Positions 1-64,000 of a DNA stretch of 64,000 nt are shown here, in pieces. The stretch is from assembly GCA_964030475.1 (NCBI GenBank), contig CAXIPT010000001.1, positions 13,436,800 to 13,500,799 on the forward strand, given 5' to 3'. The DNA comes from Tethya wilhelma. Taxonomy: Eukaryota; Porifera; Demospongiae; Tethyida; Tethyidae. A model generated the notes under the pieces. That model was not told the origin of the DNA. It worked only from the letters and a program-made list of their open reading frames with translations, and did no database searches. Position numbers and translations under genes: made by a program. How positions within the stretch are numbered: position 1 is the first letter of the stretch; every line of letters starts with the position of its first letter.

Positions 1-389
1 TAGTATAGTTGGAGGGCTACTACTAGTCAAGTTGGTGTAGCTGTAGTTAAAAATGAGTTCTGATAATCTTATTGAAGTACGGCTGCTAGATTACAAGTTG
101 CTACACACATGATGCAAACTGGGTTACAACTATCATGGGTGTTACATTAGCTCATGGGTGTGTGCATGAGTGTACACACACAACCATTACAGCATGAATG
201 GGTGTAGATTTATTGTTAGACTGACAAACTGATCATGTACACCAACACAACAACTACAACCATCATCACAGTCTAATGATTGGAGGTCGTACCTGCTAGT
301 ACCAAAGATGACATTCTCTCCAAAGGAATCACCTCCTCCCAGTTGACAGATGACATTAGTCTACAGTTGCAATGATATTTTAAAGCATT
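1..389. repeat. Tandem duplicate of an Epac exon and its introns, copy 1
   Basis: Bases 1-389 match 1081-1499 closely with a few substitutions and small indels; the other copy has about 40 extra bases near 1120-1155. The copy holds the complete 68-bp CNB exon (293-360, minus strand) with intact splice sites, identical to the exon at 1402-1469. The window starts inside this copy, so its left limit is unknown. It lies downstream of the next Epac exon, so it is out of order for the encoded domain. Confidence 0.85.
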
Positions 390-640
390 GTCTTGTTAGG
401 CTCGTCTCGGCTGCAAATCAGTAGCTAGAAGTACAATCTTGCATCCCCTGGTGAGGCAGTGAATGGTCAATAAGACTACCAAGTTTGACTTGGATTTGGA
501 CCTTTGAGTGGAAGATAGTGTGGTGTGTCCGAAATTAGGCGCTGTCCGAAAATTGGCGACTTTACCTTACTGAAATGATCACGTGTGGTAAAAATGCTAG
601 CTCAGCATGACACGGAGCTGTCGTACCTCCTCTGCCCTCA

Positions 641-712
641 CCCCTCACCCCTCACCCATCACCCCTCACCCATCACCCATCACCCCTCACCCATCACCCA
701 TCACCCACCCAA
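641..712. repeat. Minisatellite of CACCCATCACCCCT-type units
   Basis: Short units of ACCCCTC, ACCCATC and similar are repeated in tandem. The right end abuts or overlaps the last visible Epac exon, so the true exon end there is uncertain. Confidence 0.75.
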
Positions 713-1497
713 TCAAATCAGTAAAGTGATCCTTAATGAGTAGCAGTAGAGTGAGTCCGGCCATGGTGAGGTCAGAGTCTGGGGAGAGGGAGGTGTCTTG
801 TCCGTCTATCTCTGTCTCTGGCTCCTGTGCTGCTGAGGAGAGCCGAAGGAGACCCTCCATCACCTGCTTGTGACCCTCGTAGATCATACGGATGTTGGAA
901 GCTTCCATGTAGAGCAGTTCACAGTAGTCCTTTGTCACTATAGTGGTTTGTCTGTATGTGTGAGTGTACATGTGTGAGTATATCTTTGTCCATGGTGATA
1001 CCAGTCATAAGGCAGAGAACTTGACAAGTAACCCATGTTCCCCAGGCCCTCTCATCTCAGTTCTAGGTCATTTAGAGATATAGTATAGTTGGAGGGCTAC
1101 TACCAGTCAAGTTGGTGTGGAAATATAGGGATGATATGGGTTGGGAGCTGTAGTTAAAAATGAGTCCTGATAATCTTATTGAAATACACCTGCTAGATTA
1201 CAAGTTGCCACACACACACAATGCAAACTGGGTTACAACTATCACGGGTGTTAGATTAGCTCATGGGTGTGTGCATGAGTGTACACACACAACCATTACA
1301 GCATGAATGGGTGTAGATTTATTGTTAGACTGACAAACTGATCATGTACACCAACACAACAACTACAACCATCATCTTAGTCTAATGATTGGAGGTCGTA
1401 CCTGCTAGTACCAAAGATGACATTCTCTCCAAAGGAATCACCTCCTCCCAGTTGACAGATGACATTAGTCTACAGTTGCAATGATATTTTAAAGCAT

Positions 1498-1554
<57 letters not shown>

Positions 1555-2153
1555 GCAGCTCACCTGGGAAGGATCAGTTGCATCCACATCCAACATATCC
1601 AAGCTGCCTGAGATAACAGCGTACCAGTAGAGGCCATCTTCACCAGGCTTGAACACTACAAGTAAGGAGACAGCTGTTCGTACGTGACATCCAAACACAC
1701 ATGCATGCACATTTTTCTTTTGTCATCATTTCTACAAAACTGTAAGATCAGTATGTACATCTACATGAATTGCCAGGCAATGTGTTGACCTCACACAGAG
1801 CCATCTCCTTGTATGCCTCATTCATTAAACACCTCACAATACAATTTGGGTAGATACCTGACAACTCCCAGTTCATCGACACACACACGCCCTTCAACCC
1901 ATGCACTGCACATGCAAACCAACAGTGTAGCATGTAAAACATGTTGGTTAGAGCCTTGTGTTCTGGACATGTTGCTGAAAATGTGAGGCTTAGGGCGGTT
2001 GGCTGCTTGTAAAGTAAAGGAATCAAATCCACTTGAAGTTCAATGAGAAACCTCACATACAAACTACCACACACACACTTACAGACACTGACTAAACTAT
2101 ATGCTGTAACACATCCCATTTTCACAGCAAGCACTACAAGTGGGTATACTTAT

Positions 2154-2215
<62 letters not shown>

Positions 2216-3109
2216 AATGGCCTTGTCAAAGACAGCTTTAGAACACTGTATAGTACATCAAAACCCCATCAATCAATGCATACCCACCTACACATAGTCT
2301 GAGACACAACTATGAAGAGCAGCTACCATTTTAGGTTGGTGGGGAGAAAGCCTCGTGTAGACTCAAAGGAAGGCAACTCCACCACCTATTTAGTATACAT
2401 AATGTTGTGGTGGGCCTACATATTGCATTATTATTGGAAAATGAACGATGATGATATACTTGTGTGGCTTGCAGGACATACCAGCGATACCAAACATTAT
2501 TAGCAGTGGGTGAATGTCCATTGAAGTCTAAGTCAGGCCGGGTTGTTGACTCAAACCACAGAACAGGGACAAATATCTTCTGAGGTCTGTGTTGCGTGGT
2601 GTACAACAACAGAGGCATGGTCCCACACCCAATGTACTGTACAGCACATTACTTGCGGATATTCCTGTGCATAGAGTTTGTGAGTTAATCCAATTGAGCC
2701 TCAAAGAGATGTAGAAACAGACATTGGAGTTGGTTGGTATGCAGCTGGTAAGAAGAATGGTATTGGAAGTAAACTAGCGAGGTACACAAACACAGCCGTG
2801 AAGGATGGACACTGCCCCAGCCTTACAGTGACTTGACTGTCAGATGATTTGTATACAATGTAGCACTGAATTTTTGTGGTCTAAAAAGTTCTAGAAATGT
2901 GTTTCATTCTTTAAAAACTAAATTTTGCTTGGTATTAATTTGCAAAACTGTACGTGTAAATAATGGACCCAGTTCAACAGCACCACATGCAACCATGTAT
3001 GTTTAAATTGATTATGAGCATTTGGAGCTTTTTCCCTTTAGTAGGGCACTACAGACATTATAGTAAGCAGCTGCAAAACATCTAAAGAAGATTCTACTGT
3101 ACGTAGAAT

Positions 3110-3155
<46 letters not shown>

Positions 3156-3507
3156 CAACTGACACTGAGTTCTTTATTGTGGTAACAATAGACAATGGCA
3201 CATGCCCATATGGTGAGCCAGTGTACACAAACGAAGACACATTGATCTCCATATCACATATCTCCATGCCACACATGTGCCACTGATTAGAAAGGCTACA
3301 AATACATACACCATTAGTAGTAAATCTTCAATGAGGTAGAACAATAGAGTCAGTGGGGTGGAAAAGGTGTTTGGGTAAAAAATCAACTTACAAGTGACAT
3401 TGGCTAGAAACGTATCATAGAGGACATATCTGCTCAGTTCCAAGAGAATTTCTTCAGGATAGTTTTCAAAGACCTTCATCGTCTATGTATGACATTGTGT
3501 GTGTGCA

Positions 3508-3585
<78 letters not shown>

Positions 3586-3976
3586 GAGTGTCTGTATACT
3601 AGGATGAATAGTGTGATTGTCTATTCTCTGATTTTCATGTGCAATTGTTGCTTTATACATGAAGAAACTGCGGCTTCTGATACAATACACCACCATCAAT
3701 AGTGGTAGCACTATATACTAACACACGTCTTACAAGCTGCTCATAGGAAGTAAATGCAAGGGTTTGAACAACCATAGATACTACACATGTCTACAGAACA
3801 ACTTCCAACATTGTTTAGAACATCTCTGATCTCTCGAAACACACACACACACTCATCGACCTCGCTGAGGTCTCTTTGTTGACAGCGAATAGAGCAATAT
3901 TCCGGATAGGCAACCACTTTTTACCTTCAATTTTGCACATATGATGTCCACATCTTCTCCTGAACGTGATGATGGC
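690..3976 (-). CDS. RAPGEF4: Epac-type Rap guanine-nucleotide exchange factor, 5' part (partial)
   Basis: This is the N-terminal part of a cAMP-activated GEF for Rap GTPases; the gene runs off the left edge. Exons join in phase: 3925-3976 (contains SGEDVDIICAKLK, like the EDVDIIFTRLK stretch before Epac2 CNB-A), 3392-3482 (FENYPEEILLELSRY), 1564-1655 (FKPGEDGLYWYAVISGSLD), 1402-1469 (LGGGDSFGENVIFGTSR) and from 951 down to about 690 (TTIVTKDYCELL). Together they form one cyclic-nucleotide-binding domain. The phosphate-binding cassette keeps the ribose-contacting Glu (FGE) and the phosphate-contacting Arg (TSR), so cAMP binding is expected. DEP, REM and CDC25-HD modules are not in the window. 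The initiator Met is unresolved; an open frame continues upstream to an ATG at 4080. The order fits Epac2 (CNB-A first) better than Epac1. RAPGEF4 is a family-level name. The 52-bp exon is repeated at 5949-6000 and the 68-bp exon at 293-360. Confidence 0.8.
1081..1499. repeat. Tandem duplicate of an Epac exon and its introns, copy 2
   Basis: Partner of 1-389. It ends exactly where a (GA)n microsatellite (about 1500-1551) begins. It contains CNB exon 1402-1469, which is in the correct order between exons 1564-1655 and the exon ending at 951. Confidence 0.85.
1500..1551. repeat. (GA)n microsatellite
   Basis: About 26 GA units lie in an Epac intron. A similar array occurs at about 2157-2211. 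Confidence 0.95.
3513..3582. repeat. (GA)n microsatellite at the left edge of the 2-kb duplication
   Basis: A pure GA array of about 35 units runs directly into the first copy of the 2,024-bp duplicated block. A second GA array (7683-7757) lies just beyond the other end of the block. Confidence 0.95.
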
Positions 3977-5600
3977 CTGTAACAGTGCATGTGGTGTGGT
4001 GTGCATTGAACAATGTACATGACATGTACAAGTATAGAGGTCTCTCTCTGTGTGTGTGACCATGCTGCATTTGTTTGCAACTCAATGACACCACACGTTC
4101 TCCAGTATTGTCTTCAAATCATGTGAAGTATGTGTCACACACAGTTACCATAGTTAGGTACACTAGCTAGAAGCACCGTTCATCAGCTGCATGCCCACCA
4201 CAAAGACAACACATACTACTCCCCCGCTAAAAGTAGACAGACAGAACGCTCATTTCTTCTTACTTTTTAGTGAGACACGAGACCCAGTGCCACCCTGTAA
4301 CACCATTCATCTCGAGCGCTGGATTTCTCTCTTTGTACTCTGGCACTGCACACGTTTCTTTACAAGAAGTTCTACCTCCAGTGCTACGTGTTGACTTGCT
4401 ATTAGTACTATATCACAAACTATCGTTGGCCTAAAGCACTGAATTATTATTCAATTACATTTACTGTAGAAGTCTATACTGGACTCACACACTTCTGGTG
4501 CTGAGACTTTACGGCAACACATGTAAAGTGGCAATTAAACAAATTACATCAGTGTAACCACACCTACACTGCATCTGCAGGTATTTAATTATTGGAGGTC
4601 AAACCGCAAAAGAATGCAATTTTTTTGGATTTCATAATTTGAAAAAGAATAAATAATAATGAAAAACACACCCTAAAATGAAAAACCTTGAAACAAACAA
4701 CAACAACAACACATTTGTTAATGAATCACTCAAGAGAGTCCAGCTCTGGAAACAATTCTAACAAAATAATGTCCAAGAGCTTGAAGAAAAGCAGCTTGTT
4801 CAATTCCTTGCACTGAAGACCTTCGAAAATCATGGTAGTTCCATCTCGATATCTTTGCTCACCAACTATTCCAACAAACAAAGGATTGGGGTAGGTGATT
4901 AGCCTTTCCAGAGTCTCATCCATACGCTGCTTAATCTGTTCTTCAGTCCTAGAAACAACAGGATTAGATGAAATGAAGCATTGCAGATCAAGCTAGAGAA
5001 GTTATTACATAGTCTGACTATATAGATATTACATGAAAATTAGTAATAAATTACATACCTAGGTGGGTCATTATTGAAGAAAAGATTATCTACAAAAGGT
5101 GAAGAGGTAATTGACACACACTATTTAATATAATTATTAACTTGGATGATGAAGGGGTTACCTCTAAACAGTTCAATGAGTTGAGTAACCTTAGCTTCTT
5201 GCTGTGACAGCTCTACCTTGCGACGTGCAAAACTATGAGGTAAATTAGACCAATAATCTCAAGATGAATGCCACAGAGTATAATAACTGTAAGTCATACT
5301 TGTAAGCAATTGTCTCCACGGTCTCTTCTCCTAGTAACTTGACCAGCTGCAGTCCTGTTAATTGCCAGGGGCGTACTCGATACACGTGAATTGCCACATA
5401 TATCAGCAGATCCATGATGCTGTTTATTTGAAGTTCATCTGTACAATTGCCCACACATAATGTAAAATACCAGTAATATTGTGTTCAACTGTCAGTCTGA
5501 TACGCATAAATCAATGTAGCGTGCTAGAAACCTACATCCTACTGCTCTATTTGCATATGGACAGTTAAATACGAATAATTCAGTGCAGTGGAGTCATGTT
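3577..5600. repeat. 2,024-bp tandem duplication, copy 1
   Basis: 3577-5600 repeats as 5601-7624 with a constant offset of 2,024 bp and almost no differences; one visible change is aagtaaatg near 3750 versus aagtaaacg near 5774. The unit carries an Epac exon (3925-3976), the Epac/SNX14 intergenic region and the last SNX14 coding exons (4726-5454). The near identity means either a very recent duplication or an assembly artefact. Confidence 0.95.
4726..5454 (-). pseudogene. Duplicate of the SNX14 3' exons (Nexin_C region)
   Basis: This repeats the last SNX14 exons found at 6750-7478: an exon with MDLLIYVAIHVYRVRPW, small exons near 5160-5230 and 5070-5090, and the final exon with LNKLLFFKLLDIILLELFPE and a stop at 4726. 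No upstream SNX14 exons precede it except the other copy, so alone it cannot encode SNX14. It is a pseudo-copy if the duplication is real, or a duplicated contig end if it is artefact. Confidence 0.75.
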
Positions 5601-7624
5601 GAGAGAAGTGAGTGTCTGTATACTAGGATGAATAGTGTGATTGTCTATTCTCTGATTTTCATGTGCAATTGTTGCTTTATACATGAAGAAACTGCGGCTT
5701 CTGATACAATACACCACCATCAATAGTGGTAGCACTATATACTAACACACGTCTTACAAGCTGCTCATAGGAAGTAAACGCAAGGGTTTGAACAACCATA
5801 GATACTACACATGTCTACAGAACAACTTCCAACATTGTTTAGAACATCTCTGATCTCTCGAAACACACACACACACTCATCGACCTCGCTGAGGTCTCTT
5901 TGTTGACAGCGAATAGAGCAATATTCCGGATAGGCAACCACTTTTTACCTTCAATTTTGCACATATGATGTCCACATCTTCTCCTGAACGTGATGATGGC
6001 CTGTAACAGTGCATGTGGTGTGGTGTGCATTGAACAATGTACATGACATGTACAAGTATAGAGGTCTCTCTCTGTGTGTGTGACCATGCTGCATTTGTTT
6101 GCAACTCAATGACACCACACGTTCTCCAGTATTGTCTTCAAATCATGTGAAGTATGTGTCACACACAGTTACCATAGTTAGGTACACTAGCTAGAAGCAC
6201 CGTTCATCAGCTGCATGCCCACCACAAAGACAACACATACTACTCCCCCGCTAAAAGTAGACAGACAGAACGCTCATTTCTTCTTACTTTTTAGTGAGAC
6301 ACGAGACCCAGTGCCACCCTGTAACACCATTCATCTCGAGCGCTGGATTTCTCTCTTTGTACTCTGGCACTGCACACGTTTCTTTACAAGAAGTTCTACC
6401 TCCAGTGCTACGTGTTGACTTGCTATTAGTACTATATCACAAACTATCGTTGGCCTAAAGCACTGAATTATTATTCAATTACATTTACTGTAGAAGTCTA
6501 TACTGGACTCACACACTTCTGGTGCTGAGACTTTACGGCAACACATGTAAAGTGGCAATTAAACAAATTACATCAGTGTAACCACACCTACACTGCATCT
6601 GCAGGTATTTAATTATTGGAGGTCAAACCGCAAAAGAATGCAATTTTTTTGGATTTCATAATTTGAAAAAGAATAAATAATAATGAAAAACACACCCTAA
6701 AATGAAAAACCTTGAAACAAACAACAACAACAACACATTTGTTAATGAATCACTCAAGAGAGTCCAGCTCTGGAAACAATTCTAACAAAATAATGTCCAA
6801 GAGCTTGAAGAAAAGCAGCTTGTTCAATTCCTTGCACTGAAGACCTTCGAAAATCATGGTAGTTCCATCTCGATATCTTTGCTCACCAACTATTCCAACA
6901 AACAAAGGATTGGGGTAGGTGATTAGCCTTTCCAGAGTCTCATCCATACGCTGCTTAATCTGTTCTTCAGTCCTAGAAACAACAGGATTAGATGAAATGA
7001 AGCATTGCAGATCAAGCTAGAGAAGTTATTACATAGTCTGACTATATAGATATTACATGAAAATTAGTAATAAATTACATACCTAGGTGGGTCATTATTG
7101 AAGAAAAGATTATCTACAAAAGGTGAAGAGGTAATTGACACACACTATTTAATATAATTATTAACTTGGATGATGAAGGGGTTACCTCTAAACAGTTCAA
7201 TGAGTTGAGTAACCTTAGCTTCTTGCTGTGACAGCTCTACCTTGCGACGTGCAAAACTATGAGGTAAATTAGACCAATAATCTCAAGATGAATGCCACAG
7301 AGTATAATAACTGTAAGTCATACTTGTAAGCAATTGTCTCCACGGTCTCTTCTCCTAGTAACTTGACCAGCTGCAGTCCTGTTAATTGCCAGGGGCGTAC
7401 TCGATACACGTGAATTGCCACATATATCAGCAGATCCATGATGCTGTTTATTTGAAGTTCATCTGTACAATTGCCCACACATAATGTAAAATACCAGTAA
7501 TATTGTGTTCAACTGTCAGTCTGATACGCATAAATCAATGTAGCGTGCTAGAAACCTACATCCTACTGCTCTATTTGCATATGGACAGTTAAATACGAAT
7601 AATTCAGTGCAGTGGAGTCATGTT
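5601..7624. repeat. 2,024-bp tandem duplication, copy 2
   Basis: Partner of 3577-5600. This copy is directly continuous with the rest of SNX14. Its Epac exon copy (5949-6000) is stranded between the two SNX14 3' ends. Confidence 0.95.
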
Positions 7625-7679
7625 GCATGACTAACTGACTCACCTCCCACATCTGAAGACTGCAACCAGCTCTTAGACC

Positions 7680-7758
<79 letters not shown>

Positions 7759-8273
7759 GAAAATGAATTTCAAAGTTAACACAGGATACTACTGCAATCA
7801 GCAAGATTCCTACAATTATACCTTTCAGTTTCAGAACTAGATTGAGAGAGATCTTCAGCTGCCTCCTGCAATTACACAACAAATAAATCAAATGAATGAA
7901 AAGTCAATAAGTACGTATAAACTGCACCCTCCCTTGAAGACTATAATTTGTAAATAGACTTACAGACAAGTAGGTATCAACCAGATCTCTGTTGACACTG
8001 ACAGCTCTGGTGACCTCTGCCTCAGACTGAGGACTAAGGGAAGAACACATGGGATGATCACCCATACTGGGCTATAATATATATGGTGAGTGACATGGGC
8101 TATGTATGAAGTACGTACCTTGATTGAGCAGGCTGTGTTTCAACATCTTGTAGCAATGATTGCAACAACTCCTCAAGATGTCCCTTCTGTTTGTGGAGTG
8201 ATTTGTGTGACAATGATACTTTTGTAAATTAATTGTAAGCTAATTTGTATCTGCATGTGTGTTGTGCTATTGT

Positions 8274-8309
<36 letters not shown>

Positions 8310-11210
8310 CTCGTCTTTCTCTCTGTGTGTGTTCATTTAAACGTGAATACAACCACTGATTGTTGTTGAAGCACTACAATCAACCCTTACACAAACAGTA
8401 CAAATCACCAATCACACTAAAAACCACCACATCAAAGCAAATGAGCTGACCTCTTTCTTCAGTCGGTTTGGCACTGCTGACTTGAATATCTTCCCTGCCT
8501 TGTCTCCCACTGTGTCCGGCATGAACAGCGACGGATCCGAAGAATCCGATAGGAAAGTGCTCAGAATTTGGCTCTCTCTCACTCCGGGTAGACCGATGAG
8601 GTTCTGGAGGTAGAGCTCAAGTTCCTTACTACGAGCGTCCACAAATGACTTGTCCATGTTTCTGAATGCTCTCTTTGAGGGCAGTGCTTGTGGAATGTCG
8701 CCATGGAACTGACGTAGTTTGGTGTCAAGACCAACAAACTCTTTGAACCTTCTTTTGACTACTAGATTCGCAGTATCTGTTGGATATAAAACAATGGATT
8801 ATCTTTCATTTGTTTTATCATGCAAATCAGCTTGGAGAGCTCCAAGGAAAAGGTTGTCAGTTTTAAATGCAATAATGTACACTTTAGTTTTTGCACATAT
8901 GAATCTGTAGACACTTTACCTAGTATTCAGAGGCCATGCAGCAACAACTCACCTCCCATTCTTCTCGACATGATGACATAGACCGTGTACGGTCTGATGC
9001 CTTCCATACAAGTCTCTGCATCTATCACTTGAGCATGGCAGAGAGGAGAGACTGTAGTGGGTGTGGCCTCATCTTCAAAAGCCTCCTCCCCCTTTTCAAC
9101 CGCCACCTGTTCCTCTGAGCTACTTCTCAATGACTTGAACTGTTTCTTCTTTTGTCTCCACTTGTCACTCTTCTTTGAACCAACTGCTGCTTCTTTTGCT
9201 GTTTGAGTCCTCTTGTTGACGCGGAGGGCATAAAACTAGAGGATAGGAATGGGATGAGGAGGTGTATGTCAAAGAATGGATGTTGGGCATGGTTGAGTAA
9301 TACTGCATTCTTGTCAATTTTCTATACAAGGCATACTTAGAATAATAAGTGGGTCTTTTCCTGCTAGCTATATATGTAGAATTTATTGGGGAAAGGAAAT
9401 CTCCCAGTGTTTCATCACACTCACAACTGAGATCATAATCATGAATATGGTAATACAGTTATCTATTATGTACATCAGTTGCTGCCCTCTACTAGGTGAG
9501 GAGGAGGGATGGAGGCATACTAGGACCAAGAGATCCTTCTGGTTATGGACCCTGGACTAGGACTCACCTGGTAGCTCTTGTGGAATTTAGGACCAAACAC
9601 CTTCACAAGAAGTTCGTTATAAATGTACCCTCTGAGTCCACTGAAAGCTCCGTTCATTTTGAGCTGTTCGCATTTCTTTGAGGCACTGGTTTGTGCAGAT
9701 AACACTACATGAGGTTCAAGATAGAGTCACATTAATGTTGTGTACATACTACATCATCTCTGTTAGTGCACTACAGTATGGGACAATTTTTCAGGGGAAG
9801 CAATTTTCACTGAAAGCAATCCACATAAATAAATTTTGCAGTCTACTACTATTGCAATGGCAAACAAGACAATCCGTGAAAAATTTATCCCTCGGAAAAA
9901 AAAAAAAAAAATCCTACACACTAATTATTCCCACTGACCTTCACCAAGGATGTTGACCCACTTGGCTTGCAGTGGGAGGTACTGGGGGGAGGTGGGTAAT
10001 AAATAGGTATCGTAGAGATTCTGCACTTGTGCAATGATGTCATCTGGCTGTTTGTCAGCAAAGCCACTGACTTTCTTCTTTAGTTCATCTGGTGATGAAG
10101 AGAAAATCAAAAGGTCACCACTGACAGACTCTAAACTACGTGGCAAAGTATATAATGGCGTTGCTCACCAAGGTTAAGGTAGACCTGCAATAAATGGATG
10201 TTGTTTTGAGACTTCATGAACATCATGAAGGTGTAGAGGTGGTGATCGGCTGAGATCAACTCAGGCACGGGGATCTCTAGGAATGTCTTCACAAGGCCCT
10301 TTCTCTCCTTGGAGAATCTAGAGAGGAAGCCAACATCCTTGGAAGGAGGGCCATGCATTCGCTCAAGACGCTGTGTGTGGAGAGAGCACAATGTGAGTGT
10401 GTGTTAGCCTTGTAAACCAGGCCCTCCCTGGATGCAATAGGCAAAGTGGGCAAAGTCTGATTTATGAGGCCTAAGTGTGTGTGGAAAAGGGGGTTGGTGG
10501 TGAGTAACTGCATGCATAACTTGTGCTGTAAGTGTGAGTGTGAGCATAAATAATATACTCTGGCTAGTATTGATATATCTATGGTGTGAGGGGGGTGGGG
10601 GTTGAGAGATGTGGAATTCCCAATGCATACCCTACAACTGATAAGTAATCTCCACTTACTGAATAAGGGTCAAACATCACAAGTAGCAGTTTATTAATGA
10701 AGTCCTGAGTAAGCAAAAATAAGGGCACATGATCATTGAATCACATCCCATATTGCCATACAGAGCAGCAGGGACTGCAGAGGGGATATAGCCATACACT
10801 AACTTACAGGTTTGGCAGCAACATTCATGGCAGGAACAAACACCTTGACTGCAAAAAGTTCCTGAACGAAACTACGTGTTGCTCTAGAGGGAGAAATAAT
10901 GACATCGTTATAACTGTGTACATATATGTGAATGGAAACTGTAAATTTGTCAAAAATACACATCATTATGGCACCACAATTGTGTGTTTATGGACATGGT
11001 GTAATGTACCATGGACATTGCTCCATACATGCAGAGGCCTAGGGAAGTGCATAGCTGGTGTAATAATTATAGAGATCATTACACCACAACACATGTGCAT
11101 GAAAGCTAGCTTCATACACCAGGCCTTCCCTGCTCCTGGTTTGCTTATTGTTAAGAGCATGCCTGAAGGACCTGGTTTTATGAAGCTACACAAAGGTATA
11201 AAGTTGTGAG

Positions 11211-11255
<45 letters not shown>

Positions 11256-12860
11256 GAGAGAGAGCATGGGAGTCCTTGTTTAAGAAGCTAAGGCCAATCA
11301 TCAATCATTGAAGTACAAACATACTTTGATTTTTGCAGTTCAGGAGGCAGAAGGATTGGTATCAGGGCCTGAGCCAATCGCCTGAAGTATCTTAGGTTGG
11401 CTGTCCTTCCTCTCATGGCAGTGTGAATGTGGTCTCCATACTCTTCAATGACTGCCTTTTCAATGGTTACCATGGTAGCAGTGGACGGCACTAGAGTGAA
11501 ACCAAGACACTGTTATCATACCACATTGTACTATATGTACTGGCTCTACTATCAGAACACCATATTCAGATATGTTTGTTATTAGCTAGTATTCCGTGTA
11601 GTACTTGTAACTGTAATAGGTCACATGAAAACAAAGTTTGAACACTATCATAACATGCACCATCAAGTCAACATGATATTGTACTGTACATACACTTTTG
11701 CCTTGCTCTCAGATAGATGTGAATGTGTGCAGCCACAGCTCTAGAGAGCTTGTGTGTGACAACATGGGGTATGTCGATGGCACGGACCCTCCTGAACAGT
11801 GAGGACGCAGCATGTCTGATGGCCAACCTCAGCTCATCCTCTAATGCCTCTGCTGATGGTGCCAGCCGTCTGTGCAGAGAACAGGCACAGTACTAGTGAT
11901 CATAGTATTCCAATAGAAACCAGTGTGATGGCTTCCCACAGGTAAGCAACTTGACAAGTTTACAAACAACCAACTTGACATCCACTAACTTTCCCGACCA
12001 AAAGAGTATACTAATGAGGGATGATTCTAACCATCCCTTTTGCAATACATAAAGAAAAGGTGGTATTAAAACTGCACCTGTGCCATGAGTAGACAAACTT
12101 TTTCATCACAATCTCTAGGACCTGACAAGAAGAGTTTAAACACAATGTGTTGAGATCAAGCATAAAGTTCATGAGTAGAGATCAATACCTCTGTTATTGA
12201 ATTGTCAACAGTGATGGGAAGAAAAATTCCATCCCATGGCTATTATGTGTGTGTGTGTGTGTGTGTGTGTGAGGGGGGGGGGTGATAGAGAGGGGTAAAG
12301 GATATATACAAGAAGAATAAGGAGTAACTATGAATGTACATGTAAAAACTCTCGTGGTGACTCTTCAGGGTGTCTCTTGCAGCCTTCACTACCACACACT
12401 GGACACTGGGATGGGTTAGGTAGAGATGTCTTCCTCAAAGTGCTCCCATACTTGTGAGCTAAGTGTGGTGGCGGGGTCATGTGTAGCAGGAGGTTGGGGA
12501 TTGTTTTGATGGATCTACATAATTTGGTGACATTCAGTGATTATGATAACCAGGGTAGGGGGTATCAATAGCTTACAAGTGCCATACCTGAGAGTGATGT
12601 AAGCACACAACAGACCAAGCAAAGAGGACCAAAATAGCACCAAGTACAGAGGAGAGCTAGTGGCACAGAAGGTCAGATGATACACAGACATTAATTTAAT
12701 TATTTCGAAATTCTGTGCAAACTCTGGACTTTTGGTGATGATTCGATGGCAATAGTTGTCTATAAACTTACTTGCTAAGTTGGGAAGAGAGGAACACTCC
12801 TGCAACAGCCGCCCAGAAAAGCTTACCCTCTTGCCGTTGCAGTATGCCTTGAGCTTCCAT
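6750..12860 (-). CDS. SNX14: Sorting nexin 14 (PXA-RGS-PX-Nexin_C)
   Basis: This is an ER/endolysosome-associated sorting nexin linked to lipid handling and autophagy. The start at 12860 gives MEAQGILQRQE; a 28-bp exon (12772-12799) then bridges in phase to a membrane segment exon (LVLFWSSLLGLLCAYITL). A Cys/His motif follows (QCPVC...CKRH, like human SNX14 CKRHRP). PXA exons lie near 11700-11880, 11330-11490 (YFRRLAQALIPILLPPEL), 10800-10890 (FVQELFAVKVFVPAMN) and 10650-10710. The RGS-like region is about 9930-10380 (NNIHLLQVYLNLG). The PX domain is about 8410-9130 (VVKRRFKEFVGLDTKLRQF, LPSKRAF). Nexin_C ends at 6750 (LLELFPELDSLE then stop). Domain order and local similarity single out SNX14 over SNX13, SNX19 and SNX25. 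The exon set is not fully resolved. Its last exons are duplicated at 4726-5454. Confidence 0.88.
7683..7757. repeat. (GA)n microsatellite in an SNX14 intron
   Basis: A GA array of about 37 units lies 60 bp beyond the right end of the 2,024-bp duplication and mirrors the array at 3513-3582. Confidence 0.95.
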
Positions 12861-13391
12861 CTCCAGAGCTTCACCTTTCAAAACATTTCAAGTGGTGGGC
12901 GGAGTCATTGAAAGGTAAGGGGTCGTTACTGAAGTGGGTTCCCTGAAGTGCCACTTTCAATGAAGTTTCATCAATTGGAAAAAATCTTTTGAAATCTAGC
13001 TATAGGATTACCCAGGTCTTTCATGCAATCCCTCTAGCTATTTTTGTCTAGCATAATAATCATACATATGGATATTATATTAGCAATATATTGTTATCCA
13101 TGGAGAAACTTAGCACAGTGTACACAGTGATGCTCTCATGCATGATTGAGATGTTTGCTGCGGATCACCCATGCAACTTTCAAATCCCACACTTTAGGGG
13201 ATAGAGATGATAAAATAACAATTATGAAAGTTGTACTGATTCAATATTCAATATCATTGCAAAAACCAGAAAACATGAGACTTAAATGTGAAAGTTGTTC
13301 CAATTACAAATTAGCGCTGTACTGTATTTAGTTTTTTTGAAGTTGACTGTACAAAAACACAAAAATATACATCTGGAAAACCAATTACTTG
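12861..13391. other. Intergenic, SNX14 to zinc transporter
   Basis: No coding exon is recognised. The stretch near 13080-13391 probably holds the 3' UTR of the zinc transporter; 12861-13000 is expected to hold the SNX14 promoter. No specific motif was identified. Confidence 0.5.
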
Positions 13392-14579
13392 TCAGTGATA
13401 GTCTAATGGCATATGTTCACAGCTTCTTTTCTCAACAACTGTTACAAATGCCATCACTGCAATTCCCAAAACAAGAGCTAGCAGTTCGAAGAAAGCTTGA
13501 CGGGAATTTGATTTTGACTCCAATAGATCAGGAATGATGGACACCAGAGCGATGTAGAGGAACCCTCCAGCCGTGAAGGGGAGCAACCAACTCGAAGCAC
13601 TGCTGAAGTGTTCGGCGGTGAGACCAACGATGACTCCTATTAGACCTCCACATGCAGTGGTCATTTGAGCCCGGGCAGCTTCCTTGATGTTGAAGCCAGA
13701 GTTTAAGAGAATGGCAAAGTCTCCAATCTCGTGAGGAATCTCGTGACAAAGAATGGCAAGTGTTGTGAGGAGTCCAACGACTGGGTTCGCCACGTAGCTT
13801 GTAGCAATGGCCAGTCCGTGGGTGAAATTGTCTGTGCAATTTGCTACTAAGTTTAAGTACCCACTTATGTCTTTATTGAACCAAGACGATTCGTTACTGA
13901 GAGACTCTTCAGTGGTGTCTTTGGTGATTGGTGTGTCTTTAGGTGATTTTTCCATAGTTCTACCATTGCATAATCCAAGTGAAGTACCATTTATTCTCAT
14001 TGCCTTGTCATGATGATCATTGGTTTTGCTCGTGTCCTCCTTGTGTGTGTTAACTGTACCGTGTACGTAACCATTTGTTGAACGTTGTAATGCAGTGGCC
14101 GTAACAAGTTCTGGTGGTTGGTGTGTTGTCGTTGACTTCACGTGCGAGTCATCGTCTGTTGATCTTAGCTCGGTATACTTGACAACCTTCTCAATCACTA
14201 GAAAAGAGAAGAGTCCAGTGAGCACCCACACCCCCATGCTGGTGCCATTGAAGGTTGGACTGCCCCACGCTTCGGGCAGCAAGTGTAGGAACACATCTCC
14301 CAGCAGCCCTCCAACTGCAAAGTACAATACCACCCTGAATGCAAGATTGTCTCTATTTGTGGAGTCCAAGCACACCCACTTGTTCACGACCAGTGGAAAC
14401 ACTCCACAGGCCCCCACCAGTGCTGATGAGAGCAGAGCATACAGCCACGTCTTCCACGTTAGCTTATCTATCTCTACGTGTGGTACCTTGTGAGAGTGGA
14501 TGTGCCCTTCCACTAGCCCGAGCACCGAAACACAACACAGTACTACGAAGAGAACGTTCATTAGCTTGTACCTTTTCAT
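13392..14579 (-). CDS. SLC39A13: LIV-1 family zinc transporter (ZIP13/ZIP7-like), intronless
   Basis: A multi-pass transporter that would move Zn2+ into the cytosol from outside or from secretory compartments. One exon encodes 395 aa from the ATG at 14579; an in-frame ATG at 14654 adds 25 residues. The inner start is preferred because it opens directly onto a signal peptide (MNVLFVVLCCVSVLGLVEG). A short His-bearing lumenal stretch (HIHSHKVPH) follows, then several hydrophobic segments. The signature CHEIPHEIGDFAILL is the HExPHExGD metal motif of the LIV-1 subfamily, and NCTDNFTHGLAIA supplies the partner His and Asn residues. The TM3-TM4 cytosolic loop is long and polar. The His content is low compared with ZIP7, which favours ZIP13. 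Intronless structure among intron-rich neighbours suggests retroposition or intron loss. Confidence 0.88.
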   Translation of the reverse strand: MKRYKLMNVLFVVLCCVSVLGLVEGHIHSHKVPHVEIDKLTWKTWLYALLSSALVGACGVFPLVVNKWVCLDSTNRDNLAFRVVLYFAVGGLLGDVFLHLLPEAWGSPTFNGTSMGVWVLTGLFSFLVIEKVVKYTELRSTDDDSHVKSTTTHQPPELVTATALQRSTNGYVHGTVNTHKEDTSKTNDHHDKAMRINGTSLGLCNGRTMEKSPKDTPITKDTTEESLSNESSWFNKDISGYLNLVANCTDNFTHGLAIATSYVANPVVGLLTTLAILCHEIPHEIGDFAILLNSGFNIKEAARAQMTTACGGLIGVIVGLTAEHFSSASSWLLPFTAGGFLYIALVSIIPDLLESKSNSRQAFFELLALVLGIAVMAFVTVVEKRSCEHMPLDYH

Positions 14580-15062
14580 GATTATTCGACAGACTGGAGC
14601 TGCATGGGTCAAGGATGTGGAATAAATAGTCGTGCCTTTGGCCTCAGTCTCCAAACTTTAGCTCATAAAAATTCCCGAAAACGCCATCTGACTCTCAACA
14701 TATAAGACGAGTGTTTACCAACAGACGAACCTAGAGGGGTTCTCGAATTAGGAGTATACTATTTAGAGTACAGAACAAAAGCTTTTTGTTGTTCCAAAAA
14801 TGAGATTCATATGAATGACGTAATGATAAATAGACATGGCATGCCGGCATGCATGTATTGCACATGATTGTGTCTATACACTTCTCCGGGACTTCATCCT
14901 GCACTTTCAGTCATGTTTATCTGCATACAAAAGATGTTCAAACTATATCAACTGGAGTACAGCTACACATATTGATCTGTGGTTTTACTACTATGCACTT
15001 TCAATAAGAGTACATAATTATTCTTATTAACATTTCGGAGTAGTATTGTGGCTACCAATATC
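14580..15062. other. Intergenic, zinc transporter to TELO2
   Basis: About 480 bp between the zinc transporter start and the TELO2 stop, both on the minus strand. It should contain the transporter promoter and the TELO2 3' UTR. No ORF or RNA gene is recognised. Confidence 0.5.
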
Positions 15063-17384
15063 CTAACCTGTTGCTTCCAGTACTACTTTGAACAAGCCCA
15101 GAGCATGCATTGCAAGTGTCCGGCACTGTTCATTGGCATCATTGAGCCTTAGCTCTGTGAGCCATTGGAGAGCCTCACCAAGGGGCCCCTCCTTCTCTTC
15201 CAGTAGTGTGTGAGGGGGTGTGGCTCCTATGAGCATGTTCAGTGCAAAGAGAACACCCTGACGTACATAACTGAAGGAATACATAAACAAAATACACAAT
15301 CACATAATTTTCACTAAACTTCATGTAAACGTAAATGCGAAATATTGGCATTAATTCTACTTTGATTATATTTGCAAAGTAATAGTTAAAATTAATTGTT
15401 TTGTTCAACTTCTACATTTGAAAGTTAGAGAAGTTTTTTTGCTGCCTGAATTTGTCTCCTGCTCTTGATGGCCATTGATCACTCTCAAGCTTTAGATGCA
15501 GCTAGCTCAAGAAATGATCTTTACCAGTAAAAAATTGCAATCTAATAACACCAGACATTACAAATTACATTCCAAAAGTACAAGTAGACATAGATCACAC
15601 ATAGCTATAGATGCAGTATTGTTCCCTCTCTGTGAGTCCAAACCCACACCAGTCTAGCTGCCACCACATGGGTGGTGGAAATAGGTTGGCAATACATACA
15701 GACAATAAGTGAGTAGCAAGATAATGGTTCACTCTCACTCTATTGAAGTCCCATTTACACTTTGAAAGTGACCTTATCAACAACCACAACATTGGAAAAT
15801 AATTAGTGTGATTGATCATACTATACACTAACCTACATGTATTCTAGGGTGTGATAAACCCTAGTAATACAGCTGAATAATTATGTAATAGGAATGAAAC
15901 TACAGTGTTCACATAGATCTTGCATGTGACATAAATTTGATTGAACAACACCTTACCCCATATACCCAGCTCTCTAGCACATTTTTTTTTGGGTCTTATG
16001 GCTAACTAGCAATATCATAATGTCTGTACATAATACCATGCAACACACACACAAGAAAAAAAACAACAGCGACCCTAACTTACGCAGATGGATGATATCT
16101 CAGTGCCCACAAGAAGTCCAGCAGTGCTACACCCATTGCTGATGCAACTGGAGCATTGACGGCAGCATTCATGATCACACCTAATGTGTACAACAGGTTT
16201 CCTAGCACCAGGCTATCCTGTCCCAGCAGGTCGAGCGTGTTTAACGGGTTATCGAAACAACTCATGAGGGGAAAAAAGAACAGTGGTGCCACTTTAGCAA
16301 ATCGGTTGGGCGTGGCTTGCTGCTGAGAGGACTTGTTGCGGCCCTGTGTTGGCATGTGTGGGGGCGTGGCAACGTTAGATGATAATCGATAGCATAATGG
16401 ACGAGAACAATCAGTTGTTCACTTTGATCATTGCAATTGCTACTCATTTGGGTAGAAATGCATGAAAACAAGACCGTCACAAGGTATTTACAACCCTTAA
16501 CACCACACTACACTATTTTATTGCAGAATATACTCTGAAGACGATCTAAGAAAATTATGCAATTATTAGACTCCATACCTTGGATAGTATTCTTGTCTTG
16601 GTTTTGAGTCTCTCCTCAATAACTAATTCCCACTGTTTCTTGGTAGGCTCAACACTCCTCTTTCTCCTGGCAGGATCTTCACTGGGCGCAGCACTCTTGA
16701 GAGGTTGGGAGAGCTCACTGGCGGCAGTGGAAAGGACCTCCAAGATGTCAATCCTTTGACGAAGGTTGTAATTTGGGGAATAAAACTCAGACGTTAGGTA
16801 AGGTGCTACGTGATCTGGACAGGAAACGGCAAGAGCTACCATGGCTTGGTGTCTGTGCAGCAGGAAGTTGTCTAGAGCATAGGAATCACTCAAATGAAGG
16901 AGAATCTTAGTCAGTTCCACGCACACCTGCAAGAAATGGGAAAATGTGATGTACGCACATAGAAAACTGTCATTAATTTTCCCCCATGTACATCACTTGA
17001 TTTACACAGGATGCACCTAACTCAGCAAATCAACAGGAAGCTGTTGTGAAATTCAATACTGAACAGTTCAAAGGTAGTGTGGTCAGGATTAGCTTCTACA
17101 CACCCAAACGCACACAATGACCATAAAACAGATGTTTGCGAAGCTGACTACCTCAGGAAGGTCTGATGGCTCTGATCGAATTAAACTTTCAGCCACTCTA
17201 AGTGCAGCCTCCATTTTCTGTGGTTCCTTGTCTGACAGTAGAGCCTGAATGAGTGCTCTGAGGTAGTGGGGAGGATGTGGAAGTGAAGAGTCCGGGTCAT
17301 CTTTCATTGAGTAAGGAATGAGGTCATCATCGTCACTGGAATATGAATGGTGTGTGGATATATAGGAGGAGACATTCAATATTC

Positions 17385-17424
<40 letters not shown>

Positions 17425-18590
17425 TTACAATAATAATGCTCTAAAGAAACACAATGGGCACATTATGTGTATAATTAATGACAAGCCCATTATCCATAAT
17501 TGAAGTAGGATTGAAGTGCTCCAAGAGGGGGCTAAGTGTCCAGGCATTCATCAACACAAAGGAAAGTCTTTATTATGGGACCACTTTACCTTTGTTTGTA
17601 CTTCACAAGTGATAGAGGAATGCCTTTAAATGGTGAACATGGACCACACAGTGTATAAGGCATACAATCATTCTCCGGTGTCTTCCCATAATGACACACC
17701 AACCAAAACATATTAATTGTGCTATTGATGCAACAAAATGCTGATACACACCAAAAAGAGAGACATCCCTAAAGAGCCAAGATTGGCTCTATAGGAGCTA
17801 ATGAGAGCCAGTCAGCCAGAGACTTGAGTATAATGTCTCAAATAATAACAGAGTGATGGAAGTCTATAGTAGGAGTGCTAATCTCTGTCTATTAGAGTCA
17901 TCTGTTTACGGTGAGCACACATTCCCAACCTTCTCACAGCCACCCTTCTAGGTTTCAATAACTACCCCAATTAGTCATTACGGTCACATAGAGTTGCTAG
18001 GCAGCAGCAGAATAATTATGACATGAATGAGTGTGTGAGTGTCTCAGTGTAGAGTACTTACCTAGAGCGCATAACCTACCTGTCTGTCTCTGAACACTCT
18101 CTAGCAGTAACCATCCCTTCTCCAAATCTCTCACGATTATCATTAGTAGAAGCCACTCTTGGTTGCTCAACAACAGATTTGTCCTCAAGTGATTGCGTAT
18201 TTAGACAATCAGGAATCGTGTCTGGCCTTATCAGTTTGAGTTCTCCTTCCTGTACAGCTATGGGTCTGGACAATGCTTTGATGCTTTCAACATCCTGATT
18301 AGTAGGGTAGTCAAACTTGAGTCTGTGTTTGTCCTCCGCTGGGTTGAACCTGTTCATGACACACTCACCCACAGCCATGCCAATATGTCTGAGAGGATCG
18401 TGAGGAGACTCAATGTGAGCTTGTATCCCAGTCATCAGCAACCGCTGCAGTGCTGTAAGATAGACATTGACATCAAAGGTACAATGTTACAATCCACTTC
18501 CACTGTCATGTACACAAAGGAATAGTGACATCATACATTGCAATGAAAAACCTAGACTCTTTTCCTTTCTCAACCTTATTCTCAGAATCA

Positions 18591-18630
<40 letters not shown>

Positions 18631-18636
18631 CCTCAN

Positions 18637-18731
<95 letters not shown>

Positions 18732-19071
18732 GAAGACCTACTTGATTTGCAGTGCAGTATCTCCTCATCTTTCAAACACGTCACTCCTAAAACAATCACT
18801 CTTGATATCCACATGTGCTGCCGACTCTCCATGTGTCTGATAGCCGAGCTATCCGACCACACCCCCAGCACTGATTGCAGGGACTTCCCCAATATTTCCC
18901 GTCCCTCCTTACTGCTACTGAGATAGCCGATCAGGGTGTGGAGGGCATAAGGAGATTGAGGCACTCGGATGAGAAATAACTTGTGAGATAAAACAAAATT
19001 GGCCTTCTGGTTTGAGATAACCATGTCACCAATCAGATTACGAAGAGAACAAGACGAACTGAGAGAACTGC

Positions 19072-19124
<53 letters not shown>

Positions 19125-20477
19125 GTAAGGTAGACAGATGTCCACCTGCATGCATGCACATAAACATACACACACATGCATCCACCCCCACACCCTATAA
19201 ACACACACAGAGACAGCCAGCCAAACTGACCCAGATAGACTAACATAACAGAAGCACACAAACACAGAATTAAAAGCATCTATATCCATATCACCATACT
19301 GAAACTTACGGTGAGACGTGTGCTATCAGTCCCTCCAGAACTGACTCCAGCGCTATTGTAGACACATGTGAAAACAAGCTCTGTGCCAGACGTCTCCACA
19401 AAGGATGATCCTTAGCCTTGAGCTCCAAGAACGGCACCAACTGTGACAGTACAACATCTAATGTGTGGGAAAATGTCCATGTGTACAACCATAGCGACAT
19501 GCTTGTTTACACCAGCTCACCATTGTGACCAAGAAGGGATGCCTTACTCAACAGAGAAGCAGGGAAGAGTAGTGAGCAGTCTTGGGAAGCTAGAGTAGTG
19601 CATGTTGATGAAACCACCTTTGAACTGAGACTACAACAACACTTGTAAGCTTTGATCAAACAACTCAGTCCATGAGTAGAACCATGACAAAGGAGGTGCT
19701 CTAGAAAATGTTCCCACTAATGAACAAATCAACATCTCCACTACAAGGGACTCAACACAGAGTAGATTAAGTGTAGTGGTGAAGATATCACTTGCCTTGT
19801 AGAGCACTGTGCACCTGGTCCAGGCATTCATAGAGGCTCTTTCCAATGAGCCTGAAGTATGCCCCAGGCAAGAGTAGTGGATTGAGCTGATGGGATAGAG
19901 CATTTGAGAGTACATCTGGCAGCCTACACATCACACCCACAAGGTGCTGTTGAGTGGGATGAAGTCTTGCAGAAGCATGCTCTCTGCATTCAGTCACAAG
20001 AATAGTTGTAAAACCATTACCTTTAATGATTTGAAGTACTTCATTGGATAGCCACTTGGAAACTGTAGAGCTAGAGAGAAAAGATAGAACCTGTGACACC
20101 ACACATACATGGTGTACTATTTAGGTATAGTCCCTAGACCATTCAGCAAGAATGTTAGGGAAAGGGAATGTCTAGGACTATTTGTTATGCATATTTACAT
20201 CACTGACGTACGCAGTATGAGATATTGTTGTGTAAACTATACTCAGAGTCTGTGCATATCCACAGTAATGGAGCAGCTCTGATGCCTCTCCACTGCCACC
20301 ACCAATTCTCTTCAGCATGGCAGAACACAATTTGGTGTGCATAGTCAAAAGTGTTTGCTTGTTGTTAGCCTGCTCCTTCAAGTATTTGATGCTGTCTTTT
20401 ATGGCATTGCTTGGTTGGTCGCAGACGTTAAAATTCTCCAAGAGTTGGCGGAGTTGAACGCTTTGCTGATTGTTCAT
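15063..20477 (-). CDS. TELO2: Telomere length regulation protein TEL2 homologue
   Basis: TELO2 is the alpha-solenoid core of the TTT complex, which with HSP90 and R2TP matures PIKK kinases (mTOR, ATM, ATR, DNA-PKcs, SMG1). The start at 20477 gives MNNQQSVQLRQLLENF. Recognisable blocks in order: LLLPGAYFRLIGKSLYECLD (about 19860), KANFVLSHKLFLIRVPQ (about 19000), a region with DSSAIRH (about 18850), the acidic SDDDDLIPYSMKDD (about 17320; human has DSDDEFVPYDMSGD), LTSEFYSPNYNLRQRIDILEVL (about 16780), FFFPLMSCFDNPL with LLGQDSLVLGNLLYTLG (about 16210) and YVRQGVLFALN with QCRTLAMHALGLF (last exon, stop at 15063). At least ten coding exons are visible. A very long (CA)n array with an N interrupts an intron at 18596-18727. 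It is divergent from the SMURF gene, with 223 bp between start codons. Confidence 0.92.
15300..16079. other. Long TELO2 intron
   Basis: An AT-rich intron between the last exon (ending near 15270) and the exon at about 16085-16345. No other coding sequence is recognised. Confidence 0.6.
18596..18727. repeat. (CA)n microsatellite with N at 18637
   Basis: About 130 bp of CA repeat in a TELO2 intron with one N. Array length is likely unreliable. A further (GT)n array lies at about 19074-19119. Confidence 0.95.
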
Positions 20478-20700
20478 CTTGCTTTTTATATGCTGTTCTA
20501 TTTAGAGAGCACGTTCAGCTGTTTCGTGTTTCGTGATGTCATATGTTTGTTCGCGTGATCCACTGAATTTCAAATGAGATGGTCCTGGTAAGCAGAAACT
20601 TGTCTCTGTGATTGTCTGTAGTATTAAAAAGCGTAGCGTTAGCTTAGAATAGTTTCTATTAGTTCTATTTTACCCTAAATTAACTATGCATTCACCTCTT
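20478..20700. promoter_or_regulatory. Candidate bidirectional promoter, TELO2/SMURF
   Basis: Only 223 bp separate the TELO2 start codon (20477, minus) from the proposed SMURF start codon (20701, plus). Both promoters must fall here unless there are distant non-coding exons. A possible GT donor with an upstream ATG (about 20575-20588) is out of phase with the SMURF frame, so it more likely belongs to a 5' UTR exon. No TATA box is evident. Confidence 0.5.
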
Positions 20701-27359
<6,659 letters not shown>

Positions 27360-27889
27360 TGTGAGTCTGTCATAGTTTGTACAGTATGATTTTGTACATT
27401 TCCAAGAGTTTTATGTATTTTTTTCACCGAGAAAAACTTCTTATTGAATGTACAATAATAGTAACAATGATTTTATGATTGATGTTATTTGTTTGTTTTC
27501 ATGTTTGTACACATTGCCGTCATTATTGCCCTCACCGCAGAATATTTTTACATTGATTTGTACATAAGCATCCTTTTTATGTAATATTACGCACAAATTA
27601 TTCCATTCTTTTATTTGTACACAGCTGTAGCTTTCAATTCATATTTTGGCATCTAATAACAAAAATATTATTGTACAAAGTGACCAAAGATGTAGTCTTG
27701 AATAGGTGCTCAACCTGTTAACGCTCATGCCAACCCATATATATACCTACATGTACCGCATTAAAACCTTTGTACTGCCTGCTTTGTATCGAAATTGTGT
27801 AAAGAACAGAGTTGAAAAAACAAGCAAAGTGAAAAATTGGACATTCCTACTACTCCTATTGTGCTCTGGGGTAAACATTATGACAACAG
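27360..27889. other. Convergent intergenic region, SMURF/MPG
   Basis: AT-rich 530 bp between two stop codons on opposite strands. It should hold both 3' UTRs. No coding or RNA gene is recognised. Confidence 0.55.
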
Positions 27890-28675
27890 TCATTTCTTGC
27901 TAACACACTGGTTTCCCTTGATGTAAAACCGCAGTGGTTTCGTGGACCACTCCTCCCCTGCGTACTCCACACCTATCCTGCCACTCTCAACAATCTCCAC
28001 CTCACTTTGCCCCTCTGAGTGATCATGAGACTCCACCCATAAATGGTCACATGACACTAAATCTAGTCTATCACATGTTTTGTCAATGTCCATTGCTTGG
28101 CAAAGTTTAGCAGGACCACTGCAGAGGTCTTTGTCCTTCTTGGCCGCCTTCCTTCTGCTCCTCATGCTCTCCACTCCCTCCAGAGGCTCTAGTGCTCTCA
28201 CGAGAACAGCTGCACCTTCTCCTTGACTTGAAATGTTGAAACAACAGTACATACCATATATAGAATACACATAAGATGTTCCTGGCTCCATGTACATGGA
28301 AGTATTGCGTTCTGTTTTCTTCCCATTGTAAGAGTGAGCTGCTTTGTCTTCTCCTCCGAGATAGGCCTCAGTTTCAATGATCATTCCTCTACATTCTGTA
28401 CCGTCTGCACACACCCTAACTATAACACATCCAAGGAGAGATTTGGCAAGTTCAATACAGGGCTGATTGTAGAAAGTTCTGTCACATTTTTGGGACAATG
28501 CAGATTCACCCGATTCCTGAATAATTTTTGAAGCATAAGAATTGTGGTATGGTTATGAACCACCGATTTAGTACTGCAACAAGGTTACCTCTAACTTTTT
28601 CCTTTTCTTTTGGCCTCCAGGAGTTTGCCCGTCATAGAATTTATCACTCTTCCTCTTCAACTTTCTTGCAGCCAT
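27890..28675 (-). CDS. MPG: 3-methyladenine (alkylpurine) DNA glycosylase, complete copy
   Basis: Monofunctional base-excision repair glycosylase that removes alkylated and deaminated purines. Two exons: 28589-28675 (29 codons, Lys-rich nuclear-targeting start MAARKLKRKSD) and 27890-28516 (begins ESGESALSQKCDRTFYNQP). Active-site residues of the AAG fold are present: catalytic Glu and neighbouring Tyr in IIETEAYLGG, His in KAAHSY, intercalating Tyr in YSIYGMYCCFNISSQGEG, the Asn in FNIS, and Arg in VLVRALEPLEG. It lies head-to-head with ATG12, with 92 bp between start codons. A second, truncated copy lies at 29999-30686. Confidence 0.95.
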
Positions 28676-28767
28676 CAACGACCACGCCCATCCAATGTTT
28701 GTTTGATGCGCTTTATTTAGAATAAAGTACTCTCTGGACATAGTTTGGGTGGATTTCCCTTTCTTTT
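28676..28767. promoter_or_regulatory. Candidate bidirectional promoter, MPG/ATG12
   Basis: Only 92 bp lie between the MPG ATG (28675, minus) and the first ATG12 ATG (28768, plus). The arrangement recurs in the second copy at 30687-30779. Confidence 0.55.
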
Positions 28768-29358
28768 ATGGCCATGGCCACGCAAGAAGAAGAACCGTCA
28801 GCAGTATCAGAAAAAAGTAAGAATGTTTCCAATACTAGCTGATTGTTCTAATGGAAGGTTTCTCTTATTTTACAGTTACAGTTAGTTTGAAACCTGCTGG
28901 CAATGCTCCTATGCTCAGTAAGAAGAAGTTCCTTGTGGAGAGAAATAGAAGAGTGGGCTGGATACACCAGTGGCTGAGAAAACACTTAAAATGTGAACCT
29001 GATGAATCAGTTGTAAGTTCCCAGTCGTGTAGCTTTGTTCCCCTTTGCCAGACTTCACCAACACCTGGAAGTGAGGTCATACATGTGAACGTACATGTGT
29101 ACATGTGTATGACTGCATGTTCACTGTTTTCTTTCATCTTTCTGACAGTTTGTTTACGTTGCTCAGTCGTTTGCCCCTCCTCCAGATGAGACTTTAGACT
29201 CGCTCTATGAGGTAATGTGTGTGTGTGCAGGCTTTGTCATGCTGTAATGTAAAATCTCCATTGATTTTATCCTCCTTTTGATGTGTTTCCTTGTGCAGTG
29301 TTACAATATAGGAGATAAACTGATTTTACATTATTGCAAAACACCAGTTTGGGGATAA
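28768..29358 (+). CDS. ATG12: Ubiquitin-like autophagy protein ATG12, copy 1
   Basis: ATG12 is conjugated to ATG5 through its C-terminal Gly to build the E3-like complex that lipidates ATG8/LC3. Four exons join in phase: 28768-28816, 28876-29012, 29149-29211 and 29299-29358. Motifs: VSLKPAGNAPMLSKKKF, the RRVGWIHQWLRKHLK helix, FVYVAQSFAPPPDETLDSLYE and LILHYCKTPVWG followed directly by the stop, so the conjugation Gly is terminal and needs no processing. The second ATG (28774) is also possible. Confidence 0.95.
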
Positions 29359-29574
29359 TGACAGCATTACATACAGGTCACACTTTATACACTGCACATC
29401 TTTTTTAGAAAGTATATTTTGTGTTGTGTCGTAGCAAGTACAATAATTACAGCATAATACAATAATTTATGTAATACTTGTGTTTTTGTGTGTGTAATAA
29501 GAACATGTGTCTGAGGAGTCAATGATGTATAATACTGTGTGGTTATTTTGAAAATGAGCTAAAATTAGTTGCTG

Positions 29575-29823
29575 CTAGTTTGGGTTGGAAGCAGACGACG
29601 CAACTCTCTCCTCTTCTTCCTCTTTTTGTTCCTCCATCGATGGTGCTACTTCACTCTCCATCTCGTCATCGTCATCATCATAGGGGTACCTCCACCTGAG
29701 AATGGCCCCGTCCTCACTCACACTGATGATGTGTCGGCCGTCGGGAGAGATCTTCACTCCATTCACGTCACCACTGTGGCCTTCTCCGATGTGAGTCACA
29801 TCACCTTCATTGTAACGCCACAC
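29575..29823 (-). pseudogene. Duplicate of the last CFAP52 exon
   Basis: This repeats the terminal exon of CFAP52 (31586-31834; identical protein: YNEGDVTHIGEGHSGDVNG, acidic tail). No other CFAP52 exon precedes it on the minus strand before the duplication junction apart from a fragment ending at the N, so it is not a functional gene alone. Confidence 0.8.
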
Positions 29824-29998
29824 CTACATACACACAGGTACGTATGTAAATTGACACTGCCATGTGTTTACCTAGCACTAACAAGAGTATGTACATGACT
29901 TGACAATGTGTGTTTACCTATAGGACTTGCACATCATACAAGGGTAGCTACCACTATGATCTAAGTGTCTAGGGTATTCTTGCCTCGACACTCTGCCN

Positions 29999-30686
29999 CA
30001 ACAATCTCCACCTCACTTTGCCCCTCTGAGTGATCATGAGACTCCACCCATAAATGGTCACATGACACTAAATCTAGTCTATCACATGTTTTGTCAATGT
30101 CCATTGCTTGGCAAAGTTTAGCAGGACCACTGCAGAGGTCTTTGTCCTTCTTGGCCGCCTTCCTTCTGCTCCTCATGCTCTCCACTCCCTCCAGAGGCTC
30201 TAGTGCTCTCACGAGAACAGCTGCACCTTCTCCTTGACTTGAAATGTTGAAACAACAGTACATACCATATATAGAATACACATAAGATGTTCCCGGCTCC
30301 ATGTACATGGAAGTATTGCGTTCTGTTTTCTTCCCGTTGTAAGAGTGAGCTGCTTTGTCTTCTCCTCCGAGATAGGCCTCAGTTTCAATGATCATTCCTC
30401 TACATTCTGTACCGTCTGCACACACTCTAACTATAACACATCCAAGGAGAGATTTGGCAAGTTCAATACAGGGCTGATTGTAGAAAGCTCTGTCACATTT
30501 TTGGAGCAATGCAGATTCACCCGATTCCTGAATAATTTTTGAAGCATAAGAATTGTGGTATGGTTATGAACCATCGATTTAGTAGCGCAACAAGGTTACC
30601 TCTATCTTTTTCCTTTTCTTTTGGCCTCCAGGAGTTTGCCCGTCATAGAATTCATCACTCTTCCTCTTCAACTTTCTTGCAGCCAT
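29999..30686 (-). pseudogene. MPG second copy, C-terminus missing at N junction
   Basis: Exon 1 (30600-30686) and most of exon 2 (up to 30527) match the complete MPG with few substitutions. The reading frame is lost at the N (29998), which joins it to CFAP52-derived sequence, so roughly the last 33 codons are absent. It is a haplotype or assembly copy, or a truncated duplicate if the join is real. Confidence 0.85.
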
Positions 30687-30779
30687 CGACGACCACGCCC
30701 ATCCAATGTTTGTTTGATGCGCTTTATTTAGAATAAAGTACTCTCTGGACATAAGTTTGGGTGGATTTCCCTTTCTTTT

Positions 30780-31371
30780 ATGGCCATGGCCACGCAAGAA
30801 GAAGAAGCGTCAGCAGTATCAGAAAAAAGTAAGAATCTTTCCAATACTACAAGCTGATTGTTCTAATGGAAGGTTTCTCTTATTTTACAGTTACAGTTAG
30901 TTTGAAACCTGCTGGCAATGCTCCTATGCTCAGCAAGAAGAAGTTCCTTGTGGAGAGAAGTAGAAGAGTGGGCTGGATACACCAGTGGCTGAGAAAACAC
31001 TTAAAATGTGAACCTGATGAATCAGTTGTAAGTTCCCAGTCGTGTAGCTTTGTTCCCCTTTGCCAGACTTCACCAACACCTGGAAGTGAGGTCATACATG
31101 TGAACGTACATGTGTACATGTGTATGACTGCATGTTCACTGTTTTCTTTCATCTTTCTGACAGTTTGTTTACGTTGCTCAGTCGTTTGCCCCTCCTCCAG
31201 ATGAGACTTTAGACTCGCTCTACGAGGTAATGTGTGTGTGCAGGCTTTGTCATGCTGTAATGTAAAATCTCCATTGATTTTATCCTCCTTTTGATGTGTT
31301 TCCTTGTGCAGTGTTACAATGTAGGAGATAAACTGATTTTACATTATTGCAAAACACCAGTTTGGGGATAA
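30780..31371 (+). CDS. ATG12: ATG12, copy 2
   Basis: Second complete ATG12 with the same four-exon structure: 30780-30828, 30891-31027, 31164-31226 and 31312-31371. It differs from copy 1 by a few residues (for example VERSRR instead of VERNRR, CYNVGDK instead of CYNIGDK) and keeps the terminal VWG. Substitutions are conservative or in introns, as expected of alleles. Confidence 0.92.
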
Positions 31372-31585
31372 TGACAGCACTACATACAGGTCACACTTTA
31401 TACACTGCACATCTTTTTTAGAAAGTATATTTTGTGTTGTGTCGTAGCAAGTACAATAATTACAGCATAATACAATAATTTATGTAATACTTGTGTTTGT
31501 GTGTGTAATAAGAACATGTGTCTGAGGAGTCAATGATGTATAATACTGTGTGGTTATTTTGAAAATGAGCTAAAATTAGTTGCTG

Positions 31586-34500
31586 TTAGTTTGGGTTGGA
31601 AGCAGACGACGCAACTCTCTCCTCTTCTTCCTCTTTTTGTTCCTCCATCGACGGTGCCACTTCGCTCTCCATCTCGTCATCGTCATCATCATAGGGGTAC
31701 CTCCACCTGAGAATGGCCCCGTCCTCACTCACACTGATGATGTGTCGGCCGTCGGGAGAGATCTTCACTCCATTCACGTCACCACTGTGGCCTTCTCCGA
31801 TGTGAGTCACATCACCTTCATTGTAACGCCACACCTACATACACACAGGTACGTATGTAAACATGTGTTTACCTAGCACTAACAAGAGTATGTACATGAC
31901 TTGACAATGTGTGTTTACCTATAGGGCTTGCACATCATACAAGGGTAGCTACCACTATGATCTAAGTGTCTAGGGTATTCTTGCCTTGACACTCTGCCCA
32001 CCTTGATTAGCTTGTCTCCTCCCCCTGTAACAAAGTGCTTGCCAAAGATGTCCATGCCATTGATGGAAGCACTCTTGCTGCCATCCAGCTCCCTGATCTG
32101 GGAGCCATCGTAAGGTTCCCAGTAGCCAATCTTTCTGTCTGTCCCTCCGGTAATGATCTGGCACTCATCAGGCCGATAGCAAACAGCACGAAACATAGTG
32201 TTGGCAAAGATCACTTGGCTCCTCACAAATCGTCTGAAATGCAATACACAAGTTGTGTTAACACAAAATACATGATTGATGTTAAACACAATCTAGTTAT
32301 GTCTAGCTGCACGCGGCCAGTAGTCTAGACACAATGCTAATGAAGATCTTCCCCTCTTAGGAAGTGTGTAACGTGATGAAGGAGGGTTTAGCTCGATGAC
32401 TACATTCTGTCATGTACTTACACAAGATCCCAGATGATACAGGTTCCATCTGTGCTTGCAGTAACACACTGTAAGGAAACAAAATTTTTTGAGTATAAGA
32501 AATGAGTAAAGTAAATGAATGAGCATAATTGTTTGTAGAAGACAACAAACACGGATGTAGCCAAACATTTTCACAAGATCCTCCCCTCCCACTGGAATTT
32601 AGACTGTTCTAGAGAGTCTGTTACAAATTGCTACCTCTTCATCATTCTTCCTGATCTTGATACAAGTGACGGCTCCCTTGTGCTCTTTGAGGGCTTCCTT
32701 CATGTACTGTCCTTGAGCCCTCACCTCCCACACTCGAACCTGACCCTCACCTCCTCCACTGATCACCCGTTTGCTGTCAGAGGTACAGGCTAGTGCAGTG
32801 ACACCCTTGAAGAAGAAGAAGAAACGTACAACATTGCAACTATGATGAAATGTACTGAACTATTGTACATCATTTCCTATAATGAAGTGGCAACATGCAT
32901 AGTTTAAATTATGCACCAGGATTTGGGAAGCCAAAAAACTGGGTTACCAAATGTATGAAAATTATTAATGTACCTTGTTGTGTGCATCATGAATGGTGTA
33001 CATGGGTTTGCCAGACTCTGGGTAGAATGCACGGATCTTTCCATCATCCCAACCTGAGTGATAAGACCAGAGCAGTAATCACTTACTGGGTCAATAGAAA
33101 TATTATCAGACATACCACTTATAATGGCCTTTCCATCTGGAGTTATGTCCACTGAATGGCAGAGTAGATTGGGTATTGTTAGTCGGAGCAGCTCCTTGCC
33201 TGTCTCTGTGTGCCACACTCTTACATCCTGGTTACTGCTTGTTGCAAACAGCTCGGACGAATCCCTAAAATAGAGTCGTATATGACTCATATTATGCATC
33301 AACAATGCACACATATATTGGTTTGGTTCCTCATATAAGATACAACATTGTACCTCTGTGTATAGACTGAAGTCTATTGCTACAGCTATAGGCTCAGGCT
33401 GAGACCAGTATAAAGGACTCACCTTGGGAAGACAATATCAGTGACGGCACTGTTGTGACATGAGCTGATGAGAGTGGAGTTAAAATTGGCAAACTCCACT
33501 CTAAACATCTGTGCCTGTTTCGTTCCAACAAAGAACTGGTTCCCACTCCCACGAAGTGAGATGGAGGTAATTGCACCGTGGAATTTAGTCTCACGGTGAG
33601 GTATTTTCTTGAAGTTGGGTGCTCCTGCCACCTCACAGATCACCCCATCCCCAGTGCCAAGAAGGATGTGGCCTGAAGGAAGGAGACACAGCTTGGATAT
33701 TCCCTGACTGAACTTGTTCTTCTGAGGACCAAAGTGACGGACGAGGTGAGTGTTTATGTTCACCTGAAGAGCACAAAAAGAAAGATAGCTGGATTAATAG
33801 TTGCTGTGACGTAACCCTCACACCCAGGTCTTCCACAACAAGTGGACTCCCTGTTGTAGCCTCATAAACATTCCTTCCCTCACATGTATTATTAAATTTT
33901 GTAACTAGCTTGTGGCCAACTGAAGCTCTATAATTATATACCTGTATATATGAAGCTCTATACCTGTATGATGTCGCCACTGGTGGTGCCACAGTACATG
34001 TACTGATCATCATCCGAGACTTGGATGCAGTTGACGTTACGCTTGAGTTGTCCCAAGTTACAGTCAGTTGGAATGATCTTACGGGTTTGTGGATTCAATT
34101 CCCACACTCGCAGAGTCAGGCTGGATGTGTGCAAACAGTCAACTTAAAAATCATTATATTTGTGTGTGTGTGTGAGTGTGTGTGTGTGTGTGTTTGATCA
34201 ACTTACTTTCCACCTGTGACAAACATGTCATCACGACAGGAACAGAATGCAAGAGCATTCACGGTACCAGCACTCATTGTTGCAGCTTGGCTCCCACACA
34301 CAGCCTCCTTCTTAGCAATATCCCAGATAACAACACTGTAGAGGTAGAGCAAACCCTTGATGCAACTGGTGAACAATCAGGGACATTAATACATACCTGT
34401 TGTCATCTTGGCCTCCAAGAGTAGCCAGATACTTGTCGTTTGGTGAAAAGGCAATGGCCTGAACCTTGACCTTGTGGAGAGAGAGTCTGCAATAAAGAGC

Positions 34501-34889
34501 TCTCTCTCTAAACTGCCACACAATCACGTCAGCTTTGAAGCCCATGTAAGTGACCTGCCCGGAAGCAAGGTATTCACCAGATGGTGAGCAGGCAACACAT
34601 GACACATTGTTAGAATGCCCAGAGAGGAAGGTTTGCTTATGTGTGGAGAGCTCTTTGACGATAACAGTGCATCCCAAGGGATAAATGATGTGTTCACCAT
34701 CTGGGTGGGCCACAAGGCCACCTGGAACACTACCTGAAAAGACAAGAAAGCAACATGAAATTTTATTTGCAAACTAACATTTTTTTCTTTTATTGCTGTA
34801 AAATTCTTTTTACCTTCAAACCCGATAGTGTTTACCAACTCCAACGGGGCTAGGGTACTTTTGATCTCCTCTTCAGACTCCATCTTCAA
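31586..34889 (-). CDS. CFAP52: Cilia- and flagella-associated protein 52 (WD-repeat protein WDR16)
   Basis: WD40-repeat microtubule inner protein of motile cilia. The start at 34889 (or 34883) gives MESEEEIKSTL and then TIGFEG. Matches to the vertebrate protein run throughout: HIIYPLGCTVIVKEL and FLSGHSNNVSCVACSPSGEYLASGQV (about 34550-34710), LHKVKVQAIAFSPNDKYLATLGG, FKKIPHRETKFHGAITSISL (about 33600), DVRVWHTETGKELLRLTIPN (about 33200), an exon near 32640-32810, RAVCYRPDECQIITGGTDRKIGYW (about 32150) and the final exon 31586-31834 (SGDVNGVKISPDGRHIISVS, GAILRWRYPY). The tail adds an acidic Asp/Glu-rich extension. A motile-cilium gene fits an animal with flagellated cells. It is divergent from CLEC16A. 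Confidence 0.93.
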
Positions 34890-35015
34890 ACAAATCGGTT
34901 GTCTAGTTACTATGGTAACAGTCTATTCAATGATGTCATAGGTTAAAGAATTCTGCTGATTCAGCAAAAATTGTTGAAGCCAGACTTTGAGCGCTCAACA
35001 ACAAGCAAGTTCAAA
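34890..35015. promoter_or_regulatory. Candidate bidirectional promoter, CFAP52/CLEC16A
   Basis: 126 bp separate the two start codons. The spacer contains GTTACTATGGTAAC (about 34905-34918), a near-perfect palindrome of the RFX/X-box type (GTTNCYATGGNAAC). X-boxes are the known RFX targets in ciliary gene promoters, which suits CFAP52. Confidence 0.65.
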
Positions 35016-36267
35016 ATGTCAGTTTGGCAGCGACAAAAGAACTGGTGGAACGAGGTTCTGTGGAAACCAAAGAAGACTCTTTCCTTAGAGCAATTGAAGT
35101 AAGCTAAATAACATGTGATAGCCCTCAAAACTAGGAGAATTTGCCAGTTTTCTGATGTGTATCAATTAGAGATGTGGTTTATTTGGAGCTATGTCTGCCT
35201 GTAGGTTTCAGTATCAAGTGCTACAGCGCAACCCCGTTGTTACTGACAACAACAAACACTTCATTGTTGAGACATTCCGTTCCATTGCCGAGATACTGAT
35301 ATGGGGTGACCAAAATGACTCCAGAGTGTTTGAGTAAGCCACATGTACATGTTTGAAGCTCATTGACAAGTTGTATGTACTTGTAGCCTTTGTTTGTACT
35401 CGTTGCTATACATAACAGTGTCTGTAATGTGTAACCACATCACTGTCATGGTAATAAACTACCTTATGCTATTATTTGTTCTTGTAGTTTCTTCTTGGAG
35501 AAGAACATGCAGTCGTTCTTTCTCAAGATCCTCACTCAGAAGTGCGGCCGATATGTGTGCCTTCAGTTGCTACAGACACTCAACATTCTCTTTGAAAACA
35601 TTAGGAATGAGACATCCATATGTGAGTTGCGACAAGATGCAATGTATCTTGATTTATGATAATCATCATCATCAATGGCCCACCGGTCTTTGTCAGTTTA
35701 TGTAATGTTTATCTGTACACCTAATGGCACCAGAAGAGCCCATTTCAATATCCCCCACACAGTGAGTTAGCCTAGCTCCCAGTCCTCCTAGAGGCTAGCT
35801 AACAATGGGTGCCATGTTGTGTGCTGCTTCTACACTAGTATGGAATTCACATGCTCTACTACATAATTACATTGTATCTTAAATTGACTTTTAAAACATA
35901 CAACATGCCTTACTACACATACCTGGCCTATAGCCTTGAGAACAAGGTTGAGTACACACAAGTTATTCCCTACACACTATCACATGCCCTCCCACCATTT
36001 CCAGACTATCTTCTCTCCAACAACCACATCAACTCCATCATTGTCCTCAAGCTGGACTTCTCCGATGAGGAGGTGCTGGCCTACTACATCTCCTTCCTCA
36101 AGACCCTCTCCTTCAAGCTCAACAAGCACACCATCAACTTCTTCTACAACGAACACCTCAGGGATTTCCCCCTCTATACGGAGGCTATCAAGTTCTTCAA
36201 TCATTCTGAGAGCATGGTTCGTATTGCAGTGCGTACGCTCACACTCAACGTCTATAAAGGTGGGTTG

Positions 36268-36320
<53 letters not shown>

Positions 36321-36439
36321 TGTTTATTTGAACCAGTTATCTTGATAAACATTTGGTTTGTATCATTATGACTCATAGTGAATAATAGCAAAGTACAGAG
36401 GAAAAAATGTTACACACACACACACACACAAACATACAC

Positions 36440-36470
<31 letters not shown>

Positions 36471-37008
36471 GTGAATGAGCCAGCCACTCTTGCCTACATC
36501 TGCAACAAGACTGCCGTGCCCTACTTCTCAAACCTCATCTGGTTCATTGGTAATCATGTCATTGAGCTGGATGAATGCCTCATATCTCAAGCCCAGTGAG
36601 TCAACCTCCTAATGTAGACTATACATGATTGTCTTATTCCAGCTATACCACAGAATACTATACTGTCTCTATACTATGGACAGTTCTATTATGTGATTCC
36701 CTATACACTCCTACATTCTTTCACTGTACTCATGTGTGTGATTCAACTCCATACCCACAGTCATCTGAACATGGGCAGGCTGGAGCAGCTGGTAGCTGAG
36801 CACCTGGACCATCTCCATTACATCTCGGACATCCTCTCTCTCAACATAGAGTGTCTCAATGACATCCTCACAGACCACCTCCTCAACAGACTCTTCATCC
36901 CTCTCTATGTCTACTCCCTGGCCGACCAGTCCATGAGTGCTGAAGAGGTACTCTATGTAGAGCTATATTGTTCAAAATACTCTAGTCCCATGCTACTTTG
37001 TGTGTGTG

Positions 37009-37058
<50 letters not shown>

Positions 37059-39529
37059 CTTGTGTTTTCCCCCTCCACCATTAAGAAGGTTCTATATAAA
37101 AAAAACTTGATCCATTTTCCCATAGAGATGGAGGAGGGGCAAAACAAAAACTCTATAATAATTATTAATATTACAATAGTAACCAGATCAATTCACACCT
37201 GACACTTGCGTACAGCTGGAATGTAGACAGCTGCTAAAACATGCAATACCTAGAGCTTACAATGCCTGAGTATTGTATTCGGCTGATGTGCCGTACCATT
37301 CAATGCCATCTGCATGTTACAGTGTAAATTGTAAAATACTTGTGTAGTCTGTGTGCGCAGACTCTACCCAGACACGCTGGTAGGAGTGTATTCTTTCCAC
37401 CGGAGACTGTGTAATTACATCTGTTTGTTTCTTTGTATTCACAGGAGGACAGCCCTCGTATCAGTTCCACGATATCTCTGTTCCTGCTCTCTCAGGTATA
37501 GAGTAATACAACTTCATAGCTTTGCTACAAATTATTGTTTGACCATCAGTAGTATATAATATTTCACTTAGCATTATATTTCACGTGGATTCCATTCATT
37601 CTTCCATTCTTTCATTCTTCCATTCTTTCATTCTTCCATTCTTCCATTCTTCCATTCTTTCATTCTTCCATTCTTCCATTCCAGGTGTTTCTCATTCTGT
37701 CTCACTCCTCGGTCATCACTCCCCTGGCCTATCTCATCCTCACTGGTGACATCACCCTCACGCTGCCTGCAGTGCTCCAACACTCTCACAAGCGTGAAGG
37801 CTCCTACAGTAGCATACGAGCCTTCATGCGCCCCGAGGCAAGTCTAGAGACCTCCCTGGGCCCTCCCACTTATAGTGCCACACCTCCTGTGAGTGTGAAG
37901 AACAAGGTTGTTGTAATTGGAGAGGATAACGATGGGGGCAAGGGGTCCAGTACGGAGTCTCAGAGTCACATGAGGGAGTATGTGGACGTTGTGGTGGACT
38001 CCCAGTATGTGGTCATTGAAGCCACTCCCCCCAGCACAAGCTCAGCCAGCTCAACACAATTGGTCAGTGACGGCATTGGCTAAAATATTGTGTACCATCA
38101 AATAGATCTATCATTTTTTATTCATCTTCATAATTTATTGTTGTTACATTTCCTATCAATATACTGTTACTGTGTCTCCCTCGTTCCTCTTCAGAGTACC
38201 CCTCCCCCTTCCCCCCGTCAACTCCAACAAGCGAGGGAAGCCAGAGAAGAGAGAGAGAAGAGAAAACTGAAAGAGATTGAAACCTCTCAAGGAAAGGTGC
38301 ATACAAGTCTTATCAATCTAGACCTCTTCCAGTTGTGTTCATCTTTTAAACGTTAATGATGGATATGATCTTTTTGCTCCGATACATGTGTCATTACATA
38401 TCCTTCTTCTCTCTTGTCTCTCAGTCATGCTCTGAGAATCGCTGCAGTCCTCATCTTGGTATCCCCATTGCCAGCACTGTGTTCCTGGATGCCCTCATGA
38501 GTGCCCTCTCTGTCAGGAATGATGACTCGCGGTGTCTCTTTGCTCTCTGCCTCATCTATGCCATGATACGCAACGAAGGCAAGTAGGAGTGGTTAAGTGA
38601 ATACATATTCAGTGGTGATGAAACTCCTCAGCCTATAAATATTGATCTCGATGTCCATAAACTGCACTCGTGTGTGTTTGTGTTGTGACGGTCATGATTA
38701 TGAGTGGCGGAGTCTGTTGAGTTGCTAAGGGTGGTGCTGTTAGCAACCAGAACTTGCATTCAAATGAGATCATACATGACATGACTGTATTGTGCCATCA
38801 TACAGGTGTTCATCCAAAACTGTTGGAGGCCTTTTCTCTGAGACCACACACACCAGTGAGTCACCGTGGTTATTATTGTGTAGGATGCAGAATTTATTCC
38901 TGCATGAACAAGCACTCATCCATCAGCATGATTTGGTGGCAGTGTAGACTTTGTGTGGAACTGATACCCCATTATGTGGTGTGTATCGTACTACTTATAG
39001 TTGTAGCACAGAATTTTAGTGGATTACCAATTTGGAATGTTTTCAAGTTTCATGTGGACTATAGAATGTGATACAAGCACATTAAATTTCACTGTATCAT
39101 CTTTATGGGTGTATACAAGTTTATATCCATGAAAATGTTTCTAAAGTCTGTATGAAAGTGTCAAGCATGGCTGTGTCCCTCCAGGAGTCTGGCAGCCCCC
39201 AGTACAACAGTGAGCTGGTCACCCTCCTCCTGGCCATCCTGGACACCACCACGGCCTCGGGCAACTCCATCAGAGTGGTCACCCTCAGACTGGCCACCAT
39301 GCTGCTCAAGGAGCTGTTGGGCTTCTCCTCCTCCGGTGCTGTGCTGCAGGACCTTCACATCGCCCTGGTGGAGAGCATCTACGAGGCCTCCATCCTACAA
39401 CTTAGACTCTTCTACAAGGTACAAAGGTCACATTGATATCGTGCTCACATGATGTTGTTAATTAATGTGACATTAGGTCTTTGTATGTTTTCTGTTTCTA
39501 CTGTTTTTAAGCTAGTGAGTGTCAGTGTG

Positions 39530-39570
<41 letters not shown>

Positions 39571-42435
39571 CAGGTATGTTGTGATGTGTGGTGTTGTGAT
39601 CATTTGTAGGGACCCCAGGATGAAATATTTCTGGATATGTTTGAAGATGAATTCAACAATGAAAAGGTGTGGTGTATGCACAAGTAGCAGCTACACTTGT
39701 ATCTACTCTTATCCAGTGTATGTTGAAAACACGCATAATATTATTTTACAAATTCAGAAATTTCAGCTCAAAGTGCCCTTCCTGCTGATGGATGCCTCTA
39801 TGCTCCTCCCACCAACTGACACGCCCCTCACTGGGATAGAGTTTGCCCGTCGTCTTCCCTGCGGTGAGACGGAGAGAGCTAGGAAGGCCATGAGGGTCTT
39901 CTTTGCCATCAGGCTGCTCAGCCAGGAGCTGTCGTCCTCTGATGAGAAGGATCTCCCCCTTACTCTCAGCAGCAACTCTGCCAGTATTGGGGAGATCGTT
40001 GACCTCAGTGAGTGGTGCCTCTGTCTGTCCTACTACTGTACCGTCCTAAATGTACATTGTGCTACAAGTATTGGGGAAGTGTGGTTTCATTACAGTACAT
40101 GGTAGTACTCTTGTTTGTGCCAATGTACAAAGTGGTAAAGCCATAGTACACAAAGTTACTTGTACTCCATCATGCTTCTCCTGTTAGCAACATAAATGAC
40201 CTCTTCTCATGGTCTCTAGTGAAAGGTTTCAGAATCTCTAGAGAGATGGGCTAGAGATGCCCTTACTTAGCCTTGTTTCCAAGGCTACCTTTCCCCTTTG
40301 ACCTTTCACTCACTCACTCACTCACCCCTCCTCCTGGGAGCAGGCTAGTCCTTGCTTACGTGTGTTTTCTCGCATGGGGGAATATTTTGAGCTGACATGA
40401 CATGTTTCTCTTGTTTACAGAGAACTGTGATTTGGTGGCATGTGTTGTGACCACTGGTACCAAGTGAGTTCAGTGCCATGTCAGCACTTTGTATGACATT
40501 GTGTGTGAATGTAGTTTGCATAGCAGGTTCACAGGTCATCTGTGTTTGTGTTGTGATGTGTTTCAGGAGAGCCAATCACTTTATGGTAGTCACTGACACG
40601 GAGTTCTTGCTAGTGGACCCAGACAAGACCAAGATGGGCTGGGGTGTGGTGCATTTCATTGCCTACCTCCAAGTAAGTTTGGCTAGTGTCTTAGTCCAGG
40701 GGTAGTGGTGTCTCCACTGCGGAAAAAATTCTTTTCGTGAAAGATAGTATTCATGACAAAACCTATTAGTGTACTTACACACAATACTGTGATGTTGTAT
40801 TGAAAAACAGTGTACCCCCACTCTCTTTCATGTTGGTTGTTACCTCCCACACTCCTTCCCCATCAATGATGGTTCAATTATTCCTGCCTTAACTATTCCA
40901 CACATTTGCAGGATGTGGATGTGTCAGCTGACCCTGCTGACTCTCTGGCCCTCTACATCACAGTCCACGGTCGTAGCTCCACTCAGAAACGACCTGCACT
41001 CTCAGCACGGTTCCAATTTGAAGACCACATCCGTTGCATCGCCGCTAAACAAGTTCTTCAACGCTCTAGAGAGCACCTTCGTCTCGCTAAAATGACACGA
41101 GTGGCAAAGCTGCTTCATCTTCCCGTCCCCGATATTCCATCAAGTGTATCTCAGCCGATGCCCACCTCTCGGCAATTCCTGGAGCCGACATTCCCCCCCG
41201 TTATCAGCCTGGCCCCGACCCCCCCTCCCTCCGGCCTGCCCACGTTCCCTCCCTCTCAATCACAAGTCACTTCGTCCGTACTGGACCGTGTGTTCATGCC
41301 TCCTGCGGCCACTCCCCACAACCCACAAGAGTTTGAAATGACTACTTTGAACAGGGTCGGCAACGCTGCAAAGTCTCCAATGATACTCCATGATCACGAA
41401 CTCAATTTATTCAACTCCCCCGTCAAGCTGGCACCTGCAATGCCTGCCGATGGTTCAGGAGCCACGCCCGACTCTGAAGTGAGGCTCAATCCAGGCCTGT
41501 TAGAGGTACGCTATTATCGTGACAGGTCAAGTACCCCCGAGTCCACACCTCTCCAACAGTCCTTTGAGTCCCAAATCCAACAGTTCACCGATGGCTCACA
41601 AACGGATCCTGAAACGTTGATGGAGTTGAGTGGTGGTGAGCTTGAGACTAGTGTTCAGGAACAGCTGGGGACCAGCCCAGTGGAAGATGGCAATACTAGT
41701 GTCTTTGAGATGTCTGCACTGAAGCCTGTGGACAAGATGTCTTTGCCAATCGCACAGGACAGTGATGGAAATACTCATAGCGGACATGCGAACAATCCGG
41801 GACCTCTTGACGATCTACAGAGCCTTCATGAAGCTCTGTCCATGTCTCCACCTCGTGAAGGACGTAACACTGAGGAGGACCAAACCATTGGTAGTATGCT
41901 GTCACCAAAAGAGACTTTTGAACCTCAAGCTCCAGGTAAACTGGTTCAGGATCAAACTGCACTGTCATCAAATGAGGTACTGGAGCCTCCTGGTGCAAGC
42001 TCAGTTGAGGATGACTGTACAATATCACCCAATGAGACAATTGAGCCTCTAACTAGCTCTTTAGCTCTAAGTACAGCACACCCTTTGGAAGTTCAGGACC
42101 AAACACCCAGTGAGAGACTGGAACCTCCAGCCCCAAGTACAGCACACCCTCTAGAAGTTCAGGACCAAACACCCAGTGAGAGACTGGAACCTCCAGCTCC
42201 AAGTACAGCACACCCTCTAGAAGTTCAGGACCGAACACCCAGTGAGAGACTGGAACCTCTAGCTCCAAGTACAGCACACCCTCTAGAAGTTCAGGACCAA
42301 ACACCCAGTGAGAGACTGATCACAGCACACCCTCTAGTGATTGAGCCACAAGTAGAGAGTGGGGATTCCCCTAAGGAGTGGGTCCCAAAGGAGCCAGAAC
42401 TAGCCCCAGTTGACCCTCGTATTCACAATGTGTAG
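35016..42435 (+). CDS. CLEC16A: CLEC16A / Ema family endolysosomal regulator
   Basis: Homologue of human CLEC16A and fly Ema, membrane-associated regulators of endosome maturation, autophagy and mitophagy. It starts [19 protein letters not shown] (35016-35098). The FPL domain follows: 35204-35333 ([18 protein letters not shown]), 35488-35621 ([11 protein letters not shown]), 36005-36259 ([35 protein letters not shown]) and 36472-36595 ([20 protein letters not shown]). Later exons are at 36771-36948 ([13 protein letters not shown]), 37445-37494, 37685 on, 38425-38580, 39180-39418, 39610-39665, 39760-40005 ([20 protein letters not shown]), 40420-40670 and 40912-42435 ([13 protein letters not shown], then a disordered Pro/Ser/Glu-rich tail). 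The tail carries 66-bp protein-level repeats. Confidence 0.94.
37585..37682. repeat. TTCCATTCTTTCATTC-type minisatellite before a splice acceptor
   Basis: Tandem pyrimidine-rich units in a CLEC16A intron run up to the acceptor (ATTCCAG at 37678-37684). They supply the polypyrimidine tract of that acceptor. Confidence 0.8.
42068..42335 (+). repeat. 22-residue (66-bp) coding repeat in the CLEC16A tail
   Basis: The unit [20 protein letters not shown] is repeated four times in frame and is followed by a degenerate fifth start (ITAHPL). Nucleotide units are nearly identical, implying recent in-frame expansion. Confidence 0.95.
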
Positions 42436-43149
42436 TGTGTTTTGCACTATAAATGGGTTTTGTATTGATTGATGTCTATTTGTTTTCCAATTGAAAATCA
42501 CTTGGTGTGCCTGTAGAGTTGTCTTGATAATTATGCACTATAAAAATTATTGTTGTATAATTATAACTTTCAATGTCAAACTTTATGCACTCTCTGTTCT
42601 TATATTCACTTGCCTATATAGTTTGTTGTACTAGTGCTGTGAAATCGATCATGCATGCAATATAGAATACAATTGTGAATTATTATGGAAAAAGTGATAT
42701 ACATGCAGTACAATGCAAAAAGTTCACAGGGTTAGCAATAATACTAAATAATTAAAGACAACAATAACAAAACTAAAACTATAATAACAAAAGTAAACGG
42801 GAGAGATAGTTAATGCAAATTAATTGAATACAAAAAGGGCTAAATATACAGTAGAATATTGCACAGTGTTTGTACAGGTCAAGGTTGGACATTACAGATA
42901 GACTTTGTCTACATGAAACATATAATACAGTCATCTGCACACAATACAATGGAGCTATAGAAAATGACACAACAAACACATTGTACAAACACAACTGAAT
43001 AGCAAAGCACAACACAAATGATGAATTTAAACAACATGTATACAACACTTTTTATTGTCTAACAATTACAGCTAGTTCACTGCAACAACGTGCAGTTTGA
43101 GAAAAAATCATCCCTAGAAAAAATTTTCACCTATAGAAATTGAAGGGGC
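42436..43149. other. Convergent intergenic region, CLEC16A/FOXK
   Basis: About 710 bp of AT-rich sequence between two opposite-facing stop codons; both 3' UTRs should lie here. No further gene recognised. Confidence 0.55.
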
Positions 43150-46972
<3,823 letters not shown>

Positions 46973-49525
46973 ATGCAGCCAGTGAAGGAACCACAAAGTA
47001 TCAGACGGAAGTTAGGCTCCATATTGGGCCTAGGAGCTTCAAGGACAGCACCAACTCCACAGAAGAGCCATGATGATATGACAGACAACAGTTTCTTCTT
47101 CACTGAAGATGTCTTGAGGGTAAGTTTATAGGTCTACTAGTGTGTTTATTACATTGCTCTTGATGTCTGTGTGTTTGTGCTGCAGGAGCTGGACAGGAGA
47201 GTGCCTGTACAGCAGAGAGTGAGGGCAATGAAGGAGCTGCGTGAGATAGTGGCCTCAAAGAGACTGGAAGAAGTATGCCATGTTACTACTTGTACCATCC
47301 ACATGTCTCCATTGTTATAGTAACCTGTGCTCTCAGCATGCAGTTGAGTCCATCTGGCTGTCCATCAAAGACCTTCTTCACCCCTCTCAGTCTATGGAAG
47401 TGAGGCACACCACTTTGGCCTTCCTCAAAGCACTCATTTATGGACAGGTACACACACTGCTTATGTTCATGTCAGTGATGGCTTACTTTTATGCTATTAA
47501 ATTGTAAATTTGAAATTCTGAACAAAACTTGCTCAATAGAGGGTATATGGAATTAGATCCATAGCCTGAAAACAGATAGTATATTAAGTATTAATGTATG
47601 TATTTGTTGTGTTTAAAGTTTGAAGACTTGGGTATACTTCGAGCTCATTTCTTCCTGGTTGTGAGACAACATGATGTGAAGGAGGATGCACAACAAAGGT
47701 AGTGAGTGGCAGCCTCAGTGCAGCTGAAGAATTATCATGCCATTCAAATATGATGATAATATCTCCTGTACGTTATTCCTTCTCTCTCAGATTGGGCATA
47801 CTCAGAGTTCTCACACAAGATGGCAAGAACATCCGCCACTTGGAGGATGGCATTGGCAAGTCACACTAGCTATCATAACAAACCTTCACCAACTGTTTTA
47901 GTAAAACCTATCGACAAGAGTACATACACAATATAGGATAACACCCCCATCATTACATGTGTCTGCATCAACAATTTCACCATGATTTTCAGAGGAGCCT
48001 CTTATTTTCAAGTGTGTTTGTATGTCTCATTGTAGGTCCTTTTCTCTGTGAGTGGATGCCTGAGGCTATCAAGTTGTGCAATGCCGTAAATTTTCTCTCG
48101 CTGTTGGTCAACTTCGTCCACTACAATGCCACTTATTTGGATGAGGAGATCCTCATAGGGCTTGTTCTGTATGTGACCACAAGTACCTTTGCCTTTAGGC
48201 TAGAAATATTTCACCAGGCAAAAATTTTGTAAGTTGTTCTTGTTGAGTTAATTCTTCCTGTCTTCCTCTCAGGCAATTATGTGGATTAGCAATGAAGTCC
48301 ACACTACCTAATGTCATTGAAGTAAGTTAAGTTACTCTTGTATTCATTTGACCCCTCCCTACCTTATACTTATCTCCTCACTTATTATTACCAGACTAGC
48401 TACAGTTACATTTAAGTCATAATAATATTGCTGGATTTACCGTAATTTGGGAAATTTTCGTGTTAAAAAAATTCGCGTAATAAATTTTAAATTTTCATGG
48501 CCATCGCAGTATATCTGTAATGGGTCATCAAATTTTTGTGTGCAAAAATTTTCGTAGTCGCTGCAGACTACGAAAATATTTAATTGCGAAAATTTCCCAA
48601 ATTACAGTATAATATTATGGTAGCCATATGATTTTCACCTGATGTTATAATTTGTACCACTAATCTCACACTTTTGTAGCTATGTCTGGACTTCCTCAAT
48701 GCTGTGGTCTGCTACAGCTTCCTCCCAGCTGACTGTCTCCTGATGTTCGTCACAACCCTCTGTCACACCCTCAATATTGAACGTTTCAGTAAAAAGAGTG
48801 TTGACGTATGTACAATATACTTGATAATGTATGTCTGTTGCATTCATGATTGCTATGTTTGTTCCTAGAGTGTACAATATGACATTTTTTCAAAATGAAG
48901 GCTTTAGTGTACAAATAGTGATCTATTCTTTCAGGTAATGCTCCGGTTGCTAGGGACCCACCTTGGATGCAATGCCATCTACACCATGTGTACTCTCATA
49001 CAAGAAAGGTATGTGGCAATATTATAGTGTGTATCACTGAATACCGTAATTTGAGATATTTTCGCGTTGAAAATATTCCGTACGTCAAATTTTGCGTGTT
49101 TAATTTTCGTACATGCGTAGCGTCCGTATTAATATTGGTAATGGGTCGTCAAAATTTTGAGTGTTTAATTTTCGCACATGGTGACGCGTACAAAATTTTC
49201 CCCAATGCGAATATTAGTCAAATTACGGTATTCATTCTTTATGGAGCAAAACTTGTGGCTGAGTTAACAACTTGCATGATTCATTCAAATCTTGATTAGC
49301 ATCTCATCTTCACTAAGAACTCTTACTCTAACTGCAGCTCCACCAGTCAAGATGCCTTGTTGCTAAGAGGTGCTGTGTTCTACATCAGCATGAGCATGTG
49401 GGGCATCAGGAGAGTTGAGAACATTGACCTCTCATTTGCTTCAGTGCTACTTCCCATCAAGAGGGTATGTGTTGGCTGAACGATAAGGAAATATGATGTA
49501 GCATTGTGATTGTATGAGCAAATGN

Positions 49526-49616
<91 letters not shown>

Positions 49617-52600
49617 AGAGGGCGTGCATTTATTTAATGTATATATAAATCGATGGTTGTGCCTCTGTTGTGTTATATTGTGTGTGTGTCCATATATAAT
49701 ATCTATGATGTGTCCTCCCTCAGGTTGTTCAGTCTGGTCACACCATTGTGGTCTATGAGGTGGCCCTCTCTCTCAGTCGACTAGTAAGGACCCATTCCGA
49801 GCGACTCCATCAGCTTGAGTGGGAGTGCATCTATGACATCATGTCTGCCATTCAGGATCACATGATCCAGCAGCAGCAGCAGGTTACCACTAGAGAGGCT
49901 CACCGTAGTGCCCTCTCCTCAAACAGCCTCGGGCAGTGCCTCAGGGAGATGTTCCTGGCCATCGAGGAGCTTTACGAGGGTGGAGTGAATGTTGGCAACC
50001 CTGAGAAGTTCTTTGAACTGGTGGAGGAGAGCATGAACACGATGCCAGTTAGTATATGTTGATCAGTTTGTGATCAGTTTGGATCAGTTTAGATCAGTTT
50101 TGTGATCAGTTTAGATCAGTTTTTAATTAGTTTGGATCAGTTTATGATCAATTTGTGATCAGTTTGTGGTCAACTATGTGGTTGAATGTGCATACCTTGC
50201 CTTGTCCTGCAGCTATCCTCTGTCCTGACCCTGATGTCCTATAGGAAGACCATGATTGACCCAACAGATGGAGGCTGGATTGACCAGATCAATAGTTTCA
50301 TGGAAAAATTCTACAAGTAAGTTACCAGCACACACACTAGTTCATACATCCAATAAAGTAAGTTCTTTGTCTAGCAACAGTTGTACACCCACCATACCTA
50401 TAATTGGCTCGTGTGAATACTATAGCCTTGTTCCCAGGCATGTAGACATTAATAATTTCTCCACACTTTTGTACCAACTCTATGCTTTCTCTACACTTTT
50501 GTACCAACTCCATACTTTCTCCACACTTTTGTACCAACTCTCCACACTTTTGTACCAACTCTCCACACTTTTGTACCAACTCTATGCTTTCTCTACACTT
50601 TTGTACCAACTCCATACTTTCTCCACACTTTTGTACCAACTCTATGCTTTCTCTACACTTTTGTACCAACTCTATGCTTTCTCCACACTTTTGTACCAAC
50701 TCTTTGCTTTCTCCACACTTTTGTACCAACTCTATGCTTTCTCTACACTTTTGTACCAGCTCTACAATTTCTCTATGTAGACATTAATAAATTTCTCCAC
50801 AATTTTGTACCAACTCTATGCTTTCTCCCCACGTTTACCCCACACTCTTTCCTCCTATGGTTAAGATGCTTAAAAATAAAACAAAAAAGTGCTCTTATAG
50901 TCCTTTTCTCCATGTTAATATGATTATATAGTCTTTCGCAAATCAATGGATGTGAGAACACACTGCAATAGTACAAGTTCAATTTTTACACAACAAACCA
51001 TTAGTTAATAATAGTACTAAAATCAATATGAAGTCTGTATTTGAGGGTCACTCCTAAACTATGACCTGCACCATTGCATTCAGTGTGATGAGTGCATTCA
51101 TGTATTATCAGTTTTTACCTAAAAGATGGCAATCTATATATTGTTTGAAAGCTGATTTAATGCTGGGTAGCCGGAGTATATTAACTATGGTTACAGCCAC
51201 ACTCTTTCCCCCATCAGTGGTAGAGAAGCTTCCAATTTGGTGTATAACTGTACAGAACCATTACAAGTATATCCTTTTTTTCCTCCTCTCCTATTCAGAC
51301 GTGAGAAGAGGTCGGCCATCAGGGTTGGTGCTCTCAACTACCTTGGGACAGTGGTGGAGGAGAACTCTCTCTCCTACGAGGATGAGCTCATGGAGGGTGT
51401 GGTCATCCCTCTCCTGACCCTCGTGGCCAAGGACCCTGACCTGGAGGTGCGTTGTCGGGCGGCTCAGCTTCTTGTTCATCTCCTCACCAGTGCCACTCCT
51501 CACTGGGCTGCTAAACTGCTCTCCATCATTGGCTCCATCCTCCAGAGTGGAGTGCAAGAGGCTGTGAAGTTTAAAGTGAAGGATGACAAGGTGTGTTTGA
51601 GGTTAGCCTCGTTCCCAGGCTCTCCCCTTTGACCTTACACTAACAGTAAGGTCAGAGGAGAGAGCCTGGCTACAAGGTGTTCTGAGGTTTTCTTGCACAA
51701 GAAAGGTGTGTTAGTTACCTGATGTGTTTCTTTGACAGTCTCAAGAAGGACCTAAACTTTCTGATTCCAAGGCAGCTGTATTTGGCCTCACTACTGTGTT
51801 CAAGGTATGAGACTTAAGACTAGGTGTATCCTGTGAAATTAGTTAAATGTGCACATCCAGTTCTGAGTGAGTATGCTTGACTTAAATAGTTTGCATGTGG
51901 TCTATTAATTTCACTGTTTCCATTTCGTGTCGTGAATTTGAGGGCAAAGTTTAATTTATTTATAAGAGAGCGTAGACAGTCCCACCTTTGAGACTAAGTG
52001 TGCTTGTGTGAAATTGAACTGAGAGCAACTTAGATCAAGTTTTCAAAATTTTGCCCAAACATTACCGCCACCACCATCACCACCACTTTTCTCAATTCAA
52101 CCTGGGCATAGCCTCACTTCAACGCGGCATATTTTGAGGGTGTGGTCTATTGCAAACTATTCAAGGAAATAATATTATGGTAATAATTGTGGCAAGTCTT
52201 TTCTAGAGTCACTTTTGTACCAACTCTATGCTTTCTCCATACTTTTGTACCAACTCTATGCTTTCTCCATACTTTTGTACCAACTCTACAAGTCTATGCT
52301 TTCTATATGTACTCTATGTATAGAGAAAGCATAGAGTTGGTACAAAAGTGTGGATAGAGAAAGCATAGAGTTGGTACAAAAGTGTGTAATGTCTACATAG
52401 AGAAAAGTGTGGAGTTGGTACAAAAGTGTGGAGAAAATTACTAATGTCCACATGGTATAGAGTTGGTACAAAATAATGGAGAAACTCCATATTTGAAAAC
52501 AGAGTGGAGTAAGTGCAGAGGGCTAAGTTTTATATACAAAACTGTGCAGGAAAGGGAAAGATATTTGTGCAAAATTCTCCACAACTCCTGTATTAATGTT

Positions 52601-52754
52601 CTATTTCATGATTCTCTCTCTGGTTCAGGAGAAGCTCCACTCCTCCTCACCAGTGGCTGCCCAGATCCTGAGTCTCCTGGTGGTGCTACTCTGTCAACAC
52701 TACGATGAGCTGAGCTTCCTGAAGTTTCCAACTGCCTGTGTCATGAGGATCAAT
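46973..52754 (+). CDS. TSC2: Tuberin (TSC2), N-terminal half
   Basis: Tuberin is the GAP subunit of the TSC complex that inactivates RHEB and so mTORC1. It starts MQPVKEPQSIRRKLGSILGLG (human: KILLGLGTPR). Exons in order: 46973-47119, about 47186-47273, 47340-47447, 47620-47699, 47792-47856, 48036-48166 (LVNFVHYNATYLDEE), 48274-48322, 48680-48806 (LDFLNAVVCYSFLPADCLLMF), 48935-49009 (LLGTHLGCNAIYTMC), 49339-49464 (ALLLRGAVFYISMSMWG), 49724-50048, 50214-50317 (LMSYRKTMIDPTDGGWIDQI), 51299-51590, 51739-51804 and 52629-52754. This covers about the first 600 residues of the roughly 1,800-residue family norm. The whole middle of tuberin is missing from the window. Confidence 0.92.
48438..48609. 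mobile_element. MITE, TACCGTAATTTGGG family, copy A
   Basis: Terminal inverted repeats TACCGTAATTTGGGAAATTT at left and AAATTTCCCAAATTACAGTA at right, with one mismatch. Internal AT-rich sequence includes an ACGAAAAT palindrome. About 172 bp, in a TSC2 intron. Confidence 0.8.
49042..49230. mobile_element. MITE, TACCGTAATTTGA family, copy B
   Basis: Left end TACCGTAATTTGA and right end TCAAATTACGGTA are perfect inverted repeats. The interior shares GTAATGGGTCGTCAAAATTT with copy A. About 189 bp, in a TSC2 intron. Confidence 0.8.
49525..49609. repeat. (GA)n microsatellite beginning at an N
   Basis: More than 40 GA units follow the N at 49525 in a TSC2 intron. Confidence 0.95.
50058..50165. 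repeat. GATCAGTTT-unit tandem repeat
   Basis: About ten degenerate copies of a 9-12 bp GATCAGTTTNG unit lie directly after a TSC2 exon donor. Confidence 0.8.
50440..50830. repeat. 30-bp minisatellite, TTTCTCCACACTTTTGTACC unit
   Basis: Around a dozen copies of a 20-30 bp unit (CTTTCTCCACACTTTTGTAC followed by CAACTCTATG) occur in a TSC2 intron. The block is bounded on both sides by TGTAGACATTAATAA. Related units occur in both orientations at 52205-52470. Confidence 0.9.
51604..51678. mobile_element. Small foldback element (TAGCCTCGTTCCCAGGCT type)
   Basis: Arms CCAGGCTCTCCCCTTTGACC and its near-complement (GGTCAGAGGAGAGAGCCTGG) flank a short loop. Related fragments (ccttgttcccaggc near 50425, gcctcgtgccc near 63587) suggest a dispersed family. 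Confidence 0.55.
52205..52470. repeat. Inverted array of the 30-bp minisatellite
   Basis: Direct copies of CTTTCTCCATACTTTTGTAC at 52207-52300 face reverse-complement copies (GTACAAAAGTGTGG and similar) at 52320-52470. Together they form a large palindrome in a TSC2 intron. Confidence 0.85.
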
Positions 52755-53022
52755 GTGAGTAGCCAACAGTGTTGGGTAATACACTCCTTACTTTGAATCA
52801 AGATGTCCAATAGCTTACAACACTACCTAGGCTATATTGTTATGCTAGAAGCATAGAGTGGGTTTGCAGTGACACCACTCCATCTCTGCTTTGGAGTAGA
52901 TACAGAATTAGATCAGTTGGTGAAGTATCAACTTCAGATAAAGTCCAATGAACAATATGTGAATGCTGAGAGGGTTCAAAAGCAGAATGCCTTCTGACCT
53001 GTACACGTAAATTACCGTGATT

Positions 53023-53204
53023 CAGGAAATTTTTGTGTTAAAAAAAAATTCGCGTAACAAATTTTCACGTTAAAATTTTTTCATAGTTTCGCCGCCGTTG
53101 CAATGTATCTGTAACGGGTTGTTAAATTTTCGTGCGCAAAAATTTTCGTAGTCACCGCAGACTACGAAAATATTTTAACTGCGAAAATTTCCCGAATTAC
53201 GGTA
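53023..53204. mobile_element. MITE, TACCG-TTCAGGAAATTTT family, copy C
   Basis: Left end TACCGTGATTCAGGAAATTT and right end AAATTTCCCGAATTACGGTA are imperfect inverted repeats. The interior closely resembles copy A (GTAACGGGTTGTTAAATTTT, CGCAGACTACGAAAATATTT). About 182 bp. Confidence 0.8.
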
Positions 53205-53621
53205 GTATAACGTTGAGGAGAAAAACCATCATGTTAGGTGGCCCAGTAGCCCATCTAGGGGATCTGGGGGCATGCTCTCCCTGAAAGAATTTAGACGGTA
53301 GAGATGAATTATTCTGAGGTAACTTTTGTCAGAGCTGTAAGTTCTATCTGTTCATAGGTATTACACATCTTACTGTTTCTGTCATTCTTATACAAATATG
53401 TGAAAGAGAGATTCATATGACGCCCCTGAATCCCCTCCAGTTATAGGCTTGTGTATACAAATATTATAACATAATTATGTACAAAACATACCAAGTATAT
53501 TCAGTCCTAAAAATATTTTAATAATAAATGACAAAGTTAAGTGACACGTGTGCTACAGCAAACAAACAAAAAAACAAACAAACAAACAAACAAACCCAAA
53601 AACACACACTAACATATCAAT

Positions 53622-54671
53622 TTATGTGGTGAAATGCAACTCAAAGATGGTGTGGTTTCTTGGGTCATATCCCAGTGATGCAAAAGGCACCTTCACTGTG
53701 TCCACAACAGTTTTATCTGGTTGAGTCAAGTTAACTCTAACAAGAGTGTCTGGCAACTCATAATTGAAAGGATCATCATCGTGTGAATGCATTATCATGT
53801 ACAACATCTGTGACTGGGGGTCGTATGTGTAGGGCACAGCACCAGGAGCAGAGGACAATAGGTCCGGGGGTATTTTGGCCATAAGAGTTTCTCTGCCATC
53901 TGAAGTTACATTGACAACAATTAATGAGTTATAGTCTTCAGTGTTGGTAGGATTGTGCACCACAATGACATACTCCTTCGCTTTTCCAGTCACTACAGCA
54001 GCAAACAGGTTGGAGTCCATATCTTCACCATCCTGGACGGTCCATATGGAGTTCCATGTGTTTGTGCCATTTCCTACTAAGCTTACGTTTTGAACCACAA
54101 TTTGATCTCCCACATTATACCAATATTCTCCCGTAGCATAAGTGTCGTGGTTCATATGAATGTTACTGCAGTAGCCAAAGCCGTTTGTATCAGCAGCGCT
54201 AGCGGGAGCGACAGCGTCATCATAGTAGAGCACTCCCTCACCAGTGTCATTGAAGGGGACATAACACCAGGTGTAGTTCCAGTTGATTGCTACATTACCT
54301 GGTTTCAGACATATTCCATACAGTACATTGAATTCTGGGTTGTAGTCCCAGGAAACAAACTCTGTAGATATGTCACTAATGATCTTGTAGTTGGCAACAG
54401 CTTGCCCATCACTCATGTTGTATTTCACGAAGCTAGAAGTACCAAAGGCCACGTAGAATAGGTTTCTTTTCTGATCGACCTGAGCACAGAGGGCATTTAC
54501 AGTTGGTAGAGAATAGCCAAGCTTTGTGAGTCTACCAGTGACCGGGTCTATGGACAAGACATCTTGTGGACCTTTGAACGGATAATTGTATGGCGAAATA
54601 AAAGTGAGCAGCCGTGGTTTGGCGTATGTTGGAACTGCAGCCAACATAATCAACAACACGAACCAGTACAT
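53622..54671 (-). CDS. Secreted protein, intronless, unrecognised (possible beta-propeller)
   Basis: One open frame of 349 aa from the ATG at 54671; an in-frame ATG at 54746 would add 25 residues. The inner Met opens onto a strong signal peptide (YWFVLLIMLAAVPTYA). The mature protein has many N-glycosylation sequons (NMSD, NYTW, NDTG, NVSL, NGTN, NVTS, NLTQ, NHTI) and strand-rich segments such as DVLSIDPVTGRL, NLFYVAFGT and LYMIMHS, spaced like blades of a secreted beta-propeller. No membrane segment or GPI signal is seen at the C-terminus (FELHFTT). It lies between the two separated pieces of TSC2, antisense to them. No family is assigned. Confidence 0.75.
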   Translation of the reverse strand: MYWFVLLIMLAAVPTYAKPRLLTFISPYNYPFKGPQDVLSIDPVTGRLTKLGYSLPTVNALCAQVDQKRNLFYVAFGTSSFVKYNMSDGQAVANYKIISDISTEFVSWDYNPEFNVLYGICLKPGNVAINWNYTWCYVPFNDTGEGVLYYDDAVAPASAADTNGFGYCSNIHMNHDTYATGEYWYNVGDQIVVQNVSLVGNGTNTWNSIWTVQDGEDMDSNLFAAVVTGKAKEYVIVVHNPTNTEDYNSLIVVNVTSDGRETLMAKIPPDLLSSAPGAVPYTYDPQSQMLYMIMHSHDDDPFNYELPDTLVRVNLTQPDKTVVDTVKVPFASLGYDPRNHTIFELHFTT

Positions 54672-55281
54672 GACGGTGAGTCTCCTGATAAGCACGGGAC
54701 GAGGCTCTGGGAGGCTAAAGCAACGACAACCAGAGTGGACGTACAACCAGAAGCTGCAACCGATTCCAAATAACGCACACTTGACTATATGGAAAGGGTC
54801 GTCAATTAATTTGAGTTCCCAATTAGTATATAGCTCATAAATAATGCATGAAGCAAAATTTATAGGGAAGTAATTTGGAAGTTGGGCACTAAACTTACTA
54901 TATTTTTCTACAAGCCAAGAAAAACTCCAGTGCTTAAAAAAATAATAATTATTATGCCAAGCACTCAGTTTTTGCAGATTATTTGAATCAATGAATTATA
55001 TTATTTTGTATTGTGCATATGGGTCATTCGATGTTAGTTTTTATCTATAACAATCACTCTAACCTAAACCTGCCAGAAGTCTCACTATTATTATTTATAT
55101 TTCTACATGTAGCTAGGCTAGAAAAACACAAAATCTCCAGTATCAAGGTTTAACAAAAAATTAATAAGGAAAACAAAAAAAAGCATGAACATATTAGCAG
55201 GGGGATTCCTGGAAGTAAATTAAGTCTTAAATGTGTACAGTACTGACCAATTCAATTCAATGTTTAAACTAAGTCGTAATG
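54672..55281. other. AT-rich spacer
   Basis: About 600 bp upstream of the secreted-protein gene, expected to include its promoter. No other feature recognised. Confidence 0.5.
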
Positions 55282-55446
55282 TTAGTAGAACGAATGTCCT
55301 GCATTTTCAATTTCATTCTTGAAAATCTTCTTTACTTCTTCCTCTTTGGTTGCATAGTACCAGTCTTCTTCATCTCTCCTCTGTTTAGCCTGCTCTTTAC
55401 CAAACTGCTTTTCTAGAGCTTTTCGTAGAGCCCTTGTAAATACGTT
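55282..55446 (-). CDS. Short charged ORF, unrecognised
   Basis: A 54-codon open frame from MNVFTRALRKALEKQ to NAGHSFY and stop; Lys/Glu-rich and likely helical. A (GA)n array with an N (55458) sits just upstream, so it may be the last exon of a longer gene or a chance ORF. Confidence 0.3.
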   Translation of the reverse strand, partial: NVFTRALRKALEKQFGKEQAKQRRDEEDWYYATKEEEVKKIFKNEIENAGHSFY

Positions 55447-55458
55447 CATGTTGTAAAN

Positions 55459-55496
<38 letters not shown>

Positions 55497-55571
55497 ACAA
55501 AAAAAAAACAAACCAACAAACCTTCTATATACATCAACACTGAACTAATTTTAGAATAGGCATTGACTTAC

Positions 55572-55715
55572 TGTAATGGTGCCAAACTTGTACTTGGTTT
55601 TGGAGTCGTTGTAGACAATGGTAACAAAGTCATTGCCGATGTGCAACTTCTTCCCACTACACTTGGGGTCAGACTTCAAATTAGTAGGCATTTGTCCCAT
55701 TTTGCCTACTGTTTC
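55572..55715 (-). CDS. TSC2: TSC2 catalytic Rap-GAP exon, in inverted orientation
   Basis: Read on the minus strand it encodes KLHIGNDFVTIVYNDS and KYKFGTIT, the tuberin GAP core (human RHLGNDFVSIVYNDS, KLGTI) including the catalytic Asn of GNDF, preceded by GQMPT (human TLMPT). It ends at a good GTAAGT donor in phase 0. The next expected residues are GHFNFVEV, which are encoded from 55889 on the PLUS strand, also phase 0. The exon is therefore flipped relative to the neighbouring TSC2 exons. No N separates the two. Confidence 0.82.
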
Positions 55716-55888
55716 CAGTACCAGGATCTTTCTTTGTCTTCTCTATTTGTTGTGTCATGGTTTTATAATGCTTTCCAAACTCAAGCCTGGGATACTAATT
55801 TTAAAGATAAAGTGTGTCTCTTCAGAAAAGATAACATTGTGAGATAGCCCACTGAACACACAATGCATGCATTCACACTGACTCACAG

Positions 55889-56494
55889 GGCCACTTCAAC
55901 TTCGTGGAGGTGGAGGTGAGGCCTCTCTCTGGCATCATGAACCAAGTGAGTGTGAGAGTCAAGAAAGGAATGGACATCTCCCTCTCAACTGACCCCTGCC
56001 TCATCTCTGACTCCTGGCTGCCTCTCCTCATCAGACAGAAGGCACTGCAAGCTAATGTGAGTGGAGGTTAATGTAGAAAAGATTATATATGTACAAGCAC
56101 AGCCAGAGTGTATTATCTATGGCACAAGTAGCAAGCGTAACTACTGCTTGTCTTGCCCTAGTTCTTACAAACTGTTAGTGCATACATGTGTACTATGCTT
56201 TCTTTCACACATAATTATACAAGGCTCGATCCTAGTGTTTGAATTGTATGCTGACTGGTTGTGCACTAGTTTCAGTTTCAAATTCAATCTACTAAGACTC
56301 TGTCTCTCCCTTCCCTCCTTCCCTCCCTCCAGCTGGCCTCCCTAGTCCATGTCAGTTCCAGTGACTCCTCTTCCACCCCCTCCTCTGAGCACTACCTCAC
56401 CAACTGGCTGGGGAGACTGAGACAGATACGAAGGATCAGGGAGAAGTGCTCCCAGGAGGTGTCTGGTCACACAGACTTCACACAATATTCATAA
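55889..56494 (+). CDS. TSC2: Tuberin (TSC2), C-terminal exons
   Basis: Exon 55889-56056 encodes GHFNFVEVEVRPLSGI (human GQFNFVHVIVTPLDYE) and ISDSWLPLLIRQKALQAN (human matches RNLPFVARQMALHANMAS). A second exon from about 56332 encodes LASLVHVSSSDSS, then LTNWLGRLRQIRRIREKC (human WIARLRHIKRLRQRIC), and ends TDFTQYS with the stop at 56492-56494. This is the end of the Rap-GAP domain and the tuberin C-terminus. Confidence 0.9.
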
Positions 56495-56630
56495 CTTGAC
56501 ATTCACTTCCACACTAGTTTTAAAAATCAATCGGTCTTTGCATATGTGAATCTATTAAATGCTGAAAAATTAAAATGTGATGACTTACTTAAAAGAATAC
56601 ATGACAATTTGAATATTTATTAATACAAAT

Positions 56631-59600
56631 TCAACAGCTACAGCAACTGTAATTATTCGTTACACTAGAGCTGGTGCTAGGTATCGGGGTGTTGTGATGG
56701 TTTCCTTGGGGTATGGTTTGGGGTGGTTCTTTGTGTAATGAAATAGTATCAGTTTTCTTGTGTGGTGCTCTATTGGATGTGACCAGAAGCTTGGTGATCT
56801 CAGAGAAAACCTGTATGCAGCAATGTGTTCATTGTGTATATAATGGAGCAGTGACTTTAACATACCACATCAATGTTAATGGGGTCACTGTCACAACAAC
56901 TGGTTTCATAGTAGCCTGCCATGCCATGGCTCCTAGCCTCTTCCTGGGCTTCTTCTGTTGTAACTGTACCTGGAGTTTTTCCGTCTCTAAGATCGGTCTT
57001 GTTCCCAACTAAAATGTATATATTGTGCATGGTGAGTTGAGTGTAAGCTTAAAAGGCTCAAAAATCAATGCCTATGCCTTGAATTGGGCAATGACAGTAA
57101 TGAGGAGACGGGGGAAATCACAACAATAAAAAAATACGTAGTAATTGCAAACCCTTACCGAGTACCATCACTGGATGCTGGTGGTAGTTGTTACTTGAAA
57201 AAAACTTCACTTGTTTGATCCACGACCTCTGGCGGTGATAGTCACTCTGGTGCAGATCACAATTACAGTCATCTCTAACAGCATGACTAAAAGTGTTTTT
57301 CCGGCTGACATCGAATACAATGATGGCTGCATCCACATCACGAAAGATCCTGTAGCCAGATAAAGTTGAAATCTTGGTAGCATATGCATACACCATAATT
57401 ATGCAGGAAGAATTTCAAGTATTCTTACAATTTTTCCATGGAATTCACTTTCCTTTCCATCCCCACAGTGTCCCATATGATGAGCTTCACATAAGTATCG
57501 TTATATTTCATGAACCGAAAGTCTTCAGCCATGCCATGTGCAATTGTTGGTGCAACTGTATTACATTAATAATCTATCATTATAGTAGTTTATTAGACTT
57601 ACAATAAGGCCTTCATAAGGCTATGTTGAAACAATCAACCATACTATTATGTGTAACCATATCTAGGGTGTAACACCATGGTAATTCTTTACCTACTTAT
57701 GCTGGTCCTTCTGTGTGCATACGTACACTGTTGTATAAACAATAGTAGCATGAGGCTTAATTTGGAAGGCCTGTGAACGAAGCTAAGCAAGTAAGACTAA
57801 TTATGTAATTCTTATACTCACCATCTAATAATCTAAAACCACCAGGATTAACAAATCGCATCATGATGGACGTTTTACCGCAACCTGCATTTTTAAAAAT
57901 AAAATTAATGCACATTCAAGTCAGTTAGCATTGAATCCCTGTTGCTATGGAGATGCACGGATTACAATTGCATGTACATGTTAATAGACTACTTGTTGAC
58001 ATTTTACAATAAGCTTAATTAGAAAAATTAACATAGGACCTGGAGCATACCACAATGCAACTATTATTATGCATGAGCATACACAACATTATGTTGACAT
58101 TTTTGACATTAACTGATTAAATTATCAAACTTCACAAAGTGTTCTTTTTGTGCCCAAAAGTGTTTTAGAGCAAAATAAACCTTTTTCACACAAGTGTTTT
58201 TTTTTCTTCCAATGTTATTAAATTGAATGTTAACACAGTTGCCTAGTATACTACATGGACAATGCATAATGCCTACATGGAGGTATCTTTATGATGCTGC
58301 AGTACAGTACAGTATACACAGATGCATATCATTATTACTCACTAGAGTCTCCAATAATGATCACTTTGTAATCCTTGTGTTGTCTAATGGATTTCTCTTC
58401 GCTACGAGGAATCTTTTTCACGACACCCTAAGAAAGTATTGGTTTGATTTTCAAGAGACACGCAACTGTGACAGTTCACTAAGGATATCAGTGTAATCAT
58501 TATATTCATCCCTTGTCCCAATAATTATCAAAACAGCACTGCATGCATAGAAAGGAGATCAGGTACGTAGCCAGGATTCTTGAAAGCAGTATATATAGCC
58601 CAGGGATGGGGGGATAGTGGGGTTTTGTCTACTCAATACTGTAGTATGATAAAGCAGCAAATTTAGGGGTCTCTAAGCATCACCGACAAAGCATACTCTC
58701 CCAAAATTCGAAGATTGGTGGTATTTAAAATTATAAATCAGATGATGTAACATAGTTCTGGCAAATTTCAAAATTGGGAGGGGAAGTTTAAGGGTTTGGA
58801 GATAAGATTGATCACTTACATTGTTTAATGTAGAATGGCCCATTATTAGTGGACTAACTCCAGACACTGTGACGTCATTGTGTGTTGTTTCTACAGAGAA
58901 CACTGACACAGGACCTGCTGCTTCTGATGTTATGGAGGCTACAAGATTTGAATTATATACAGAAATTGAATTTAAGTCTACAAATTACTACTGGTCAACT
59001 TACAATCACCATGGCTACTGCTGGATGAAAGACGAGTACAGATGCATGAATGTTGGGATAGAATGGTGCTGGCCACTTGTCTCTCATGAACAGTATCGTG
59101 TTGGAGGGCACTGGCTAGACTATGCCACGATGCTTCAGAGTCATTATTCAACCAGTTTGTAATCATCTCTTGTAGCGCTCTGTCTTTATCTCCGTAATAT
59201 CTTGACTCAATATTGTCGAGAATGGAGAGGGACACATTCAGCTGAATTCCAATGTTTCTCCATTTAGTCCGTACATGATAAACTGAATTAAATATATCTT
59301 TAAAGTTTTCTAAGGTCAGTAGTCCTGTAAATAGAGTGCACGTGTCTTAAGTTAATGCCAGGTTGTGAATCTACAGATAGTGTACAAATTTAAACAATTT
59401 GACATTATTTTTACAAATTTTGTACATAATATAAAATAGCTCCATGCACACAGTCCAGTCCAGAGAGAGTAAGCAAATTGTGAGATCACTGTCTTTAGTG
59501 TCATGCAGACATACACTTGCATGGTAAGCCTAGGTCCTACCATAGAGATTTAGTGTATTCATCATAGCATTGGCATTTAAATTATATTAATAATCATACA

Positions 59601-59707
59601 AAATTTTTGTGTGCCTGTGTGTTTGAGTGTTAATGTATTTGTATCACGTGTAGCTTACGTCTACAAGGGCATGATGTGACGATAGAACCTATTCTGCGCA
59701 TTTCCAT
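56631..59707 (-). CDS. Death domain-Rab-like GTPase fusion protein
   Basis: Nine coding exons join in consistent phase to 425 codons plus stop: 59659-59707, 59004-59324, 58820-58938, 58343-58427, 57832-57894, 57429-57555, 57159-57349, 56866-57008 and 56631-56810. Residues about 18-105 form a death domain (WRNIGIQLNVSLSILDNIE, ALQEMITNWL, SWHSLASAL). A Ser/Thr-rich linker follows. The GTPase spans about 180-385: P-loop GDSSCGKT (189-196), switch I Thr in PTIAHG (216), G3 WDTVGMER (240-247), G4 VGNKTD (319-324) and G5 ETS (353-355). The C-terminus ends CCSC, a Rab-type geranylgeranylation signal. Departures from canonical Rabs: Met for switch II Gln, a roughly 20-residue Cys/His-bearing insertion before the W-I-K-Q-V helix, and SCC instead of SAK. 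The start exon is the least certain part. Convergent with TSC2. Confidence 0.8.
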
Positions 59708-60011
59708 AGCTTTGAATGTTGAGAACACCTCCAAATGAGTGTTTGTAAACTGAATCTTGATAAATTGCTACTAGGGTCAAAGGTCAGTTTCTTTGTCCTA
59801 GCCTAGACTAGTGATGTAATGTGTTGTGGTTATGTCGGTCTATAATTTCCCCTAATGCATGGAGTATACATCTGTTGACCTAGCAACACTTAGAACGTTA
59901 CAGCTATATACTGGATATTAAACTTTATCCTGTATACTTGTACCCACTATAAACACACACATATATTTAAAAAAACATACACGCAAAGCTTGAAGCATAG
60001 AATGCATGCTT
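59708..60011. other. Intergenic spacer upstream of the death domain-Rab gene
   Basis: About 300 bp between the death domain-Rab start and the stop of the next minus-strand gene. It must hold the former's promoter and the latter's 3' UTR. Confidence 0.5.
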
Positions 60012-62156
60012 CTAGTTAGTTTGAGTGTTAAAATAAAAGTTCAATGCTCTTTCAACGTTCATGTCTGCCTGCAAGAGGAAGTCCTTGAGGAGTTCGTCCG
60101 ATCCCTCTGCTCCCACGATCTCCCTCAGCTCCTCCATGGCTGCCTGGAAGGCCAGGGTGTTGGGATGGTGGAACTCCTCGTCCAGCTTGTAGCTCTCATC
60201 ACCATGTTCATGATAGTGACCAGAAGTGGAGCTACTGGAGGATGAGCTACTCTGACTGTCTGTCATGGTGGGCTGAAGAGACATGACAGAAATAAAGATA
60301 CAGGTTAACAAATGGCTAGTCCATAGTGATAAATGTAGTGCTACTGTTGATAGTAGTGGTTACATGTACATTGTGTCATAATTTGCCCACATAAATGGAA
60401 TTACTAGATGACCAACCCGTCATTTACTCAGGTATTAAAGTAAGTGGTGGTAGCCTAGTGGGGCTTATGTACAAAGATGGACAGCAGTGATTGGCACGTC
60501 TATAATTGGACCATCTTACCCTGTCTTCGTTGGCCAGAGGTGGTCTCTGTGAGTGTCGTAGGAGGAGGCGGGGGTCGGTGGTGGCAGAGAGAAGGGAGCG
60601 GAGCTCCTGCTTCAGCTCGTCAGGAAGACTGCTGTAGCCATCGACCTCTGTCATTACAATATCAGGGTTGTTCAAGATGTGCTCTAGGGTAGCTTCCTGA
60701 GGGAGGGAGGGAGGGAGGGAGGGAGAGAGGGAGAGAGGGAGGTTCAAGAAATGTGTGACAATAATAACAATGAAAACAAAAGAGACTACATTCTACTGCA
60801 GTCTCTTGAATACCAAGAGTATACATGTATGTATTCTTGATTCAAGGATCCGGCTCAAACTGTGACAACAGTGAATGTATCGTAACTATCTAACCACTAG
60901 CTTCTCACCCTGAGTTTCCTGGCGCTATAGCGATCAGCGACCTGCAGTAGGGGGAAGGCGTTGCTGTCCTCCACCCTCTCCACCAGCACACCCTCACACA
61001 TCACACGCAGCGATGTTGTCTCATATTGGTCGGCAACGGCCAACAACTCTATGATGTCATCGAGACTCATTGCAGCAGTGTCCAGTCGTCCCCCGTAGAG
61101 GTAGTGGAGGAAGGTACGGAAGACACCCTCATCAATGTCGTGGATCACGATACGTCTGAGGGGAAGGGGAGAGGGGAGGAGGAGGGGGAGGGAGAGAGAG
61201 AGTGTTAGTACTTGTGGCAGATAAAAATTCAGCAGAGGTACATGTAAATCTTTACTGTCTTAGCTATCGATTTTCAAAGTGGGAATTATACAGATCTATA
61301 TAGGTGATAATGTTTTTAGTATTTAATAATATGTATGATGCTTGTTTAGAGAATATGTACATCCTTGTTGCCATGGTAACTTGATACATGCACACAATCA
61401 CATACCATTCTCACTAATGCAAGTAGCAAAAGAAACGAACATGATTGTTGCTTTTTTTTGCCGCTTGCATCAGTAGTGTAGACAAAAAAACATTTATTTT
61501 GCTAGCCAAAATAGCAAGTGAATTTTTACGAGTGAAAGTTTCCTAATCTACAGTATAACAGTGTACCAAACTGGTGCAAGAGGGAAAATTTTAGAAGAGC
61601 ACAAGCTGCATTGAAGCTTCCTCCCTCCCTCCCCTCCCCTCACCTGTCAATGGCCTCCTTCATCCCCGACTGGAGTGCCCTCTTGAACCACTCACTGCGA
61701 GATGCCACCACCACACGATGAGCCTCAATGGTGACCGGCTCATTGGAAGTGGGTGTGGCAACCTCATCAGTGGTGGGTGTGGTCTCAGGTAGGATACTCT
61801 CCTTCAGTATAAACTGCATGTCACTGTATTCACACGTTTCTAGCAACTTGAGGCAACCCTTGGCCAGCTGACTTTCAGACACATTCAAGGATTCCAAGCC
61901 AGGCTGAAAGATACAAGATAAACAGAATCAAGGGTATAACATATACACCATAATGTGGAAATATTGGCAGTACATTCAATTTGGCAATTTGGTGATCAGT
62001 TCAGAAATCTATTTATATTGAAGAAAAAAGACCAAATACTTTTGTGGGTAAGTAGCTTGAAGACTAAAATCAATACTCATCATTAATTTATTTCTGTTAT
62101 TAGGGTAAGAAGAAGAAACTTCCTTTACCCACTCAGCTCAAATACAACTGCCATGN

Positions 62157-62227
<71 letters not shown>

Positions 62228-62520
62228 TTGAGCACATTATAGAGATCTACAGTGCAGGGATTTAAAAATAGCAACCAGAGCTCACTATCTTGTCCTTCAG
62301 CTTCACCTCCCTGATCCTGCCCCCGACTGCCCCGATGTCATCATCATCATCGTCATCACGGAGGAGCTTCAAGTCCTCCTCTTCCAGGATGTTGAAGTAC
62401 ACCAGGGCATCATTGACCTCCGACCTCTGGACAAACTTGCAGGCTTTCAGTAGGGCTGGTTTGAGTGGCTCTCTTAAAGCTTGGAGCTTACGGAGGCCCC
62501 ATGACTGGGAGGGAGGGAGG

Positions 62521-62583
<63 letters not shown>

Positions 62584-64000
62584 AGTGCGCGTACATTTGT
62601 GCATACAATTCTATTGGTAGTGTATCGCAAGCTCTAGTTCTACCCCAGTCAAGATGAGAGATCCCTGGGGTTACATGTATGGAGGCTGTATGTCCTAGCT
62701 ACTTACAACATATGAACAGCAAACTGCCACTAGTATCTTGAACTTCTTCCAGTCAAGAGCATTTTCCATCAGTATCTCCATCTTGACCTCTTGCAGCTGT
62801 TTCATCTGGTGTTCTCCCTGAACAGTAACACATTAGCACCGTCTCAAACCAATATACAATGTACATGGAAAATTCATTGAAAAAAAATCTTGAGATCTAG
62901 CTGGCATTTGAACCATACATGCATACACAGTAATGTGATGCTACGGACAACATACAATCTGTTTCAAGTACTATTAGTATTATTTCGGCAAATTTGACTA
63001 CATAAGACAACCATCACTACACCACCATACCTCTTGTTTGAGTCCAACCATGGCTCTGATGATTCTCTCCACCTTCTCTCCTTCACTCCAACCCTCAAAC
63101 TCCTCCCTGTACACATCACATGAGAGTCACACTATAATCACATGACAACACACTGATGTCACCTTTTCTTCTTGGATACAACTACAAACTCTTCAAACTC
63201 TTTCCCTATTCTCTGCATCCTCTTCAGCTCCTTGCCTCGAGCTGCAAACTGAAGGATGAGAGACAACTTGATGTCTTGTCTTCGGAGACTGGATTTCTTC
63301 TTTCTCGAGGAACTGTCCCTAGTGAGCAGAGCTGTCTGAATGTCACCACACGCGGCATTGACAAGGTTCCATATCACCCCAACCTACAGTGACGGGGAGA
63401 GGCAAAATCAACAGGCGCATCTAAATGACGCTGAATTCACAAACTTGTATCGTAAATTGGAAACTTTTGAAGTCTGTGACAACAACTATGAAAATTTAAC
63501 CACCTGATAATTATAAATACCCAACTAAAAATGTATTGTGCATGATGAGTTGAGTGTACAGTAGGTACAGACTAGACACTGCATAGCCTCGTGCCCACGG
63601 CCAGGCTCTGAATATTTCCTTCGAAAATTCAAGAATTAAACAGGTAACTAAGTTGTATCATCATTATACAAAAATAATAATTCAAGATCCTACTGCCTTC
63701 TGCCTGATGACCCTCTAAGAGACCCCACCCAGACATTGCCTCCTGGTGCAGTGTGGCCAGTGACTCACCTCAGGGATGATGTAGGATGCTGTCTCTGCCT
63801 TCTGGTCGTCAGTCAGTGAGTTGTACTTGTCCAGAGCTAGTTCTATGAGCTCACTGAGCAGGTCCACAAACACAACCACTCTAAACGAGATTACATAATG
63901 ATGATGTTATAAACAAAACAATGATGGATGGGAGTTATACGAGAAGAGCTCCAACTGAACTATGTAGAAGTGTCCAATACCTTCCCCTCATGTACTCCAG
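60012..64000 (-). CDS. BTB and UBA domain protein (partial at right edge)
   Basis: Minus-strand gene entering from the right edge. Visible exons: a fragment at 63978-64000, 63768-63880, about 63160-63385, about 63035-63110, 62705-62820, 62285-62505 (acidic DDDDDDD stretch), 61650-61905, 60910-61157, 60521-60697 and 60012-60273. The upstream part is helical and unrecognised. The BTB domain combines EYSDMQFIL and IEAHRVVVASRSEWFKRAL (61650-61905) with IVIHDIDEGVFRTFLHYLYGG and LLAVADQYE (60910-61157). The last exons add SSLPDELKQELRSLL and a C-terminal UBA-like helix bundle (FQAAMEELREIVGAEGSD, NVERALNFYF). BTB domains commonly bind CUL3 and UBA domains bind ubiquitin, so a substrate-adaptor role is possible. 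No orthologue recognised. Confidence 0.75.
62156..62226. repeat. (CA)n microsatellite beginning at an N
   Basis: About 35 CA units follow the N at 62156 in an intron of the BTB/UBA gene. A (GA)n array lies at about 62526-62578. Confidence 0.95.

Follow-up and report, generated by a model that had tools for sequence, protein, structure and literature searches.

A single gene on the minus strand of the Tethya wilhelma genome, here called Death-Rab, probably joins a death domain, through a flexible linker, to a diverged GTPase of Rab type whose tail is CXC, and probably arose by exon shuffling. It lies at 59707-56631 of the window, the 64-kb stretch of DNA analysed here, and its nine exons encode a product of 425 residues (426 codons including the stop). 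Eight of the nine exons are set by the sequence, with GT-AG borders and phases that all match. This agrees with the first-pass annotation, which had claimed matching phase at every junction; its coordinates for exons 2, 3 and 4 and for the five further GTPase exons down to the stop at 56631 were reproduced as well. The 425-codon product that it proposed was recovered as 425 aa, with exon 1 best placed at 59707-59659. The features of the gene are the following.

59659-59707, minus strand: exon 1, 49 nt from the ATG, phase out 1; its 5' end is the least certain part of the gene
59004-59324, minus strand: exon 2, death domain, phase 1-1
58939-59003, minus strand: intron between the death-domain and linker exons, 65 nt, GTAAGT...TTGTAG
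58820-58938, minus strand: exon 3, linker, phase 1 in and 0 out, in-frame ATG at 58843
58343-58427, minus strand: exon 4, first GTPase exon, start of G1 (GDS), no ATG
57822-57884, minus strand: exon 5, remainder of G1 (SCGKTS)
57429-57555, minus strand: exon 6, G2 and G3 (APTIAHG, DTVGMER), Met replacing the switch II Gln
57159-57349, minus strand: exon 7, central GTPase segment, where about 17 residues are inserted relative to the protein P0001 described below
56866-57008, minus strand: exon 8, G4 (NKTD) and an altered G5 (ETSCC)
56631-56810, minus strand: exon 9, C-terminal tail, ending in NYSCCSC and the stop; an AATAAA starts at 56621

The donor of exon 1 (GAC/GTAAGC) scores highest among the listed pairings of a start codon with a phase-compatible donor. 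An alternative ATG at 59701 uses the same donor and ties in score with the start at 59707, whose context is GCTATGG; an in-frame stop lies 5' of the exon at 59770. Between 60100 and 55500, the only AATAAA or ATTAAA motifs of this strand are ATTAAA at 58829, inside the linker exon, AATAAA at 57594, in the intron after exon 5, and AATAAA at 56621, past the GTPase stop: none is found within the 65-nt intron 58939-59003.

Both domains named in the first-pass annotation exceed their Pfam cut-offs in the 425-aa product: Death scores 25.3 bits (cut-off 22.6) and Ras 92.2 bits (cut-off 21.6), with Roc at 55.9 bits. The open frame of the death-domain exon taken alone reaches 28.5 bits for Death, and its predicted fold resembles solved death domains. 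Residues W21, G25, L35, L58 and W66 (exon numbering), all five invariant when it is aligned with its paralogues (23 rows), are kept. TRADD-N has no match in the Pfam scan of the product.

As judged from its motifs, the GTPase is Rab-like but no canonical Rab. G1 (GDSSCGKTS) and G4 (NKTD) are intact; G3 reads DTVGMER, with Met at the Gln position of Rabs, and G5 reads ETSCC, not SAK, so the G1-G5 set that a Rab keeps intact is altered at two places. Motif names and consensus follow general usage, in which G5 is usually SAK. Among the best 60 of 662 matched solved chains, 59 are named Rab, RAB or Ypt and one GH01619p; the top match, at 74 bits, is Rab9A, whose alignment takes in a TDT-LH similarity in the tail. 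A tree of 28 rows places the domain among Rabs on a long branch (2.71 changes per column), in no starred group and apart from three rows of the same genome that we labelled Ras/Rho-like (87/71, not starred). Finally, the tail had been described as CC-type in the first-pass annotation, which has to be corrected: the product ends in SCCSC, at the sequence level a double-Cys prenylation motif of the CXC type.

That the death-domain exons and the GTPase exons belong to one gene, and would share a single transcript, is in our judgement quite probable. Exon 4, the first of the GTPase, lacks an ATG, and directly before it comes an in-frame TAG at 58430, which is part of the splice acceptor; an upstream exon is therefore required. 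The linker exon is entered in phase 1 and left in phase 0, which is what the junction of death domain and GTPase requires. We calibrated this agreement with a simple consensus splice score on 1000 dinucleotide shuffles and on 296 overlapping window tiles of the same length, coding ones included. An in-frame path whose splice sites scored no worse was present in 57 of the 1000 shuffles and 24 of the 296 tiles, and because of the former, phase agreement alone is weak evidence. Paths of this kind with a cassette exon of at least 119 nt occurred in none of the 1000 shuffles and in 2 of the 296 tiles. The real stretch permits six in-frame paths of such quality, all using one linker donor, and minor variants of splicing may therefore occur. 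In codon usage, the linker scores above each of the 78 overlapping stop-free segments taken from non-coding sequence nearby, and close to the median for stop-free segments of the full window, where 3079 of 6832 reach its score. One frame on its opposite strand is also open and has the higher value (0.26 vs 0.13 bits per codon). The measure discriminates poorly: among the six GTPase exons, two score below zero.

No second copy of Death-Rab was found among the 101 listed genome matches. Likewise, when Death matches (150 of 591 candidates scored) were compared by eye with the best-scoring Ras matches for same-strand neighbours, no second gene of this kind appeared among the best-scoring matches. 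The comparison supplied four controls (L022, L024, L025 and L026), each a GTPase frame that shares its strand with a nearby Death match; in all four, the open frame of the GTPase includes a Met ahead of the P-loop. Death is upstream of the GTPase only in L022 and L024, where both Death frames end in a stop; in L025 and L026 it is downstream. At L022 (G000:C1:2405000-2410000), a 748-aa open frame with a P-loop is followed by a Death exon and then, about 300 nt downstream, by a separate GTPase gene that we take to be Rab21-like. Two Rab9-like genes, so labelled on the strength of the tree, are found near several Death exons at G000:C8:4169000-4190500 (L023, L024), and the second of them has lost the DTAGQ motif (WDFLSQKK).

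The arrangement could also be read as two genes, or as two promoters: one small gene would encode Death only, and a Rab-like gene apart from it would start within the linker exon. The in-frame ATG at 58843, which the first-pass annotation overlooked, sits 27 residues ahead of the GTPase core and could open a 270-residue GTPase (MGHSTLNN...); unfused Death and Rab genes do adjoin in this genome, as with the Rab21-like gene about 300 nt past a Death exon at C1:2.407 Mb. The earlier claim that the GTPase needs its upstream exons thus holds for the linker exon, exon 4 having no ATG, but not necessarily for the death-domain exon. However, the latter ends in a consensus donor, GTAAGT, with the linker acceptor just 65 nt further on, and it fits the linker in phase, a fit that a separate first exon would not require; in the Rab21-like control, by contrast, the Death exon runs into a stop and an ATG is present in the GTPase exon itself. 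We regard two genes as unlikely. The single gene of the first-pass annotation, for its part, stands as the best reading on account of the phases, the 65-nt intron and a first GTPase exon without a start, though translation may begin in the linker exon.

Two further explanations turn on the GTPase. Its long branch, its altered G3 and G5 and the lack of a second copy or orthologue among the matches listed would fit a decayed, non-functional chimera, in which a Death exon recently joined a degenerating Rab copy that is transcribed weakly at most. Yet all 425 codons are open over nine exons with intact splice sites, G1 and G4 are preserved, and the death domain retains the five residues invariant among its paralogues: we consider decay very improbable. 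It is harder still to believe that an ordinary Rab of the Rab9 type lies here and that only a misreading joined the Death exon to it. A Rab9 origin is what the best PDB match and its tail similarity suggest, but the tree argues against it, leaving the GTPase outside the Rab7 and Rab9 group (86/98) and unplaced among the other Rabs, with none of the relevant branches starred; moreover, two separate Rab9-like genes exist on C8.

We searched about 5.8 billion protein sequences for relatives of the single-gene product, using for the whole product and for its death-domain half a 415-aa version with a 19-nt exon 1, the version that also served, whole or in part, for the comparison with solved chains. 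The whole product gave six matches, none with Pfam Death, and of 410 candidates for the death-domain half none reached E <= 10. A profile that included P0001 led to 7991 scored candidates, with no Pfam Death in the best 120 of 167 matches. No protein combining Death and Ras was thus present among the matches listed. As the search requires shared 5-residue words, a diverged orthologue could escape it; as far as sequence comparison allows one to see, Death-Rab is most likely restricted to its lineage.

The nearest GTPase found is P0001, a protein of 312 aa with 35% identity over 47% of the query. Like Death-Rab, it has a stretch ahead of the GTPase, no Gln in switch II (DTSGEAR) and a Cys-containing end. 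In contrast to Death-Rab, it has no death domain: its N-terminus is similar to the final part of a kinase, and its C-terminus, CTLT, is CaaX-like. The N-terminal stretch is 41% identical over 49 aa to the end of a kinase-like frame of the T. wilhelma genome (E 7e-4 genome-wide, 7e-8 against the 8.5-kb locus alone). No kinase was matched in P0001 by Pfam, and the best solved kinase (E 0.28) was not significant. P0001 may be a kinase-Rab fusion, with the tail of a kinase C-lobe ahead of a divergent Rab-like domain, and would then be a second fusion of a signalling module with a Rab. Homology of the linkers and of the tails of P0001 and Death-Rab is not claimed, 68 and 629 of 2000 shuffles, respectively, scoring as high.

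For Death-Rab itself, we propose that a phase-1 Death exon from the large Death repertoire of this genome was shuffled onto a duplicated and diverging Rab. The Death expansion, together with compact introns, a sponge-type kinase frame and a size of 124.6 Mb, is what one would expect of a sponge genome. What follows draws on general knowledge of small GTPases for the consequences of the lost Gln and of the CXC end. The tail, given its CSC end, would be geranylgeranylated and hold the protein on an endomembrane. With G1 and G4 intact, the GTPase would bind GTP; the missing switch II Gln (DTVGMER) suggests slow hydrolysis, and hence a long stay on the membrane in the GTP form. The cytosol-facing death domain would then recruit death-fold partners, of the FADD, MyD88 or NLR type. 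As a whole, a membrane-tethered, slow-cycling recruiter of death-fold proteins is a conjecture that we advance tentatively, a little short of even confidence. A recruiter at endosomes or phagosomes, as suggested in the first-pass annotation, is a plausible role, but a switch that cycles normally under nucleotide control cannot be taken for granted, because the switch II Gln is missing and G5 is altered, two features that the annotation did not mention.

In vertebrates, Rab-marked compartments and death-fold platforms must find each other on the membrane; Death-Rab, if expressed as read, would link the two in one polypeptide. Since few Rabs carry an extra domain, as far as the account in PMC3425129 goes, a death domain on a Rab would be a natural experiment on the siting of such platforms. 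More broadly, divergent, Gln-less domains of Rab type might serve in sponges, or in this lineage, as a reusable C-terminal switch for membrane anchoring, attached to a death domain here and to a kinase in P0001. We think this rather doubtful; if true, kinase and death-fold signalling would share a class of platforms, gated by GTP and tethered to membranes, that other animals are not known to have.

Death-Rab is best read as an extension of known kinds, the domain-fused 'large' Rabs and the sponge proteins with shuffled Death domains, to which it would add a Rab that bears a death domain. ROCO proteins and DAP kinase (Roc-COR with Death) also combine a death domain with a Ras-like GTPase in one protein. 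Death-Rab differs from them by scoring higher for Ras than for Roc (92.2 against 55.9 bits), by having Death first and by its CSC tail, and no COR domain is listed among the Pfam matches of its product. The large Rabs share with it an N-terminal extra module and a C-terminal Rab with a prenylation tail. Rab44, Rab45/RASEF and Rab46/CRACR2A-L carry a calcium-sensing EF-hand domain, and overexpression of Rab45 leads to apoptosis in leukaemia cells (PMC8303950); Klopper et al. place Rab44 and Rab45 among three Rabs to which a further domain is attached (PMC3425129). However, these proteins have EF-hands and coiled coils, whereas Death-Rab has a death domain and lacks the switch II Gln; EF-hand gave no Pfam match at E 0.001 in the 425-aa product or at E 1 in the 415-aa version. 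The term 'death domain' does not occur in the main text of either article.

In the sponge Amphimedon, 357 TRADD-N proteins of the NCOA6 clade are described, most architectures consisting of one to three Death-like domains followed by variable C-termini: ankyrins, SH3-LRR, kinases, MATH, SH2, PDZ, caspase, PNPase and HD (PMC8195603). These proteins and the NLRD of Dysidea resemble Death-Rab in having N-terminal Death-like domains with varied, lineage-specific C-terminal modules (PMC8195603, PMC12909245), but neither the modules named for Amphimedon in the former account nor the latter account of Dysidea includes a Rab- or Ras-type GTPase. Titles and opening abstract lines of the open-licence literature describe no fusion of Death with a Rab, in keeping with the first-pass annotation, which knew of none. 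Death-Rab, if expressed as read, also shows how far the shuffling of Death exons may reach in a Death-rich genome.

Elsewhere in the window, the upstream neighbour on the same strand (60012-61900) is a BTB gene. Its end is UBA-like, at 18.9 bits with a cut-off of 21.8 and thus below it, and its stop precedes the start of Death-Rab by about 305 nt. A 457-residue open frame at 53625-54995, minus strand, has no Pfam match at E 0.01, and Rfam gave no match in the 64-kb window at gathering scores. Two minus-strand frames of equal length at 3818-4992 and 5842-7016, 2024 bases apart and identical in their first 60 residues, form a tandem duplication. Another, with a step of about 2 kb, spans 27893-31900 and holds two very similar methylpurine-DNA glycosylase frames, the first of which is matched by Pfam.
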